Both the position numbers and the translations under genes were made by a program. This document shows positions 1 to 64,000 of a stretch of DNA of 64,000 nucleotides, one piece after another. How positions within the stretch are numbered: the first letter of the stretch is position 1; each line of letters opens with the position of its first letter. The notes under the pieces were generated by a model, which saw only the letters and a list, made by a program, of their open reading frames with translations, did no database searches and was not told the DNA's origin. Origin of the DNA: Haloplanus sp. CK5-1 (GTDB taxonomy: Archaea; Halobacteriota; Halobacteria; Halobacteriales; Haloferacaceae); the NCBI RefSeq assembly GCF_037201915.1, contig NZ_CP147505.1:868001-932000 (forward strand). Direction: 5' to 3'.

Positions 1-396
1 TTCGACCGTCGCCTCGACGCCCCCGACGGCCGGAACGTGACGGTTCGCCTCCGCGTCATCGACTCCGCCGGGACGGAACACGTCACCTCGCTCGATCGCA
101 CGCTGGTCGTCGAGACGGCGACGCCCGCGTCGACCCCGCGGCCGACGGCGACGCCGAACCCCAGCACCGCGTCCTCGACCCCGCAGCCACCGACCGTGAC
201 GCCAACTCCCGTCCCGGACACGGACGACTCGGGAGTGACCGTTCCGCTGATCGGTGTGACGGTTCCCGTCCCGTCGGTCCTGGGCGCGTCGGTGTCGCTC
301 CCGATCCCCGTCGTCGGACCGATCGACCTCCCGTTGGTCCCGGTCGCAGTCGTCGCCTTGGTCGGCCTCGGCGCCGTGGGGCGGGCCCGCGGCTAG
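1..396 (+). CDS. 3' end of a secreted or surface protein with C-terminal membrane anchor
   Basis: The reading frame is open from the left edge, so the gene starts outside the window. The visible part begins with a beta-rich stretch (residues about 1-40 of the fragment) that resembles the end of a PKD/Ig-like domain. A Thr/Pro/Ser-rich linker follows (about residues 45-85), of the kind that is often glycosylated on haloarchaeal surface proteins. A hydrophobic segment comes last and ends in a short basic tail (GRARG). This layout suggests a cell-surface protein held by a C-terminal membrane helix. The function cannot be told from this fragment. Confidence 0.6.
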   Translation, partial: FDRRLDAPDGRNVTVRLRVIDSAGTEHVTSLDRTLVVETATPASTPRPTATPNPSTASSTPQPPTVTPTPVPDTDDSGVTVPLIGVTVPVPSVLGASVSLPIPVVGPIDLPLVPVAVVALVGLGAVGRARG

Positions 397-472
397 GCAC
401 CGGCCGAGGGGGTTTTATGTCATCGTATCATACACTTCGCGAGGTGATTCCATCTCCGCCGACACTCCGCCC

Positions 473-1048
473 GTGACCACGCTCCACGTGACGGACGCCC
501 GGACGACGATCCGTGCCCAGCAGTGCGCCCACGCGACACCCCGGTCCTTGGACGACGATCCGGACGTGGTCGTCGTCGCACTGGCCGGATCGCCGGCCGC
601 GTGGCTGGCACAGTGGGACGGCATCGCTTTCGACGGCGGCGGTCGGGCGACCGTGGTCGTCCAGGAGGCGGTCGACTGGGTCGCCGGCCGGCCCCGGGAA
701 CGCATCGACCGCGCCGCTCCGTCCGGAACCGACGTGGCCGTCAAGACGGTCGACTCCGTCGGCAACCTCACCGACCTCGGCGTCACGCTGGTGGAGGAAC
801 TGGACGCGTACCGAACCGCCGACTCCCCGACCACGCTCTGTTTCCAGTCGCTGACGGTCCTCCTCCAGTGGTCGGATGTGGACACCGTGTACAAGTTTCT
901 CCACACGCTCCTGGGACATCTGGACGGTGACGCGTCCGACACCCCGGACGCGACGGCGCACTTCCACCTCCACGGGCGCGCCCACGAACCCGACACCGTC
1001 GATCGGTTGCGCCCGCTGTTCGACCGTGTCCGCCACGACCCCGCGTGA
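473..1048 (+). CDS. DUF7504-family haloarchaeal protein
   Basis: The protein is 191 residues and soluble. I recognise the pattern of the haloarchaeal DUF7504 family: an alternating beta-alpha layout, a central segment with DLGV and EELD (residues about 100-110), the motif TLCFQSLTVLLQ (about 120-131), then a KFLH...HFHL region. These proteins look like reduced RecA/KaiC-type folds that lack a Walker A motif, and none is visible here. They often sit near sensory genes and their role is unknown. The start is a GTG at 473; no in-frame ATG precedes it. The gene converges on the htpX pair. Confidence 0.6.
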   Translation: MTTLHVTDARTTIRAQQCAHATPRSLDDDPDVVVVALAGSPAAWLAQWDGIAFDGGGRATVVVQEAVDWVAGRPRERIDRAAPSGTDVAVKTVDSVGNLTDLGVTLVEELDAYRTADSPTTLCFQSLTVLLQWSDVDTVYKFLHTLLGHLDGDASDTPDATAHFHLHGRAHEPDTVDRLRPLFDRVRHDPA

Positions 1049-1058
1049 GCCACACGGC

Positions 1059-1295
1059 CTACACGAGCGCCACGTAGCCGAAGTAACAGCCCGCCGCGAG
1101 ACAGCCGACGCCGAGTGCTTGCACCACCCGTCGCCAGCGTGTCGGTGCCGCCCCGTTCGCGCCGTACTCGCCCCGCCCGTCGTGGGGTCGACGTCCGGCG
1201 GTGTGGACGCGAACGACGGCGTCGGGGGCGACGAGACAGACGACCCCGACGAGGACGCCGAGGACGGCCGCCAGCAGCGTCCGAACGTCGACCAT
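1059..1295 (-). CDS. small two-helix membrane protein
   Basis: The protein is 78 residues. A hydrophobic helix at residues about 5-25 (LLAAVLGVLVGVVCLVAP) is followed by a polar, charged middle and a second hydrophobic helix at about 58-77. It begins one base after the htpX stop codon on the same strand, so the two are almost certainly co-transcribed. I do not recognise the family. The downstream link to HtpX suggests an accessory role in membrane protein quality control, which is a guess from position only. Confidence 0.6.
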   Translation of the reverse strand: MVDVRTLLAAVLGVLVGVVCLVAPDAVVRVHTAGRRPHDGRGEYGANGAAPTRWRRVVQALGVGCLAAGCYFGYVALV

Positions 1296-2120
1296 CTACG
1301 CCCGCAGGCGTTCGATCCGCTTCTCGACCGGTGGGTGCGTCGCGAACAGGCGGGCGAGGCCGCTCCCGTCGCCGAAGATACACAGCGCGTTCACCTGGTC
1401 GTCGACTTCGGTGTCACCGCGCTGGGCGCTCCGGCTGATCTTCTCCAGCGCGCGAGCGAGGGGTTCGCCGCCGCCGATCTCGTCGGCGGCGTCGGCGTCG
1501 GCGACGTACTCGCGGTACCGCGAGATGGCGAAGACGAACACCATCACCAGCATCTGGGTGATCTGTCCGACGACGATGGCGAGGAAGAAGTCAGCGAGGT
1601 CGTTGTCGCCGGTCAGTAGGACGGCCCACTGGGCGACGATGGCGACGATGGAGGCGACGCCCTGCCCGAGCACCATCATCACCACGTCGCGGTTGCGGAT
1701 GTGGGCGAGTTCGTGGGCCAACACGCCCTCGACCTCGTCGGGGTCGAGCGTCCGCAGGAGTTCCTGGCTCACGACGACGGTTCCCGCACCCTTGCGCCCG
1801 ACGGCGAAGGCGTTGGGGACGCCCATTCGAGCGATCATGAGGCGGGGCTTGTCGATCCCCATGTCGCGTGAGAGCGACTCGACGCGGTGGTGAATCTCCT
1901 GGTACTGGTTTTCGGGGAGGTCCTCGGCCCCGACGCTCCGGAGCGCCATCCACTTGCCGAGTTTGTACTGGACGCCGACGAAGGCGATGCTGCCGACGAT
2001 GACCAGCGGCCACACGCCGGTTCCGAACATCGCCATCACGACGACTGCCGCGACGGCGTAGAACGCGAACAGGAGCGAGCCGACGACGGCCATCCTGACT
2101 TTGAGTCCGACGTGACGCAT
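1296..2120 (-). CDS. htpX: HtpX-like membrane zinc metalloprotease (M48)
   Basis: The protein is 274 residues and is expected to degrade misfolded or damaged membrane proteins. Two hydrophobic segments lie at residues about 10-32 and 37-50. The M48 zinc motif HELAH is at residues 136-140, followed by IRNRD, and a later acidic site (SRYREYVADADAADEI) fits the third zinc ligand. Two more hydrophobic stretches lie between them (about 150-165 and 178-195). This is the usual HtpX plan and length. A small membrane protein gene follows directly on the same strand. Confidence 0.9.
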   Translation of the reverse strand: MRHVGLKVRMAVVGSLLFAFYAVAAVVVMAMFGTGVWPLVIVGSIAFVGVQYKLGKWMALRSVGAEDLPENQYQEIHHRVESLSRDMGIDKPRLMIARMGVPNAFAVGRKGAGTVVVSQELLRTLDPDEVEGVLAHELAHIRNRDVVMMVLGQGVASIVAIVAQWAVLLTGDNDLADFFLAIVVGQITQMLVMVFVFAISRYREYVADADAADEIGGGEPLARALEKISRSAQRGDTEVDDQVNALCIFGDGSGLARLFATHPPVEKRIERLRA

Positions 2121-2201
2121 GCGCGAGAGTCCAGTCTCGGGACACTAAACCCTCGTGGTTCGGATCGCACGCCGGCTCGACATAGTGAACGTCTGACGTA
2201 C

Positions 2202-2209
2202 CTTTATAC
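2202..2209 (+). promoter_or_regulatory. TATA box for the smc upstream gene
   Basis: TTTATACG lies with its centre about 27 bases before the ATG at 2233. This is the spacing expected for a leaderless haloarchaeal transcript. The smc and scpA genes downstream run in the same direction with only a short gap or an overlap, so this promoter may serve all three. Confidence 0.5.
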
Positions 2210-2232
2210 GTCCGGGGCCGCCTGCTAGAGGC

Positions 2233-2532
2233 ATGAGCAACAGGGTGGAGGAGCTCGAATCGCGGGTCGCGCAACTGGAAGCCGCCGTCGACGGTCTCAC
2301 CGAGGAACTCGTCGAGACGCGGGAGCGACTCAGCAAACTCGAAGCCGACGAGGGTGTCGACAACACGCGGACGCCCGACCGTCGGGAGTCCCCTGACCTC
2401 GACGCCGACGCCGACGCCGACGCCGGGACCGAGTCGGTGGCGTCCGAGCCGGACGCCGAGAGCGAGGCCGACGCCGAGACGGAGTCCGAGGACGACTCCG
2501 ATTCGGACGGTAACGACATCATCGTCGCCTGA
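2233..2532 (+). CDS. short coiled-coil acidic protein upstream of smc (DUF7518-like)
   Basis: The protein is 99 residues. The first 42 residues form a clear heptad-rich coiled coil (VEELESRVAQLEAAVDGL). The remainder is a very acidic, low-complexity tail rich in Asp-Ala and Glu-Ser. It lies 15 bases before smc on the same strand and probably shares its transcript. I associate this small protein, from its position and composition, with the haloarchaeal DUF7518 family; its function is not known. The coiled coil and the location suggest a link with chromosome organisation, but that is inference. Confidence 0.65.
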   Translation: MSNRVEELESRVAQLEAAVDGLTEELVETRERLSKLEADEGVDNTRTPDRRESPDLDADADADAGTESVASEPDAESEADAETESEDDSDSDGNDIIVA

Positions 2533-2547
2533 TCGGGGCCACGCCCC

Positions 2548-5500
2548 ATGCACATCTCCGAACTCGTCCTCGACGACTTCAAGAGCTTCGGCCGGAAGAC
2601 CCGCATCCCGTTCTACGAGGATTTCACCGTCATCACGGGGCCGAACGGCTCCGGGAAGAGCAACATCATCGACGCCGTCCTCTTCACGCTCGGCCTCGCG
2701 CGGACCCGCGGGATCCGCGCCGAGAAACTGACCGACCTCATCTACAACCCCGGTCACGAGGCCGACGACGACCGGTCGGGCCCCCGTGAGGCGAGCGTCA
2801 CCGTCGTCCTCGACAACGGCGACGGCACGCTCGACCGCTCGCAGGTGGTCAACGCCGCCGGCACGGAGGACGTCGGCGACGTCGACGAGATATCGGTCAA
2901 GCGTCGCGTCAAGGAGACCGAGGACAACTACTACTCCTACTACTACCTCAACGGGCGGTCGGTCAACCTCTCGGACATCCGTGATCTGCTGGCGCAGGCG
3001 GGCGTGACGCCCGAAGGGTACAACGTCGTCATGCAGGGCGACGTGACCGAGATCATCAACATGTCGGCGGGTCAACGCCGGACTATCGTCGACGAGATCG
3101 CCGGAGTCGCCGAGTTCGACGCGAAAAAGGAGGACGCCTTCGAGGAACTGGAGGTCGTCCAGGAGCACATCGACGAGGCGGACCTCCGCATCGAGGAGAA
3201 GGAGACTCGTCTCGATCAACTCGAGGACGAGCGCGAGACGGCGCTCGAGTACCAGTCGCTCCGCGAGGAGAAGGCGGAGTACGAGGGCTACCTGAAGGCC
3301 GCCGAACTCGAAGAGAAGCGAACCGCCTTGGAGCGGACGGAGAAACGGACCGAGGCCAAAGAACAGGAACTCGCCGACCGGCAGGCGACTCTCGAGGAAC
3401 ACCAGTCCGAAGTCGACCGCCTGGAAGCCGACCTCGACGACCTCACTCGGGAGATCGAGCGCAAGGGCGAGGACGAACAGCTCCGGATCAAAGGCGAAAT
3501 CGAGGAGACCAAAGGCGAGATCGGTCGCCTCGAAGCGACCATCGAGAGTCAAGAAGAGACGATCGAGGACGCCGAACAGGAGCGCCGGGAGGCCTTCGTC
3601 AGCCTCGATCGCAAGAACGAGGAACTCGACGACCTCGAAGACGAGATCCGGTCGATCAAAGTCGAGAAGGCGTCGGTCAAAGGCGACATCGAGGAGAAGG
3701 AGTCGGAGCTCCAAGCGGTAGAAGACGAGATCGAGAACGTCGACACGGCGTTCGACGAACTCAAGGCGGAGCTCGCCGAGCACAAGGAGACCCTCGAAGA
3801 GCGCAAGACCGAGCGCAACGACGCCCAGCGCGAGAAGGACCGCCTCCTCGACGAGGCACGCCGGCGCTCGAATCGGATCGGCGAGGCCCAGTCGGAACTG
3901 GAGGCGGCCCACGAGCGGGTGCCCGAGTTGAAAGCCGAACTGTCGGATCTGCGGGGCGAACTCGACCGTGCCGAGCGGAATCGCGAGACGATCGAAGACG
4001 CGATCGAGGAGTTGCGCTCGGAGAAGGCCGACCTGAACGACGACCTCGGCGAAATCGAGGACGACCTCCGGACGAAACAGAACGAGTACGCGGAACTCGA
4101 GGCGCGCGCGGACCGCGACGGCGACGACTCCTGGCCACGGTCGGTGACGACCGTCCTCAACGGCGGCATCGACGGCGTCCACGGTGCAGTCGGCCAGTTG
4201 GGAAGTGTCGACCCCGAGTACGCCACCGCGTGTGAGACCGCCGCCGGCGGCCGACTGGCGAACGTCGTCGTCGACGACGACGGCGTCGGCGCGACCTGCA
4301 TCGATCACCTCAAATCCCGGTCGGCGGGGCGGGCGACCTTCCTCCCCATCACCGAGATGGACCGTCGCGGGCTCCCCTCGAAGCCCTCGCACCCCGGCGT
4401 CGTCGACTTCGCGCGGAACCTCGTCGACTACGACGACCGCTACGCCGGCGTCTTCTCCTACGTCCTCGGGTCGACGCTCGTGGTCGAGGACATGGACACC
4501 GCGCGGGACCTGATGGGCGACTACCGCCTCGTGACGCTGGACGGCGACCTCGCCGAGAAGAGCGGCGCGATGACCGGCGGCTCCGGCGGCGGGTCGCGTT
4601 ACTCCTTCACGAAGAGCGGAAAGGGAAAACTGGAGCGACTAGCCGAGGAGATAGAGAGTCTGGAGGACGACCGCCGGGCGGTCCGCGAGGAGATCCGCGA
4701 CGTGGAGTCCCGCCTCGACGACGCCCGCGACCGCAAGGCCGACGCGACCGAGCGGGTGCGCGAGGTCGAGGCGGAGATCGAGGACGTCGAGACGGAACTC
4801 GCGGACACGGAGGCCGAAATCGAGGAGTTGGAGGACGAACTCGACGGTCTCCGTGACGAACGCGAGGAGGTCGACGCGGAGATGAGCGAGTTGGAGGAGC
4901 GTATCGACGAACTGGACGGCGAGATCGAGGGGATCGAAGCCGAGATCGAGGCGTTGGAGGCCGATCTCGCGGACTCGCGGATCCCCGAACTCACGGACCG
5001 AAAGGAGGGAATCGAGGCAGACCTCGCGGACCTGCACGACCGGATGGACGACCTCGACGCTCAACTCAACCAGACACGAGTCGAGGCTGAGTACGCAGAG
5101 GAGGCCGTCGACGACCTCGAATCGACGATCGAGGCGGCCAAAGAGCGCAAGCGCGAGGCCGCCGACCGGATCGAGGAGTTGGAGGCCGAGGTCGAGGACC
5201 GGGAGGCGACGTTGGCGGAGAAGCGCGCGGCGATCGAGGATCTGGAGGACGAACTCGCGGACCTCAAGGCCGAGCGGGAGGGCCTCCAGAGCGACCTCCG
5301 CGAGGCGCAGTCGGAGCGCGACGCCCAGCGCGAGCGCGTTGCCGAGGTGGAGAGCGACCTCGACGACCTCGAGGAGGACGCCGACCGCCTGGAGTGGGAG
5401 ATCGACGAGCTCGAGAGCGAGGTCGGGGCGTACGATCCCGAGGAGATCCCGGATCACGAGACCGTCGAGGAGAACGTCGCGCGACTGGAGTCGGAGATGG

Positions 5501-6123
5501 ACGCGCTCGAACCCGTCAACATGCTCGCGATCGACGAGTACGACGAGGTGGAGGCGGAACTCGACGACTTACAGGAGCGACGCGACACGCTCGTCGACGA
5601 GCGCGACGCCATCCAGGAGCGGATCGAGGGATACGAGCAACGGAAGAAGGAGACGTTCATGGCGGCGTTCGAGGCCATCGACGACCACTTCCAGGACATC
5701 TTCGAGCGGCTCTCGGCGGGGACGGGCGAGTTGCATCTGGAAGACGAGGACGACCCCTTCGAGGGTGGCCTGACGATGAAGGCCCAGCCGGGCGACAAAC
5801 CGGTCCAGCGGCTGGACGCGATGAGCGGCGGCGAGAAGTCGCTGACCGCGCTCGCGTTCATCTTCGCCATCCAGCGCCACAACCCCGCGCCCTTCTACGC
5901 GCTGGACGAGGTGGACGCCTTCCTCGACGCGGCCAACGCCGAGCGGGTGGGCGAGATGGTCGACGACCTGGCCGGTGAGGCGCAGTTCGTCGTCGTCTCG
6001 CACCGCTCGGCCCTGCTCGATCGGTCGGAGCGGGCCATCGGCGTCACCATGCAGGGCGACAACGTGAGCGCGGTCACGGGCATCCAACTCGACGACACCC
6101 CGGAGGCGACAGCCGATGACTGA
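2548..6123 (+). CDS. smc: chromosome segregation ATPase SMC
   Basis: The protein is 1,191 residues, full length for SMC. Walker A (GPNGSGKSN) is at residues 31-39. Long coiled coils run from about 165 to 525 and 690 to 1030. Between them is the hinge (about 527-680) with its glycine-rich end (TGGSGGGSRYS). The C-terminal head has the signature SGGEKSL at about 1093-1099 and Walker B (FYALDEVD) at 1116-1123. SMC dimers organise and segregate the chromosome as an ATP-driven ring closed by the kleisin ScpA. The scpA start lies inside the last bases of smc. Confidence 0.97.
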   Translation: MHISELVLDDFKSFGRKTRIPFYEDFTVITGPNGSGKSNIIDAVLFTLGLARTRGIRAEKLTDLIYNPGHEADDDRSGPREASVTVVLDNGDGTLDRSQVVNAAGTEDVGDVDEISVKRRVKETEDNYYSYYYLNGRSVNLSDIRDLLAQAGVTPEGYNVVMQGDVTEIINMSAGQRRTIVDEIAGVAEFDAKKEDAFEELEVVQEHIDEADLRIEEKETRLDQLEDERETALEYQSLREEKAEYEGYLKAAELEEKRTALERTEKRTEAKEQELADRQATLEEHQSEVDRLEADLDDLTREIERKGEDEQLRIKGEIEETKGEIGRLEATIESQEETIEDAEQERREAFVSLDRKNEELDDLEDEIRSIKVEKASVKGDIEEKESELQAVEDEIENVDTAFDELKAELAEHKETLEERKTERNDAQREKDRLLDEARRRSNRIGEAQSELEAAHERVPELKAELSDLRGELDRAERNRETIEDAIEELRSEKADLNDDLGEIEDDLRTKQNEYAELEARADRDGDDSWPRSVTTVLNGGIDGVHGAVGQLGSVDPEYATACETAAGGRLANVVVDDDGVGATCIDHLKSRSAGRATFLPITEMDRRGLPSKPSHPGVVDFARNLVDYDDRYAGVFSYVLGSTLVVEDMDTARDLMGDYRLVTLDGDLAEKSGAMTGGSGGGSRYSFTKSGKGKLERLAEEIESLEDDRRAVREEIRDVESRLDDARDRKADATERVREVEAEIEDVETELADTEAEIEELEDELDGLRDEREEVDAEMSELEERIDELDGEIEGIEAEIEALEADLADSRIPELTDRKEGIEADLADLHDRMDDLDAQLNQTRVEAEYAEEAVDDLESTIEAAKERKREAADRIEELEAEVEDREATLAEKRAAIEDLEDELADLKAEREGLQSDLREAQSERDAQRERVAEVESDLDDLEEDADRLEWEIDELESEVGAYDPEEIPDHETVEENVARLESEMDALEPVNMLAIDEYDEVEAELDDLQERRDTLVDERDAIQERIEGYEQRKKETFMAAFEAIDDHFQDIFERLSAGTGELHLEDEDDPFEGGLTMKAQPGDKPVQRLDAMSGGEKSLTALAFIFAIQRHNPAPFYALDEVDAFLDAANAERVGEMVDDLAGEAQFVVVSHRSALLDRSERAIGVTMQGDNVSAVTGIQLDDTPEATADD

Positions 6124-6955
6124 GGATCCCCTCCCGGACGACGTCGACCTCCCGCAGACCGACGAGGACGAGGTCGAACCTGTCGAACTCCTCGTCCAAC
6201 TGGCCGAAGACGGCGAGATCGATCCCTGGGACATCGACATCGTCGAGGTGACCGACGCCTTCCTCGACCGCCTCGACGAGACGGACCTCCGCACGTCCGG
6301 GCGGGCGCTGTTCTACGCGAGTGTCCTCCTGCGGATGAAAAGCGACGGCATCCTCGACGACGGGAGCGAGGAAAACGCGGAGATGGAGCCGTGGGAGGCG
6401 GCCATGGAGGGCGGCGAGGGGTCACGGAGCCCACACGGGCCGGACCCCATCGACGCCCTCGACGCGGAACTCGACCGCCGGCTGGAGCGCAAACACGCCC
6501 GCGGCTCGCCCGAGACGCTGGACGAGCTCGTCCGGGAGCTCCGCGAGGCGGAGCGCGACTCGTGGTGGAAGGAGTCCCGTTCCTACGACACCTCGGCGTC
6601 GCCCGGCGGCTACGACCGCGGCACACAGACGCTCGACTACCGGGCGGCCGACGACCTTCGCGAGGGCGGCGAGCCGACCGAGAACGACGTGACCGGCACC
6701 ACCCACGCCGAGGACATCGAGACGAAGATCGAGGCGGTACGCGAGGCGGTCCGCACTCACTACGACGCCGGCCGGGCGGAGGTGCTGTTCGCCGAGGTGC
6801 GTGAGGCCGCCGGTGCGCCGGTGGATACGTTCCTCGCCCTCCTCTTTCTCTCCCACCGCGGCGAGATCAGGCTCCGGCAGGACGACCTCTTCGGCGACCT
6901 CTGGATCCGCGACCCGTCGGCACCGGGGGTCGGCGACGAAGCCGTGGCGGACTGA
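6116..6955 (+). CDS. scpA: kleisin ScpA, SMC partner
   Basis: The protein is 279 residues. The N-terminal segment (ELLVQLAEDGEIDPWDIDI, residues about 23-41) is the typical ScpA kleisin start, and the C-terminal part (TFLALLFLSHRGEIRLRQ) is the winged helix that binds the SMC head cap. The middle is acidic and variable. The start overlaps smc by 8 bases, so the two are translationally coupled. No scpB is visible next to it. The last codons (DEAVAD, stop) lie in the first copy of a 78-base tandem repeat that continues past the stop codon. Confidence 0.93.
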   Translation: MTEDPLPDDVDLPQTDEDEVEPVELLVQLAEDGEIDPWDIDIVEVTDAFLDRLDETDLRTSGRALFYASVLLRMKSDGILDDGSEENAEMEPWEAAMEGGEGSRSPHGPDPIDALDAELDRRLERKHARGSPETLDELVRELREAERDSWWKESRSYDTSASPGGYDRGTQTLDYRAADDLREGGEPTENDVTGTTHAEDIETKIEAVREAVRTHYDAGRAEVLFAEVREAAGAPVDTFLALLFLSHRGEIRLRQDDLFGDLWIRDPSAPGVGDEAVAD

Positions 6956-7107
6956 GGTCGTCCCGCGACGTGCAGGACGGCCGAGGGGACCCACGGGTTC
7001 GAGCCGTTGGAAGACGAAGCCGTGGCGGACTGAGGCCGCCCTACGTCGTGCAGGACGACCGAGGGATCCACGGCTTCGAGTCGCCGGGCGACGGAGCCGT
7101 CGCGGAC
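6935..7107. repeat. imperfect tandem repeat, unit about 78 bases, across the scpA stop
   Basis: A unit beginning GACGAAGCCGTGGCGGACTG starts at 6935, again at 7013, and a partial third copy (GACGGAGCCGTCGCGGAC) starts at 7090. The first two copies are alike over their full length and differ mainly by substitutions. The spacing of 78 bases is 26 codons, so the second copy repeats the scpA ending, including its stop, in frame. No gene is seen in the copies past 6955. Confidence 0.85.
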
Positions 7108-7112
7108 CCGCC

Positions 7113-7349
7113 TCACTTCCGTGCCGGGATGGTGTCGGTGACGACGAGGACGATAGCGAGGCCGAGCACCGCGAGGAGGACGACGGCGACGCGGACGTCG
7201 AGCAGGAGGTTCGCGACGGCGACGAGCCCGGTCTCGTGGGCCAGTTCGACGGTCTCACGCTTTGCGACCGCGTACGGCGGGACGTGTACCGCTACCAGTA
7301 TCGTCACGACGACGAGGAGCGCGTAGTCGAGGCCGTCTCTCTCTCGCAT
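7113..7349 (-). CDS. small membrane protein, two helices
   Basis: The protein is 78 residues from the ATG at 7349. An upstream in-frame ATG would add an arginine-rich, unlikely leader. Hydrophobic helices lie at about residues 8-24 (DYALLVVVTILVAVHVPP) and 51-73. A short loop with charged residues joins them, and the tail is IPARK. I do not recognise the family. It follows the transporter gene on the same strand with a gap of 46 bases, so the two may be co-transcribed. Confidence 0.55.
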   Translation of the reverse strand: MRERDGLDYALLVVVTILVAVHVPPYAVAKRETVELAHETGLVAVANLLLDVRVAVVLLAVLGLAIVLVVTDTIPARK

Positions 7350-7395
7350 TCCTCGGATGTCCGAGGGGCGGTGGCTTAAACGTCGCGGCCGGCGG

Positions 7396-8355
7396 CTACA
7401 CGAGCAGGCCACTCTCCAGCACCGCGATCAACACGGTCAGGAGCGGCACGCTCAGGAGCGTCGTGACGAGCACGGCCGTGCTGACGTACTCGGCGACAGA
7501 GAGACCGTCGCCGGCGGATTCGCCGCCGAACTCGACGACGAGGAGGAGCGGGGTGATCGCCGCCGGTGTCGCACACTCGAGGACGAACGTGCGTGCGACG
7601 GTCGGATTCTCGAACCCGACGAGTAGGACGACGGCGACGCCGACGACGGGTGCGACACCCATCTTCAGGACCGCAGCGGGGCCGACGCGGGAGAGCGCGG
7701 CTCCGTAGTCGGTGTCGGCGAGTTGGACCCCGAGGATCAGCAACATGAGGGGGATGGAGGCGTTGCCGACGAGCGCGAGCGTCTCCATGGCGGTGCCGTC
7801 CGCCGGGGGGACGGCGTCGAGCCAGCGGGCGAGCACCGCGGCGACGACGGCGTAGACCAGCGGAATCTCGAGTGCACGTTTCATGCCCGCGATTCCGCGC
7901 GACCCGCCGCCGCGTCCCGCGACGTAGACGCCGACGGTGTAGAGGACGACTCCCTGGACGGTCAGGTAGAGAACGGCGGTACCTCGGCCGTCGACGCCGA
8001 AGGCGAACTCCGAGAGCGGGACGCCGTAGTTGCCGGAGTTGGGGAAGGCACTCACGAGGACGAGCGCGCTCAGGATGGGTTCGGACTCGCCCAGCAGCCG
8101 CCCCACGAGCTCCGCGACGACGAGCATGACGAGCATGAACGCGACGGTGGCGACGGCGATGCGGGCGAGCGTCGCCTGTGCGAGCGTCGCCGTGGCGATG
8201 CTGTGGAAGACGAGCGCCGGAACGAGGACGTACACCGTGACGGTGTTCAGTGGGCCGATGGCCACCTCGCGGCGGCGGCCGAGGACGACGCCGACGCCGG
8301 CCAGTGCGACGATGGGGAGGATGGCCGTCGCGAAGATGGAGAGCAGTGCGGTCAC
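7396..8355 (-). CDS. AEC-family (auxin efflux carrier-like) transporter
   Basis: The protein is 319 residues from the GTG at 8355. It has about ten hydrophobic helices in two halves, with the family pattern of prolines and glycines in broken helices: ILPIVALAGVGVVLG near the N-terminus, SAFPNSGNYGVPL in the middle and ATPAAITPLLL near the C-terminus. AEC proteins move small organic acids or related solutes across the cell membrane; the substrate cannot be told here. The start was chosen because the upstream in-frame ATG precedes a segment unlike the family. Confidence 0.8.
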   Translation of the reverse strand: MTALLSIFATAILPIVALAGVGVVLGRRREVAIGPLNTVTVYVLVPALVFHSIATATLAQATLARIAVATVAFMLVMLVVAELVGRLLGESEPILSALVLVSAFPNSGNYGVPLSEFAFGVDGRGTAVLYLTVQGVVLYTVGVYVAGRGGGSRGIAGMKRALEIPLVYAVVAAVLARWLDAVPPADGTAMETLALVGNASIPLMLLILGVQLADTDYGAALSRVGPAAVLKMGVAPVVGVAVVLLVGFENPTVARTFVLECATPAAITPLLLVVEFGGESAGDGLSVAEYVSTAVLVTTLLSVPLLTVLIAVLESGLLV

Positions 8356-8424
8356 GCGCCACCCCCAACTCGATGGTCCTCGGGGGAGTCGCATCCGGCC
8401 CGCCGCCGTCCCGTCCGGACCACG

Positions 8425-9120
8425 TCAGGCGAGTCGCCAGGCCTCGGCGTGGTCGGTCGGTTCGATCACCGACCGGCGCTCCATCTCCGCGAGCACTTCG
8501 CCGAGACGGTCGGGCTGGGCGATCTCCATCTCGATGCGCTGGATGTCGTGTTCGTCCGCGAGCAGGTGTCGCACGTCCGCCCGGTCGAATCGGTCGGCGT
8601 CGGCCCGTTCCATCACACCCTCGATCAGGTCGATCATGTCCTCGATGAAGTTCCACGGGTAGACGATCCACGCCCACTCCTCCAGACGCTCGCCGACGAA
8701 GTCGGGATCGAACTCGCTGGTGTCGAGAAGTTGGAGGGTGGCCGTCCGCACCGCCGAGGGGTCGCGGTCGGCGACGTACTCGTGGGCGTGGCGCAGCGAC
8801 TCGCCCGTGTCGGCGATGTCGTCGACGATCAGGACGTCCTTGCCCGCGACGCTCCCCTCGGGCATCGGATACCGGACCTCGGGGTCGGCCCCCTTCGCCG
8901 CGGTGCCGACGTAGTGCTCCATCTTGAGGCTGGTGAGGTCGTCGAGGCCGAGGAAGTCACAGCAACAGCGCCCGGCGAACCAGCCGCCCCGAGCGAGCGC
9001 GACGATCACGTCGGGGTCGAACTCCGCGGCCCGCACTTCGTCGGCCACGTCCCGGCAGAGCCCGTAGATGTACTCCCAGTTCGTGATCGTGCAGGTGAAA
9101 TCGTCCGGGAGGTCGCTCAT
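8425..9120 (-). CDS. phosphoribosyltransferase (hypoxanthine/xanthine-type)
   Basis: The protein is 231 residues from the ATG at 9120. The PRPP-binding motif VLIVDDIADTGES lies at residues about 96-108. An upstream loop with VIVALARGGW (about 38-47) fits the diphosphate-binding region. The C-terminal 80 residues form a helical extension, with a pattern WAWIVYPWNFIED seen in archaeal PRTases of the purine-salvage type. The likely reaction is transfer of ribose-5-phosphate from PRPP to a purine base; the base is not certain. The gene is divergent from the PhzF-like gene. Confidence 0.82.
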   Translation of the reverse strand: MSDLPDDFTCTITNWEYIYGLCRDVADEVRAAEFDPDVIVALARGGWFAGRCCCDFLGLDDLTSLKMEHYVGTAAKGADPEVRYPMPEGSVAGKDVLIVDDIADTGESLRHAHEYVADRDPSAVRTATLQLLDTSEFDPDFVGERLEEWAWIVYPWNFIEDMIDLIEGVMERADADRFDRADVRHLLADEHDIQRIEMEIAQPDRLGEVLAEMERRSVIEPTDHAEAWRLA

Positions 9121-9206
9121 GCCGGCGAGTCGGACGGCCGGGGGGTAAGGGTTTACGGGTTCCACCGACCCACAACGTCTTGACCCGCGGCGTTCAGGTC
9201 GGTGGC

Positions 9207-10100
9207 ATGGACACGCGCCGGACCCTGTTGATCGACGCCTTCACCGACGAACCGCTCACGGGCAACCCGGCGGGTGTCGTCCCCGACGCTGCCGGTCTCG
9301 ACGCCGCACAGATGGGGGCGATCGCCCGCGAACTCAACGCCAGCGAGACGGCCTTCCTCACCGACGACGACGACTCGGACCGCCGGATTCGCTACTTCAC
9401 ACCCACACAGGAGGTCGACCTCTGTGGACACGCCACGGTCGCGAGTCTCGCCCACCTGCACGACCAGGGTGTCCTCGACGGCGAGGGATCGCTCCGGACG
9501 AACGTCGGCGTCCTCGACGTGTCGGTCGAGGAGGGGGTCGCGTGGATGGCCCAAGACGATCCGTCGGTCGAGACCGTCGACCTCGACTACGACCGCGTGG
9601 GCGAGACGCTGGGTGTCGACCCGGCGGCGCTCCGGGACGTGGGCGCGGACCTCCCGGCAGCGGTGGCCTCGACCGGTCTCCCCTTCCTGATCGTGCCGGT
9701 GAACTTCCTCGAACACCTGGCCGACGCCGACCCCGATCCGGACGCGGTAGCCGACCTCGCGGCCGCCCACGGCGCGACGGGCGTGTACACCTTCACGTTC
9801 GACACGCTGGACGCGGCGTCGACGCTCCACGCCCGGATGTTCGCGCCGGGGGCGGGCGTGCCGGAAGATCCCGTCACGGGGACGGCCAGCGGTGCCTGTG
9901 GCGCGTACCTCCACACCGTCGACGCGTTCGACGACCCGCCCGAGGAGATGCGGTTCGAACAGGGCCACTTCGTCGACCGACCGGGACTGGTCCGGGTCCG
10001 CGTCGACGAGGGGGTCCGGGTCGGCGGGCGCGCGGTCACGGCCCTCGACGGCACACTCGTGGTTCCGTCGAGCGACGGTGACGACATCGTCGAAGCCTGA
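9207..10100 (+). CDS. PhzF-family isomerase/epimerase-like protein
   Basis: The protein is 297 residues. The start at ATG 9207 gives the family opening DAFTDEPLTGNPAGVV (residues 10-25). The catalytic glutamate is likely E47 in NASETAF. The DLCGHAT motif lies at 71-77, and the second-half counterpart GTASGACGAYL follows later, so both halves of the diaminopimelate epimerase-like fold are present. PhzF relatives catalyse isomerisations of small metabolites; the substrate here is unknown. The gene stands alone, ahead of ppsA. Confidence 0.88.
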   Translation: MDTRRTLLIDAFTDEPLTGNPAGVVPDAAGLDAAQMGAIARELNASETAFLTDDDDSDRRIRYFTPTQEVDLCGHATVASLAHLHDQGVLDGEGSLRTNVGVLDVSVEEGVAWMAQDDPSVETVDLDYDRVGETLGVDPAALRDVGADLPAAVASTGLPFLIVPVNFLEHLADADPDPDAVADLAAAHGATGVYTFTFDTLDAASTLHARMFAPGAGVPEDPVTGTASGACGAYLHTVDAFDDPPEEMRFEQGHFVDRPGLVRVRVDEGVRVGGRAVTALDGTLVVPSSDGDDIVEA

Positions 10101-10171
10101 TCCGGTCGGTGTCTCCAGCACGTTGCCGGCGGCGTCTGCCCCGCACGCCGACGCGTGGCTCGGCGTGTGGT

Positions 10172-10186
10172 ACCACGAAACGTGGT
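10172..10186. promoter_or_regulatory. perfect 6-bp inverted repeat upstream of ppsA
   Basis: ACCACG-AAA-CGTGGT is a perfect inverted repeat with a 3-base centre, 61 bases before the ppsA start and upstream of its likely core promoter. It has the size of a dimeric regulator operator. The regulator is not known. Sugar-responsive regulators such as TrmB control ppsA in other haloarchaea, but this sequence does not obviously match the TrmB site. Confidence 0.4.
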
Positions 10187-10247
10187 CGGCCGTAGTTGCA
10201 CGCTTCGAAACCTTCTTTGTGCCACTCGCGGGATTTCTCCCTACGAA

Positions 10248-12515
10248 ATGGCTGTAGCTTGGCTGGAGGACGTACGGGCCACCGATCTGGGGACGGTCGG
10301 TGGCAAGGCGGCTTCGCTCGGCGAACTCACGGAGGCTGGACTCCCCGTTCCGCCGGGATACGTCGTAACGGCCGGCACCTATCGGACCTTCATCGAGGAG
10401 GCCGGCATCGACGACGAACTGTTCGAGGCCGTCGACGTCGACTCCGACGACTCGGCGGCGCTCGAAGCGGCCCACGACCGCGCGCACGAACTCATCATGG
10501 AGACGCCCGTCCCCGAGTCGGTGCGCGAGGGCATCCTCGAGGCGTACCGCGACCTCGACGACGGGAAGGCGTTCGTCGCCGTCCGGTCGTCTGCCACCGC
10601 GGAGGACCTCCCGGACGCCTCCTTCGCCGGTCAGCAGGAGACGTTCCTCAACGTGACCGAAGAGGACCTGGTCGAACGGGTCAAGGAGTGTTGGGCGTCG
10701 CTGTTCTCCCAGCGCGCCATCTACTACCGCAACCAGAAGGGGTTCCCCCACGACGAGGTCGACATCGCGGTCGTCGTCCAGAAGATGGTCGACGCCGAGA
10801 AGAGCGGCGTGATGTTCACCAGTCACCCCTCGACCGGCGATCCGCGCATCATCATCGAGGCGGCGTGGGGACTGGGCGAGGCGGTCGTCGCCGGCGCGGT
10901 CTCCCCGGACAACTACGTCGTCGATCGGACGACGAGCGAGGTCGAGGCGATGAACGTCGCGACCAAGAAGGTGATGCACGTCAAAGACGAGGCGACGGGC
11001 GAGACGGTCGAGACGGAGGTGCCCGAAGGGAAACGCGACCAGCAGGTGCTCGAACAGGCGGAGATCGATAGACTGGTCGAACTCGGCAAGAAGGTCGAGG
11101 ACCACTACGGCGAACCACAGGACGTGGAGTGGGCAGTCGTCGACGGCGAGGTGTACATGCTCCAGTCCCGCCCCATCACGACCATCGACGAGGGCGAAAG
11201 CGAGGACGCCGACGCCGAGAGCCAGAGCGAGAGCGGGAACGACGACACGCTGCTGTCGGGTCTCGGCGCGAGTCCGGGCATCGCCGTCGGTCCCGTCCGG
11301 ATCGTGACGAAACTCGACCACCTGGATCAGGTGCGCGAGGGCGACGTGATCGTCACCGAGATGACGATGCCGGACATGGTGCCGGCGATGAAGCGCGCGG
11401 CAGCCATCGTCACCGACGAGGGTGGCATGACCTCCCACGCGGCCATCGTCTCCCGGGAACTCGGCGTCCCGGCGGTGGTCGGCACCGGTGGCGCGACGAA
11501 GACGCTCGAAGACGGACAGGAGGTCACCGTCGACGGCGAGATGGGGACTGTGGTCAAGGGGCGTGCGGCCCAGTCGGAACCGACCGTCGAGCCGTCCGAG
11601 GACTCGCCGTCCGGCCCACGGCCGAAGCCGGTGACGGCGACGGAGGTGAAGGTGAACGTCTCCATCCCCGACGCCGCGGAGCGTGCGGCCGACACGGGTG
11701 CCGACGGCGTCGGCCTCCTGCGGATCGAGCACTTGGTCCTCTCGCTGGGGAAGACCCCCGAGCGGTACATCGAGGACGAGGGTGCCGAGGCCTACATCGA
11801 CGAACTCACCGACGGCATCCGGCAGGTCGCGGAGGCGTTCTACCCCCGTCCCGTCCGGGTCCGCACCCTCGACGCCCCCACCGACGAGTTCCGACAGTTG
11901 GAGGGCGGCGACGACGAACCCCACGAGCACAACCCGATGCTCGGCTACCGCGGCATCCGGCGGAGCCTCGACCGTCCCGACGTGTTCGAACACGAACTCG
12001 AGGCGTTCAGCCGCCTCTACGACATGGGGTACGAGAACCTCGAGATCATGTTCCCGCTGGTCAACGACGGCGAGGACGTGGCCCGCGCTCGCGACCGCAT
12101 GGCGGCCGCGGGGATCGATCCCGAGAAGCGTGACTGGGGCGTGATGATCGAGACGCCGGCGAGTGCGCTCGGCGTCGAGGACATCGTCGAGGAGGGAGTC
12201 GACTTCGTCTCCTTCGGGACGAACGACCTGACACAGTACGTCCTGGCGGTCGACCGCAACAACGAACACGTCTCCGACCGCTTCGACGAACTCCACCCCG
12301 CGGTGCTGGACATTATGGGCGAGACGCTCGACGCCTGCAACGCGGCCGGCGTCGACACGAGCATCTGTGGGCAGGCCGGATCGACCCCCGAGATGGTCGA
12401 GTTCCTCGTCCGGAACGGCATCACTTCGATCAGCGCCAACATCGACGCGGTGCAGGACGTCCTAGAGACGGTCGACGGCGTTGAGGAGCAGTTGATCCTC
12501 GACGCGGTGCGGTAG
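10248..12515 (+). CDS. ppsA: phosphoenolpyruvate synthase
   Basis: The protein is 755 residues, the usual length. It makes PEP from pyruvate, ATP and water at the entry to gluconeogenesis. The N-terminal ATP-grasp part begins GGKAASLGELTEAGLPVPPG and includes AVRSSATAEDLPDASFAGQQ-type residues. The swivelling phosphohistidine domain has TSHAAI with His397. The C-terminal PEP-binding barrel has FGTNDLTQY and CGQAG with the catalytic Cys707. An acidic linker (about 318-335) separates the first two domains. The ATG at 10248 fits the family start; a longer in-frame start adds a basic, unlikely leader. Confidence 0.96.
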   Translation: MAVAWLEDVRATDLGTVGGKAASLGELTEAGLPVPPGYVVTAGTYRTFIEEAGIDDELFEAVDVDSDDSAALEAAHDRAHELIMETPVPESVREGILEAYRDLDDGKAFVAVRSSATAEDLPDASFAGQQETFLNVTEEDLVERVKECWASLFSQRAIYYRNQKGFPHDEVDIAVVVQKMVDAEKSGVMFTSHPSTGDPRIIIEAAWGLGEAVVAGAVSPDNYVVDRTTSEVEAMNVATKKVMHVKDEATGETVETEVPEGKRDQQVLEQAEIDRLVELGKKVEDHYGEPQDVEWAVVDGEVYMLQSRPITTIDEGESEDADAESQSESGNDDTLLSGLGASPGIAVGPVRIVTKLDHLDQVREGDVIVTEMTMPDMVPAMKRAAAIVTDEGGMTSHAAIVSRELGVPAVVGTGGATKTLEDGQEVTVDGEMGTVVKGRAAQSEPTVEPSEDSPSGPRPKPVTATEVKVNVSIPDAAERAADTGADGVGLLRIEHLVLSLGKTPERYIEDEGAEAYIDELTDGIRQVAEAFYPRPVRVRTLDAPTDEFRQLEGGDDEPHEHNPMLGYRGIRRSLDRPDVFEHELEAFSRLYDMGYENLEIMFPLVNDGEDVARARDRMAAAGIDPEKRDWGVMIETPASALGVEDIVEEGVDFVSFGTNDLTQYVLAVDRNNEHVSDRFDELHPAVLDIMGETLDACNAAGVDTSICGQAGSTPEMVEFLVRNGITSISANIDAVQDVLETVDGVEEQLILDAVR

Positions 12516-12601
12516 CCATCCCGGTCGGGATGGAGGGGAGGCCGCCGGATCGCTCCCTCGAAACCTGAAAGACTTAGGTCAACCCCATCCCAGGGGAGGA
12601 T

Positions 12602-13153
12602 GTGGACGCGTTCGTCATCCCGTTGGCGACGGATCTCCTCGGCTTCGAGTGGCTCACGCGCCTCGTCCGCACGGCGACCGGGTGGGTCGGGCTGGCGATC
12701 ATCTTCGTCTACTCCTTCCTCATCGCCTTCGCGCTGCCCGGCGTCAGCGAAGTCGTGCTGTTGGCTCCGCTGAACCTCGGGCTATCGACCGAGGCGCGCC
12801 TGGCGATCATCATCCTCGTCTCGGCGGTCGGCAAGGCCGCCGGGAGCGTCTTCGCCTTCCACATCGGGCAGGAAGCCAAGGAGTCCGGTCCGGTGATCCG
12901 GTGGCTCCGGCGCTCCCGCTTCGACGTGATCGAATGGTCGGAGCGACGCACCGTCGACGTCGCGCGGCGCTGGGGCTACGCCGGCCTCGCCGTCGCGCTG
13001 TCGGTCCCCTTCTTCCCGGACACGCTCTCGATATACGCCTTCGCCGTCCTCGAGGAGGATTACGTCAGGTTCGCCGCCGCCACCTTCGTCGGGAGCGTCG
13101 GCCGACTGCTCGTCACGCTCGCGCTAGGTGCGGGCGTGGTCGCGGTCCTTTAG
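12602..13153 (+). CDS. VTT/DedA-like small membrane protein
   Basis: The protein is 183 residues with four to five hydrophobic helices. It matches the VTT (SNARE-associated, DedA-like, YqaA branch) pattern: a re-entrant FALPGVSEVVLLAPLNLG segment near residue 45, then GKAAGSVFAFHIGQ, and a later GYAGLAVALSVPFFPDT. Relatives are membrane proteins linked to lipid flipping or ion balance; the exact role is unknown here. The GTG start at 12602 lies about 27 bases after ACTTAGGT, a weak TATA-like element, in agreement with a leaderless transcript. The 3' end overlaps the convergent GST-like gene by 4 bases. Confidence 0.75.
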   Translation: MDAFVIPLATDLLGFEWLTRLVRTATGWVGLAIIFVYSFLIAFALPGVSEVVLLAPLNLGLSTEARLAIIILVSAVGKAAGSVFAFHIGQEAKESGPVIRWLRRSRFDVIEWSERRTVDVARRWGYAGLAVALSVPFFPDTLSIYAFAVLEEDYVRFAAATFVGSVGRLLVTLALGAGVVAVL

Positions 13154-14118
13154 CGACGTGCCTCGGGCGGCTCGCCCGGTAACCGATCCCGGTCGTGTCC
13201 CTCGGTGAAGTCGATGTCCGGGCCGGTCGGCACCAGTCGCTTGGGATTCACGTCGCCGTGGCTCACGTAGTAGTGGCGGGTGATGTGATCCATGTTGACG
13301 GTGCGCTCGATACCCGGCGTGGTGTAGAGGTCCTTCGTGTACCCCCAGAGGTTCTCGTACTCGTGGATCGCCCGCCGGTTGCACTTGAAGTGGGTGTGGT
13401 AGACGTGATCGAACCGCACGAGCGTCGCGAACATGGCGAGGTCGGCCTCGGTGAGGCGGTCGCCCGCGAGGTAGCGTTGCTCCGAGAGCACGTCGTCGTA
13501 GTGATCGAGGGCGTCGAACAGTTCGCCGACGGCGCGGTCGTAGGCAGCCTGCGAGTCCGCGAAGCCGGCGCGATAGACGCCGTTGTTGATGGGGTCGTAG
13601 ATGTCGTCGAGGAGTTGGTCGACCTCGTCGCGGTACCCCTCGGGGTAGAGGTCGACGTCCCGGGTCGCCAGGTCGTCGCCGGCCACGTCGAGCATCCGCA
13701 TGATCTCCCGGGACTCGTTGTTGACGATGGTTTCCTCCTCCCGGTCCCAGAGGACGGGTACGGTCACCCGGCCAGTGTAGTCCGGATCCGCCCGGACGTA
13801 GACGTCCCGAAGGTACTCCTCGCCGTACAGCGGATCGGGGTTGGCTTCGGAGAACTCCCAGCCCTGGTCGTAGCGTTCGGGTTGGACCAGCGAGAGCGAG
13901 ATCGCGTCGTCGAGTCCCTTGAGTGCGCGCGTCATCGCGACCCGGTGGGCCCACGGACACGCCCGACAGATGTACACGTGGTACCGTCCCGCCTCGGCGG
14001 GGAAGGCCTCGCCCGGGCCGATCCGGTCGCGGAACTCCGTCTCCTGGCGTTGGAACTCACCGTCGTCGTCCGTCGCGTAGTCGGTCCCGACCCACTCGCC
14101 GTCAACGAGGCCGCTCAT
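13150..14118 (-). CDS. glutathionyl-hydroquinone reductase-like GST-family protein
   Basis: The protein is 322 residues, the length of the ECM4/YqjG group. A thioredoxin-like N-terminal domain carries CRACPWAHR (residues 51-59), with Cys54 the expected catalytic cysteine. A helical GST C-terminal domain follows (about 175-310). Family members reduce glutathionyl-hydroquinones. Haloarchaea use gamma-glutamylcysteine in place of glutathione, so the true thiol partner is probably that; this is inference. The ATG at 14118 was preferred over a longer start with a basic, unlikely leader. Confidence 0.85.
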
Positions 14119-14230
14119 CGGTCGATCTCCTCGTAACTCATGTCTCTTCGTTGTCGCCTCGCGACGAAAAGGGGTTCGGTGCCGACCCTTCGGAACGTAT
14201 ATCAACCACCCGATAGTAGTAGCGAGTGGT

Positions 14231-15157
14231 ATGTCTTCGTTCAGCGAATTCAGTCAGGTCGGCGAGGCGGACGTGACCCGTGCGATCGGTCAGGAGTGGA
14301 CCGAGGAGTTCATGGACTTCTCGGACTCGGACGTGCTCATCGTCGGCGGTGGCCCGTCGGGGCTGATGGCGGCGAAGGAACTCTCCGAGCGCGGCGTGAA
14401 GACGATGGTCGTCGAGAAGAACAACTATCTCGGAGGGGGCTTTTGGCTCGGCGGGTTCCTGATGAACAAGGTGACGGTACGGGACCCCGCACAGGACGTG
14501 TTGGAGAACCTCGAGGTGGACTACAAGCCCGCCAACGACACCGAGGGGCTGTACGTCGCCAACGGGCCGGAGGCGTGTTCCGGTCTGATCAAGGCGGCGT
14601 GTGACGCCGGCGCGAAGATCCAGAACATGACGGAGTTCACCGACATCGTGATCCGCGAGGACCACCGCGTCGGCGGCATCGTGATGAACTGGACGCCGGT
14701 CCACGCCCTGCCCCGGGAGATCACCTGCGTCGACCCCATCGCCGTCGAGGCGGACCTCGTCATCGACGCGACGGGCCACGACGCCGTCGCGGTCACCAAA
14801 CTCGACGAGCGGGGCGTCCTCGACGCGCCGGGCATCCAGCACGCCAAGGAACACAACACGGGGATGGACCAGACCGACGACGACTCCTACGGCGCGCCGG
14901 GGCACGACTCGCCGGGTCACGACTCCATGTGGGTCGGCGAGAGCGAGGACGCAGTCGTCGAACACACGGGGTTGGTCCACGACGGCCTGATCGCGACGGG
15001 GATGGCCGTCGCCACCACCTACGGCCTGCCGCGCATGGGCCCCACCTTCGGCGCGATGCTCGTCTCGGGCAAGCGCGCCGCCCAGGTCGCCATCGACGAA
15101 CTCGGCGTCGACGCCGCCGACGTGGAACTCACGTCGCGGGCTCCCGCGGACGACTGA
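14231..15157 (+). CDS. thi4: thiamine thiazole synthase Thi4, cysteine (sulfur-donor) type
   Basis: The protein is 308 residues and makes the ADP-thiazole precursor of thiamine from NAD and glycine. A dinucleotide-binding motif [18 protein letters not shown] lies at about residues 34-51. The loop PREITCVDP carries Cys166, which aligns with the cysteine that donates its own sulfur in yeast, plant and Haloferax Thi4; methanogen versions have His there and use sulfide. This protein is therefore probably a single-turnover enzyme. The thiamine regulator gene thiR lies 1.8 kb away on the other strand. An AT-rich CGTATATCAA lies about 27 bases before the start. Confidence 0.93.
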
Positions 15158-15166
15158 GTCCGAGGA

Positions 15167-15925
15167 ATGGTCGAGACGGTCACCCTCTATCGCGCTCCGA
15201 CGACGGCCGCGGACGCCGACGCCATCGCGGACTGGCTCCGCGACCGGATCGACGCCGAGGTGCGGGTGCGCGACCGACTGCTGGGGACCGTCGGGGACGA
15301 CGACCTCGCCGAGGCGATGGCCGCGGCCCGCGTCACCGATCCCTACGAGCGGTCGACCGGGAACACGATGGTCGGTATCGTCCGCTACGAGGAGCGGGCG
15401 CTGGAGTCGCCCGAGCGGGCGGGTGGCGTCGTCTACGACGGGCACGCCGTCCAGCGGGCGCTGAACGCCCGCCTCCCGGACGAGCAGGGACTCGATCACC
15501 TGCATCTCCCCCTGCTGGATCGCGTCCTCGGTACGTGGGGCGACCACGACAGGCGGTGGCACAAGCGGGTGGCCGTCCTCGGCCAACCGGCCGCGCTCTC
15601 GGTGCCGGGGCTGTACGAGGCCCCGGCCAAGCCGGAGGCGTACTACGAAGCCAAGAGCAAGCACGCCCTGCTGACTGGCGACGCACCGCCCCGCGAGGTG
15701 CTCGAGGCGGAGATCGACGGCGACTTCCTCGTCGCCGACGACCCACGGACGACCGACGCGCTGAAGGGGTACGCCCTCGCCGCGGTGGAGTTCCTGGAGA
15801 GTGGACGCGCGTTCTGTGACGACGAGCGGTGTCGGCTGTACGACGCCCACCGACAGCCGGGTGTCGTGCGGGCACAGTTGCACGCCCCCGCGTTCTGTGA
15901 CACCCACGCCGCGCGGTACGAGTAG
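15167..15925 (+). CDS. conserved haloarchaeal protein with C-terminal cysteine pairs
   Basis: The protein is 252 residues and starts 9 bases after the thi4 stop on the same strand, so the two are likely co-transcribed. It is soluble and acidic in its first 200 residues. A C-terminal segment contains FCDDERCRLYDAH and then FCDTH, so a metal site made of cysteines and histidines is plausible. I do not recognise a characterised family. Position suggests an accessory role near thiamine synthesis, but nothing in the sequence proves that. Confidence 0.65.
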   Translation: MVETVTLYRAPTTAADADAIADWLRDRIDAEVRVRDRLLGTVGDDDLAEAMAAARVTDPYERSTGNTMVGIVRYEERALESPERAGGVVYDGHAVQRALNARLPDEQGLDHLHLPLLDRVLGTWGDHDRRWHKRVAVLGQPAALSVPGLYEAPAKPEAYYEAKSKHALLTGDAPPREVLEAEIDGDFLVADDPRTTDALKGYALAAVEFLESGRAFCDDERCRLYDAHRQPGVVRAQLHAPAFCDTHAARYE

Positions 15926-15984
15926 CGTCCACCTCCGCACCCGACGGCAGTATCGTTATGTCCCTCCCTTCGGTACGGTCGGAT

Positions 15985-16164
15985 ATGGGTTCGTGCCCAC
16001 ACTGCGAGTTCACCGGCGAGGCGACGCTCGAAGAACTGGGGAGTCACGACGGCGAACACGAACAGTTCTATCGCGGCCAACTCGTCTGCCCGAACTGTGA
16101 CGCCATCTTGGGTGGGGTTCAGTCGTACGGGATGAAGGCGGACACCGACGACCAACTCTTCTGA
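15985..16164 (+). CDS. small zinc-ribbon protein
   Basis: The protein is 59 residues. CPHC near the N-terminus and CPNC about 31 residues later form a zinc ribbon. The remainder is acidic. The ATG at 15985 was chosen because a TATA-like TATCGTTAT lies about 30 bases upstream; an alternative in-frame ATG at 15958 would add nine residues. Small proteins like this are abundant in haloarchaea, and most have no assigned function. Confidence 0.6.
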   Translation: MGSCPHCEFTGEATLEELGSHDGEHEQFYRGQLVCPNCDAILGGVQSYGMKADTDDQLF

Positions 16165-16238
16165 GCCGTCTCAGCGGCGTCGGACCCCTCCCCCACCACG
16201 TGTCGTCCGGCCGACGGCGGTCGTCCGCCGGTCGAACG

Positions 16239-16928
16239 TCACCGACGGTCGGGACGCCCCGCACTCAGGTAGGCGAATCCACCGGCCCGCGTCTCGTGGG
16301 TCGTCGCCGCACACGCCGCGAGCACCGTCCGGTGTGCCGCGGCGACCCGCCGGTCGAGGACGCGGGTCGGCGACTCGCCGTGGTGTGTCGCCGTCCCGGG
16401 TGGGGCCGACCCGCGGACGGCGAGGCGAAAGAGTGGGTCGAGCGGCCGGCCGGGGAGTCGGTAGCTCCGAGCGAGGTCCAGTAGGGCAATCCGGTCGGGT
16501 TCGAGGCTGTCGAGCCAGGTCCGAACCGTCGCCGCGGGGTCGGGGAGCATCCCGACGAGGAAGGCGGCGACGACGGCGTCGGCGTCGTCGAGGGGGAGCC
16601 GAGTGGCGTCACCCCGACAGACGGTCACGTTCGCCCAGCCCGCCCGGTCGATACGGTCGCGGGCACGAGCGACCGCGCCGGGGGCGAAGTCGACGCCGAC
16701 GACGCGTCCCTCGGTGCCAACCCGGTCGCGGAGGTAGGGGAGCGTCGCGCCCGTGCCACAGCCGACGTCGACGACGACGTCGCCGGTGTCGGGACAGAGC
16801 GCGGTGGCGAGACGGCGCCGGAGGCGACGGACGCCGGGTGCGTGGCGCGCGAGACGGTCGTAGCCGGGGGCCCACCGCGAGTAGAAGGCTTGGGCGGCCG
16901 CCGCGCGACCGGGTGCGGGCGCGGTCAT
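16239..16928 (-). CDS. SAM-dependent class I methyltransferase
   Basis: The protein is 229 residues. The SAM-binding motif VVVDVGCGTGATLPYL is at residues 51-66, the acidic end of the second strand is GVDFAP, and a post-II motif CRGDATRLPL follows, in the UbiE-like layout. The substrate is unknown. It is the last gene of a minus-strand operon: its ATG overlaps the thiR stop in an ATGA, and thiR in turn overlaps dcd the same way. A very GC-rich stretch makes the other frames open as well, but only this frame has the family motifs. Confidence 0.82.
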   Translation of the reverse strand: MTAPAPGRAAAAQAFYSRWAPGYDRLARHAPGVRRLRRRLATALCPDTGDVVVDVGCGTGATLPYLRDRVGTEGRVVGVDFAPGAVARARDRIDRAGWANVTVCRGDATRLPLDDADAVVAAFLVGMLPDPAATVRTWLDSLEPDRIALLDLARSYRLPGRPLDPLFRLAVRGSAPPGTATHHGESPTRVLDRRVAAAHRTVLAACAATTHETRAGGFAYLSAGRPDRR

Positions 16929-17854
16929 CGACACAGGTCGCGGACGATCCGTGCGACCGCCGGGGCGTCGTCGGCGAGGACGTACGTGATGGGCTCGATG
17001 CCGAAGCCGCCGGTCTGGTAGAGGACGAGCGGCGACGACGGCGTCGCATCGCCGACGGCGTCGACGATGGCTGGGCGGACGGGGTCGTGGTCGTCGTTCC
17101 CCGTCTCCCGTTCCGCGTCGAACTCGACGGTCCGGTAGCCCGCCGCGCGCAACTCGTCGAGGAGGGCGGGGTCGTGTCGCACGTTGACGGCTCCCCGGAC
17201 CGGCGCGCCGGCGGCACGGGCCGACAGCAACACCGAGGCGACGTGTTCGCTGACGCCGAACTCCGGGTCCGAGGGGACCGTGGTCGTCCCGCGCACGTCG
17301 AAGATGCGGCCGGGGACGCCAGCCACGTCCTCGACGTCGGCCGCGTCGGGGAGACACTCGACGAGGTTGGAGCCGACGTTGGGAACGAGGTCGGCGAAGC
17401 CCGCGGTGTTCCGGAGGATGCGCAATCCCCGGCGCACCGAGGAGCGGACCTGTTCGGTCGTCCGCACGTCGCTCTCGGGATCGTGGACGTCGAAGGAGTC
17501 GTCGACCGCCCGGAGTTCGGGCATGACCTCGCGGTGGCGCTCCGCGAGGAGGTCGCCGGCTTCGAGACGGCGGATGAGTACCTCCGTCTCGATCAGCGCC
17601 TGCACCCGGCTCATGTCGCCGGTGGCGAGGCCCTCGCCGATCCGTTCGACGAGCGCGCCGACGCGGTCGTCCTCCCGGATCGCGTCGCTGGTCGTCACCT
17701 CGCCGTGGGCGTACTTCGAGACGGCCGACTGGGAGATGCCGAGTGCGTCCGCGACCTCGCGCTGGGTGAACCCACGCTCCCTGAGGTCCGCGGCGAGCAT
17801 CGACCGTACCGTCGGGAGGAACTCCTCGACGACGATCTCCTCGACGAACTTCAT
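16925..17854 (-). CDS. thiR: ThiR-like thiamine regulator: HTH plus ThiN domain
   Basis: The protein is 309 residues. A Cro/C1-type helix-turn-helix lies at about residues 28-50 ([24 protein letters not shown]). From about 130 to the end is a ThiN-type domain, as in thiamine phosphate synthase, with [21 protein letters not shown] and a C-terminal [13 protein letters not shown]. In Haloferax, ThiR combines these two parts and represses thi4 and thiC when thiamine phosphate is plentiful. Here thi4 lies nearby, which fits. The start overlaps the dcd stop by 4 bases. Confidence 0.88.
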
Positions 17855-18432
17855 GTGTCGAACTCGGGGTCGTCCCCGATGCGGGAGGCCTGTGGCCCGT
17901 CTTGGTCTTGGTACTTCGAGCCGCGATCCGACCCGTACGGCCGGTCGGCGGGCGAGGAGAGTTCGGTGAATACGAGTTGTGACACCCGCATCCCGGGGGT
18001 GAGTGCGACGGGAGCGGTACCGAGGTTCGACAGTTCGAGCGTCACCTGTCCGCGGTAGCCCGGGTCGACGAAGCCGGCGGTCGCGTGGACGACGACGGCG
18101 AGACGGCCCAGCGAGGATCGCCCCTCGACGTTGGCGACGAGGTCCCGGGGAATCTCGACGCGTTCCTTGGTCGTCCCGAGGACGAAGTCGCCGGGGTGGA
18201 GGATGAACTCCTCGCCGTCCTCGACGACCGTCTCGGAGATGTACTCGCTGACCTCGCCCTCCCGTGTGGGGTGGATACAGGAGATGTTCGTGCGCTGGAA
18301 CTCCAGAAACGCCGAGCCGAGGCGGAGGTCCACGCTCGCCGGCTGTACCTGTTGATCGACGTCGTCGAGCGGGTCGATCACCAGACTCCCCTCGTGGAGG
18401 CGGCCGAGGATGTCGGTGTCCGACAGGATCAT
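17851..18432 (-). CDS. dcd: dCTP deaminase
   Basis: The protein is 193 residues. It deaminates dCTP to dUTP for dTMP synthesis. The conserved core [20 protein letters not shown] (residues 102-121) is followed by [12 protein letters not shown] with the catalytic Glu133. The C-terminal tail is typical of the trimeric dUTPase/Dcd fold. The ATG at 18432 begins the family sequence MILSD; a longer start would add a 26-residue acidic leader. It heads the dcd-thiR-methyltransferase operon and is divergent from citrate synthase. Confidence 0.92.
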
Positions 18433-18568
18433 ACATAGGGCGTGGTGTGGAGGGGTAAAATCCCCCCGATCGGGGGTCTCCGGGGGCGTGCTCTCGTTCC
18501 CCTCGTCCACACTGGCGGGGTACGGCGAACGGCAACGCTTTTTTGAGACGGTCCGAAACTGGTGTGGT

Positions 18569-19705
18569 ATGTCTGATGAGGTCCAGCGGGGACTGGAGGG
18601 TGTGGTCGCCTCCGAGTCTCGACTGAGCTACATCGACGGCGACGCCGGCGAACTGGGCTACCGCGGGTACGCCATCGAGGACTTCGCTCACGAGGCGAGT
18701 TACGAGGAGGTGTTGTCGTTGCTCTGGAACGGGGAGTGGCCGACGCGCGCCGAACACGACGACTTCGCCACCCGACTGGCCGCACAGCGCGGTCTCGACC
18801 CCGCCGTCTACGACCTCATCGAGGAACTCGCGGCCCGCGACGAGGATCCGATGGCGATGTTGCGGACGGTGGTGTCCACGCTCTCGGCGTACGATCCGGA
18901 CGCCGACGCCGACACGACCGACCGCGAGGCGAACCTCTCGAAAGGGTGTCGCATCACGGCGAAACTGCCGACCGCGCTGGCGGCGTTCGAGCGCCTGCGC
19001 AACGACCGGGACCCGATCGACCCCCGTGAAGACCTCGATCACGCCGCGAACTTCCTCTACATGTTGAACGGGGAGGAACCGGACGACATCGCGGCCGAGA
19101 CGTTCGACACCGCGCTGGTGTTACACGCCGACCACGGGCTGAACGCCTCGACGTTCTCCGCGCTCGTCACCACCTCTACGCTGTCGGACCTCCACAGCGG
19201 CGTCACGAGCGCCATCGGCACGCTCGCGGGCGCGCTCCACGGCGGGGCGAACCAGAACGTCATGCGGATGCTCGAGGAGATCGACGAGAGCGACGCCGAC
19301 CCCCGGGAGTGGATCGAATCCGCCGTCGACGACGGGCGGCGGGTCCCCGGCTTCGGCCACCGCGTCTACAACGTCCGTGATCCCCGGGCGAACATCCTCG
19401 CGGAGTACTCCGAGCGACTGGGCGACATCTCGGGCGACCCCAAGTGGTACGAGTACTCCGTCACCATCGAGGAGTTCATGACCGAAGAGAAGGGACTCGC
19501 GCCCAACGTCGACTTCTACTCGGCGTCGATGTACTACCAGATGGGCATCCCGCTGGACACCTACACGCCCATCTTCGCGCTGTCACGGGTCGGTGGCTGG
19601 ATCGCACACGTCCTCGAACAGTACGAGGACAACCGCCTCATCCGGCCCCGCGCCCGCTACGTGGGGGAGCGCGGCCGCGAGTTCGTCCCCCTCGACGAGC
19701 GGTAG
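18569..19705 (+). CDS. gltA: citrate synthase
   Basis: The protein is 378 residues, the archaeal/Gram-positive length. It condenses acetyl-CoA and oxaloacetate in the TCA cycle. The three catalytic residues are visible: His224 in LHGGANQN, His264 in GFGHRVYN and Asp315 in PNVDFYSA. The ADHGLNAST segment (188-196) is also conserved. An AT-rich CTTTTTTGAG lies about 30 bases before the ATG. A GGCT-like gene begins 4 bases after the stop and is probably in the same transcript. Confidence 0.95.
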
Positions 19706-19709
19706 CGGG

Positions 19710-20138
19710 ATGGACGTCTTCGTCTACGGCACGCTCACCGACCCCGACCGCGTGGCGACGGTCGTCGACTCCTTCGTGTTCGTTGGCTCGGCCGTTCTCG
19801 AGGGCTGTCACCCGGTCGTCGGGCGGTATCCAACGCTCGTTCCGGGCGGCGAGACGGCCGGTCGTCTCCTCCGAACGGCCGATATCGACGCCCTCGACGC
19901 CTACGAGGGCGTCGAGACGGGCCCCTACGTCCGGATGTCAGTCCCCCGAACCGACGGCGGGACCGTGGCGGTCTACGTCGGCGATCCGGACGTCTTGGTG
20001 GACGGTGACCGACCGGCCGACGGGTTGGCGTCCGACGACGAGGGTCCGGCCGAGTGGCCCGGTGACGGCCCCTTCGAGGAACGCGTCCGTCGGTATTTCG
20101 ACGCCGACGCCGTCGTCGTCCGGCCACAACGTTCTTGA
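19710..20138 (+). CDS. gamma-glutamylcyclotransferase-like (AIG2-like) protein
   Basis: The protein is 142 residues. The N-terminal substrate loop VFVYGTLTDP (residues 3-12) and the later LDAYEGVETGPYVR are the signature of the GGCT/AIG2 fold. The expected catalytic acid is the Glu in DAYEG. Relatives cyclise gamma-glutamyl amino acids. In a haloarchaeon with gamma-glutamylcysteine, a role in thiol turnover is possible but unproven. It lies 4 bases after the citrate synthase stop. Confidence 0.82.
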   Translation: MDVFVYGTLTDPDRVATVVDSFVFVGSAVLEGCHPVVGRYPTLVPGGETAGRLLRTADIDALDAYEGVETGPYVRMSVPRTDGGTVAVYVGDPDVLVDGDRPADGLASDDEGPAEWPGDGPFEERVRRYFDADAVVVRPQRS

Positions 20139-20339
20139 CACCGACCGTCGGAGTCGACCGCCGACGGCCTCGTCGTCGTCCACTTTCACTTTCACTGCGC
20201 CTTCATGACGTTTTTATACTCCGGCGGTCATTGACTATACGCACGTCACACGCGTGCATTCCCCCTTTCACACCGTCGAGCGATAGCCATATCCCGCGGT
20301 ACACAAACCGTTAACAGCTACCGTCGGGAATGGTGCGGT

Positions 20340-21569
20340 ATGCTCTCGTTCGAGGACGTTGTCGCCGCCCGGGACCGGGTCATGGGCGTCGCGCGCCACA
20401 CACCCCTGGAGTACTCGTACGCCTTCTCGGAGATGACGGACGCGGAGGTACACCTCAAACTGGAGAACTTCCAGCGCACGGGGGCGTTCAAGATACGCGG
20501 CGCGATGAACCGGATCGAGACGCTGTCCGAGGAGGCCAAAGAGGCGGGCGTGGTGACGGCGAGCGCCGGCAACCACGCCCAGGGTGTCGCCCTGGCCGCG
20601 ACGCGTGCAGGTGTCGACTCGACGATCGTCATGCCGGACCACGCGCCCGTCTCGAAGGTGAAAGCGACCGAGCGCTACGGCGGCGAGGTCGTCCTCCACG
20701 GCGCGGACTACAGCGAAGCCCAGTCGGAGGCCCACCGGATCGAACGCGACGAGGATCGAACCTACGTCCACGCCTTCGACGACGAGATGGTGATGGCCGG
20801 GCAGGGGACCATCGGCCTCGAAATCGTCGAGGACTGCCCCGATCTGGACACCGTGATCGTCCCCATCGGCGGCGGCGGCCTGATCTCGGGCATCGCCACG
20901 GCGGTGAAGGCCCACGACGCCGACACGCGTGTGATCGGCGTCCAAGCCGAGGGTGCCTCCAGTGCCGCCGAGTCGCTCCGCCGAGGCGCGATCTACGAAC
21001 GCGACAGCGTCGACACCATCGCCGACGGGATCGCCACCCGCCGCGTCGGTGACCTGACCTTCGAGGTGCTCAAAGAGCGCGTCGACGAGGTGGTGACCGT
21101 CGACGACGAGTCCATCGCCATCGCCCTGACCTACCTGCTCGAACGCGAGAAGGCACTCGCGGAGGGCGCGGGGGCCATCTCGCTTGCGGCCCTGCTCTCC
21201 GGGGCCGTCGAGTACGACGAGGGCGAGGTCATCGTCCCGGCGCTGTGTGGCGGGAACATCGACCTCAACGTGCTCACGACGGTCGTGATGCGGGGGCTCG
21301 TCGCGACGGGCCGCTACCTCCGCTTCCGGACCATCCTGAAAGACCAGCCCGGCGCGCTGGTCGAACTCGGGACGACCCTCGCCGAGCACCGAGCCAACAT
21401 CACCGCCTTCCACCACGACCGCACCTCGCGGGACGTGGCGATGAACGACGCCCGCGTCGAACTCGAAGTGGAGACGCGCGGCCCGGACCACGTCGACGAC
21501 CTGCTCTCGTCGCTTCGCGAGGCGGGCTACGAGGTCGAGATCGTCAACGGCTACCAGATGTCGGTCTGA
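20340..21569 (+). CDS. ilvA: threonine dehydratase with C-terminal ACT domain
   Basis: The protein is 409 residues. It converts threonine to 2-oxobutanoate and ammonia, the first step towards isoleucine. The PLP lysine is Lys51 in RTGAFKIRGA, ASAGNHAQGVA follows, and the phosphate-binding glycines GGGGLISG are at 177-184. An ACT domain at about 325-402 (LKDQPGALVELGTTLAEHRANI) implies regulation by an amino acid. The length and single ACT domain resemble the short TdcB/IlvA type. The RidA gene lies 69 bases downstream. Confidence 0.93.
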   Translation: MLSFEDVVAARDRVMGVARHTPLEYSYAFSEMTDAEVHLKLENFQRTGAFKIRGAMNRIETLSEEAKEAGVVTASAGNHAQGVALAATRAGVDSTIVMPDHAPVSKVKATERYGGEVVLHGADYSEAQSEAHRIERDEDRTYVHAFDDEMVMAGQGTIGLEIVEDCPDLDTVIVPIGGGGLISGIATAVKAHDADTRVIGVQAEGASSAAESLRRGAIYERDSVDTIADGIATRRVGDLTFEVLKERVDEVVTVDDESIAIALTYLLEREKALAEGAGAISLAALLSGAVEYDEGEVIVPALCGGNIDLNVLTTVVMRGLVATGRYLRFRTILKDQPGALVELGTTLAEHRANITAFHHDRTSRDVAMNDARVELEVETRGPDHVDDLLSSLREAGYEVEIVNGYQMSV

Positions 21570-21638
21570 CTCGGCCGGCGTCGGCAGGTACGGCCGTCGC
21601 CGCCTACTTTTAACTCTCCCGCGCGTGACCGGACGAGC

Positions 21639-22019
21639 GTGAAACGAACCATCAGCACCGACGACGCCCCCGCGGCGGTGGGCGCGTACAGTCAGGCGAC
21701 GACGAACGGCGACCTGCTCTTCACCGCGGGCCAACTCCCGCTGACGACCGACGGCGACCTCCTCGACGAGGAGTCCGTCGCCACTCAGACCGAGCAATCT
21801 TTGGACAACGTAATGGCCATCCTCGCCGAGGAGGGGGCCGACGCGAGCGACCTGCTGAAAGTCACCATCTTCCTCGACGACATCGACGACTTCGACGAGA
21901 TGAACGAGACGTACGGGACCTACTTCGACGAGGAACCCCCGGCTCGGAGCGCCGTCGAAGTCGGCAACGTGCCGAAGGGTGCGGCCCTCGAAATCGAGGC
22001 CATCGCCGACGTGGCGTGA
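21639..22019 (+). CDS. ridA: RidA-family enamine/imine deaminase
   Basis: The protein is 126 residues, the family length. It has the family features GAYSQA (residues 15-20), LLFTAGQLPL, and PARSAVEV with the conserved Arg103 that binds the substrate carboxylate. RidA hydrolyses reactive 2-aminoacrylate and related imines released by PLP dehydratases such as IlvA, so its place behind ilvA makes sense. The start is GTG 21639, about 27 bases after CTTTTAACTC, a good TATA box, so it probably has its own promoter. Confidence 0.93.
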   Translation: MKRTISTDDAPAAVGAYSQATTNGDLLFTAGQLPLTTDGDLLDEESVATQTEQSLDNVMAILAEEGADASDLLKVTIFLDDIDDFDEMNETYGTYFDEEPPARSAVEVGNVPKGAALEIEAIADVA

Positions 22020-22038
22020 TCGCTCGGGCGACCGGCGT

Positions 22039-22245
22039 ATGAACGCCCGACAGAAGTCGAGCGCTCTGTGGGGAGTGGTCGGGGCGCTCTCCTTTCTCGT
22101 CCTCGTCCAGGGCTACCGACTGCTACTCGGTCCCCTCGGCGTCGGCACGGCCGTCGTCGCCGTGGTCACACTCGCCGTCGCCGGCGCGACGACCGGTCTC
22201 AGTTACGTCCTGGAGCCTCGGATGCGGGAAAACGGAAGGAGTTAA
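22039..22245 (+). CDS. small two-helix membrane protein
   Basis: The protein is 68 residues. It has a short basic N-terminus (NARQKSSAL), a hydrophobic helix at about 10-29, a second at about 35-58, and a charged C-terminus (EPRMRENGRS). It starts 19 bases after the ridA stop and ends 29 bases before the tRNA-Ser gene. The family is not recognised. Confidence 0.55.
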   Translation: MNARQKSSALWGVVGALSFLVLVQGYRLLLGPLGVGTAVVAVVTLAVAGATTGLSYVLEPRMRENGRS

Positions 22246-22274
22246 AGGGCCGAGCGAGTAGTCGGTAACTGCGG

Positions 22275-22355
22275 GCCGGGATGGCCGAGTGGTAAGGCGC
22301 ACGCCTGGAAAGCGTGTTCCCTCTGGGATCCAGGGTTCAAATCCCTGTCCCGGCG
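22275..22355 (+). tRNA. tRNA-Ser (anticodon GGA)
   Basis: The 81-base sequence folds as a full cloverleaf. The acceptor GCCGGGA pairs with TCCCGGC, with discriminator G. The D arm is GCC...GGC. The anticodon stem CACGC/GCGTG encloses loop CTGGAAA with anticodon GGA. The long variable arm TTCCCTCTGGGATC is typical of serine tRNA, and the T arm CAGGG-TTCAAAT-CCCTG follows. No intron is present and the CCA end is not encoded. Confidence 0.97.
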
Positions 22356-22375
22356 TCTCCCGTTTTCGACGACAG

Positions 22376-22567
22376 CTACGACATCGCGTCTCGGGGCATG
22401 ATCAGATCACCGCCACACTCGGGACAGCGCACGAGTGATCCGGTCACGCCCGTCGTGGTCCGGTACTCGGCGTGGTCACAGTCGGTACAGACCCACTCCG
22501 CGACGTGTTTCTCGACCGGCGACGGCTCCTCGGGGACGGGACTGCCGTGGCCGTCTTTGAGGGACAT
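22376..22567 (-). CDS. small zinc-ribbon protein
   Basis: The protein is 63 residues from the ATG at 22567. CTDC (about residues 27-30) and CPEC (about 48-51) form a zinc ribbon, preceded by an acidic, proline-containing segment. An in-frame start 24 bases upstream is possible. Such short zinc-ribbon proteins are common in haloarchaea and usually uncharacterised. It is convergent with the tRNA-Ser gene. Confidence 0.65.
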   Translation of the reverse strand: MSLKDGHGSPVPEEPSPVEKHVAEWVCTDCDHAEYRTTTGVTGSLVRCPECGGDLIMPRDAMS

Positions 22568-22733
22568 GGTAACGCTTGACACTCTTCCCACTTAAGTCAC
22601 ACGACGGAATCATACCCAGATCACTGGACGATCGGGCACCGCTTTCGGATTTCGGTGCCCGGGTCGACAGCCTCGCACGGCGTCGGAATCGGAGAAAGGT
22701 TGATGTACCGTGGGGTCGTCTCCACGGGTGACA

Positions 22734-22868
22734 ATGCCTGACACGAAAAGTGGTCGCGAGCGAAAGGGCCGGAAGAAGCGCGAACAACTGCGCCAGCGCC
22801 TGTACGAGCGGGAGCTCGAAACGCTCGACGACGAGGGCGAGTTACCGGAGTTCGGCGAGGACGAGTAG
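22734..22868 (+). CDS. very small charged protein
   Basis: The protein is 44 residues. The first half is strongly basic (SGRERKGRKKREQLRQRLYE), and the second half is acidic and ends FGEDE. Such a split charge pattern is rare by chance and looks like a small nucleic-acid- or ribosome-associated protein, though the function is unknown. The ATG lies in the core of a region with good haloarchaeal codon choice, and the gene sits tightly before the next one. Confidence 0.5.
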   Translation: MPDTKSGRERKGRKKREQLRQRLYERELETLDDEGELPEFGEDE

Positions 22869-22881
22869 GCCGTCGGCGTGC

Positions 22882-22888
22882 TTATATC
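22882..22888 (+). promoter_or_regulatory. TATA box for the gene at 22912
   Basis: TTATATC is centred about 27 bases before the GTG at 22912. This spacing supports a leaderless transcript starting at that GTG and decides the start of the next gene. Confidence 0.6.
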
Positions 22889-22911
22889 GGTCCCGTTCGA
22901 ATCGGCCACCC

Positions 22912-23307
22912 GTGCCACCTCGTGCGAACTACGCGACGATCCACGTCGGCGCACAGCTCGGCCCCGAGACCCGGACGCTCGACCTCGACTGGGCCGACGA
23001 CGTCGGTGACGAGACCGACGCCCACGAGTTCGACGTGCCGACGGCCGACGCCGCCGACACGTACGTCGGAATCCAGGCGTTCGACGTCGGCGCGTACGGT
23101 CACGAAATCCTGATCAACGGCCAGCGATCGGGCGGCTTCGACATCCCACCCAGCGACGGCTGGCAGTACTGGGTCGACACGTTCGGCGACGCCGCCTCCC
23201 TCGTCGCCGGGGTGAACGACCTCCGGATCGCCCGCGACACCGACACCGACGACGCCTTCGCCGTCGGCACCGTCACCGTCCACTGGAGAGAGCCGAGCGA
23301 CGCGTAA
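22912..23307 (+). CDS. conserved haloarchaeal beta-rich protein of unknown function
   Basis: The protein is 131 residues. It is acidic, without cysteines, membrane helices or signal peptide. Alternating hydrophobic residues and turns (ATIHVGAQLG, YVGIQAFDVG, FAVGTVTVHW) suggest a small beta-sandwich. I do not recognise a characterised family. The GTG start at 22912 is supported by the TATA box at 22882. Confidence 0.6.
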   Translation: MPPRANYATIHVGAQLGPETRTLDLDWADDVGDETDAHEFDVPTADAADTYVGIQAFDVGAYGHEILINGQRSGGFDIPPSDGWQYWVDTFGDAASLVAGVNDLRIARDTDTDDAFAVGTVTVHWREPSDA

Positions 23308-23349
23308 CGTTCGCCACCCGCCCCGTCGCCGCGATATTTAAACCCGGAC

Positions 23350-23385
23350 GATCGGTCGCCGATCACGACCGAATCGGTTCGTGAT
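23350..23385 (+). other. two overlapping inverted repeats after an orphan TATA-like element
   Basis: GATATTTAAACC at about 23330-23341 looks like a strong TATA box but has no gene start behind it. It is followed by GATCGG-TCG-CCGATC (23350-23364) and by an inverted repeat ATCACGACCGA / TCGGTTCGTGAT (23362-23385) with a one-base bulge. The two hairpins overlap by three bases and so could be alternative folds of a short transcript. They lie 135 bases before the thermosome gene. Confidence 0.35.
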
Positions 23386-23483
23386 AACAGTTGCCAAGAC
23401 TCTCGGGGGAGCGGCCAGGTCACGCGATTTCGTCACGGTCGTCGGTCGTCACGACGGATCGTACTGTTGCGGGTAACGCGTGG

Positions 23484-23492
23484 TTTTATATA
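23484..23492 (+). promoter_or_regulatory. TATA box of the thermosome gene
   Basis: TTTTATATA is centred about 32 bases before the thermosome ATG and preceded by GCGTGG in the BRE position. It is one of the strongest core promoters in the window, as expected for a heavily expressed, heat-induced chaperonin gene. Confidence 0.65.
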
Positions 23493-23519
23493 GAAGGACA
23501 AACAATCTTGGAGTGAACT

Positions 23520-25178
23520 ATGAGTGAGCGAATGCAACAGGGTCAGCCGATGATCATCATGGGCGAGGACGCCCAGCGTGTCAAGGATCAGGACGCTCAA
23601 GAGTACAACATCTCGGCTGCTCGGGCGGTCGCGGAGTCGGTACGGTCGACGCTCGGTCCAAAGGGGATGGACAAGATGCTCGTCGACTCGATGGGCAGCG
23701 TCACCATCACCAACGACGGCGTCACCATCCTCCAGGAGATGGACATCGACAACCCGACCGCGGAGATGATCGTCGAAGTCGCCGAGACACAGGAGGACGA
23801 GGCCGGCGACGGCACCACCACCGCAGTCGCCATCGCGGGCGAACTCCTGAAGAACGCCGAGGACCTCCTCGAACAGGACATCCACCCGACGGCGATCATC
23901 AAGGGATTCAGCATGGCCTCCGAGAAGGCCCGCGAGGAGGTCGACTCCGTCGCCGAGGACGTCGACCCCACCGACGAGGACCTCCTGCGGAAGGTCGCCG
24001 AAACCTCGATGACCGGCAAGAGCTCCGAACTCGACAAGGATCTGCTCGCCCGTATCGTCGTCGAGGCCGTCCGAGCCGTCACCGTCGAGGCCGACGACGG
24101 GAGCCACGTCGTCGACCTCGAGTTCGTCGAGATCGAGACCCAGACCGGCCGCTCGGCTTCGGAGTCCGAACTCCTCAACGGCGCGGTCATCGACAAGGAC
24201 CCCGTCAACGACGACATGCCCGTCGACTTCGAGTCGGCGGACGTGCTCCTGTTGAACGAGCCCATCGAGGTCGAGGAGACCGATGCCGACACGTCGGTCA
24301 GCATCGACGACCCCGACCAACTCCAGCAGTTCCTCGACAGCGAGGAGCGCCAACTCCGCGAGAAGGTCGACCAGATCGTCGCCACCGGTGCGGACGTGGT
24401 GTTCTGCCAGAAGGGCATCGACGACCTCGCCCAGTACCTGCTCGCCCAGGAGGACATCCTCGCGGTGCGGCGCACCAAGAAGTCCGACATGGGCTTCCTG
24501 CAGGAGATCCTCGGGGCGGGGATCGTCACCGACCTCGACGCGGCCACCGACGCCGACCTCGGCACCGGCTCCATCGAGCGTGACGCCGAGGCCGGCCTGT
24601 TCTACGTCGAGGGATCGGACGCCCACGGCGTGACGCTCCTCCTCCGTGGCTCGACCGAACACGTCGTCGACGAACTCGAACGCGGCATCCAGGACGCCCT
24701 CGACGTGGTCTCCGCGACTGCGGCCGACGGGCGCGTCCTCCCCGGCGGCGGTGCCGTCGAGGTGGAGATCGCGAGCCGCCTGCGCGACTACGCCGACAGC
24801 GTCAGCGGCCGCGAGCAACTCGCGGTCGAGGCCTACGCCGACGCCGTCGAAGTCGTCCCGCGCGTCCTGGCGAGCAACGCCGGTCTCGACAGTATCGACA
24901 CGCTGGTCGACCTGCGCGCGGCCCACGAGGGCGGAGACGCCCGTGCCGGCCTCAACGTGTTCTCCGGCGACGTCGTCGACACCTACGACGCCGGCGTCGT
25001 CGAACCCGCTCACTCCAAGGAACAGGCGTTCTCCTCCGCCACCGAGGCGGCGAACCTCGTGCTGAAAATCGACGACATCATCTCCGCGGGCGACCTCTCG
25101 ACGTCCGGCGACGACGACGAGGGCGGTGCCGGTGCCGGCGGCATGGGCGGCATGGGTGGCATGGGCGGCGCGATGTGA
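23520..25178 (+). CDS. thsB: thermosome (group II chaperonin) subunit
   Basis: The protein is 552 residues. Thermosome subunits form a double-ring ATP-driven folding chamber. The family residues are clear: STLGPKGMDKML (residues about 43-54), ITNDGVTIL, and GDGTTTAV at the ATPase site, then GGGAVEVEIASRLR near the C-terminus. The tail ends in the GGMGG repeats typical of the family. Haloarchaea have several paralogues, and which one this is cannot be told from the sequence alone, so the symbol is tentative. Confidence 0.95.
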   Translation: MSERMQQGQPMIIMGEDAQRVKDQDAQEYNISAARAVAESVRSTLGPKGMDKMLVDSMGSVTITNDGVTILQEMDIDNPTAEMIVEVAETQEDEAGDGTTTAVAIAGELLKNAEDLLEQDIHPTAIIKGFSMASEKAREEVDSVAEDVDPTDEDLLRKVAETSMTGKSSELDKDLLARIVVEAVRAVTVEADDGSHVVDLEFVEIETQTGRSASESELLNGAVIDKDPVNDDMPVDFESADVLLLNEPIEVEETDADTSVSIDDPDQLQQFLDSEERQLREKVDQIVATGADVVFCQKGIDDLAQYLLAQEDILAVRRTKKSDMGFLQEILGAGIVTDLDAATDADLGTGSIERDAEAGLFYVEGSDAHGVTLLLRGSTEHVVDELERGIQDALDVVSATAADGRVLPGGGAVEVEIASRLRDYADSVSGREQLAVEAYADAVEVVPRVLASNAGLDSIDTLVDLRAAHEGGDARAGLNVFSGDVVDTYDAGVVEPAHSKEQAFSSATEAANLVLKIDDIISAGDLSTSGDDDEGGAGAGGMGGMGGMGGAM

Positions 25179-25269
25179 CGTAGGCACACGCCAACTCTCC
25201 CGACCGACACACGCTTCTTCCCCCGTTTCGACACAAAGCCCTTCACCTGCTCCGCCGGTAGCCCGAGGT

Positions 25270-26235
25270 ATGCCTTCCGGTAGACGCGCGTTCCTGACGA
25301 GCATCGGCGCCGCGGCGGCCGGGCTGGCCGGGTGTCTCGACGGCGGGTCGTCCGGATCACCGACGCGAACGCCGACCGTCACCCCGACGGACACGCCCGT
25401 TGACGACGCCGTCACGCTCGGTGACCCCGTATCTCTCGACGGCGTGACCGTCACCGTCTCCGACCTCGTGGCCGCCCACTCGGTCCGCTATCTGAGCGCG
25501 CCCGACGCCGTGGACGTCCTCCCGACGACCGACGACCAGTTCGTCTTCGTCGACGTATCCGTCGACTCGGGGGCGTCGTCGCCGCCACGCCGGTTCGGGC
25601 TCGTCGTCGACGACACCAGCTACGACCCGGGCATCGAGTACCTCGGGCCCGCCCGCGTCGACGCGCCCGTCACCGGACGCCGGTACAGCGAGTCGAACCT
25701 CCAGGGCTTCCTCGGCTTCCGCGTGCCCGCGCCGCTGGACGCCGAGTCGGTCGCGGTGATTCTGACCAGCCACGGTCCGGAGCGGACTGACATGCGACCC
25801 GAACCCGACGACATCGTCGCCAGGTGGATCGTCCCCTCGTCGTCGGCCGCCCCCCTGCGTTCGCCCCCGCCCGTCTTCTCGGCAACCGTCGACGTGCCCG
25901 ACGCCGTCCCGGCGGCCGAACCGATCCCAGTCACGCTCGACGTGACGAACACGGGCGACGGCCCCGGCGTCTTCCGCGCGGCGATCAACCATCAGGGCCC
26001 GCGCTACGGGGTCACAGGGATCGACCGCTCGCTCGCGGCCGGGGAGTCGACCACCCACGAGACGACGGTCGACTACTACCTCGACGCCGACGCGGCGCCC
26101 GGTCACGTCCAGTTCGCCGTGGTTGGCCCCGACATCTCGGAGTTCTTCGAGGCGGCCCTCGAAGGCGGTGGGGCGCCCGCGGGAACCGACACGACGACCG
26201 GTGTCGCCCGCCGACGGTCCACGCGAAACTGGTAA
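25270..26235 (+). CDS. Tat-exported lipoprotein of unknown function
   Basis: The protein is 321 residues. The N-terminus has twin arginines (SGRRAFLTSIG), a short hydrophobic stretch and a lipobox LAGC ending at residue 20, so export by Tat and lipid anchoring at the cysteine are expected. A Thr/Pro linker follows. The rest is beta-rich in two parts, the second (about 200-290) with the TNTGDGPGVF pattern of a bacterial Ig-like or CARDB-like domain. The ligand is unknown. Confidence 0.75.
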   Translation: MPSGRRAFLTSIGAAAAGLAGCLDGGSSGSPTRTPTVTPTDTPVDDAVTLGDPVSLDGVTVTVSDLVAAHSVRYLSAPDAVDVLPTTDDQFVFVDVSVDSGASSPPRRFGLVVDDTSYDPGIEYLGPARVDAPVTGRRYSESNLQGFLGFRVPAPLDAESVAVILTSHGPERTDMRPEPDDIVARWIVPSSSAAPLRSPPPVFSATVDVPDAVPAAEPIPVTLDVTNTGDGPGVFRAAINHQGPRYGVTGIDRSLAAGESTTHETTVDYYLDADAAPGHVQFAVVGPDISEFFEAALEGGGAPAGTDTTTGVARRRSTRNW

Positions 26236-26260
26236 CTTTCCGGCCGCACTACCCCCGTGC

Positions 26261-27247
26261 ATGACGGTTCTGCTTCTCGACACCGACACGGTGGACGCAC
26301 ACTCACCGATGGCGGCCGTCGTCGACGCCGTCGAGTCCGCGTTCGCTGCCCACGCCCGCGGCGATACGGTGATGCCGTCGAAGTCGTACGTCGACCTCCC
26401 CCAGTACGACGGCGACTTCCGGTCGATGCCGGCGTACCTCCGTGCCGAGGACTGGGACGCCGCGGGGCTGAAGTGGGTGAACTCCCACACCGAGAACCGA
26501 CGCCGCCACGACCTCCCGACGGTCATGGCGACGATGCTCTACTCCGACCCCGAGACGGGGGTTCCGCTCTCGATCATGGACGGCACCACCCTGACGACGA
26601 AACGCACGGGGGCGGCCGCCGCCGTCGCGACCGACCACCTCGCAGTGGCGGACGCGTCGACGCTGGGGCTGGTCGGTGCCGGCGCGCAGTCTCACGCCCA
26701 ACTCACCGCTATCGCGACGGTCCGTCCCGTCGAGACGATCGTCGTCGCCGACGCCGACGCGTCCCGCGCCGAGGCGTTCGTCGAGGCGGTCGGCGACCGG
26801 TTCGACGCCCGCGTCGGATCGATCCCGGAGGCCGCCGCCTGTGACGTCGTCTCGACCGTCACGCCGGTTCGGGAGCCCATCGTCGACGCCGACGCGGTCG
26901 GCGATCACACCCATATCAACGCCGTCGGTGCCGACGCCCCGGGCAAACACGAACTCGCCGACGACCTGCTGGCGGCCGCGAAACTCGTCGTCGACGACCG
27001 CGAGCAGTGTACCCACTCCGGAGAGATCAACGTCCCCTACGCTGGGGGGCGCCTGACCGACGCCGACATCCACGCCGACCTCGGCGAGGTGGTGATCGGG
27101 GCGGAGTCGGGCCGGACCGACGCCGACGGCGTCACCGTCTTCGACAGCACCGGCCTCGCGGTGCAGGACGTGGCGACCGCTCGCGTCGTCTACGAGCGGG
27201 CGACCGAGGCGGACGCGGGGACCGCCTTCGACCTGTTGGGACGCTAG
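26261..27247 (+). CDS. ornithine cyclodeaminase / mu-crystallin family enzyme
   Basis: The protein is 328 residues. Family features are LKWVNSH (about residues 68-74), the DGTTLTTKRTGAAAAVAT segment (107-124), and the NAD-binding motif LGLVGAGAQSHAQL (about 133-146). The C-terminus has the usual DSTGLAVQDVA. Members include ornithine cyclodeaminase, alanine dehydrogenase and imine reductases, and the substrate cannot be fixed here. The 3' end overlaps by 4 bases with the convergent hydrolase, which belongs to the transport/creatinase-like operon. Confidence 0.87.
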   Translation: MTVLLLDTDTVDAHSPMAAVVDAVESAFAAHARGDTVMPSKSYVDLPQYDGDFRSMPAYLRAEDWDAAGLKWVNSHTENRRRHDLPTVMATMLYSDPETGVPLSIMDGTTLTTKRTGAAAAVATDHLAVADASTLGLVGAGAQSHAQLTAIATVRPVETIVVADADASRAEAFVEAVGDRFDARVGSIPEAAACDVVSTVTPVREPIVDADAVGDHTHINAVGADAPGKHELADDLLAAAKLVVDDREQCTHSGEINVPYAGGRLTDADIHADLGEVVIGAESGRTDADGVTVFDSTGLAVQDVATARVVYERATEADAGTAFDLLGR

Positions 27248-28407
27248 ACGAGGTGGTCCAGCATCCAGTCGGCCGCGTACGGCCGGTACTGGCTCACCCG
27301 GTTCTTGCAGACGTGGTCGCCGTCCGGATAGTACAGTAACTCGCCGTTCGGCGCGCGCTTCGCGACCCGTTTCGTCTGCTCGGGCGGGATGACCGTGTCG
27401 TTGCCGCCGGCGATGGCGAGCGTCGGCGCGGTCAACGCCTCGATGTCGCCACGGAGCGTCATCCGTTCGGTCACCTCGTCGGCCTCGACGAACGAGTCAA
27501 CCTGACACGCGTGGAGGAAGCCGTCACGCATCGAGACCGACTGATACAGCGACGCCGGGCCGACGCTGAAGGGGCCGGCCAACCCGACGCAGGCGTCGAA
27601 CCGGTCGTCGTTCGCGGCGACGTGTGGCGCGTAGAAGCCGCCGATCGAGACGCCGTAGATCCCCAGCCGCGAGGCGTCGATGCCGTCGATTCCCGTCACG
27701 TGGTCGACCGCCGCCGAGATGGCTTCGTGGTAGTCCGGCGTCATCGGTCGCGTGTACCACACCTCGCCTTGGCCCGGCCCGTCGAGGGAGAGCGTCGCCA
27801 CGCCGCGGGCGTGGAAGTCGGACGCTCGCGTGTGCTGTTCCTCCTTCGTCGAGTCGAGACCCGAGAGGAGGATCACGAGCGGTGACTCGTCGAGGCCATC
27901 GGGTGTGGTCGGGGGGATCCGCAGGTAGCCGGGGATGTCCGCGCCGCCGGGGTACGGTGCCTCCACGCGCTCGGCCGCCGGGTCGAGATACGGGGCGGCC
28001 CGCTCCCACAGTTCGACGGCGCGTCGGTGGGCCGTCTCGCGGCGGTCCTCGTCGACGAACCACGCGAAGGAGCCGAAGTGGCAGTACATCGACGCCCGGA
28101 GGAAGTGCTCGCCGGCACTGGTCTCGTTGCCGGCTGCCTCGGCCTCCCGGCCGCGCTCTGCGTGGTCCTCGCCGACGGCAGCGAAGGCCTCACACCACTC
28201 GTCCCAGGTCTCGATCTCCGAGCGGAGGGTCCGGAGGTCGTAGCGGTCGAGTCCCTTCGCGAGAAAGCGGGTCCACCAGCGGTCGAAGCGATCCTCGACG
28301 AAGTCGCGGCCGCGCTGTTCGCTCTCCGTACCGTCCGAGGAGCGTGGCTCCTCGCTCTGTTCCGAGGAGTGTGGCTCCTCGCTGTCGTGGTGAGTGTCGT
28401 CGTTCAT
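27244..28407 (-). CDS. alpha/beta hydrolase, FrsA/DUF1100-like
   Basis: The protein is 387 residues. The acidic, serine-rich N-terminus (1-35) includes a nine-codon repeat. A helical cap region (40-140) follows, then the hydrolase core: the oxyanion region LSGLDSTKE (about 181-189), the nucleophile elbow YGVSIGGF with Ser254, and late DHVCKN carrying the expected His. This cap-plus-core layout fits 2,6-dihydropseudooxynicotine hydrolase-like or FrsA-like C-C or ester hydrolases. It overlaps the upstream M24 gene by 4 bases, so it is the last gene of the transporter operon. The substrate is unknown. Confidence 0.8.
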   Translation of the reverse strand: MNDDTHHDSEEPHSSEQSEEPRSSDGTESEQRGRDFVEDRFDRWWTRFLAKGLDRYDLRTLRSEIETWDEWCEAFAAVGEDHAERGREAEAAGNETSAGEHFLRASMYCHFGSFAWFVDEDRRETAHRRAVELWERAAPYLDPAAERVEAPYPGGADIPGYLRIPPTTPDGLDESPLVILLSGLDSTKEEQHTRASDFHARGVATLSLDGPGQGEVWYTRPMTPDYHEAISAAVDHVTGIDGIDASRLGIYGVSIGGFYAPHVAANDDRFDACVGLAGPFSVGPASLYQSVSMRDGFLHACQVDSFVEADEVTERMTLRGDIEALTAPTLAIAGGNDTVIPPEQTKRVAKRAPNGELLYYPDGDHVCKNRVSQYRPYAADWMLDHLV

Positions 28408-29621
28408 GGTTCGATGAACTGCATGGGGTAGTCGTGTAACTGTTCGGTCCCGTCGTCGGTCACGACGACGGTCGTGCCGAGTTGTACTCCGTGTCCCTCG
28501 TCGGGAGTCACGACGTTCGGCTGGACGACGAGCACCTCGCCGGCCTCGAACGTCCAGCCCTCCGTCGCCGGGTCGTCGATCCCCGGCCAGTACGTCGCGT
28601 CGGGTGTGCCGACGTGGGGCGGGCCGTAGCCGCCGCCGTAACCGTGGACCATCACGTCGTAGCCGTCGAACTCGGACTCCTGGATGGGCGCGAGCGCGTC
28701 GGCGACGTCGTCGGTCGTCGCGCCGGGTTCGATCGCGTCCCGGATCGCATCGTACGTCTCCGCCGCCACCGCGTACAGGTCGCGGTACGTGTCGGTGGGC
28801 GGGCTTCCGACTGCGTACGGGCGGTGGATCTGGCTCGCGTAGCCGCCGACGGCGGCACTCACCTCGGTCGTGATCACGTCGCCTCGGCTCACCGTCCGCG
28901 ACGCCGGCTTCCGCTTCCACGGGAGTGGCTCGCCCGACTGCGCTCCCTCCATCGGGGCCGTCGAGAGGAACGTCGTGGTGACGTGTCCCTCGGAGTCGGC
29001 CACCCCCGCCCCGAGTGCGTCGCGCAACTCGCGCTCGGACAGTCCCGGTTCGGCCGCCCGTTCGAGCGCGGCCATCGCGTCGTCGAGTGCGTCGGCCGCT
29101 TTCCGGATCCGGTCGAGTTCGGCCTCTCCCTTCGTGGCGAGCAGTCGGGCGTACGGCACCGTCGCGTCGACGAGGTCGGCGTCCAGTCGCGTCTCGAGGG
29201 TCCGGTAGTGACCGTGTGGGAGCGAGAGGTCGTACCGGGCGTCGTAGCCGGCGATCCCGACCCGGGAGACGCCCGCGGCCCGCAGTCGGTCCGCCACCCG
29301 CTCCCCCGGCTCCGGGAGCAACACCCGGCGGTCGTCGACGACCGCCCGCTCGGCGGCGTCCTGCAGGTGGTTGTTCAGGCCGACGAACAGCGTCGCCGGC
29401 TCGTCCGGGTCGGTGAAGGCGACGAGGTACGTCGCGAACGACGGCGCGTAGTTCGACAGGTACGCCACGTTGTGGGCGGCGAATCCGCCGTCCGAGTAGA
29501 CGAGCAGCGCGTCGAGGTCGCGCTCCTCGAGCAGGTCGCGGAGCCGCTCCCAGCGTCGCTCGTACTCGGCGTCGTCGAAGCGTCGGTACGACCGTCGGTT
29601 GGAGCGTGCGTTCCTGTTCAT
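28404..29621 (-). CDS. M24-family (creatinase/aminopeptidase P fold) protein, metal ligands apparently replaced
   Basis: The protein is 405 residues with the N-terminal creatinase domain (about 20-150) and the pita-bread catalytic domain (about 160-395). In metal-dependent M24 peptidases, two Asp residues follow the GD(V/I) strand. Here that region reads VITTEVSA and ASQIHRP, with Glu and Gln at the likely positions, and the late Glu ligands are not obvious (VVQPNVV). This resembles metal-free creatinase more than a peptidase. It lies between the permease and a hydrolase in one operon, so it may cleave an imported nitrogen compound. Confidence 0.75.
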   Translation of the reverse strand: MNRNARSNRRSYRRFDDAEYERRWERLRDLLEERDLDALLVYSDGGFAAHNVAYLSNYAPSFATYLVAFTDPDEPATLFVGLNNHLQDAAERAVVDDRRVLLPEPGERVADRLRAAGVSRVGIAGYDARYDLSLPHGHYRTLETRLDADLVDATVPYARLLATKGEAELDRIRKAADALDDAMAALERAAEPGLSERELRDALGAGVADSEGHVTTTFLSTAPMEGAQSGEPLPWKRKPASRTVSRGDVITTEVSAAVGGYASQIHRPYAVGSPPTDTYRDLYAVAAETYDAIRDAIEPGATTDDVADALAPIQESEFDGYDVMVHGYGGGYGPPHVGTPDATYWPGIDDPATEGWTFEAGEVLVVQPNVVTPDEGHGVQLGTTVVVTDDGTEQLHDYPMQFIEP

Positions 29622-29622
29622 G

Positions 29623-31200
29623 TTACCACGTCAACCGGCGCTGGAGCGCCGAGACGGCCGCGAACGTTCCCGCACCGAGCGCGAACAGCCAGACGATGGC
29701 GGCGAAGGCGAGGTCGGGCTGGAAGGTCCGGGTCTGCTGGAGGACGAGGACGCCCAGCCCGGCGTTGGAGACGAACCACTCCGCGACGACGACACCGGAG
29801 ATACCGGTGATGATCGAGAGCTTGAGCCCGCTGAACAGCGCCGGCGTCGCGTATCGGAGCCGGACCAGAAAGATGCGCCAGGCCGGGGCGTTCACCAACG
29901 CGAAGAGGTCGGCGTGGGCGGGTGGTAGCCGGGCGAGTCCGGTCGCGGCCCCCATCGCGACCGGGAAGAACGTCGCGGCGGCGACCAGGACGACGGCCGC
30001 CTCGACCGAGACGCCGAGCCAGACCAGCAGGACGGGTGCGAAGGCGATGACCGGCATCACCCGGAACCCGACCAGGTACGTGTACACGACCGCTCGGGCT
30101 CGAGGGACGAGTGCGGCGACGGCCCCGAGCGCGAACCCGACGCCCGCGCCCACGGTCCACCCGTTGGCGAACGTGACCACCGACTCGACAGTGGCCGAGA
30201 CGAAGAGGTGACTCGACGAGACGAGGATCGCTCCGACTGCAGCCGGCGTGGGGAGAAACAGCCGCGCGTGGGGAATGATCCCGGCGGTGACGTGCCAGAC
30301 GACGATCAGTCCCGGGAGGGTGCCGAGCAACAGGGCCCGCGAGGACAGGTCCCACGACGTGCCGACCCCGCCGCCCCCCCAGAGGCTGTCGCTCACCACG
30401 TCGTCGGCGTCGTCCCACTGGAGGCGGCGGTCTGCGAGGAGCACCGCACCGAAGACGACCGCCCCGAGCGCGACGAGGACGACCATGTATCCGAACAGGA
30501 GCGGGGTTCGGAGGTTCGAGGCGGCCTGCAGCATCCGGAAACCGATCCCGCGGGAGGCCGCGAGGAACTCCGCGATGATAACGCCCTCGACGGCGAGTGG
30601 TGTGGCGATCTTCAGGCCGGCGAAGACACCCGGCAGCGCGTTCGGCAGGTTGACGAAGAGCAGTCGCTTCCAGGCCGGCGTTCCGACCGAGCGCAACAGC
30701 GCGACCTGGTTGTCGGGCACCGACAGCAGGCCGTCGAGCGTGGCGATGGTCACTGGAAAGAACACGAGGATCGCCGCGATCAGGACGCGCGTCACCAGCG
30801 TCGGCCCGGTGAGGAGGATGAGGATGGGGACGAGCACCACGAGCGGCAGGATCCGGATCGCGATGAGGTACGGGTAAGCCACCAGCCGGAGTCGCGGGGA
30901 GACCGCCATCCCGAACGCGAAGAGGCCGCCGGCGGCGACGCCGGTGGTCCACCCCAGCACCACCTCCCCGGCCGTGTAGAGGACGTGCTCCCACATCGAT
31001 CCCGCGTTGGCGTGGATGGCGGCCGCGACGTCTAGCGGCGTCGGCAGGATGACCGTCGGTAGTCCGGAGACGACGGCCAGGACGTGCCACCCGAGCAGCG
31101 ACACCGCCACCGAGAGGAGCACCTGTCCGGCGCGGTTCGCGTACGCCCGCGGCACGGGGAGACGTCCAGCGATCTCGCGCTGCCGGTGGCCGACACCCAT
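29623..31200 (-). CDS. double-length ABC transporter permease (two SsuC/ThiX-type domains fused)
   Basis: The protein is 525 residues with about twelve membrane helices, twice the usual length for this family. Residues about 30-260 and about 285-525 are each a complete binding-protein-dependent permease domain, and each has the cytoplasmic loop that contacts the ATPase: first half around EFLAASRGIGF, second around EWFVSNAGLGV. One chain could therefore form the whole pore. It starts right at the end of the binding-protein gene and is followed one base later by the M24 gene. No ATPase gene is adjacent. Confidence 0.88.
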   Translation of the reverse strand: MGVGHRQREIAGRLPVPRAYANRAGQVLLSVAVSLLGWHVLAVVSGLPTVILPTPLDVAAAIHANAGSMWEHVLYTAGEVVLGWTTGVAAGGLFAFGMAVSPRLRLVAYPYLIAIRILPLVVLVPILILLTGPTLVTRVLIAAILVFFPVTIATLDGLLSVPDNQVALLRSVGTPAWKRLLFVNLPNALPGVFAGLKIATPLAVEGVIIAEFLAASRGIGFRMLQAASNLRTPLLFGYMVVLVALGAVVFGAVLLADRRLQWDDADDVVSDSLWGGGGVGTSWDLSSRALLLGTLPGLIVVWHVTAGIIPHARLFLPTPAAVGAILVSSSHLFVSATVESVVTFANGWTVGAGVGFALGAVAALVPRARAVVYTYLVGFRVMPVIAFAPVLLVWLGVSVEAAVVLVAAATFFPVAMGAATGLARLPPAHADLFALVNAPAWRIFLVRLRYATPALFSGLKLSIITGISGVVVAEWFVSNAGLGVLVLQQTRTFQPDLAFAAIVWLFALGAGTFAAVSALQRRLTW

Positions 31201-32295
31201 CTACACGTCGACGTCGTAGTCGGTCGACACCTGGCTGGCGTAGTCCCGGACGACCGACTCCTCCGGGAGCAGTTCGTTCGTCCAGGCGCGGTCGGTCGAC
31301 AGCCCGGTCGGCAACACTTCGGCGTCGACGAGCGTGTGGTACACCGTCTCCCAGTCGTCTCCCGACTGCCAACCCCAGCCGTTCTCCTCGACGCCCTGTG
31401 TGATGATGAGGTTCTTGGCGGTGTATTTGATCTTCGCGATCCCGAGTTCGCGGGACTCCTCGAGTTCCGGCTTGACGTCGATCATCACGTCCTCGGCCCC
31501 CTCCGGGTTGTTCGAGGCCCACGCCCACCCGCGGGCGGTGGCCCGGAGGAACGACCGGATCGTCTCGGGGTTGTCCTGTGCGTACGACGGGCGCGTGAAC
31601 GCCCGCCGACCTACCGTCGGTGTGTGGTCACCGATGAGCATCAGCGACGCCTCGTACCCCCGCATTTCGAGAGCGAGCGCGTTCGAGAAGATGCCGGTCC
31701 CGACGTCGACGTTGCCGGCCAGCAGGTTCGACGTCTGCTGTTCGGTGCCGACGCTCACCAGTTCGACCGAGTCGAGGATCCCCTCCTGGCTGAGCATCGA
31801 CCGGATGTACGTCTTCGTCTTCGAGGAGTCCGAGACGACGGCGATGCGCGTCCCCTCGAGGTCGCTTGGCTCCTCGAACGAGCCGTCGAACTGCTCGGCG
31901 ACGGTGAACAGCGCCGCGTTCGACGTCTGTTGGGGGCCCGCGACCGATCGCACCGACAGGTCGTTTGCCCGGGCCTGGAGGACGGCGACCCCACCTCCCA
32001 ACCCGATGTCTTGGTTGCCGAGTCCGACCTGCTTGGCCGCGAACCCGCCACCCTGCCCGGAGACGAGTTCCACGTCGAGGCCCTCCTCCTCGTAGAAACC
32101 CCGCTCTCTGGCGACGAAGTAGCCGGCCTGCGTGGGGTTGGGTTTCCAGTTCAGGATCACCGAAACGGACTGTGTGGACGACTCGTCCGCGCTCTCGGCC
32201 TCGCTCCCGGTCCCCACACATCCGGCGGTCGCGCCGAGCGAGACGCCCATCGCCGCCAGCGCTCGGCGTCGCGTCAGTGGCTCCGAGTCGAGCAT
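31201..32295 (-). CDS. ABC substrate-binding lipoprotein, NMT1/THI5-like (SsuA/ThiY/TauA type)
   Basis: The protein is 364 residues. The N-terminus has RRR (9-11), a hydrophobic stretch and lipobox TAGC with Cys26, so Tat export and lipid anchoring are expected. The mature part follows the NMT1/THI5-like pattern: ILNWKPNPTQAGYFVARERGFYEEEGLDVEL-type residues, then GGGFAAKQVGLGNQDIG. This family binds thiamine pyrimidine precursors, sulfonates, nitrate or similar compounds. The thiamine genes elsewhere in the window make a pyrimidine precursor possible, but the fungal THI5 cysteine motif is absent. It is the first gene of its operon. Confidence 0.87.
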   Translation of the reverse strand: MLDSEPLTRRRALAAMGVSLGATAGCVGTGSEAESADESSTQSVSVILNWKPNPTQAGYFVARERGFYEEEGLDVELVSGQGGGFAAKQVGLGNQDIGLGGGVAVLQARANDLSVRSVAGPQQTSNAALFTVAEQFDGSFEEPSDLEGTRIAVVSDSSKTKTYIRSMLSQEGILDSVELVSVGTEQQTSNLLAGNVDVGTGIFSNALALEMRGYEASLMLIGDHTPTVGRRAFTRPSYAQDNPETIRSFLRATARGWAWASNNPEGAEDVMIDVKPELEESRELGIAKIKYTAKNLIITQGVEENGWGWQSGDDWETVYHTLVDAEVLPTGLSTDRAWTNELLPEESVVRDYASQVSTDYDVDV

Positions 32296-32723
32296 ACTAT
32301 CACGTACGTACCGTACAATCAAAATAAGTATTCCGAAGAAAGCTTTATAAGTGAACGGGTCTCCCGGACGGAGTCCGCTCGAAACCGCCCGTTCGAGGTG
32401 ACTCGTCGGTCGGAGCGACACTCTACCGGTCGGATGGCGTCCTCGTCGTACACCGCGACGTCGAACTCTGGGGGTCGGCCTCGTAGACGACCGCCCCGTC
32501 TCGGTCCGGCGCCCTTCGGGGGCCTGCGGGGAGTGGTTCGTCCGCCGACGACCCCCGACGTATCCGGCTGGGTTACAGCCACTGATACTGCCACAACGAG
32601 TCGTATCCGGCTGGGTTACAGCCACTGATACCGCCACAACGAGTCGTATCCGTCGATCAATGTTCCCTATCCCCACCGGTAAGTGGCTATTACCTATGCG
32701 TCTCCACGGAGTGGAGACCCTCC
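32296..32723. other. divergent intergenic region, promoters and repeats
   Basis: These 428 bases separate the binding-protein gene (left) from the sensor kinase (right). On the minus strand an AT-rich stretch at about 32313-32332 can serve as core promoter for the binding-protein gene, with GTACGGTACGTACGTG between it and the start. The 43-base repeats lie near the kinase end. I see no gene that I would support, although one minus-strand frame at 32340-32470 reads somewhat protein-like. Confidence 0.5.
32560..32652. repeat. 43-base tandem repeat with internal hairpins
   Basis: A unit starting GTATCCGGCTGGGTTACAGC begins at 32560 and again at 32603, with one mismatch over 43 bases, and the first seven bases recur at 32646. 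Each unit holds the inverted repeat GGCTG-GGTTA-CAGCC. The array lies between the divergent binding-protein gene and a histidine kinase gene, a place where operators for either are expected. Confidence 0.85.
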
Positions 32724-34193
32724 GTGAACGGGACGCGTTGTCGGGTCGCCGGTGCCGCCGCAGTCGGGGGGATCGGACTGGCGCTACTCGCGGTTCGACT
32801 CCGGTTCGGGAGCCTCCCCCGGGCCACGCCGGTCAGCGACGTCGCTCCCGTCGGCCTCGCTCTCGTCTTGTTCGTCGTCGCCGGCTGGCTTCCCCGGAGC
32901 GACCTCGCCGCACTCCCCGTGTTCTACATCCCCGCGGCGACCGTCGGCGGGATGGCCGCCGTCGCCGCCTTCACCACTTTCGTCACGACGGAACTCCTCC
33001 CCGCGACGACCACCGTCCCGACGACCATCCTCCTGTTGAACTTCGTCAGCGCCGGCGGTGCCCTCGGTCTCGTCGCCGGACTGCTGGCGGCGACGACGTG
33101 GACGCTCCGAACCCGGACGGCGCAACTCCGGCGCTCTCGCGACGAGTATCGGGAACTCTTCGACGGGATCGGCGACGCGGTCGTCGTCCACGACACCCGT
33201 GGTCGTATTATCGCGGCCAACGACGCGGCGACCGACAGGCTGGGCGACGACACGGCGCTCACCGACCGTCGGATCACCGATATCGAGGGCGACGAGGTTC
33301 GGTCCCGGGTCGTCATCGACGACCGAATCGTCTACGAGACGGCCCACACCACCGCCGACGACGAGACGGTCCCCGTCGAGATGAGTGCCCGATACGTCCG
33401 GTACTGCGGGTCGCCGGCCGTACTCTCGGTGGCCCGGAACGTGAGCCGTCGCCGCGCCTCCGAGCGCCAACTGAGCGAAGCCCGGGATCGGCTCCGAGCG
33501 CTCAACCGCGTCCTTCGTCACGACATCCGCAACGACATGCAGATCGTCCTCGGGACGGCGGGACTCCTCGACGAGCGACTCGGCGACGACACCGCGCGGG
33601 ACCACCTCCGAACCATCGTCGATACCGGGGAACACGTCGTCGAACTCACCCGGAGCTCGCGCGACCTCGAACGGACGCTCGGCGGCGAGGAGCCCCCCCC
33701 GCTCCACCCGGTATCGCCCGCCGAGACGATCGAATCCGAACTCGACCGCTGCCGGTCCGCCTTCGATCACGCCACCTTCGTCGTCGAGAGCGACCTCCCC
33801 GACGTGACCGTCCGCGCGAACGACCTGCTCTCGTCGGTCTTCCGGAACCTCCTGAACAACGCCGTCCAGCACAGCGATCGGGACGACCCCACAGTGACGG
33901 TCTCGGGCGAGCGACGCGACGATCGGGTCGTCGTCCGCATCGCCGACGACGGCCCCGGGATTCCGGCGGAGCGACGGCAGTCGGTCTTTCGGAAGGACGA
34001 GACGGGCCTCGGCAGTGAGGGGACGGGGCTGGGACTGTACTTGGTCTCGACCCTCGTCGACCAGTACGGCGGTGACGTGTGGATCGAGGACAACGATCCA
34101 CGGGGCACCGTGGTCGCGGTCGAACTGTGCGTCGAGACGGCGGCCGATGGAGCGGCGTCGAACGGGGCGGTGCGGGACGAGGCCTCCCGGTGA
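32724..34193 (+). CDS. membrane sensor histidine kinase with PAS domain
   Basis: The protein is 489 residues. Four or more hydrophobic helices occupy residues about 5-130. A PAS-like domain follows (about 140-250, YRELFDGIGDAVVVHD). The phosphorylation site is His266 in LRHDIRND, the haloarchaeal H-box. The ATPase domain has NLLNNAVQH, DDGPGIP and GTGLGLYLV. It therefore senses a signal in or through the membrane and phosphorylates an unlinked response regulator. The start is GTG 32724. The 43-base repeats lie directly upstream. Confidence 0.9.
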   Translation: MNGTRCRVAGAAAVGGIGLALLAVRLRFGSLPRATPVSDVAPVGLALVLFVVAGWLPRSDLAALPVFYIPAATVGGMAAVAAFTTFVTTELLPATTTVPTTILLLNFVSAGGALGLVAGLLAATTWTLRTRTAQLRRSRDEYRELFDGIGDAVVVHDTRGRIIAANDAATDRLGDDTALTDRRITDIEGDEVRSRVVIDDRIVYETAHTTADDETVPVEMSARYVRYCGSPAVLSVARNVSRRRASERQLSEARDRLRALNRVLRHDIRNDMQIVLGTAGLLDERLGDDTARDHLRTIVDTGEHVVELTRSSRDLERTLGGEEPPPLHPVSPAETIESELDRCRSAFDHATFVVESDLPDVTVRANDLLSSVFRNLLNNAVQHSDRDDPTVTVSGERRDDRVVVRIADDGPGIPAERRQSVFRKDETGLGSEGTGLGLYLVSTLVDQYGGDVWIEDNDPRGTVVAVELCVETAADGAASNGAVRDEASR

Positions 34194-34210
34194 GCGCCCG
34201 GATCACCGGA

Positions 34211-35014
34211 TCAGACGACGTGTCGGGTGTCGTAAGAGCCCAGTCGACGGACCCAGCCGTCGTCGGCGATGTCCGAGACGTCCTCGACGGCCGCGCGGGC
34301 GTGGTCCTCGTACAGTCCCGCCTCGAAGTCGATGTGGAAGAGGTAGTCACCGAGGCGGTCGCCCGTGGGTCGGGACTCCACGCGCGAGAGGTTGATGTCG
34401 CGGTCGGCGAAGGCCTCCAGCAGTTCAAGCAACAGCCCGGGGTAGTTCGCGTTCGGGTTGACGATGATCGTTGACTTGCCGCCGGCGTCGGACCGCTCTC
34501 CGGCTGGTGCGATGACGAAAAACCGAGTGGCGTTGGAGCTTCGGTCCTGGATGTCCTCCGCGAGCACCCGCAGGTCGTCGCCGGCGTTGTCGGGGTGGGC
34601 GATGGCGGCGACCGCGTCGTCGTCGCGGGAGCGTTCGACGCCGCGTGCAGTGCTCGCGACCGCCTCGAGGTTCACGTCTGGGTACTCCGATTCGAGGAAG
34701 CCCCGACACTGGGCGAGCGCCTGCGAGTGGCTGGCGACGACGTCGAACGACTCCCCGGCCGCGATCAGGGCGTGGCGGATGGGGGTGACGACCTCCTCCA
34801 CGACGCTCACCTCGTGGCTCGAGAGCGCGTCGAGTGTCTCGGTGACGCTCCCCTCGATGCTGTTCTCGATGGGGACGACGCCGCGCCGGTAGTCGCCGGC
34901 CGCCACCGCCTCGACGATTGCGGTCACGGATTCGCTGAACGTGACCTCGTCGGCGACAGCCCGCGCGGCCCGGTGGGAGTAGGTCCCTTCCGGTCCGAGC
35001 GTGATGGCTTTCAT
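34211..35014 (-). CDS. pheA: prephenate dehydratase with ACT domain
   Basis: The protein is 267 residues. It converts prephenate to phenylpyruvate for phenylalanine. The opening ITLGPEGTYSHRAA, then VVPIENSIEGSV and the late NATRFFVIAP (about 155-164) are the family motifs. An ACT domain follows (about 178-260) with LSRVESRPTGDRLGDYLF, which binds phenylalanine for feedback control. The ATG at 35014 fits the family start. A histidine kinase gene lies 40 bases upstream on the same strand. Confidence 0.95.
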   Translation of the reverse strand: MKAITLGPEGTYSHRAARAVADEVTFSESVTAIVEAVAAGDYRRGVVPIENSIEGSVTETLDALSSHEVSVVEEVVTPIRHALIAAGESFDVVASHSQALAQCRGFLESEYPDVNLEAVASTARGVERSRDDDAVAAIAHPDNAGDDLRVLAEDIQDRSSNATRFFVIAPAGERSDAGGKSTIIVNPNANYPGLLLELLEAFADRDINLSRVESRPTGDRLGDYLFHIDFEAGLYEDHARAAVEDVSDIADDGWVRRLGSYDTRHVV

Positions 35015-35054
35015 GCCACGAGGGTGGCGGGGAGAGCGGAAAAACGCGTCGGGT

Positions 35055-36455
35055 CTACGCGCGGTCGAGGCGAACGACGAAGACGCTCCCTTCGGGGTCG
35101 TTGTCCTCGACCCACACGTCACCGCCGTACTCCTCGACGAGGGTGTAGACCAGGTACAGCCCCAACCCCGTCCCCTCGCTATCCAGTCCCTTCTCGCCTT
35201 TGCCGAACACCGTCTCCTTCCGGTCGTCGTCGATACCCGGCCCATCGTCTGCGATGCGAACGGTCGCCGTTTCGTCGTCCGCTTCGGCGGTGACGGTGAC
35301 GGTCGGCTCCGCCCGGTCGCTGTGCTGGACGGCGTTGTTCAGCAGGTTCCCGAAGACGGAGCCGAGCATGTCGTTCGCGACCACCTCGACCAGTGGGACG
35401 TTTCCACGGATTCGTATCGTCGCGTCCGGATACGCCGAGACCGCCTCCCGAACCTCCCTGTCCAAGACGTACGACAGGTTCGTCGGTTCGAGATCGGGCC
35501 CCGTCTCGGAGAGGAGCGTCTCCATCAGGTCACCCATCACGTCCGTCAGTTCGATCACGTGCTGGGATCGGCTCCGGATCGTCTCCAGTTGGGGGCGGGC
35601 TGCCTCGTCCACCGCGTCGTCCAGCAAGTCCGTCATCCCTTCGACGAGTTGGATGTCGTTACGGATATCGTGGCGGACGATCCGGTTGAGGAGTTCGAGT
35701 CGCTCGTTTTGCTCCTCGAGCACCCGCTGGTGCTCGCGGGTCTGTGTCACGTCCTTGATGGCGCCGTCGACGTAGGCGTCGTCGTCGGCGTTCTCGAAGT
35801 AACAGACAGTGACCAGCCCCCAGAACGCCTCGTCGGTGTGGGTCCTGAACTCGAATTTCTCCGTGCGGACGCCGCCGTCGGCGGCCTCGTCGAGGAACTC
35901 CACCCAGTCGGTGGGGTCGGCGTACCCCTTCGCCACCTCGGTCGACAGGAGCGTAGCCTTCGAGTGGGCATCGAACAGCTCGACCATCGTCGGGTTGACT
36001 TCGAGGAAGGTGCCGTCCGGTTCGGCAGCCGCCCGGAAGATGCCCGTCGGGACGTGTTCGACCAGTTCCTCGAACCGAGCGAGTTCGTTCCGCCGCCGCC
36101 GCCGTTCGGTGACGTCCCGGACTGTCGTCAGCACGCACGGCTCCCCGGAGAGGTCGATCCGCGACGCCGACAGCTCCGCCCAGAACGGCTCCTCGTCGCG
36201 GCGCTTCATCCGACGCTCTACGGTCCCCTCGTCGACGACCGACGGGGCGGTCTCCGAGGGGTGGCCGTCGGCGACGAGGTCGGTGACCCGCCGACCGACG
36301 AGTTCGTCCCGGTCGAACCCGCTCAATTCGACGAACCGGTCGTTGACGTCGTGGACGACGCCGCTGTCCGGTTCGTGAACGAGCAGCCCGTCCGAGACGT
36401 GATCGAAGAGCTCACGATACCCTCCCTCGACACCGACCGTGAGCGGTTCCGTCAC
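35055..36455 (-). CDS. soluble sensor histidine kinase, two PAS domains
   Basis: The protein is 466 residues with no membrane helices. PAS 1 is at about 11-115, PAS 2 at about 125-238, then the dimerisation helix with His262 in VRHDIRND. The ATPase domain has NLLNNAVQHSD, DDGPGIDD and GTGLGLYLV. The catalytic half closely resembles that of the kinase at 32724, so the two may be paralogues. The start is a GTG, and the TATA box ATATAAAAA (36478-36486, minus strand) lies about 27 bases upstream. Confidence 0.9.
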   Translation of the reverse strand: MTEPLTVGVEGGYRELFDHVSDGLLVHEPDSGVVHDVNDRFVELSGFDRDELVGRRVTDLVADGHPSETAPSVVDEGTVERRMKRRDEEPFWAELSASRIDLSGEPCVLTTVRDVTERRRRRNELARFEELVEHVPTGIFRAAAEPDGTFLEVNPTMVELFDAHSKATLLSTEVAKGYADPTDWVEFLDEAADGGVRTEKFEFRTHTDEAFWGLVTVCYFENADDDAYVDGAIKDVTQTREHQRVLEEQNERLELLNRIVRHDIRNDIQLVEGMTDLLDDAVDEAARPQLETIRSRSQHVIELTDVMGDLMETLLSETGPDLEPTNLSYVLDREVREAVSAYPDATIRIRGNVPLVEVVANDMLGSVFGNLLNNAVQHSDRAEPTVTVTAEADDETATVRIADDGPGIDDDRKETVFGKGEKGLDSEGTGLGLYLVYTLVEEYGGDVWVEDNDPEGSVFVVRLDRA

Positions 36456-36477
36456 GCTCGCCGTTTCGATGCGGCCG

Positions 36478-36486
36478 ATATAAAAA
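36478..36486 (-). promoter_or_regulatory. TATA box for the soluble histidine kinase
   Basis: Read on the minus strand this is TTTTTATAT, centred about 27 bases before the GTG at 36455. It lies just beyond the end of hisH (36501) on the same strand, so the kinase gene has its own promoter and is expected to be leaderless. Confidence 0.55.
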
Positions 36487-36500
36487 ATAGCCTCCGATTA

Positions 36501-37184
36501 TCAGCGTTTGGAACAGACGTCGACGAAGTTGCGCAGGATCGTCAACCCCGTCTCGCCGCTCTTCTCGGGGTGGAACTGCGTCCCGAACACGGTACCAGCC
36601 TCGTTTCCGATCACTGCGGGGAAGGTGCGGCCGTGATCGGTCGTGGCCACGACCGCCCGGTCGTCGTTCGGGGCGGCGTAGTACGAGTGGACGAAGTAGG
36701 CGTACTCGCCGTCGACGGAGCCGCCGCGCCCGCCCTCGACGCCGGTTACGAGCGGATGGTCGCGCTCGACGGAGAGTTCGTTCCAACCCATGTGGGGAAC
36801 CTTCTGTCCCTCGTCGAACCGGACGTTCCGACCGGGGACGAAGTCGAGGCCGACGACTTCGCCTTCGCCGGCGTGGTCGGCCTCCTCGCTCGACGTCAGG
36901 AGCATCTGCATCCCCAGACAGATGCCGAAGACCGGCTGTCCGCGCTCGACGGAGTCGGTCAATGCCTCCCGGTACGGCCCGGCGTTCTCCATTCCCTCGC
37001 GGAACGCGCCGACCCCCGGCAGGACGACGCCGTCGGCGGCGGCGAAGTCGTCGGGGTCGTCGGTGATCGTCACGTCCGCGCCGGCGCGTTCGAGGCCGCG
37101 CGTGGCCGACCGGAGGTTGCCGAGGCCGTAGTCGACGATGACCACGTCCGCGAGCGCCCCCGCCGGCGGTTCGGACAGGCTCAT
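36501..37184 (-). CDS. hisH: imidazole glycerol phosphate synthase glutaminase subunit HisH
   Basis: The protein is 227 residues. It releases ammonia from glutamine for HisF in histidine synthesis. The class I glutaminase triad is present: Cys89 in GICLGMQML, His205 and Glu207 in FHPEKSG. The N-terminal VVIVDYGLGNLRS and PGVGAF are typical. The ATG at 37184 gives the normal length. The frame stays open to a GTG at 37301, and this extra part is discussed as a finding. HisF is not in the window. Confidence 0.94.
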   Translation of the reverse strand: MSLSEPPAGALADVVIVDYGLGNLRSATRGLERAGADVTITDDPDDFAAADGVVLPGVGAFREGMENAGPYREALTDSVERGQPVFGICLGMQMLLTSSEEADHAGEGEVVGLDFVPGRNVRFDEGQKVPHMGWNELSVERDHPLVTGVEGGRGGSVDGEYAYFVHSYYAAPNDDRAVVATTDHGRTFPAVIGNEAGTVFGTQFHPEKSGETGLTILRNFVDVCSKR

Positions 37185-37537
37185 ACCACCCCTTCGTCGG
37201 CGGCCGACAAGTGGGTTTCCGTTCGATCGGTCGACGTATCGTCGGCGGTCGTCCAAGGGTAATTCGATGACTTCTTCACCGGGCTCGACAGCTGCCACCA
37301 TCGCCGCTGGGACGTCGTTTCCACGGTTGTGGAGTGTTGCGAGTACCTAGTCGCCACTCATCCCGGGCCCCCCGTCGGTCAAGTAGCACTACATCGACTT
37401 TGTCACTTCTCGTGTCCAGTACCTCTTGACCTGTACTCGCTGTGAAAATCCCGCAGCTATCCTTCAGTGACCCAATACACGTTCCAGACGACTGTGAGTG
37501 GCTACTACGGATGGCCAAATATACTCTCGTCAGCCAG
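37185..37537. other. gap between hisH and the transducer gene; likely edge of an inserted island
   Basis: No confident gene. On the minus strand the hisH frame is open back to 37301 and, past one TAG, to an ATG at 37361; its translation (ATLHNRGNDVPAAMV and following) looks protein-like. From about 37365 to 37537 the sequence is less GC-rich and holds nothing I recognise. The change in composition fits the left border of the island. Confidence 0.45.
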
Positions 37538-39010
37538 TTACGGCGATGTCTGTGTTCTGGTCGTGACGTTCCGTACCGAGTCTTCGAGTTCCTGCAGCAT
37601 CGTCGTTTGTGCTTCAGTATTTGACACGATTTGGTCGACCGACTGTGAAATCTCATCAGACATCTCGACCGCCTCATCGATCATCGCGGCGATCTCCTCC
37701 GCACTCGCAGCCTGATCGTTGGTCGCATCCGAAACCTGCCCGATGCCCTCCGTCGCCTCCGTAATCGCAGCCACGATTTCGTCGAACCGAGTCATCGCAT
37801 CCTCGACCTGGTCGATTCCCTCCTCGATCTGTTCGGTCGTCGCCACCAGATTCGAGACCGTCTCGTCGGTCTCCGACTGTATCTCGTTCACCATCTCCTC
37901 GATATCACTGGCGTGCTCCTGAGACTCCTCGGCAAGATCCTTGACCTCGTCGGCCACCACCGCAAATCCGTCACCGGCTTCCCCAGCCCGTGCCGCCTCG
38001 ATCGACGCGTTCAACGCCAACATGTTCGTCTGCTCGGCGATATCCGAAATCACCTCCACGATCTCGTCGATGTCGTCGATCCGGCGTTGAAGCCCCTGAA
38101 CGTCATCCGCAACGTCGTCCGCCGACATCGCAACGTCTTCCATCACATCGACAGCGTCATCCGCAGCACTGTTCCCCGACTCCGCGAGATCCGTCGCGTG
38201 TTCGCTCGTCTCGACGACCTCGTCAGCTGTCGATGCAATCTCTTCGACAGTCGCCGAGAGATTCGACACCTCGTCAGCGATGGTATTCATACTCTCAGCC
38301 TGGTCGGTAGTCACCGAGTTGATCTCCTCGGAGCGTTCCGCCACAGCTTCCGATGACTGCTTGATTTGAGTGACGTCCTCGTAGACCTCGGTAATATGCT
38401 CCTCGAGAGCGGCACCCATCTCATTCAACTCGTCGACAATTCCGAGGAACTCGTCCTCGAGGAGTGTGTCTTCTCGGTTATACTCGACGCGCGCCGAGAA
38501 CTCTCCCGCTCCGTAGGCATCAATAGTATCGACGAGCTCAGTGAACAGCGTCTCGAGCTCCTGTTGATACCGGGCGGAATCCGAGCGATCCTGAACGATT
38601 TCTAGGACACCGATGAACTCCTCGTTCCGGTAGACTGGCGTCGCGAGGAACCAGATCTCGGTCCCGTCGATAACGCTCGTATCTTCGTAGACGTATTCAC
38701 CGCTCAACAGCGCGTACTCTTGATTTGCAAGCGAGACGCCGTCGTATTCCTCGTGGGTGGCGTCGGGCCGTTCGACGACTTTCTCAGCGAGCGTCAACGA
38801 TCGCTGGTCTGCGCCGTACAACTCTGCCCCAAGAGCCGTACTACCCAGAACTTGAGACCGGGGCGCGTTCAGCAGTTCGGCAATTTGCTCGTCCCACGCA
38901 ACGACCTGTCCGTCGTCATCGAGTGCGAACGCTGGCAGATCGAGTGTATCGAGAACGACTTGTAAACTGTACTGCGTTGAGGGACTGGCTTCGAGATCGG
39001 CCTGACCCAT
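37538..39010 (-). CDS. soluble methyl-accepting transducer (Htr-like) with PAS domain
   Basis: The protein is 490 residues with no membrane helices. A PAS-like sensor lies at about 15-140 (LDLPAFALDDDGQVVAWDEQI), then a long coiled coil, then the highly conserved signalling tip around residues 320-355 (EQTNMLALNASIEAARAG) and the return helix ending in polar residues. It should signal to CheA/CheW from the cytoplasm, responding to an internal or redox signal. It lies alone, without other che genes. The start is set by a strong TATA box 27 bases upstream. Confidence 0.92.
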   Translation of the reverse strand: MGQADLEASPSTQYSLQVVLDTLDLPAFALDDDGQVVAWDEQIAELLNAPRSQVLGSTALGAELYGADQRSLTLAEKVVERPDATHEEYDGVSLANQEYALLSGEYVYEDTSVIDGTEIWFLATPVYRNEEFIGVLEIVQDRSDSARYQQELETLFTELVDTIDAYGAGEFSARVEYNREDTLLEDEFLGIVDELNEMGAALEEHITEVYEDVTQIKQSSEAVAERSEEINSVTTDQAESMNTIADEVSNLSATVEEIASTADEVVETSEHATDLAESGNSAADDAVDVMEDVAMSADDVADDVQGLQRRIDDIDEIVEVISDIAEQTNMLALNASIEAARAGEAGDGFAVVADEVKDLAEESQEHASDIEEMVNEIQSETDETVSNLVATTEQIEEGIDQVEDAMTRFDEIVAAITEATEGIGQVSDATNDQAASAEEIAAMIDEAVEMSDEISQSVDQIVSNTEAQTTMLQELEDSVRNVTTRTQTSP

Positions 39011-39031
39011 ACACCTCGCTTGGTTGATTGG

Positions 39032-39040
39032 ATATATAAA
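39032..39040 (-). promoter_or_regulatory. TATA box for the transducer gene
   Basis: On the minus strand the sequence is TTTATATAT, centred 26 bases before the ATG at 39010. It supports a leaderless start there and rules out the longer in-frame starts up to 39220. Confidence 0.6.
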
Positions 39041-39194
39041 TGGGGCGAGTATTCCTATGGATTGATACTGAGTAATCTGTATTGTGGGTGAAGCGACTGT
39101 TAACAAGTGAACACGGCGTTTCGGGGGTACGCTGGGCACGTGACGACACTCCGGCACCAGTGGAGACTGCCTCTCCAGGGCCCAGCGAATCACT

Positions 39195-39280
39195 CTATAG
39201 TAGCCTTTGTAAGTCATCACACACCTGATCGCATGACTGCGTTCGATCAGGTGTGCGGACAGTTACAAACGCTACTATAG
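39195..39280. repeat. 86-bp imperfect palindrome, MITE-like or fused IS ends
   Basis: The two 43-base arms meet at 39237/39238. Both outer ends read CTATAGTAGC inwards; both arms then have TTTGTAA and CACACCTGATCG in register. About three quarters of positions match in my alignment. Such a structure is typical of two terminal inverted repeats of an insertion sequence with no body between them. I cannot name the IS with certainty. Confidence 0.8.
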
Positions 39281-39987
39281 TCAGCACCCTGGAAGATTCG
39301 CGTCCCGAACAGATCCGGGAATTCACTCAACTCCGCCGTCGGTTCCACGAAAGCAGGCGTAGAAGATAGCATAAGGAGCCATCGCCGCTCAAGGAACTGT
39401 CTGACAACGTATATGTAGGGGTATCGAAACCTCGGTAACTGGAATATGGCCGTTTCGCTCACAGATCCAGCATGTGTGGACTTACGAGCCACGATAATAG
39501 GCACTCTAAATTACAAACACGCCAGGAATTGTACGAAACTCGAAGAATCTACGGGCGGACCCTGGTGCCACGCACACGTCGACGAAACCCGTCTCGACGT
39601 GGGAGTGATCTGTCCAAAACACATGCTCGCAGGATTCTCACTGAAGCACCAGGCCACGGCACTAATACCCTCCCACGGCTAAAACTACGGAAGTCCCGGA
39701 CACAGGCCGGGCAGTCCACGGCGGGAGGGTCCCCACTCGTACGCGGTGGGATTGTGGGCCGTGCCAGCACGGCTCCCAACCGAGATAGCGGGTTTCATCG
39801 ACCCCCGCGAAGGGTGTGTCTCCCTCCCTCGGAATCACAACCGACGAACGCGGAAACAATCAACGATTCGCTGGCTGTCGGCTTCACGCTGCGACTGACG
39901 TCGTGGACTTCCGCCGCGACACTCGATACCTCGAACTAATACGACCCAGACCCACTCTATTACCGACCGAGTCCGTCCAAACAGCCG
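39281..39987. other. decayed intergenic stretch, no confident gene
   Basis: About 700 bases between the palindrome and the transducer fragment. Short open frames exist on both strands, but none has a family motif, a promoter in the right place or a consistent codon pattern. The sequence at 39660-39830 is rich in small GC-rich inverted repeats (for example GGAAGTCCCGGACACAGG and its surroundings), as expected for mobile-element debris. Confidence 0.45.
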
Positions 39988-40150
39988 CTAGGTGGATTCG
40001 TCGTCAAGACGGGTGACACTGTCCTGGATTTCTCGTATGTTGGCGGCTTGTTCTTCGTTTGCGGCTGCGATATCCCCTACCTGGGCGGCGACTCGTTCGG
40101 ACTGCTTTACTTGCTCGTCGATTATGCTGGCGGATTGGGCGTACCGCCGA
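39988..40150 (-). pseudogene. 3' fragment of a second methyl-accepting transducer gene
   Basis: On the minus strand, ending at the TAG at 39988-39990, the translation reads IIDEQVKQSERVAAQVGDIA and then AANEEQAANIREIQDSVTRL before a short acidic end. This is a typical transducer C-terminal coiled coil with the heptad pattern and the Ala/Gln/Glu-rich methylation-helix character. The frame loses its transducer character beyond about 40150, and no signalling tip or start is present. It is not a copy of the intact transducer's end, so it is the remnant of a different gene. Confidence 0.7.
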
Positions 40151-40289
40151 ATTTTGCCGAATAGAAGTCGCGTCTCGGTTACGGGACTGGCGTCCTTCCT
40201 GTGTTACATGCAGAGTGGCCTATCCGCCGATAGGAGCGGCCCGCTGAATAGAAGGCTGGAAGACCGTATTACTCACAGTCGTCTCCATA

Positions 40290-40300
40290 TATTTATTAAT
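40290..40300 (+). promoter_or_regulatory. possible promoter for the large lipoprotein gene
   Basis: ATATATTTATT at about 40290 is the best TATA-like element before the gene at 40458. A transcript would begin near 40318 and carry a leader of about 140 bases. A Shine-Dalgarno-like GGAGAGGTG lies just before the ATG, as expected for a leadered mRNA. Confidence 0.4.
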
Positions 40301-40457
40301 AGGGACTGCCATGTAGCCCACCATGTCAATAGTTACAAATACCAGGAAAAGACGATCGAGAGGTGGAGTCCACGACCGGTATGCGTCGGGTCCGCCTCGA
40401 CCCACGGGGCGGCATGGCTAATCGGAGGAGTGAACTCCCGGAGAGGTGTGACGGACG

Positions 40458-43355
40458 ATGACTGACCGCGAGGAGGACGCGGGTGACAAGACTGACCGAA
40501 GGGGGTCTGTGCTGCCGTCGCGGCGGGCACTGCTGTCGTCCGTCGCCGCCATCGGCACAGCAACCGGCCTCGCAGGCTGTTCGAATCCGTTCGGAGGTGT
40601 CAGGTCTGTGGCGGCCACGCCGGTTGTCCTCTCCCCACGCGGACAGGGGCTGCTCGGGCTGTCGGCGTTCGAGTTCGAGGCGACGACCCGGACGGTGACC
40701 CCGGAGGACGCCCCGGCGGAGGTGGAAGTGACCAGCTACCTCGCGGTCCACGGCGGCCCGGAGGAGCCCGACCGACTCCCGGTACGGTTCGACGTCAGCG
40801 AGTCGGCCGCCCACGCGCTGGGCACACTCGCCGTGCCCGCACCCGACCTCCTCGGCCAGAGCCTCAACCCGGTCGCCGAACAGCCGTTCCCCGAACTCCT
40901 GACCGGCGAGCGCGGCCGACGGTTGGTCAGCCGCGCGGGCGTCCTCGACAGCCCGGAGTTCGACTGGGTCCGGGGACCGACGCGGGTTGGCACCGACGAC
41001 GGCGAACTGCTCGGGACGGGGACGACCGCCGAAAGCTATCTCGGCGTCGTCTCCGACGGCGACGCCACCCGGACGCTGCTGAGCCAGCTTACCCGGGTCG
41101 ACAACGAAGGAGACGTGGTGCTGGTCGGCGAGTTCGTCTGGCGTGCCACCCCTGCGGGCGCCATCGAGACGGACGAGGACTGCGCCGACGACGATTGCCA
41201 GCTGCCGATCGAACAGTTGGGGGCGTTCTTGGACCGGCTCACGACCGGTTGGGGGCACGTCGACATCTGCGGTCCGCTGAGCGACGATCCGACCGGCGGT
41301 GTGGGCGCCTGCGAGTTCGACACCCCCACGGCGGTCCCACAGCTCTCGGTGACGAACGTCCGGGTCGTCCAGCAGGTCGAGAGTACCCGCGTCGAGGAGA
41401 CGGGTAGCAACCCGACGATCAGGCACCAAGAGCCGGATCCGGACCTCGTACGGGGAGAGAACTCCGCCGTTGTCTTCGAGTTCGACACGCTCGACAACCT
41501 CGACGCGATGGGGTCGGGCACCGAGTTCCATATCGACGTGTTCAGCGGCGACTCCGGCGGAAACGCCCGCTATCAGCGGGCGGGGACGATCAGCCTCTCG
41601 AAGAACGACCTCGAGGACATCGCCGGGGGCGAGCACACCATCTCCGTGCTGCACGACCTCTCGAAGTTCGGGAGCGACGGCAATCCGGTGTTCGAACTGG
41701 AGACCGGCGAGGTGAAGTTCAGCCCTCGGTCGTCGGGGTACGTCCTCGACTCCGGGGTCAAGACGACCCACGTCGTCCTCCCGAAAAACATCAGGGATGT
41801 CGCGCCACTGCGGGTGGGGTTCATCCCCCTCGTGGACGCCCCACGGAGCCTGTTCAAGAGTCCGGGCGACAGGTACGGCGACGCGAGTGGGCTGCCGAGG
41901 GTCCCGCTGGACACGTACAAGACCATGACGGAGTACCTCCAGCGGGTGTACCCCGGTGACGTCGTCACCTACCTCCACCAGAATCAGCCGTTCCCCGGCG
42001 ACGCGACGAAGGCGCTGGGCGGAATGAACAAGGAGATGGCCGAGGTGGACAACGCGCTGCACAACATCGCGACCGGCGGCTGGCTGACCAACGGCAATTT
42101 CCCGAACGGCGGGACACTGCGGACGGACGGCCGCAACCGGTCGGCAGTGGTCTCTGACATCCGGCAGAACGGGTTCGACGTTACCGTAGCCATCGTTCCG
42201 GGCGTCGCCGTCAACAACTCCGGCGCGTCCGACTACTACGGCTACCACGGCAATCCCGACTGGGCCGGCGTGGCGTTCGGCGCCAACGCCGCCGTCTCGT
42301 CCGTCGGCGTGCTCCCGAGCGGCGACGGCCAGGCGGTTAGCCACACGGTCGCCCAGGAAATCGGCCACTTCTTTCAGGACGACTACCTCGGACCGTCGCC
42401 GGACCACCCGATGGCACAGCGCCGCGACAGCGATACGAACGCGGCCGCCAACGGCGACCCCCTCGACGCATCCCACGCCCGCCACAAGGGCTCCAGCAAC
42501 GACGGCATCAGCGGGAAGGACGATCCGGGCGTCGAATCGGTCGGCTACGACCTGGAGGACGGGTTCCGCAACGTCCAGTTGTTCACGAACTACGACGGGA
42601 GCTTCGAGAGCCGGGGGCGGACGCCGTACAACAGCATGGATACCGTCCCGAGCTACATGAGCTACACCGGCGTCGACTCGGAGGTGTGGGCCGACGCCCG
42701 CATCCACCAGCAGCTCATCGACACCGGAACCGGCGAGCAGTGGAACGCTGGCCTGTTCGGCAACAGCAACGCCAACACGATGCTGACGGCGACGGGCCGG
42801 GTCGCGGAGGACGGCACCGTCCGGTACGAGGACGTGTGGACGATGGAGGGGTACGAGCGCTACGTCGACGACGAGGCCAACCCCGTCGAGGTCGCACTCC
42901 TCGGTCCCGACAGGGAGGAACTGGTCAGTGCCCGCGTCCCGGTGGCGGTGGGCGCCACCCACGACCACAGCCACGCCGAGACGCCACACCAGCCGATGTT
43001 CACTCTCCCATTCGAGTCGGGTGGAGTGCACGTCCGGACCACCTACGACGATCGCACGACAACGATGAACCCAGTGGTGCGCAGCGTCCGCGACGCCGTC
43101 CGACGGGTCCCTGATCGGGGGTTCGCCGGGGAGCACGATGCCGCCCGGAAGCGAATCGGGGCGGCGCTGGAAGAGGTCGCCGGTGCGATGGCGAGGGGTG
43201 ACTACGACGAGGCAGCGGCCGTGATGGACGGCGAAGTCCGCGAGCGCATCGGGGAGTCCCTCGTCGAGTACGAGGCGGCGCTCGACCAGCGAACGCCGGC
43301 CGCAATGGCGGACCTACTTGACAAGATGGTCGAACGGCTGGTGGCGGCCCGATAG
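40458..43355 (+). CDS. large Tat lipoprotein with degenerate metalloprotease-like motif
   Basis: The protein is 965 residues. Twin arginines (SRRALLSS, 21-28) precede a hydrophobic stretch and the lipobox LAGC with Cys41, so Tat export and lipid anchoring are expected. The first 450 residues are beta-rich without known motifs. Around 625-650 the sequence AQEIGHFFQDDYLG resembles the HExxH helix of secreted metalloproteases, but the first His is Gln633 (E634, H637 present). A helical segment forms the end (about 880-965). It may be an inactive protease-like binding protein. It is flanked by lower-GC sequence and decayed genes. Confidence 0.75.
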   Translation: MTDREEDAGDKTDRRGSVLPSRRALLSSVAAIGTATGLAGCSNPFGGVRSVAATPVVLSPRGQGLLGLSAFEFEATTRTVTPEDAPAEVEVTSYLAVHGGPEEPDRLPVRFDVSESAAHALGTLAVPAPDLLGQSLNPVAEQPFPELLTGERGRRLVSRAGVLDSPEFDWVRGPTRVGTDDGELLGTGTTAESYLGVVSDGDATRTLLSQLTRVDNEGDVVLVGEFVWRATPAGAIETDEDCADDDCQLPIEQLGAFLDRLTTGWGHVDICGPLSDDPTGGVGACEFDTPTAVPQLSVTNVRVVQQVESTRVEETGSNPTIRHQEPDPDLVRGENSAVVFEFDTLDNLDAMGSGTEFHIDVFSGDSGGNARYQRAGTISLSKNDLEDIAGGEHTISVLHDLSKFGSDGNPVFELETGEVKFSPRSSGYVLDSGVKTTHVVLPKNIRDVAPLRVGFIPLVDAPRSLFKSPGDRYGDASGLPRVPLDTYKTMTEYLQRVYPGDVVTYLHQNQPFPGDATKALGGMNKEMAEVDNALHNIATGGWLTNGNFPNGGTLRTDGRNRSAVVSDIRQNGFDVTVAIVPGVAVNNSGASDYYGYHGNPDWAGVAFGANAAVSSVGVLPSGDGQAVSHTVAQEIGHFFQDDYLGPSPDHPMAQRRDSDTNAAANGDPLDASHARHKGSSNDGISGKDDPGVESVGYDLEDGFRNVQLFTNYDGSFESRGRTPYNSMDTVPSYMSYTGVDSEVWADARIHQQLIDTGTGEQWNAGLFGNSNANTMLTATGRVAEDGTVRYEDVWTMEGYERYVDDEANPVEVALLGPDREELVSARVPVAVGATHDHSHAETPHQPMFTLPFESGGVHVRTTYDDRTTTMNPVVRSVRDAVRRVPDRGFAGEHDAARKRIGAALEEVAGAMARGDYDEAAAVMDGEVRERIGESLVEYEAALDQRTPAAMADLLDKMVERLVAAR

Positions 43356-43620
43356 CGACTGCCGTAGCTCCGAGGACCCTTCCGGACAATCACGCAGTCG
43401 GTGATCGAACTAACGTGGCGAGATATATCTCCCGAAGGCCTCGCCGAGGCCCACAAACGGGGATGGGTTCCAGCGGCTGTACCGAATCGAAGCCGCGTAT
43501 ACAGCGGTTCTACCCGAGAGCCACGGTGGGCGATCCGGAAGGCGTTGGGCGGCTCTCTAAGTCTGCAAGTCACTGAGTTGACACGGAAAGAAATAATACG
43601 GGCGACTTGTAAACTCTGTC

Positions 43621-43839
43621 ATGACAACAATTAACAAAGGAATCTGGATGTGGCGTCAAGTGAAGCGAATTATCTCCGCCGGGTTGTTCGGTGGAGGCGC
43701 CTATCTGCTGTACACCGGGGACGTCCAAGGACCCGTAATGCTGTTTTTCGGGGCATTGCTGGCCGGCGGGGGGTTGTTCGGGGCACTGTTCCCATCAAAG
43801 GTAAACTTCTTCGGGGATTCGGGGGATGACGCATATTAG
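43621..43839 (+). CDS. small membrane protein
   Basis: The protein is 72 residues. A polar N-terminus (TTINKGIWMWRQVKR) leads to a glycine-rich hydrophobic helix at about 18-33 and a second at about 38-57, with a polar, acidic C-terminus. AAATAATAC about 30 bases upstream is a good TATA box, so the ATG at 43621 is probably the true leaderless start. The family is not recognised. It lies in the same island as the large lipoprotein. Confidence 0.6.
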   Translation: MTTINKGIWMWRQVKRIISAGLFGGGAYLLYTGDVQGPVMLFFGALLAGGGLFGALFPSKVNFFGDSGDDAY

Positions 43840-44395
43840 CGTGACGAATGGTCTCCATTCAAGCCAACAGTGTGACCGTAGGACACCCGAGACGAACGGC
43901 GTATCACGCCGGACGCTCGCGCTGTATGTCCCAGCGTCCTCCCGATAGCTGCTTGAGTGTTCGGTTCATCCGTGCTGCATAGCGGGCGCGAGTGCAGCGA
44001 GGAGCACGGAGAGGCGTCGGTACAAGCCACGACCCACGATCGGGTCTGTGGTCCAGTCACCACCACTTATTTTCAACTTACAATAGAGTAGAATCTACGA
44101 TGGTTCGACGAAGGTCAACGGAGATCCGACATTCCCCAAGGAGTTGACTGATCTCGGCGAGCAACGGGCCGCCGAATTCTACGATTCAATATGATGCCAG
44201 CAGTCTGCCCTCCCCCTCCGTGCGCATTTTCACTCTTGACTACTGTCTGCGGGCGAACTTTGGCCCTCAGCGGTCGTGCTGTATACAGCCTCTGTATCTT
44301 GCACCGCCCGCCAGAACAATATCTAATCCAACACTCATTCCCCGGATAGCACCGCAGCAACTCTCCTGTGACTATCCCTCTGACGTGCTAGTTGG
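43840..44395. other. right edge of the island, no confident gene
   Basis: About 550 bases with no supported gene. A short plus-strand frame ending at the TGA at 44192-44194 reads TFPKELTDLGEQRAAEFYDS in a protein-like way but has no start and may be the tail of a lost gene. The composition returns to core GC content at about 44400, where the uracil-DNA glycosylase gene ends. Confidence 0.4.
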
Positions 44396-45001
44396 CTACG
44401 ACGATTCCTCTCGGTACTCCCCGAGGCGAGACTGATCGCCCCCCGCGGCACCCACCAGATCGGCCGCCGTCGCGATGGCCGCTTCGAACGCGTCACGCTG
44501 GCTCCCGTCGTACAGCGTCGCCGCCGGATGGAGACAGACGAGTACCCGTCGCCGCCGACCGCCGATCCGCGCGTCGACCACCGACCCCGCCTCCCGGGTG
44601 ACCGCCACCGCGCGGTCGAGTAGGCGCTCGCCCGGCACCTTCCCCAGCGTGACGACGAGGTCCGGATCGACGCCCTCGATCTCGCGTTCCAGAAACCCCG
44701 CGCAGTTGTCGAGTTCCTCGACCCGCGGGTCGCGGTTCTCCGGCGGCCGGCACCGAACGCAGTTGGTGATGCGCACGTCGGCCCGGTCGAGTCCGGCGTC
44801 CCGGAGAGCGTCGTCGAGGACCGTCCCCGACCGGCCGACGAAGGGTTCGCCCCGTTCGTCCTCGGTCGCACCGGGCCCCTCCCCGACGAACAGGAGGGCG
44901 GCGTCGTCCGGTCCGACCCCGTTGACGATCCGACTCCGCGACTCGACGAGCGCCGGGCACCGCTCACAGGCACACACGTCGGCTCCGTCGGTGTCGACCA
45001 T
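44396..45001 (-). CDS. udg: uracil-DNA glycosylase, family 4-like (Fe-S)
   Basis: The protein is 201 residues. It removes uracil from DNA. The N-terminal cysteines (CACERCPALVESR) and later NCVRCRPPENRDP supply iron-sulfur ligands. The active-site loop GEGPGATEDERGEPFVG (about 40-56) and the late HPAA motif are family 4/5 signatures. It is the third gene behind DUF5786 and DUF99 on the same strand. The DUF99 family is related to endonuclease V, so the trio may be a repair unit. Confidence 0.93.
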   Translation of the reverse strand: MVDTDGADVCACERCPALVESRSRIVNGVGPDDAALLFVGEGPGATEDERGEPFVGRSGTVLDDALRDAGLDRADVRITNCVRCRPPENRDPRVEELDNCAGFLEREIEGVDPDLVVTLGKVPGERLLDRAVAVTREAGSVVDARIGGRRRRVLVCLHPAATLYDGSQRDAFEAAIATAADLVGAAGGDQSRLGEYREESS

Positions 45002-45025
45002 ACCGAAACCCCGGGGGCCGTCGGC

Positions 45026-45601
45026 TTAAGCCTCCTCGTCCACGCCACCCCGGAACCGCCGGGCGGCCCGCGCCCCGAGTCGCGCCACGCGAAGCGGTTC
45101 GGGCCGACCGCCCTCGGGTGTGAACGCGCGGACCAGTTCCGCCGCTCGGTCCCCGTCGACACCGACAGCCCGGACGTACACCGTCTCGCCGTTCACGTCG
45201 AGTCGGCGGCGCGGCGGCTGATCGCGGTACGTGGACAGCCGACGGTCCAGCGCGTCATCGGAGAACGCCTCGCGGAGCGCCGGTTCGAGTCCGGGACTCG
45301 ACTCGAAGGACACCGAGAGCACGGGACGGTCCGTCGCCGCCGAGAGTCCGTGCAGGTCGACGACGTTGAACCACGCGGGAGCGATACCGGAGAGCAGGAT
45401 CCAGCGGACGTCGTCGCGCCCCACTCGGTCGTGGAGCGACACGAGGGTGTCGGTGGCGTCGGTCCCGCCGACGGAACACGATCCGAACCCGAACCCATCG
45501 ACGACGCGGTCCGCCCGAACGACGGCCCCGCAGAGCACGCTTCGCTCGTCGTCGCCGGCGAACGACTCGGCGATGCCGAGCGAACGCGCCCCCGCCTTCA
45601 C
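45026..45601 (-). CDS. DUF99 family protein (endonuclease V-related)
   Basis: The protein is 191 residues from a GTG. The DUF99 pattern is visible: LGIAESFAGDD at the N-terminus, then the GTDATD segment, and ILLSGIAPAWFNVVDLHGLS in the middle. The family is distantly related to endonuclease V, which cuts DNA or RNA at inosine, and its function in archaea is mostly unproven. The start overlaps the DUF5786 stop in a GTGA, and udg starts 24 bases after the end, so the three are one operon. Confidence 0.87.
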   Translation of the reverse strand: MKAGARSLGIAESFAGDDERSVLCGAVVRADRVVDGFGFGSCSVGGTDATDTLVSLHDRVGRDDVRWILLSGIAPAWFNVVDLHGLSAATDRPVLSVSFESSPGLEPALREAFSDDALDRRLSTYRDQPPRRRLDVNGETVYVRAVGVDGDRAAELVRAFTPEGGRPEPLRVARLGARAARRFRGGVDEEA

Positions 45602-45774
45602 TCGTCTTTGATGTCTTCGAGACGGTCCAGCAGTTCGTCGTTCGACGCGCCGATTTCGAACTCGACCGATCCGCTGTGGTCGGCCTCGGACGTTTCGACC
45701 CCCTCGTTGTCGTCGAGGTCGGCGTCTAGCTCCTGGTTCTCCTGTTCGGATTCATCGTAACTTCCGAAGCCCAT
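45598..45774 (-). CDS. DUF5786-family small acidic protein
   Basis: The protein is 58 residues and starts MGFGSYDESEQ, a pattern I recognise from the haloarchaeal DUF5786 family. The whole protein is very acidic, and the C-terminal part (SNDELLDRLEDIKDE) is a predicted helix. The function is unknown. It is the first gene of the DUF5786-DUF99-udg operon and is divergent from the MBL-fold gene. Confidence 0.8.
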   Translation of the reverse strand: MGFGSYDESEQENQELDADLDDNEGVETSEADHSGSVEFEIGASNDELLDRLEDIKDE

Positions 45775-45862
45775 ACGTGTGGGACTAATGGACGCACGTT
45801 CAAAAAAGTGTACCCGGGGGGCGACCGGCCGGTTTTTGTCGACGCCGCGCCCTCGTGTGGGT

Positions 45863-46474
45863 ATGGCCGTCGTCAACGTCACAGCCGACGCCGAGGAGTT
45901 CACCTGCAACGCCTACCTGCTCACGGGCGAGAACCCGGCGCTCGTCGACGCCGGCACGATGCCCGGGGTGGTGGAGGTGGTCGAGGACCACGTCGACGAC
46001 CTGGAGACGGTGGTGCTCACCCACCAGCACGCCGACCACGTCGGTGAGTTGGACGCCGTCGTCGACGCGTTCGATCCCGAGGTGTACGCGTACGCCGACC
46101 ATCCGCTGCGGGACCACGGCCTCGCTGACGGCGGGACGGTCACCCTCGACGGCGAGACGTTCGAGGCAGTCTACACGCCCGGTCACGCCGACGACCACGT
46201 CTCGCTGGTCGGCGACCGGACGCTGTTCAGCGGCGACGTGGTCGTCTACAACGACGGCGCGTTCGACGACGGGAGTTTCGGCCGGACGGACATGGCCGGG
46301 CAGTCGCGCGAACGGTTGATCGGGAGTCTGGAGACGCTACTGGAGCGGCTTCCGGAGACGGTCGAGTCGATGTACGCCGGCCACGGCGACCCGTTCCACG
46401 CCGACGAGGAGAGCGTGCGGACGGTGATCGAACGGGCGCTCTCGCGGGCCGAGCGTCGAGAACCGAAGTACTAG
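45863..46474 (+). CDS. metallo-beta-lactamase fold hydrolase
   Basis: The protein is 203 residues. The metal site is clear: [11 protein letters not shown] (about residues 53-63), then a His in [11 protein letters not shown], an Asp in [10 protein letters not shown], and a late GHGDPF. The length and motifs fit the glyoxalase II-like group. The substrate is unknown. The start at ATG 45863 lies about 30 bases after GGTTTTTGTC, a TATA-like element. Confidence 0.9.
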
Positions 46475-46620
46475 GCGCTGCGTCGCTCTTTGGCCTTGGG
46501 TCGGAGCTTCTTGTAGCCACACTTCCGGCAGCTCTCGGCCCGGGCCGCGTTGCGTGCGTTACACCGCATGCAGATCTGTTTGTCGAGCATCCGCTTTTCC
46601 GCCGCCTCGAACTTAGCCAT
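46471..46620 (-). CDS. rpl40e: ribosomal protein eL40
   Basis: The protein is 49 residues. CMRC and CRKC enclose a basic loop ([18 protein letters not shown]), the zinc-ribbon of the large-subunit protein eL40. The tail KAKERRSA is basic, in contrast to the acidic proteome, as expected for rRNA contacts. It converges on the MBL-fold gene, overlapping it by 4 bases. Confidence 0.95.
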
Positions 46621-46720
46621 ACGCCACGGTTTCCGGGCGACAGATATAACGCTTGCGAGTGTCCCCGAGCGACGGCGGCCACAACACAAGCGTTTAGACG
46701 GCCGGTGGAGTAGTTCATCT

Positions 46721-47176
46721 ATGGCGAACTGTCCACTCGCCGACGACTGCCCCAGTTTCTCCGAGCGCATTCAGGGGATGGGGTGTCAGCACTACGGCGA
46801 CCGCGGGGGGGCGGAGTGGTGTAACCACTACGATATGCCCATCTCCGACCTGAAACAGCAACCGGTGAAACCGGGTGAGGAACTCGTCGTCGAGGTGACC
46901 GACATCCACGAGAGCGGCGCGGGCGTCGGCCGCACCGAGGACGGCTTCATCGTCCTCGTCGACGGGACGCTCCCGCCGGCCCGCGCCCGCGTCCGCGTCG
47001 ACCGGGTGAAGGCGAACCACGCGACGGCCGCGGAGGTCGAGCGACTTCCGGACGACGAGGACGCCGAGGATGACGTCGAGGCCGAGACCGGCGTGGACGA
47101 CGACGACGAGGACGCCGCCGACGACTCCGGGCGGCCCGAGCAGTTGGGCAGCCGGGACAACTTCTGGGGCGGTTGA
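46721..47176 (+). CDS. TRAM-domain protein with N-terminal cysteine motif
   Basis: The protein is 151 residues. The N-terminus holds four cysteines ([20 protein letters not shown]) that may bind metal. A TRAM domain follows (about 50-100, [20 protein letters not shown]), a small RNA-binding barrel. The remaining 45 residues are an acidic tail ending DNFWGG. A role in RNA binding, for example cold-shock-like, is expected from the domain; the details are unknown. TAGTTCATC lies just upstream. Confidence 0.85.
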
Positions 47177-47252
47177 GCGGCGACGCCGGAGGGATGTCGG
47201 CGGTGGACAGTCCGAAGTGTACCTTTTAGGGGCCAAGCATCTACGGTGGAGT

Positions 47253-47720
47253 ATGGACGACGACCCGGACGCGGACGCGCTGCTCGAACGCGCCGGCTTC
47301 GACCCCGAGGAGAGCGTGCTGACCCGTCGGCAGGCCGAAGTGCTCGCGCTTCGCGAGCGGGACGTTCGACAGTCGACCATCGCCGACCGACTCGGCACCT
47401 CGCGCGCCAACGTCTCCAGCATCGAGTCGAGCGCGCGGGACAACGTGGCGAAGGCCCGGGAGACGGTCGCCTTCGCCGAGGCACTGACCGCGCCGGTTCG
47501 CGTCGAGGTCGACGAGGAGACCGACCTCTACGACGTGCCCAAACTCGTCTACGACGCCTGTGACGCCGCGGGCGTCAAGGTGAACCACACGGCCCCGGAT
47601 CTGATGAAACTCGTCAGCGACGAGGCCGGCGACGCGGTCGTGGGCCGCGAGATTCAGGCTCCGTTGCTCGTCGGCGTCACGACGGACGGCACCGTCCGTG
47701 TCCGCCAGTCGACCAACTAG
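47253..47720 (+). CDS. Tfx-family DNA-binding protein
   Basis: The protein is 155 residues. Residues about 20-60 hold a sigma-70-like helix-turn-helix (LTRRQAEVLALRERDVRQS then IADRLGTSRANVSSIE). The C-terminal 75 residues are the conserved Tfx partner region. Tfx in Methanothermobacter binds the promoter of a molybdenum formylmethanofuran dehydrogenase operon; the target in haloarchaea is unknown. A TATA-like CCTTTTAGG lies 29 bases before the ATG. The end overlaps the next, convergent gene by 4 bases. Confidence 0.88.
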   Translation: MDDDPDADALLERAGFDPEESVLTRRQAEVLALRERDVRQSTIADRLGTSRANVSSIESSARDNVAKARETVAFAEALTAPVRVEVDEETDLYDVPKLVYDACDAAGVKVNHTAPDLMKLVSDEAGDAVVGREIQAPLLVGVTTDGTVRVRQSTN

Positions 47721-48730
47721 AACTCCCCGCGTCGCTCCAGTTTTGCGACCAGGTCGCGGACACGCTGTGCCTCCTCGGTCGGCACTACGAGCACGCGGTC
47801 GTCGTACGCCGCCACGGTCAGCCCCTCGACGCCGACCAGCGACACGTGGACGTCGTCGCCGGCGACGAGGTTGTCCGACGCGTCGACGGTCACGGTCTCG
47901 GCGTCGCCGGCGACGACCGTGCCGTCCTCGTCGGCCGGGAGGCATCGACGCAGGGCGTCCCACGCCCCGAGGTCGTCCCACTCGACGGCGAGTGGCACGA
48001 CGACCACGTCTTCGGCTCGTTCGAACACCGCGTGGTCGACGCTCACCGGGTCGACGGCCTCGAACCCCGCCGCGGCGTCACCGCGATCCAGCGCCTCGAC
48101 GAGGGGGGCGAGCGGCGTCGATCGCGCCGCCGACAGGAACGCCTCGGGCGTCCACGCGAAGACGCCGCCGTTCCAGTAGTAGCCCGCCTCGACGTACCGG
48201 CGGGCGGTGTCGGCCTCCGGTTTCTCGTGAAAGGCGGCCACGTCGGCGTGGTCACCGCGGTCGGTTCCCGGTTCGACGTAGCCGTACCCCGTCTCCGGGC
48301 GCGTGGGTTCGACACCGAACGTGACGAGCGATCCCCTCTCTGCGGCCACCCGACACCCCCGTCGTGCCGGCGTCTCGAAGTCGCCGTCGACGTGGTGGTC
48401 GCTCGGCACCGCGAGCACCACGGGGTCGTCGAACTGCTCCCGGACGTGGTGGGTGGCGTACGCGAGGGCCGGACCGGTGTCGCGCCCGGCGGGTTCGACG
48501 ACGACGGTGGCTTCCGGGACGGCCTCGCGCACGGCATCGGCGATCTCCGGGCGCGTCGAGACCACCACCTCGTCGGCGAAGTCGACGCGGGCGACGGTGC
48601 GTTCGAGCAGTGACACGTCCTCCGTCCCACCCAGCGAGAGTAGTTGCTTGGGGCGGTCGCTCCGACTCGCGGGGTAGAGCCGCGACCCGGTCCCGCCGGC
48701 GAGCACCACCGCGATCAGCGGTCGATCCAT
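47717..48730 (-). CDS. manC: mannose-1-phosphate guanylyltransferase
   Basis: The protein is 337 residues. It makes GDP-mannose from mannose-1-phosphate and GTP. The nucleotide-binding LAGGTGSRLYPASRSDRPKQ lies near residues 10-30, the PSDHH motif follows, then FGVEPTRPETGYGYVE (about 140-155), FHEKP, and the late VEWDDLGAW, all typical. There is no C-terminal isomerase domain, so it is the short form. It probably feeds glycosylation or exopolysaccharide. No other sugar genes are adjacent. Confidence 0.92.
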   Translation of the reverse strand: MDRPLIAVVLAGGTGSRLYPASRSDRPKQLLSLGGTEDVSLLERTVARVDFADEVVVSTRPEIADAVREAVPEATVVVEPAGRDTGPALAYATHHVREQFDDPVVLAVPSDHHVDGDFETPARRGCRVAAERGSLVTFGVEPTRPETGYGYVEPGTDRGDHADVAAFHEKPEADTARRYVEAGYYWNGGVFAWTPEAFLSAARSTPLAPLVEALDRGDAAAGFEAVDPVSVDHAVFERAEDVVVVPLAVEWDDLGAWDALRRCLPADEDGTVVAGDAETVTVDASDNLVAGDDVHVSLVGVEGLTVAAYDDRVLVVPTEEAQRVRDLVAKLERRGEF

Positions 48731-48772
48731 GCCCGACACTGGGTCGCCGGTCGGAGAAAAGCCACCGGTCGC

Positions 48773-49045
48773 TCACCACGTCTCGACGACGCCCTCGCGG
48801 ACGTCCTCGGCACAGCCCTCACAGTCGGGGTGACCGGCCTCGAAGCAGTCGGGTCGTCCCTCGTCGTCGAGGGCGACGGCCCGCCGGTCGGCCTCGCGCC
48901 GGCAGACGATGCGGACCTTCCCCGCCTCGTCTTTCGGGAAATCGCTCTCGACGCGTCCCGCCCGGTAGGCCCGGCGGGCCTCGGCGTAGCGGCGGCCGGC
49001 CGAGCGGAAGGTCGTCCGCACGAACCGTTCCAGCCGGTCGTCCAT
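48773..49045 (-). CDS. conserved small haloarchaeal protein with cysteine-rich end
   Basis: The protein is 90 residues. The first 40 are basic for a haloarchaeal protein (RTTFRSAGRRYAEARRAYRAG). The second half has CRREADRRAV and then CFEAGHPDCEGCAEDV, with four cysteines and a histidine that could bind zinc. I do not recognise a characterised family. It is divergent from the RPA operon and follows 42 bases behind (upstream of) the ManC start. Confidence 0.65.
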   Translation of the reverse strand: MDDRLERFVRTTFRSAGRRYAEARRAYRAGRVESDFPKDEAGKVRIVCRREADRRAVALDDEGRPDCFEAGHPDCEGCAEDVREGVVETW

Positions 49046-49144
49046 ACCCCGGCTCGGGCCGCGAGGCTCAAAGATCCGTCGCCGCCGGTACTCGGGACGA
49101 CGCGGTGGAGTCGCCGGATTACAGTTTCGCTCCGCTCGGCGAAC

Positions 49145-49153
49145 TTTTTATAT
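49145..49153 (+). promoter_or_regulatory. TATA box of the RPA operon
   Basis: TTTTTATAT is a strong TATA element 61 bases before the RPA start. A transcript would begin near 49175 and carry a leader of about 40 bases, so the RPA gene is probably leadered. The accessory gene follows one base after RPA and shares the transcript. Confidence 0.6.
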
Positions 49154-49213
49154 CACGGGGCACCAACCACCGTGTGCCTCCCGACGAGAACAACACGGAG
49201 GCGACTGAAACCA

Positions 49214-50143
49214 ATGACGGATTTACAGACCCACGCGGAGGACATCGTAGCGCAGTTTTCGGACCACCTCGACCTCGCGGTCGACGACGTCGAGGAGCGA
49301 CTCGACAACCTCGTCAACGAGTACCGGGTTCCGGTAGACGAGGCCCGCCGCAGCGTCGTGAACAGTTATCTCGACGAGGCGGGGCTGGAGCGGGACGCAC
49401 TCGGCGGCGGCGACAACGCGTCGGTCGGCCTCGCCGAAATCGACCAAGACGAACAGTGGCTGGACGTGACCGCGAAGGTCGTCGAACTCTGGGAGGCACG
49501 GAGCGACTCCGTGGCACAGGTCGGCTTGCTGGGCGACGAGTCGGGCACGACCAAGTTCGTCGCCTTCGAGAGCTCCGACCTCCCAAAACTTGAGGAAGAG
49601 AGCGTTTACCGGCTGGAGAACCTCGTCACCGACGAGTACCAGGGCAACTTCTCGGTGAAGCTCAACCGGACGACGACGATCACCGAGGTCGACGACGAGA
49701 TCGAGGTCGGCGACGACGCCGAGACCGTTGAGGGCGCACTGGTCGACATCCAGAGCGGGAGCGGCCTGATCAAGCGCTGTCCCGAGGAGGGCTGTACGCG
49801 GGTCCTCCAGAACGGCCGGTGTTCGGAACACGGCGACGTCGAGGGCGAGTTCGACCTCCGGATCAAGGGCGTCCTCGACGACGGCGAGTCCGTCCACGAG
49901 GTGATCTTCGACCGTGAGAGCACCGAGGCACTCACCGGGACGACCTTGGAGGAGGCAAAGGACATGGCGATGGACGCACTCGACACGACCGTCGTCGTCG
50001 ACGAGATGCGCGGGGGCGTCCTCGGCCGGTACTACCGGGTGAGCGGCCCGCAGTTCGGCCGGTACGTCCTAGTCGACGAGTTCGAGCGACTGAGCGATCC
50101 GGTCGACGCCGAGGCGGCCCTCATCGAAGCGAGGTCGATCTAA
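49214..50143 (+). CDS. rpa3: replication protein A, single-strand DNA binding (RPA3-type)
   Basis: The protein is 309 residues. It coats single-stranded DNA in replication and repair. It has an N-terminal helical part, an OB fold at about 75-160 (WLDVTAKVVELWE), and a second OB region containing a zinc finger (CPEEGCTRVLQNGRCSEHG, Cys-x4-Cys-x7-Cys-x2-His). In Haloferax the rpa3 gene encodes a protein of about this length and is paired with an rpap3 partner, as here. The assignment to the rpa3 rather than the rpa1 type rests on length and pairing. Confidence 0.9.
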   Translation: MTDLQTHAEDIVAQFSDHLDLAVDDVEERLDNLVNEYRVPVDEARRSVVNSYLDEAGLERDALGGGDNASVGLAEIDQDEQWLDVTAKVVELWEARSDSVAQVGLLGDESGTTKFVAFESSDLPKLEEESVYRLENLVTDEYQGNFSVKLNRTTTITEVDDEIEVGDDAETVEGALVDIQSGSGLIKRCPEEGCTRVLQNGRCSEHGDVEGEFDLRIKGVLDDGESVHEVIFDRESTEALTGTTLEEAKDMAMDALDTTVVVDEMRGGVLGRYYRVSGPQFGRYVLVDEFERLSDPVDAEAALIEARSI

Positions 50144-50144
50144 C

Positions 50145-50750
50145 ATGAGCCAGGCACCCACCCGCGAAGTCGCGCGACGCGTCTTTGCCCGCGAGTTCAA
50201 CGACGCGAGTCACACGTTCAAGGAGTCCGACGACGAACGCGCACCCGTCTACCTCCTCCTCCCGACGGGCGAGCGCGCGAACCGCGTGTTCCTCGTCGGC
50301 ACGCTGACCGAGAAGGAGGACGTCGGCGAGGACGACGAGTACTGGCGGGGCCGCATCGTCGACCCTACGGGGACCTTCTTCGTCTACGCCGGGCAGTACC
50401 AACCGGACGCGGCGTCGACGCTCCGGGACCTCGAACCGCCCGCGTACGTCTCCGTCGTCGGCAAGCCCCGAACCTACGAGACGGACGACGGCAGCGTCAA
50501 CGTCTCCGTGCGGCCGGAGTCGATCACGGCCGTCGACGCCACCACGCGGGACCGCTGGGTCGTCGAGGCGGCGACCCGGACGCTCGAACGCGTCGCCGCG
50601 TTCGACGACGAGGGCAACGAGTACGCCCGCATGGCCCGCGAGGAGTACGATCTCTCGGTCGACGACTACCGCGAGACGGCACTCGCCGCGCTCGAAGGCC
50701 TCGACGAGACGGACGAACTCGGCGGCGACGCCACGCCGGCCGAGACCTGA
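50145..50750 (+). CDS. rpap3: RPA-associated protein (RPAP3-type)
   Basis: The protein is 201 residues and starts one base after the rpa3 stop. The pattern REVARRVFAREFNDASHTF at the N-terminus, then the OB-fold-like WRGRIVDPTGTFFVYAGQY, matches the COG3390 partner of haloarchaeal RPA. It is needed for RPA function in Haloferax and interacts only with its cognate RPA. The last 25 residues are an acidic tail. The tight coupling supports a stable complex. Confidence 0.9.
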   Translation: MSQAPTREVARRVFAREFNDASHTFKESDDERAPVYLLLPTGERANRVFLVGTLTEKEDVGEDDEYWRGRIVDPTGTFFVYAGQYQPDAASTLRDLEPPAYVSVVGKPRTYETDDGSVNVSVRPESITAVDATTRDRWVVEAATRTLERVAAFDDEGNEYARMAREEYDLSVDDYRETALAALEGLDETDELGGDATPAET

Positions 50751-50852
50751 CACCCCGGCCCGGTTCGACCGGCGTGTTCGTCGTCCCCACTCCCCGTCAT
50801 TCCAGCGTCTGACAAACCGTTAAGTGAGTCGGGCCACGATGCCGTGGTGACA

Positions 50853-51260
50853 ATGGGCAACAAAAACAAAACCATCTCGTTTCGCGTCAACGAGGACGCG
50901 TTCGAGACGCTCCGTGAAATCGCCGAAGAGCGTGATCTCTCCCTCTCGGCGGTGTTTCGCGACTACGTCGACATGCTCGTTGCCCACGACGGACAGGTCC
51001 AAGTCGTCCCCGAACACGAACTCGAAGGCGGTTCGGGCGACGGCACCAGTTTCCCGCCGAAGGTGGAGGTGCCAAAGAGCTTCGTCCGGGAGCACGAACG
51101 CCTCGAACTTGAAGCCGAGCATCTGCGCGAACAACTCGACGAGCACAAGCGCTACGTCAACCACCTGCGGGAACAGTTGGAGGAGGGCGGCGAGGACGTC
51201 ATCCAACTCGAGGACCTCGACGGCGGCGAGTCGGACGAACCGTCTTTCAGACTAGGCTGA
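50853..51260 (+). CDS. ribbon-helix-helix protein with coiled-coil tail
   Basis: The protein is 135 residues from the ATG at 50853. Residues about 4-50 form a ribbon-helix-helix (ISFRVNEDAFETLREIAEER). After a flexible segment, residues about 85-120 form a coiled coil (LELEAEHLREQLDEHKRYV). RHH proteins bind DNA as dimers and usually act as repressors. The long form with a coiled coil recalls the haloarchaeal CdrL-type regulator of cell division, but I cannot assign it to that on sequence alone. The 3' end overlaps the convergent gene by 9 bases. Confidence 0.82.
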   Translation: MGNKNKTISFRVNEDAFETLREIAEERDLSLSAVFRDYVDMLVAHDGQVQVVPEHELEGGSGDGTSFPPKVEVPKSFVREHERLELEAEHLREQLDEHKRYVNHLREQLEEGGEDVIQLEDLDGGESDEPSFRLG

Positions 51261-51707
51261 CAGCGTTCGGCGCGCCTCGGCGGCGCGCCGCTCCATCTCG
51301 TCGTCCCCTTCGACGGCGGCCAGCGACTCGACCGCTTCAAGCCGTCGCACCGCTCGATCCAGAAAGGAGAGTACGTCGCCCGGGTAGGCGTACAGCATGT
51401 ACTCGTCGGTCATCACGTCGACGATGGCGTCGGGGCCCATCCCCTGTGCCCGGAGGTCGAGCAGATAGCGGATGAACTGGCGTTCGGGGTAGCCGGTGTA
51501 GATGTCGTCGGCATCCGCACAGTCGAGGAAGTCGCCGGCAAAATCCAGCAGTCGGTCCCGGGTGGCGTCGTCGAGTTTGGCGAGGCCGTCGCCGCTGTAG
51601 AGTACCTCCATCGTCGCCCCCTTGAACGCGCCCTTGGGGATGGACGTGTCCAACTGGGAGACGATCTGGCGGTGGTTCTTCAGGTAGATCTTGTCGGTGA
51701 TGGCCAC
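51252..51707 (-). CDS. conserved haloarchaeal protein of unknown function
   Basis: The protein is 151 residues from the GTG at 51707, giving the natural start MAITDKIYLKNHRQI. It is mostly helical, acidic, and without motifs, cysteine pairs or membrane helices. The pattern FLDCADADDIYTGYPERQFIRYLLD in the middle may be a family signature, but I do not recognise it. It is the last core gene before the tRNA-His. Confidence 0.65.
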   Translation of the reverse strand: MAITDKIYLKNHRQIVSQLDTSIPKGAFKGATMEVLYSGDGLAKLDDATRDRLLDFAGDFLDCADADDIYTGYPERQFIRYLLDLRAQGMGPDAIVDVMTDEYMLYAYPGDVLSFLDRAVRRLEAVESLAAVEGDDEMERRAAEARRTLSA

Positions 51708-51822
51708 TGGCGGCGGGTAGGCCGCCCCGAGACTAAAACGTCCCGACTCGACCGTGTGCCCCCTCTCCACACCGGTCGCGAGTCGTAACCTACTTCACTC
51801 ACACCGCAGTACCGTGAGTCGT

Positions 51823-51895
51823 GTCCGGGTTAGGGTAGTGGTTATCCTTCAGCCTTGTGGAGGCTGAGACGCGGGTTCGATTCTCGCACCCGGAC
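51823..51895 (+). tRNA. tRNA-His (anticodon GTG), integration site
   Basis: The sequence starts with the extra G of tRNA-His (position -1), which pairs with C73 at 51895. The acceptor TCCGGGT pairs with ACCCGGA. The anticodon stem CAGCC/GGCTG holds loop TTGTGGA with anticodon GTG. The T arm GCGGG-TTCGATT-CTCGC is intact. A tyrosine recombinase gene begins 163 bases downstream and the GC content drops, so the 3' part of this tRNA is the likely attachment site of the element to the right. No second copy of the tRNA end is visible in the window. Confidence 0.96.
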
Positions 51896-51963
51896 TTGAT
51901 TTTTCGGTTCTCACCATCCTCTACCATCGGTTTTCGCTGTCGCCAATGGAGTGAACTGAACCA

Positions 51964-52062
51964 ATGCTCAAAGACAGCGGAGAAAGTACGAAGATACGAC
52001 CCGACGCCGTATTGCGATTAGCAACCTCTCGGGACAAATACAAATCAGGGGTGAACGCATGA
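51964..52062 (+). CDS. possible 32-residue protein coupled to the integrase
   Basis: An ATG at 51964 opens 32 codons (MLKDSGESTKIRPDAVLRLA and on to GVNA) whose stop overlaps the integrase start as ATGA. Such overlaps are usual between co-translated genes in this window. The product is basic and could be a directionality or regulatory peptide. There is no family match, and the length is short enough to arise by chance. Confidence 0.35.
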   Translation: MLKDSGESTKIRPDAVLRLATSRDKYKSGVNA

Positions 52063-53165
52063 GCCTTCCCGACGACGTTCCCCTCGTAATCAATCCTGAC
52101 CGCGAGTACCTCAATGCTCGCCAACTGGAAGACTACAGACAACACCGTGAAAACGTGCTTGAATGGCTGTATGCCAAAGGAAAGAACCCCGACCGACAGG
52201 AAGGCTACAGTCATGCTGTGACGCGTAATATGGCGTACCGCGTTAGCAAAATCTATCGCTGGTTGTGGGAGCGCAAAGGTCGTTACACGACGAACCTTTC
52301 CCACGACCACGCCGACGCCTACATTAGAGAACTCGCCGGAAAAGATTGGAAAAACTCGAACAAGGCACAGTACGTCAAAGCACTCAAGCGGCTATTCAAG
52401 TGGAAACGTCATGAGCGCAATAGCGACCAATGGGAACCAGAGATTACATTCCATCCGTCGTCAGAAGAATATCAACCACAGGATTTCTTCACTCTTAAAG
52501 AGCGAAAGCGACTCCGTGAGGCGTCCTTAGAATACGGGTCTGTCCCCGCCTACGGGAATCTTAGTCCCGAGGAACGGAGTCGATGGAAAGCGTATCTCGC
52601 ACAACGCTTCGAGAAGCCGAAAGACGAGGTGAAGCCCGATGATTGGGGACGAGCAAATTCGTGGAAGATTCCCTCACTTGTGGCGGTTAGTCTTGACGCT
52701 GGGTTTCGTCCTATCGAGGTGGAACGGACGACCGTCTCGTGGGTCGACACGCAAAATGCGGTGTTGCGAATCCCGAAAGACGAATCCTCGAAGAACCGCG
52801 AGAACTGGACAGTCAGTATCCGAAACCAGACAGCCCGTGCGCTGGCGAACTGGATACAGGAACGAGAGAACTACGCGAAGTACGATGATACCGACACCCT
52901 ATGGCTCACTCGGCGTGAAAATCCGTATCAGTCCGAGAGTCTGAACTACATCCTGAAGCGCCTTTGCGAAGAGGCTAACATCGACACGGCCAATCGCTCG
53001 CTGTCGTGGTATTCGATTAGACACTCTACCGGAACTTACCTAACCCACTTCGAGGATTTAGGTGCCGCGAAGGCCCAACTACGCCACAAGTCGGAACGGA
53101 CGACCATCAAGTACGATAACGCGCCGCTTGAAGAACGCCGGGACGCCCTTGATAAGATGGGGTGA
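52059..53165 (+). CDS. int: tyrosine recombinase/integrase of the element
   Basis: The protein is 368 residues. The N-terminal SAM-like binding domain ends near 130, and the catalytic domain begins near 165. The catalytic residues are visible: Arg in DAGFRPIEVE, a Lys in PKDESSKN, the SIRHSTGTY box with Arg and His, the LRHKSERTT segment, and the nucleophile Tyr in IKYDN. It should insert the element at the tRNA-His. Its codon use is less GC-rich than that of the core genes. Confidence 0.93.
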   Translation: MSLPDDVPLVINPDREYLNARQLEDYRQHRENVLEWLYAKGKNPDRQEGYSHAVTRNMAYRVSKIYRWLWERKGRYTTNLSHDHADAYIRELAGKDWKNSNKAQYVKALKRLFKWKRHERNSDQWEPEITFHPSSEEYQPQDFFTLKERKRLREASLEYGSVPAYGNLSPEERSRWKAYLAQRFEKPKDEVKPDDWGRANSWKIPSLVAVSLDAGFRPIEVERTTVSWVDTQNAVLRIPKDESSKNRENWTVSIRNQTARALANWIQERENYAKYDDTDTLWLTRRENPYQSESLNYILKRLCEEANIDTANRSLSWYSIRHSTGTYLTHFEDLGAAKAQLRHKSERTTIKYDNAPLEERRDALDKMG

Positions 53166-53210
53166 TACGCTCACCTGAACGTTTTACCCCGCTCGTTCGT
53201 ACCCCGTCAT

Positions 53211-54200
53211 GTGAGTTTCAATTCCACGTGGCACAATCTACTCGATAACGTCGAAGAACTCCCGTCAGACGCAACTCTCGTCACCCCACTTTCGCGGAAG
53301 GTGTTTCGCGTCACCGACGTACAGGAACACCGAGTTCTGATTCAGTATCGGGACGACGATGAAACGATTCCACTTCAGAAAGAGCAATTCGAGACGCTAT
53401 ATCGTCGTATCCAAGACGCACATGGTGAGTTTGACCTTGACCGTCTTCCTATGGACGCCGAACCTTACGCGACTGTGCTATCCTTACATCCGCGTTTCGA
53501 GGTGGACGACCGTGAGGGGACGCTGACAGAGAGCGACCAGTCTACCGGCTCGCCGTTGGTGGAAGCCCAAGGAGATACTGACGACGCCGACGAAGAGCGT
53601 GAAGAGCCGGACGTGGACGTTTATGCCGACTCTCTTTTGCTTATCGACGCCCTCGAACGCCATGATGTGACCACGCTTGAAGACGTAGAGACGCCGGGGC
53701 TGGTTAACCTCTATACATTGCTATCGGATGTTCAGCGGAATGCAAACGACCTACGGAAGGACATTCGGAGTGTCTTGCTTGACCGGCTTCACCACCACCG
53801 GCCTATATCCGGCCAGTTCGGTTCTGTCCAACGGACGAGTCGTCGGAATCGGTCGCTGAAAGACGACGAGATAGTGTTGAACACGTTTGAGGCCGCCGGG
53901 ATTGAACGTGAACGGCTGACAACCGTCGATTCGGGGAAAGTGGATGAAGCGCTTGATGTGACCGAGATTTCCGAGACAGACGTGTACGACGTATCGAAGA
54001 GCGAGTACGTTCGGAAGGCCGACGTTGACGAAGAGGAGAAAGAGACGCGCCTTCAGGGACTCAAAGACCAACTCGCGGCCACCGAAGGCGAGGAAGGCGA
54101 CGAACTCCGCGAAGAGATTGAGGAACTGGAAGACAGAATCAACGAACTGACCGAGTTCCGTTCGGGTCGGTCGTTCCACGAATCCGCTACTGGCGGATAG
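53211..54200 (+). CDS. element protein of unknown function with C-terminal coiled coil
   Basis: The protein is 329 residues from a GTG, 45 bases after int. Residues about 1-100 are a compact mixed fold (SRKVFRVTDVQEHRVLIQY), then an acidic linker at about 115-145, a helical part, and a charged coiled coil at about 275-315 (EEEKETRLQGLKDQLA). No family was recognised. The layout (globular head, linker, coiled coil) could suit a DNA- or partner-binding protein. Confidence 0.7.
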   Translation: MSFNSTWHNLLDNVEELPSDATLVTPLSRKVFRVTDVQEHRVLIQYRDDDETIPLQKEQFETLYRRIQDAHGEFDLDRLPMDAEPYATVLSLHPRFEVDDREGTLTESDQSTGSPLVEAQGDTDDADEEREEPDVDVYADSLLLIDALERHDVTTLEDVETPGLVNLYTLLSDVQRNANDLRKDIRSVLLDRLHHHRPISGQFGSVQRTSRRNRSLKDDEIVLNTFEAAGIERERLTTVDSGKVDEALDVTEISETDVYDVSKSEYVRKADVDEEEKETRLQGLKDQLAATEGEEGDELREEIEELEDRINELTEFRSGRSFHESATGG

Positions 54201-54206
54201 GTATCC

Positions 54207-54785
54207 TCACCGGAGATGTTCGAGAATTTGCAAAATCCGAAAGCCGAGTTCCCCGTAGTCCTTCTCCGTTTCCCCCGCTTTCTCTCGTAGCGCTTCTATT
54301 CGCCCGGTGTATGCCTTGTTAATCACCAGTTCGAGTTCCGCCCCGGTTTCTCGTTCAAACTGGTCGGCCATATCGTACAGTCCGCTCAATAGATATTTCT
54401 CGTCTCGATTTCCCGGTACCACTGGACTCCATAACTCGAAAACGTAGGAGTCAGCGGAATCGAATAAGTCCAGAACATACTCTCTATCCGCGTTGAATTT
54501 CCGCCAAAGACGCTCAATTGTATACTGGTAGCCGTCGTTTCCATATTCAGCCCATCGGTCAGTATCGGTTGTTCCAGAGTAGAGCAATCCGTCGATGTGA
54601 GTTACAACTTCGCAAGTGTAGACGACTTGTTTTCCCTCGTCTGTGTTGTCCACACCGATTACGTCAATTTCTATTTGATTGCCTTCTTCGTTGGAACGCT
54701 GATTGTAGGTAACTAACTCGCACTCTTCTATCAGTCGAAGATACGAGCCGACGAGAAGTTCACCAGATTCCGGCTGTTCCGTCAT
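54207..54785 (-). CDS. element protein, possible nuclease-like fold
   Basis: The protein is 192 residues. The region GELLVGSYLRLIEECELV, then QIEIDVIGVD and, after 13 residues, TCEVVTHID, has the spacing of a PD-(D/E)xK nuclease core: a helix with Glu, an Asp strand, and a Glu strand. However, the expected Lys after the second acidic residue is Val. It may be an inactive or variant nuclease, or another alpha/beta fold. The rest is helical. It is convergent with the 329-residue protein gene. Confidence 0.6.
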   Translation of the reverse strand: MTEQPESGELLVGSYLRLIEECELVTYNQRSNEEGNQIEIDVIGVDNTDEGKQVVYTCEVVTHIDGLLYSGTTDTDRWAEYGNDGYQYTIERLWRKFNADREYVLDLFDSADSYVFELWSPVVPGNRDEKYLLSGLYDMADQFERETGAELELVINKAYTGRIEALREKAGETEKDYGELGFRILQILEHLR

Positions 54786-54933
54786 ACTCTCTTGGCGTAT
54801 GGCTCTCTGAAAAGAATTTCTTCGATGAACTTCGCTGGCCCTTCGTTTGTAGTCGTGAGCGCCGTGAGTAGGCTGTGAACGTGGTTGGTACTGGTACGAG
54901 TGGTTCTTAGCGTCGTATCTGATTCGCCCTTAC

Positions 54934-54977
54934 AGCCGTTCAGCGGCTCTGTGTGCTATGATAATTCTATAATTATC
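54934..54977. repeat. two adjacent inverted repeats between element genes
   Basis: AGCCG-TTCAG-CGGCT (54934-54948) is followed by GATAATT-CTAT-AATTATC (54960-54977), each with perfect arms. They lie downstream of the minus-strand DUF2892 gene and upstream of the minus-strand nuclease-like gene, so they could end one transcript or control the other. Confidence 0.6.
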
Positions 54978-55023
54978 CTAAATCGAACGCGCTAACAGGG
55001 GTCTAACTGGCTCTGGAAGGCGT

Positions 55024-55233
55024 CTACTCGTCGGTCGTGTCGATACCGAGTGCCTCGTTAGTCCCACAGAAGCACGTCGTCGCGTTGAACCCGAATCCGA
55101 GCGCTCCAACGAGAGCCAACAGTCCGGTCTTGCGTTTGCCCTTCTTCAGTGTACTAATCGCCACGATAGTCAGTACAACGGCGAGCAATGAGCGGACGAG
55201 TCGGTCGCGGCCACCGACGTTCTTTTCGGCCAT
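55024..55233 (-). CDS. DUF2892/YgaP-like inner membrane protein
   Basis: The protein is 69 residues from the ATG at 55233. It has the DUF2892 pattern: RDRLVRSLLAVVLTIVAIS, a second hydrophobic stretch (KTGLLALVGALGFGFNA), and the C-terminal TTCFCGTNEALGIDT, with the cysteine and the LGI(D/N)T ending. In bacteria the domain is found with rhodanese (YgaP). The role here is unknown. It is unusual as cargo of an element. Confidence 0.82.
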   Translation of the reverse strand: MAEKNVGGRDRLVRSLLAVVLTIVAISTLKKGKRKTGLLALVGALGFGFNATTCFCGTNEALGIDTTDE

Positions 55234-55339
55234 ATCCGGATTGTAGGACGTGTCGAACTTGTACCTTTTCTCGCTGAACAGATAGTTCGTCTGACAGAGT
55301 GAGAAAAGATTATTACTATTTGATGTTGTATTCTCTTCA

Positions 55340-55657
55340 ATGAGCAACTCACTACCACCCAACTTTTTCGAGAGTCTGACACAAAAGCAAGAGGCACTGC
55401 TAACTGTACTGGTTGATAGCAATACGGAGTATACCTCGGGAGAAAAGATACGCGAACAAACGAGAAATGAATACGAGTTTGATGTACCTGACCATCCCGG
55501 TGCCACTGCGGGCGTTGTAGCGGGATTTACTAATCGATATTCCAAGCAATTCAGCGTCAACTTGGTTCCGGCTCGGGGCGTTGAAGGGAAGAAAGGACAC
55601 TACGAGTTCAAACTCGGAGAGACATATACTGACGAAATCCGCGACCGACTCGGATAG
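55340..55657 (+). CDS. small winged-helix-like protein
   Basis: The protein is 105 residues. Residues about 10-60 (LTQKQEALLTVLVDSNTEYTS and GEKIREQTRNEY) look like a winged helix, with the recognition helix near EKIREQ, followed by a beta wing (GHYEFKLGETY) near the end. It is likely a DNA-binding protein of the element. A TTATTACTATTTG element lies about 28 bases before the ATG. Divergent transcription from the DUF2892 gene shares the 106-base gap. Confidence 0.6.
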   Translation: MSNSLPPNFFESLTQKQEALLTVLVDSNTEYTSGEKIREQTRNEYEFDVPDHPGATAGVVAGFTNRYSKQFSVNLVPARGVEGKKGHYEFKLGETYTDEIRDRLG

Positions 55658-55878
55658 GTTTGTACCGTCAAGAGTGTCGTGATAGCATGTGGCCCGTGAT
55701 TGCTGGCTGACTGTGATGGGGTATTCTCTCTGTGGCAATTCTAAGGCCGGTAAGCGGTTCCAAGAGCGGGGCCGTGGTATCGCCATGTTAACATACTATT
55801 CTCTCGGAGCCGTCTCGCGGTCGTGGGCGGTGGCGAGTCAGCATTTGTGAGTGTGGGATAGAACGAGTCTGTAGTCAC

Positions 55879-56421
55879 CTACGTCACGGTCAGCGTTTGC
55901 TCAATCACGACCGAGTTCGTCGGCGTGTGGACAACACGGACAGTAATACTCTCGCCACTATTGAGTTCACATTCGGAACTGGCTAATCGGAACGTGGCGG
56001 TTTCGCCTGCTGTCCACTCCCCGTCAGCCTCGCCAATTGGCCCACCTACTGAGTTATATGAGTTGTCGAAAATATCGTCGCCACGAACGTACTCGCTCGT
56101 CGGTACGGGGTCGCCGCCACTTGCTGGTAAGTTCACTAATCGACCGGATTTCCCACAGGCGTCCTGTGCATTGACGGCAATTTCGAGGTTGGAAGCGGAT
56201 AGCGTGTCACCTGCGATATGAGTTATATTCACTTTTCCACCATTGTTTCCGTCTTGTGTCACAAGTTCACCGCTTGACTGACCAACGATTGGGCCGGGTT
56301 GATTAACGTCGTCGGTAAACCCGAGTGCAAACACCGAGATTACAGAAGCGAGTATCACTACGATAGCGACCATTAGGATGTTCGCTATAACCGGTGAAAC
56401 GGCTCGTGACGACGAACTCAC
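55879..56421 (-). CDS. type IV pilin-like protein
   Basis: The protein is 180 residues from a GTG. The N-terminus SSSSRAVSPV followed by a hydrophobic helix (IANILMVAIVVILASVISVF) is the archaeal type IV pilin N-domain; a PibD-type peptidase would cut between RA and VSPV. The rest is a beta-rich head with two cysteines (KSGR and SECEL regions). Pilins of this kind form adhesive pili with the host machinery. Finding one on the element suggests a change in surface properties or an infection-related structure. Confidence 0.88.
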   Translation of the reverse strand: MSSSSRAVSPVIANILMVAIVVILASVISVFALGFTDDVNQPGPIVGQSSGELVTQDGNNGGKVNITHIAGDTLSASNLEIAVNAQDACGKSGRLVNLPASGGDPVPTSEYVRGDDIFDNSYNSVGGPIGEADGEWTAGETATFRLASSECELNSGESITVRVVHTPTNSVVIEQTLTVT

Positions 56422-56792
56422 TATATTTCCTTGTTCAATATCTTGATACTAATTCGTTCGGATTTACTGTGAACTTAACGCGGCGGAACTCGAACCCGAC
56501 GACGGAGAGTAATACCGGTCGGCTATTCGTTCTCTATTCAGCCATGAGCGGGTGTATTGACGGCTCTAACTTGACTTTCGGAGATAGCCGTACCGCCAGC
56601 AAGCCGAGAGAGCGACGTGAGCGCACTGTGAGCGTGGTCGCCACCCGAGCGAGTGTGTTGGGGCGTCAATTATGATGGGCGTTGTGCGGCGCTGTAGGAC
56701 TGTGTGAGGGCGTTCTAATTCCCTGTGGTAATCAATATTATCTTATAAATGCGCAAGAATAATAAGTTTATAGAACGTAGTATATAGTAGGT
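56422..56792. other. divergent gap before the SWIM operon
   Basis: No confident gene. A short plus-strand frame from the ATG at 56544 (43 codons, CIDGSNLTFGDSRTASKPRE) is arginine-rich and probably not real. The last 90 bases become AT-rich and contain AGTTTATAG at about 56765-56773, a likely TATA box for the SWIM operon with a start near 56793. Confidence 0.4.
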
Positions 56793-56871
56793 ACACTGCC
56801 TCTTCGGGGCGATTTCGGTAAAAGCCCGCCTGATGGAACAGGCAGGCAGTGGCCTTCGGAGATGAAAGCCA
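56793..56871 (+). ncRNA. structured 5' leader of the SWIM zinc-finger operon (possible cis-regulatory RNA)
   Basis: An outer stem CACTGCC (56794-56800) pairs with GGCAGTG (56845-56851). It encloses GGGC/GCCC (56807-56810, 56824-56827) with a 13-base loop and GCCTG/CAGGC (56828-56832, 56839-56843) with loop ATGGAA. This is a three-way-junction layout. A Shine-Dalgarno-like GGAGATGA (56858-56865) lies 6 bases before the ATG at 56872, and GGC/GCC bases around it (56852-56870) could hide it. Most genes here are leaderless, so a compact, highly paired leader is notable. No known riboswitch class was recognised. Confidence 0.5.
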
Positions 56872-57348
56872 ATGAAAACTATCGACGCCGAGAGACTTGA
56901 GAGTACCGACCTTGACCAGCGCGACGTTCGCGCCCTAACGGAGTATATGACGACGCTTCCGCTCGGGGGAGAGGTGTACTCCGTGACGACACAGAGCGGG
57001 TCAGAGTACCGTGTAGACGCCGTTGAAGACCGGTGTACCTGTCCTGACGCCGAGTACAACCTACCAACCGACGATGGTCGCAAGCGGTGTAAGCACGCCG
57101 CGAGGGTCGCCTTCGCCACGGGAGAGCGACCGATTCCGGCATGGGTCGACGCCGACGAGGTAGACGCCCAGCTGGGGGAACACGTCGAAGGTACGCCGAA
57201 GGTCGCCATGACCGACGGTGGCGTGACGTTGGCCTCGTTCGCTACCGAGGAAGATGACGAAGATGGGTGCTGGTGCGACGGGCATGATATGCCGTGTTTC
57301 GACTGTTACAACGCCGGTCGCCGTGACCTTCCGGGTGAAGACGAATGA
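56872..57348 (+). CDS. SWIM zinc-finger protein
   Basis: The protein is 158 residues. The SWIM finger CxCxnCxH is formed by Cys55, Cys57, Cys73 and His75 (CTCPDAEYNLP...CKHAA). A second cysteine cluster lies near the C-terminus (Cys133, 135, 142, 145). SWIM domains bind DNA or protein partners. The protein is acidic elsewhere. Its stop overlaps the start of the next gene in ATGA, and a structured leader with a strong ribosome site precedes it, which suggests translational control. Confidence 0.9.
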   Translation: MKTIDAERLESTDLDQRDVRALTEYMTTLPLGGEVYSVTTQSGSEYRVDAVEDRCTCPDAEYNLPTDDGRKRCKHAARVAFATGERPIPAWVDADEVDAQLGEHVEGTPKVAMTDGGVTLASFATEEDDEDGCWCDGHDMPCFDCYNAGRRDLPGEDE

Positions 57349-57482
57349 CGGACACTCCGAGGTGTCCCGGTTGCGATAGGGAACTCGAATACGGAGCGTT
57401 GTTGGACTGTGTGACCGGCCAGCGCGGATGGGCCTGTAACGAGTGTAACACGGCCTACTCGTCGCTTGAGGTGGGTCAATGA
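57345..57482 (+). CDS. 45-residue zinc-ribbon protein
   Basis: The protein is 45 residues. CPGC (7-10) and CNEC (31-34) flank a short loop (DRELEYGALLDCVTGQRGW), a zinc ribbon. The ATG overlaps the SWIM stop, and the TGA overlaps the next start. The function is unknown; it is the middle gene of a three-gene coupled set of zinc-binding proteins. Confidence 0.75.
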   Translation: MTDTPRCPGCDRELEYGALLDCVTGQRGWACNECNTAYSSLEVGQ

Positions 57483-57754
57483 GCCGGCTGTCTCCGGCGG
57501 CGGCTCTGAACGGCGTACAGTGTGGGAACGTGTGTTCCGGCTGTCATCGGGGAATTCGGACGGGTGATAAGGCTATCGCGTATGGAACTTACTACGACGG
57601 CGACGGCTGGATTGTCAGACGAGTGTGGTGTTCGGATTGCGGGAAGACGACTATCGGATTACCGACCGACGGTGCTGACGAGGTAGTGGTGGAAGCCGTA
57701 TATTGGCGGTCAGGGCTGGTCGGTGCCAAGACCGTGGACCGGAGTCGGCCCTGA
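57479..57754 (+). CDS. small cysteine-rich (zinc-binding) protein
   Basis: The protein is 91 residues. CGNVCSGCHRG (about 15-25) and CSDCGKTT (about 51-58) supply two cysteine pairs. The fold may be a treble-clef or ribbon, and the rest is alpha/beta. The start overlaps the 45-residue gene by 4 bases. The stop lies 46 bases before the TBP-like gene, whose own promoter lies between. Confidence 0.72.
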   Translation: MSRLSPAAALNGVQCGNVCSGCHRGIRTGDKAIAYGTYYDGDGWIVRRVWCSDCGKTTIGLPTDGADEVVVEAVYWRSGLVGAKTVDRSRP

Positions 57755-57769
57755 CACAGACCAACCGAG

Positions 57770-57779
57770 TTTATATTTG
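57770..57779 (+). promoter_or_regulatory. TATA box of the TBP-like gene
   Basis: TTTATATTTG is centred about 27 bases before the GTG at 57801. This supports a leaderless start there, giving a 182-residue TBP-length protein, rather than the longer in-frame ATG at 57723. Confidence 0.65.
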
Positions 57780-57800
57780 ACAGTCGTCTTTATCGAAATA

Positions 57801-58349
57801 GTGGTAGAGCCAACTGTCGCAAACGTTGTCGGGACAATCAATTTCCAGCGGGAGATTGCCTTGGACGCTCTTGCCGATACGTTCTCCCAGCGTGACGAGA
57901 TTACTGACGTGACCTACGAACCCGGCGAAAACCATTGGCTACAAACTCATTTTGCGCCCGACGATACCTATGTCCCATTTTATCGGAGTGGCAAATGTTC
58001 TATTGTTGGTGGTAACTCTGTCGAACATTTCTACGAAGTGGCCGAGCGGGTCAATAACGTTATGCGAGACATTCTTGAGTTAGAGTACGAACCACAGGTA
58101 GAAATCAGTAACATCGTTGCTACTTGGGATACTGGTTCCCCGATTTCATTAGAGGCCCTCACAATCGAACTTGGAATGACTCAAACCGAGTACGAACCAG
58201 AACAATTCCCCGCACTCATGTATCGGGGAGAAGATTACGTGATACTGGTATTTTCGAGCGGCAAAGTTCTCTGCACCGGCTTAAGTAACCTTGACGACGT
58301 AACTGATGCGATTGAGGATATGGTATCCCGGCTTCAAGCGGTCGTGTAA
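57801..58349 (+). CDS. divergent TATA-binding-protein homologue on the element
   Basis: The protein is 182 residues, the length of an archaeal TBP core, with the twofold repeat. Repeat 2 is well kept: ISNIVATWDTGSPISLEAL, YEPEQFPALMYR and VFSSGKVLCTG. Repeat 1 is degenerate: VANVVGTINFQREIALDAL, then NHWLQTHF in place of the FPGL segment, and PFYRSGKCSIVGG. The Phe residues that kink DNA are retained in repeat 2 and partly replaced (Trp) in repeat 1. It may replace or modify the host TBP at element promoters. Host genomes carry several TBPs, so it may also be an acquired copy. Confidence 0.85.
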   Translation: MVEPTVANVVGTINFQREIALDALADTFSQRDEITDVTYEPGENHWLQTHFAPDDTYVPFYRSGKCSIVGGNSVEHFYEVAERVNNVMRDILELEYEPQVEISNIVATWDTGSPISLEALTIELGMTQTEYEPEQFPALMYRGEDYVILVFSSGKVLCTGLSNLDDVTDAIEDMVSRLQAVV

Positions 58350-58436
58350 TCACAAGTCTTCTTCGCTAAAAATCAACTTCGCGCCGTTCTCTTCAAGTCA
58401 CTCGGCAATCACATTATCGTCGGAGATAGGTTTTCA
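58350..58436 (-). pseudogene. possible remnant of a gene tail
   Basis: On the minus strand, ending at 58350, the frame reads ISDDNVIAE, a TGA, then LEENGAKLIFSEEDL and a stop. Both sides of the inner stop look like haloarchaeal coding sequence, as if a Trp codon had become a stop. There is no start and no further upstream frame. It is too short to be sure. Confidence 0.25.
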
Positions 58437-58442
58437 GACTAC

Positions 58443-58456
58443 AGTATCATGATACT
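58443..58456. promoter_or_regulatory. perfect 14-bp palindrome, operator-like
   Basis: AGTATCATGATACT is a perfect palindrome without spacer. It lies 10 bases before CATTTTAACTC, the likely TATA box of the gene at 58498. This is where a repressor or activator of an element gene would bind. No second copy was seen in the window. Confidence 0.55.
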
Positions 58457-58497
58457 TGAGAAAACCATTTTAACTCAACACGCCCACTATTCCGATA

Positions 58498-58737
58498 ATG
58501 GCACGAACAGTGAATATTGAGGTAATTTGTGATTCAGATAGCGAAGGTGGGATTGAGACGTTCGGTGTTGCTTCCGAACACAGGCCTGACTTACCGGAGC
58601 CGTTTAATAACTCACTTCAGGAATGGGTTCGAGAGAATTTCGAGAATGAACTTGATAAAGGTCAAACAATTTCTGAAGCGGGCGAGATGGTGTATGAGCC
58701 TAATGGCGGAATCATAGAGTTTCGGACGAAAGATTAG
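58498..58737 (+). CDS. small acidic element protein of unknown function
   Basis: The protein is 79 residues without cysteine pairs or membrane helices. The sequence alternates short strands and helices (RTVNIEVICDSDSEGGIETF, LQEWVRENFENEL, IIEFRTKD). The ATG at 58498 is the first after a TATA-like TTTTAACTC about 27 bases upstream, so it is probably leaderless. An operator-like palindrome lies just before that promoter. The family is not recognised. Confidence 0.55.
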   Translation: MARTVNIEVICDSDSEGGIETFGVASEHRPDLPEPFNNSLQEWVRENFENELDKGQTISEAGEMVYEPNGGIIEFRTKD

Positions 58738-58772
58738 TCAAGTAGACGCGGTATTCCTCTGTATCCAACAAA

Positions 58773-59467
58773 TTAATTATCCCCGCCAGCATCAGGGAAC
58801 AGTTCGCGCACTATTCGGAGCCGCTGAAGTTTCTTGAGTTCGTTCCAAATCCTTGGTCGCTTTTCTTTGGGAATCCCGTACAGGTCTAACACCGCACGCT
58901 CAATTTCCCAATCCAAGTCCTCGTCTATCTGTTCATCGTCATCGGTGGCGCTCTTCACCAAGTCTACAAACTCGTCGTAGGCTTTCTTTTCATCAGGGTC
59001 GTCAAAGTCAACAGCGGGGATAGGGAGCGACATGATGAAACTCTGTGGGTGGCGAGGATAAGATTGCCATTCGACAATCCCCTTCGTCTTGGAATAGTAG
59101 TAGAGCATGGCCCGTGAGTTCAGGAAGCCGAGGAAATACTCAACGTCATACTGGTCAAATGGTTCGTCCTTCTCTTCCGCCGGTCGAAAGGACATTACAG
59201 ATTTCAAACATCTGTCGTCAGTATAGTCAACTGTTGCATAGAATCCTACCCCGGCCTCACGAATGAGCAACTTGGGGGGTTCAAACCGCCATGCGTCCTT
59301 CAGTCCTATCCCTTCCACATCGGCGTCAATGTAGGCATTATCGGTAGTTCGGTACCGGTTGACGTGTTCTCCAAAGTAAATCGGCGTATCACTCTCTTTT
59401 GTAGGCTCTTCTTTCACGATTCGACGAGTAGCAATAGCGTCCTCAAATTCAAACTCTTCTCCACAGT
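58773..59467 (-). pseudogene. C-terminal fragment of the split type IIG restriction-modification gene
   Basis: The fragment encodes a target-recognition domain of the TaqI-like C-terminal type: EHVNRYRT, KLLIREAGVGFYATVDYTD and EYFLGFLNSRAMLYYY, then a helical end (WNELKKLQRLR). It lies on the far side of the insertion sequence and has no proper start of its own. Together with the fragment at 60980-63322, minus one copy of the 5-base duplication, it makes one frame of 1,010 residues. The join reads CDHC then GEEFEFEDAIATRR, completing a zinc-ribbon-like motif. Confidence 0.85.
59463..59467. repeat. left target-site duplication ACAGT
   Basis: ACAGT stands directly before the left inverted repeat of the insertion sequence and again directly after its right one (60980-60984). 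A 5-bp duplication is what ISH3-type elements make. Confidence 0.8.
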
Positions 59468-59576
59468 CGCTAGTTGTCCACTCTGGCTCAAGAGACCAGT
59501 TTCTGACACGTAGTGATTAGAATGACGCGACTGAATCAGTCGCCTGATTCAGCCGCTGCCCGGATTCCTGTGTGTG

Positions 59577-60767
59577 ATGGAGTTCCCAAGACTCAAACGC
59601 ATCCTCACAGATCCGGACGAGTACATTTCGAGCAGCCAGTTGAAGTCTCTTAGCATGGAGTTGCTTGAGCTGATACCGATGGAAGGAATCGAGGGCTCCG
59701 GCCTCGATTCCGAGGAAATCATGGAAGTCGTCTTACGAGCTGCTGTTGACACAACCTCCGTCAACGGTGTCACGACGAACACTGAGGACACGCCAAACCG
59801 CGAGCCAGTGATGGACTGGTTGCACACCTTGGAGAAAGAGCCGATGCTTGATGCTGTCAACGATATCCTCGCACTGGTGGCGATGACGGTTCTCGACCGC
59901 GGCGGGTCGAGAACCATCTGTCTGGACTTCATGGACAATCCGTTCCACGGTCATCCAGACGACGAGGACGAGTTCAGGAGAATGGAAGCACGAGATGGAA
60001 CCACGAAGTGTCACCGGTACTGTACTGCGTTCGTCATCGCGCAGGGAAAGCCACTCACACTGGCGGTTGAACCAGTTGACGGCGAGGACAGCAAGGCCGA
60101 CGCGGTCGAGCGCGTGCTCGCCCGCGTCGAAACATACCCATTCGAGACCGACCAGATCCTCATGGACAGGGACGCCTTTGTCGGGGAGTTAATCGGTATT
60201 CTTCGGGAGACAGCACCGCCAGTCTTTCCGGTCATAACCCGGAAAGACTCGCTCCGGAAGAAACTCTCCAAGGCCGCGTCACACATGACCGAAGAGACGA
60301 TTTGCGAAGGGAAAGAGCACGAACAGACGTATCCACTGGCGGTGAACGTTACCTATCAGAACGGTGACCGCGGAAAGTCTGGTGTGAAAGCGACAGGATA
60401 CGCGGCGTACGGTCTGGAAGACCGCACGCCCGCGCAAGTCGCTACGACCTACAACAAGCGTTCACGGATAGAGAAGAGCTACGAGAAGTTCCGAGAAGCG
60501 CGTGCCCTGACAACAACGCCATCGACGACAATCCGGCTGTTCTACGTGGGCGTGGGGTTTCTGTTAGAGCAGTTGTGGCTCGTGTTACAGTGGGCCGTGC
60601 TCGCCCGACCACGGCGGGGCGGGCGAGCACTTCCGAAAACATTCGCGTTTGGTGACGCGTTTTTGCACGGGATCGAACGGGTGTTAGACGACGAACTCGG
60701 CTGGAAAGAGAAGTACCGGACTAACGGAGAAGGACTGCCAGCAGGATACGAACACGGACTCGGTTGA
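59577..60767 (+). CDS. ISH3-family transposase
   Basis: The protein is 396 residues from the ATG at 59577 (a GTG one codon earlier is also in frame). The N-terminal part (LKRILTDPDEYISSSQLKS, then EGSGLDSEEIMEVVLRAA) and the catalytic strands are typical: the first Asp in CLDFMDNPFHG, the second in ILMDRDAFVGEL, and a late Glu in KRSRIEKSYEKFRE, consistent with a DDE enzyme. It has the full length and no frameshift. It lies inside the inverted repeats. Confidence 0.92.
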   Translation: MEFPRLKRILTDPDEYISSSQLKSLSMELLELIPMEGIEGSGLDSEEIMEVVLRAAVDTTSVNGVTTNTEDTPNREPVMDWLHTLEKEPMLDAVNDILALVAMTVLDRGGSRTICLDFMDNPFHGHPDDEDEFRRMEARDGTTKCHRYCTAFVIAQGKPLTLAVEPVDGEDSKADAVERVLARVETYPFETDQILMDRDAFVGELIGILRETAPPVFPVITRKDSLRKKLSKAASHMTEETICEGKEHEQTYPLAVNVTYQNGDRGKSGVKATGYAAYGLEDRTPAQVATTYNKRSRIEKSYEKFREARALTTTPSTTIRLFYVGVGFLLEQLWLVLQWAVLARPRRGGRALPKTFAFGDAFLHGIERVLDDELGWKEKYRTNGEGLPAGYEHGLG

Positions 60768-60770
60768 GCC

Positions 60771-60793
60771 GCCTCGCTTCGGCGAAGCGAGGC
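60771..60793 (+). terminator. perfect hairpin after the transposase gene
   Basis: GCCTCGCTTC-GGC-GAAGCGAGGC has 10-base perfect arms and a 3-base loop, starting 3 bases after the transposase stop. No T-run follows, so it may stabilise the mRNA end rather than end transcription. Confidence 0.5.
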
Positions 60794-60979
60794 TGGCGAA
60801 CAGCGACAGCTGTCTTCGGAGATCAGTCTGAACGACAACTACAGCCAAAACAATCCAGATTTGTGACTCTTCCTCAACTCTCCGTGGCGTCAGATGTGTA
60901 CTTCGTCTCGTATCAGCGTCCTTACCGTGTTAGACCGGACTCTTGTTGCCGCCGCCATCAAGAGAGTGGACAACTAGCG

Positions 60980-63322
60980 ACAGTGGTCACACGTCTTTGA
61001 GTAATAGCCCCCACCTTTCGATTCGGCTCGTTTTCGCGGAAACGGACTCCATTCCGTACAATATGGACACTGTAGTATCTCCCCCTCACGCCCCGTTTCG
61101 TCACCACGACCGTTATCGGCAACCTCTGACCAATCTACCGTGTCCGCTTCCATCGTGTCCAGAATCTCATGGTCGTCCTCACCGGCCCAAATATCAAACA
61201 CATAGTCCTCGTTTTCAGTAAACCGCCGCTGTTTTGTAACGTGCTTCTTTGTCTGAATGATACTCAATAAGGCTTCTCCACCTGTTCCAAGTATTTGATT
61301 GCGGTCTTCTTTTTGAAGTAGACTCACCTCAACATCGTGGTCTGATTGTGCTTCTCGGTTCGTGTATTGTACAATAGCGGTAGCCGCGAAAACACTGTCA
61401 AAAATTCCTTCCCCCAATTTGTGAACTCTATCTAACTGATGGTCATCCACCAACCAGCGCCGTAGAGGAACAGAATCCTCGTTGAAGATACTGTCCGGAA
61501 TAATGAACCCGAGAGTACCGTCTTCTCTCAACAGGTCGTCTCCTAATTCTAAAAAGAGTTCATAAGAATCGTATCGGCCCTCGGCCAGTTCATACCCTTT
61601 GTCGCTTTTGAGCCACGCGTCGTATTCTTCTATTTCAGCACCCCACGGTGGATTGCCGACAATCACGTCAAAGCCCCCTCGTTCCTCAAAGATGTGGTCA
61701 AACTTCTCTTCCCATTCAAACGCACCCATTTCTTCGGCTTCCTCTACTGTAATATCGAAAATATCAGCCACTTCCTCGGGCGACCCGTTCAACAGGCTGT
61801 TCCCGGTGCGAATGTTGTCTTCGAGTATCGCTGGTAGTTTCTCGTTCTTTTCCAGTGCCTTCAATAGAAGATTAACCGTCGCAATTTCGGTCGCCTGATA
61901 GTCCAAGTCCACTCCGAAGATGTTGTTCCGAAGGATATGCCGCTTGTAGTCGGACGGCACTGTTTGGGCCGCTGAATACTCTTGTATGCCCATATCCCCG
62001 TTCACTGACCGAACCAGTGACCGGAACTCCTCGTAAGCGTCTACCAGCAAGTCAAACGATTTAATCAGGAAACTACCGCTCCCACACGACACGTCCAAGA
62101 CAGCAATATCCTCAATAGCGTTGAACTCGTCACGGGCGGCTTCAAAATTCGGCTCGTCACCTTCCAACTCCTCTCGCACCCTTGCCATTATATCGTCAAT
62201 CCGGTCACCCAATACGCTCTCAACGATGTATTCAACCACCGGAACTGGCGTATAGTAGATACCTTCTTCTTGACGTTCATCCGGGTTTTCAACCAGTTCC
62301 AAGTCCTCGGATTTGTCCTCAATAGCATGACCAAGGTAGTCCTCGTAGATGTTCCCGAGTACGTCGGCGTCGATATACGAGAAGTTGTAGTCGTACAACG
62401 AGTCGATAGTATCTAACAGTACTTTGTTTGAAATTTCGTAGTCTTCGCATTGATGTTCCGCGAACAACTCCGAATTGTAGACTGAATCGAAATCTCGGAA
62501 CGCGTTTTTTAGGTCACGAACCAGTGTCCGTACGTCGGGATTAATCGTGGTCTGTTTCCAAGACTCGGACATATTCAGCAACGTGTCCGCTGGAATGACC
62601 CCACGGTCTTCCGAGACTCTCATAACCACTACCCGGTCTAAAATCCTCTGTACACTGTCTCGAAGGTCTTCCATTGATAGGTCAGAATGGGAGTCATGTA
62701 TGTCCTGTGTAAGACGCCGACGTGCTTCAGATAGAACATTCAGAATTTCTTCGGTGACTGTCTCACGCTCTCGCGTTCTTTCCAATCGTCCAAGTGACCC
62801 GTCCGCGACAGCGGCTTTAGAGAGATTTGCCAGTCGCTCAAATCCATCTTCAGATGTGTATTCATCCGCTGAAAGAGTGAAGACCAGCCCGCTTTCGAGG
62901 TCATCTTTGCTGACGTGCGTAAAGTAGAGTCGGAGTTCCTCGAAGTTGGTCAAGACGGCCCAATCACACCCTTGGTGCCATGCGTAGTCTATCGCCTGTT
63001 CGACGTAAGACTGGGTTTCGCCACTACTGACCCGACGACTCCCGTCAAGGTCTTCCGAGAACGACTTTGCCTCAATGAAGAACTGTTCGCGTCCATTGAG
63101 ACTCAATGCGTAGTCGGCTTCCCCGACAAGTGTCCGCTGTTCAGGTTTCACTTGGTCGGTCGTCGTATCCCACCCGAGCGCTCGAAGAAGGGGATTAATG
63201 AATTGCTGTCGGACGGCGGCTTCCTTCATTTGCTTCCGCTCGTGGGGAGAATGAGATTGGTAGCCGTCTACCAAATCCTGTATGGCGTCCTTGTCAATGT
63301 CTTCAGTTTGTTGAACGCTCAT
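60980..63322 (-). pseudogene. N-terminal part of the split type IIG restriction-modification gene
   Basis: This part encodes about 780 residues from the ATG at 63322. An N-terminal nuclease domain has EADYALSLNG and FIEAKSF (PD-(D/E)xK, Glu-Ala-Lys near residue 83). An N6-adenine methyltransferase follows, with motif I VLDVSCGSGSFLI (about 405-417) and motif IV GNPPWG (about 555). The frame ends inside the insertion sequence (at CDHCR, stop). The target-recognition part is beyond the insertion. The fragment probably lacks target recognition. A complete type IIG enzyme would both cut and methylate. Confidence 0.88.
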
Positions 63323-63480
63323 ATACGAAGTTATCGTCACTCCGAATCCTCATCTTATCAAACCATCGTAAGCCGACATAGACGAGACGGTCTACACCCA
63401 TTCGACCTGACTGACACCGACGACCGCGAGGTTGTCAAAGAGTTCTTCGCGTATTCTGACTCGGTTGGCCGGTCGCTCTT

Positions 63481-63554
63481 TCAGTAGCCCTATTAGCGAA
63501 CTCTGTCCGTCATTTTCTGTCAGTACCCCTATTAGAAACATTCCAGAATAGGGA
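63481..63554. repeat. direct and inverted repeats upstream of the right-edge gene
   Basis: TCAGTAGCCCTATTAG (63481-63496) recurs with one mismatch as TCAGTACCCCTATTAG (63520-63535), 39 bases later. AATAGGG (63548-63554) then forms an inverted repeat with the CCCTATT of the second copy. They lie in a gap between divergently oriented genes, where operators or a replication-linked iteron would be expected. Confidence 0.6.
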
Positions 63555-63746
63555 ATAGACGGGCTGATAGGCTCGTTAACGACAGATACGGCGTGTCACT
63601 TTTGACCCTCGAAATCGAAGTGTATTGTAACGACAACTTCAGTCGCGCCACTATGGAAGATTGCTCCAAGGGACGGAATAAGAAGGGGAGATTGAGTATT
63701 GGATTGCCCTTCCTGTAGACGACGGTTGTCGTGGACGAGTACGACA
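63488..63746. other. gap before the right-edge gene
   Basis: The gap holds the repeats at 63481-63554 and otherwise no supported gene. Minus-strand frames here lack any motif and cross the repeats. Just left of it, the plus-strand frame ending at 63487 reads THPFDLT-like coding sequence (DTDDREVVKEFFAYSDSVGR) without a start, perhaps the tail of a lost gene. Confidence 0.35.
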
Positions 63747-64000
63747 ATGAACGATAGTAGCCCTGTCCGCAAAAGAGTATCGAACACACAGAAAACGCAC
63801 GGTTCGCGTCCTGTCCCGTACTATCGAGACGGGGTAGTAGAATTTGCTGTTCCCGATAAGCCAATTGAGACTCGCGCTCGGATACGCGAAGAGCAACGAA
63901 ACCGGCGTGGTGATTACGCTCCCCGACTCTCGAACCGTCAGTGCGACCACGACGCGCACCAGAATCCGAAGTGCGTCTGTAACTGCACTGATTCCGAACG
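63747..64000 (+). CDS. element gene of unknown function, cut by the window edge
   Basis: The frame is open from the ATG at 63747 to the right edge (84 codons seen). The start is basic and polar (NDSSPVRKRVSNTQKTHG), a middle strand-like VPYYRDGVVEFAVPD follows, and the last visible part has CDHDAHQNPKCVCNC, a histidine- and cysteine-rich cluster that probably binds zinc. The family is not recognised. The gene continues outside the window. Confidence 0.55.
   Translation, partial: MNDSSPVRKRVSNTQKTHGSRPVPYYRDGVVEFAVPDKPIETRARIREEQRNRRGDYAPRLSNRQCDHDAHQNPKCVCNCTDSE

Follow-up and report, generated by a model that had tools for sequence, protein, structure and literature searches.

Haloarchaea keep several TATA-binding proteins (TBPs), and the reason for this is a long-standing question. 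In bacteria, small DNA-binding transcription proteins termed C proteins, which are helix-turn-helix dimers, are encoded beside restriction genes. The described haloarchaeal proteins that most resemble the one reported here are the TbpC-like TBPs. Their loss of the N-terminal pair of intercalating phenylalanines has been noted before, and the explanations considered were that function is lost or that the role is specialised in some unspecified way (Becker et al. 2014, PMC4230888). The word 'restriction' is absent from the text of that paper. Deletion of tbpC in Halobacterium NRC-1 gave no apparent phenotype in the laboratory (PMC2121645). The loss of the N-terminal Phe pair is therefore known, but a linkage to defence was not found in the literature: our search of open-access publications returned no paper that ties a haloarchaeal TBP to restriction.

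The TBP gene that we studied lies in the window, by which we mean the whole 64,000-nucleotide stretch of Haloplanus sp. CK5-1 DNA that was analysed. Its features are the following.

57770 to 57775, + strand: TTTATA box of the TBP gene, 31 nt upstream of the GTG
57801 to 58349, + strand: TBP paralog, 182 aa (open reading frame with a leaderless GTG start; Pfam, structure matches, AlphaFold)
57930 to 57941, + strand: codons for N44-H45-W46-L47, replacing the repeat-1 FPGL (coordinates from sequence)
58188 to 58217, + strand: codons for the repeat-2 stirrup EYEPEQFPAL, residues 130-139, the TFB-contact and Phe-kink loop, intact

A first-pass annotation had proposed that this open reading frame encodes a TBP with two repeats, and this identification is confirmed. 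The match to the TBP profile is significant (PF00352, E=6.2e-34, Pfam) and falls in two stretches that correspond to the two repeats. Solved TBPs, archaeal ones among them, match the protein by sequence with E-values down to 3e-27, and NCBIfam TBP models also hit it, with scores under their curated cut-offs. An AlphaFold model built from six relatives (pLDDT 88.9) has the form of a two-repeat, pseudo-symmetric saddle. In a structure search, this model aligned over its full length to TBPs, most of them at Z 17-19.6, including 1AIS, and the matching TBPs include complexes with TATA DNA and TFB or TFIIB. The TTTATA box 31 nt before the GTG supports both the start at 57801, which the first-pass annotation had chosen correctly, and a probably leaderless transcript. 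A TATA-like, AT-rich box is likewise present at -29 to -31 in 8 of 9 representatives of the clade. The Haloplanus genome encodes two further TBPs, both high-scoring and both distant from the window TBP.

The window TBP differs from canonical TBPs in its first repeat. The pattern of intercalating phenylalanines is F-F-F-F in canonical TBPs and N-Y-F-F in the window TBP, with the repeat-1 pair replaced by N and Y and the repeat-2 pair kept. The protein is thus a TBP homolog that falls outside the canonical definition of two intercalating Phe pairs. The reported substitution of NHWL for the repeat-1 FPGL is real, and so is the good preservation of the second repeat, which retains F/F and the EYEPEQFP stirrup. 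The NHW motif is invariant in 22 sequences, including that of the window, from four haloarchaeal families, and the SGK strand of repeat 1 is also remodelled (V to S, T to V). Among TBPs linked to defence genes (see below), canonical consensus residues are kept at 46% of positions in repeat 2 versus 27% in repeat 1. EYEPEQFP is retained in these linked TBPs, whereas the pseudo-symmetric face of repeat 1 is not. In known TBP-TFB complexes, the repeat-2 stirrup loop bears the TFB contacts. The window TBP retains EPEQFP in its stirrup and may bind TFB and TATA DNA.

Searches for relatives delimited a distinct subfamily. In plasmid searches, the nearest matches are 60-68% identical to the window TBP, and the other plasmid TBPs listed are below 38%. 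The window subfamily is present at E<1e-78 in 18 of 392 genomes of the order, and an intermediate at 1e-51 in one; ordinary TBPs come up at 1e-33 or weaker. Family-wide scans added further subfamily members, giving a distribution over four haloarchaeal families, on chromosomes and on plasmids. In a tree of 77 TBPs, the defence-linked ones cluster with support of 99/98 (40 linked TBPs and one row later shown to be linked), the exceptions among linked TBPs being one long-branch row at the base of the cluster and one stray. The window clade itself has support of 100/99. Deep placements in this tree are unsure because some branches are very long. The window TBP falls outside the ordinary chromosomal TBPs, a placement on which the first-pass annotation had staked its reading.

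The same large clade (99/98) also contains, though not as sister to the window TBP, a TBP of plasmid pNRC200. This gene ends a methylase-helicase-TBP cluster (L126:2086-7549). It is most likely tbpC, because it is the only full-length TBP there that lacks the N-terminal Phe pair, so that its tbpC identity derives from the Phe pattern. The pNRC200 cluster has an ISH3-like element that separates two annotated methylase genes; the window methylase gene is likewise interrupted by an insertion sequence.

Relatives of the window subfamily were not found in IMG/VR. For the wider clade, IMG/VR yielded one halovirus TBP next to a methylase, and five other viral contigs (L165-L169) have FFFF TBPs without methylase or restriction neighbours. 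Haloviruses HRTV-9 and HJTV-2 and an IMG/VR contig (L011, L012 and L163) carry TBPs that lack the Phe pair, beside their own methylase or restriction genes.

We found that the constant genomic partner of the clade is a methylase-based restriction or defence system, not tRNA-His or zinc-finger genes. In four annotated plasmids, the TBP adjoins type I restriction genes and a SprT protease. We mapped 22 loci, the window included (20 subfamily members and two intermediates), and a methylase or HsdR gene lies within 6 kb of the TBP in all 22, and within 2 kb in 19. The search models behind this count were built from these same loci, so the controls carry the weight: a restriction gene was near none of 20 canonical (housekeeping) TBPs and in none of 17 arbitrary chromosomal regions. 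Of 21 accessory TBPs, linkage was confined to those that are divergent. The partners, as tested with Pfam and PADLOC, comprise type I systems, type IIG systems, a DISARM-like methylase with a PLD-helicase, and a methylase with a DEAD helicase.

Two further data sets gave the same picture. In a census of 45 genomes, drawn evenly and searched with Pfam models only, an N6_Mtase or Eco57I methylase lies within 10 kb of 16/18 divergent TBPs versus 0/51 others (p=8e-14). 'Divergent' here means that the best repeat scores below 90 bits, a line that was set after the scores were seen, although it sits in an interval, 89 to 97, that is empty of scores. For the fresh set, we gathered 21 wider-clade TBPs from one family by sequence alone. 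In this set, a restriction or helicase gene lies within 240 bp of 19 TBPs, one TBP is in a BREX-type locus and one is on a 3-kb contig, so that all 20 testable loci are defence loci.

Linkage is matched by the Phe pattern. None of 42 linked TBPs is FFFF (NYFF 23, YYFF 9, SYFF 4, other 6), while 32 of 35 unlinked TBPs are. One TBP that was first scored as unlinked proved to have a methylase 136 bp away once its flank was examined. There are exceptions: the neighbours tested for L083 (IHFF) include no defence gene, L146 has no methylase or helicase match, and L145 has a short TBP open reading frame, no methylase and a helicase match 4 kb off. A chance neighbourhood is rejected by the canonical-TBP, arbitrary-region and census controls together with the fresh set, and an association specific to one element is rejected because the partner element genes vary between loci.

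The linkage of these TBPs to restriction and defence loci is well established by these data. One reading, to which we assign a probability of roughly 0.8, is that this haloarchaeal TBP clade is a dedicated part of antiviral defence loci (type I, IIG, DISARM-like and BREX), a portable component that passes from one restriction type to another and that viruses, too, carry next to methylases of their own.

Several loci showed additional features. Many type I loci that hold a window-type TBP also have a second divergent TBP, mostly SYFF (L007:9739-10272; L008, L009, L010, L018, L056 and L058), which in L007 matches PF00352 at E=3e-27. Some modules thus carry two non-canonical TBPs, and three are present in genome G440 (L066). 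A divergent TBP lies between BrxC (2004 bits) and a TmtA homolog at L189:460-12559, a BREX-type locus. A gene for a SprT-type metalloprotease adjoins hsdR in nearly all type I loci (L007:10269-10976 and equivalents), and this protein may belong to the haloarchaeal type I system.

The window TBP is carried by an element of 16.7 kb between two tRNA-His copies, with the following features.

51823 to 51896, + strand: tRNA-His, left end of the element
52059 to 53165, + strand: tyrosine integrase, 368 aa (Pfam PF00589, E=1e-15)
56872 to 57348, + strand: SWIM zinc-finger protein, 158 aa (Pfam)
57478 to 58439, + strand: block homologous to Natrinema gari and genome G276 (Cys-rich gene, TBP and 90 bp beyond)
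57479 to 57754, + strand: Cys-rich protein, 91 aa, adjoining the TBP; common to N. gari, G276 and G125
58498 to 58737, + strand: open reading frame, 79 aa, between the TBP and the restriction gene; no Pfam match
58773 to 59417, - strand: C-terminal part of the type IIG-like enzyme, 214 aa (TaqI_C specificity domain, Pfam)
59461 to 60986, + strand: insertion sequence that splits the restriction-methylase gene (24-nt terminal inverted repeats, 96%)
59574 to 60767: transposase of that insertion sequence
60974 to 63340, - strand: N-terminal part of the same type IIG-like restriction-methylase, 788 aa (HSDR_N, Eco57I and N6_Mtase, Pfam; PADLOC)
C1:936569-936641: second complete tRNA-His copy, 16.7 kb downstream, beyond the window

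The claim that the TBP is element-borne at tRNA-His holds, given the integrase that follows the tRNA and the second tRNA-His downstream, as does that of zinc-finger neighbours, in that one SWIM zinc-finger gene and one small Cys-rich gene precede the TBP. Within the window, the GC content of the element is ~49-58%, versus mostly 64-72% in the chromosome before it. A tRNA-His 3' end of ~26 nt at C1:944363, 7.8 kb past the second complete copy, suggests tandem integrations. Elsewhere in the window, a GC dip (0.56-0.59) at 37001-40000 is possibly a second island. An open reading frame of an unrecognised family (54207-54785, - strand, 192 aa) is ~80% identical in N. gari and G276, where it is also upstream of the TBP.

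Comparison with these relatives shows that the TBP changes partners. The TBP of N. gari, which shares 80% identity with the window TBP, accompanies a type I system, and the window TBP a type IIG system. DNA homology with N. gari and G276 stops 90 bp past the TBP, and the restriction system beyond it differs. A fixed enzyme subunit would have difficulty working with both types, whereas a promoter factor could do so, and this is the chief ground on which we prefer a regulatory role.

As to the form of regulation, we favour a TFB-dependent, promoter-selective initiation factor for the defence module, because the TFB-binding stirrup and the C-terminal Phe pair are kept; we regard this proposal as an even bet. 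In this scheme, the C-terminal repeat with its stirrup, both intact, would bring in host TFB and kink the box in its upstream half. The downstream half would be recognised differently owing to the changes in the N-terminal repeat (F to N, F to Y, V to S, T to V). The restriction genes nearby would then need the TBP of the element for their expression, or take their timing from it, much as C proteins set the timing in many bacterial restriction systems. TFB and DNA binding, target promoters and timing are inferred here, and so is the promoter-selection role suggested in the first-pass annotation.

Several observations constrain this proposal. Gene order varies, with the TBP convergent, upstream in the same orientation, downstream or even between hsdM and hsdR, so there is not a fixed regulatory layout. 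The window's own restriction gene is split by an insertion sequence, which is a counterpoint to the regulator view. We rejected a variant promoter motif because no distinct shared motif was found in promoters of the clade, which have ordinary TATA-like boxes. We also rejected a dedicated TFB partner: in searches with two host TFBs as queries, no TFB gene was found in 40 of 41 loci, and the single TFB found is ~8 kb away.

The alternative that survives best, though we consider it unlikely, is that the TBP is a subunit or DNA sensor of the defence complex, with its saddle bending or clamping DNA for a methylase, nuclease or helicase and not acting in transcription. Such a non-transcriptional role is possible because TBPs occur in the bacterial TOTE and TALON systems, where no TFB partner is expected, and these systems are a precedent (PMC12458937). 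The genes also often overlap or abut, as in pNRC200, where the TBP gene and the helicase gene upstream of it share 4 bp, and many TBPs are 0-240 bp from a methylase or helicase. However, the occurrence of very similar TBPs beside different restriction types speaks against a subunit, as does the retention of the TFB stirrup but not of the pseudo-symmetric repeat-1 face.

Less probable still is a negative regulator, in which the TBP would bind TFB or the promoter without initiation and so hold the restriction genes low until they are needed. This is the dominant modifier of the host TBP that the first-pass annotation had suggested, here confined to the module; for a modifier of the host TBP itself we found no evidence. 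Without the N-terminal Phe pair, kinking would be expected to weaken, and the contacts to TFB to persist. However, the N-terminal residues show no random loss but a specific new form (NHW) that is conserved, and the present data do not separate activation from repression.

That the TBP serves mobile-element promoters generally, with defence genes nearby only as element cargo, we judge improbable. The window copy is indeed on a tRNA-His element with an integrase, and several relatives are plasmid-borne. However, distances are mostly <2 kb and often <100 bp, whether the locus is chromosomal, plasmid-borne or viral; TBPs with higher scores, among them accessory copies, are unlinked (0/51); and the element genes around the TBP vary whereas the defence gene is constant.

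Finally, a decaying, non-functional TBP duplicate, a possibility raised for TbpC-like genes (PMC4230888), might explain the absence of two of four intercalating phenylalanines from the window TBP and the unremarkable NRC-1 tbpC deletion (PMC2121645), but it is so improbable that we reject it, given dN/dS values of ~0.06-0.13 between relatives (with synonymous sites near saturation in the window's own pairs and not in other pairs), NHW unchanged in 22 sequences from four families, and an intact frame and promoter. Constraint on repeat 1 is similar to that on repeat 2, and because repeat 1 is under strong purifying selection, the earlier label 'half-degenerate' is wrong; the window gene is better called a defence-locus TBP.

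These results suggest that archaeal defence loci have acquired a dedicated component from among the core transcription factors of archaea and eukaryotes. TbpC-like genes, which had been suspected to be dead, gain a testable job from their near-constant link to restriction and defence, and Halobacterium NRC-1 offers a direct test, since a tbpC deletion strain exists (PMC2121645). A missing N-terminal Phe pair is, moreover, a simple marker for finding defence loci. If such TBPs control these loci, archaea would have their own equivalent of restriction controllers, with a general transcription factor as its starting material.

Among known systems, canonical archaeal TBPs (TbpE type; Pyrococcus woesei 1AIS, M. 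jannaschii 2Z8U) share with the window TBP the saddle, the central Asn pair, and the C-terminal stirrup and Phe pair, but they have all four phenylalanines, act as housekeeping factors and are unlinked to restriction methylases here (0/51). TbpC-like TBPs have likewise lost the N-terminal intercalating Phe pair, kept the C-terminal pair and are accessory genes, but their first Phe site is Y, in contrast to N-H-W in the window clade. TOTE and TALON resemble the window in having a TBP within a defence locus, and TALON has features of its own, namely a TPR-cold-shock fusion, a YprA-like helicase and a NERD nuclease alongside the TBP (cited in PMC12458937); TPR, OB/cold-shock and YprA-NERD partners were not detected with Pfam among the tested proteins of the window element. 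With C proteins, the window TBP shares small size and a place beside restriction genes, which is the analogy we propose, but it is a TBP saddle, not a helix-turn-helix protein, and would need TFB and RNA polymerase to act.
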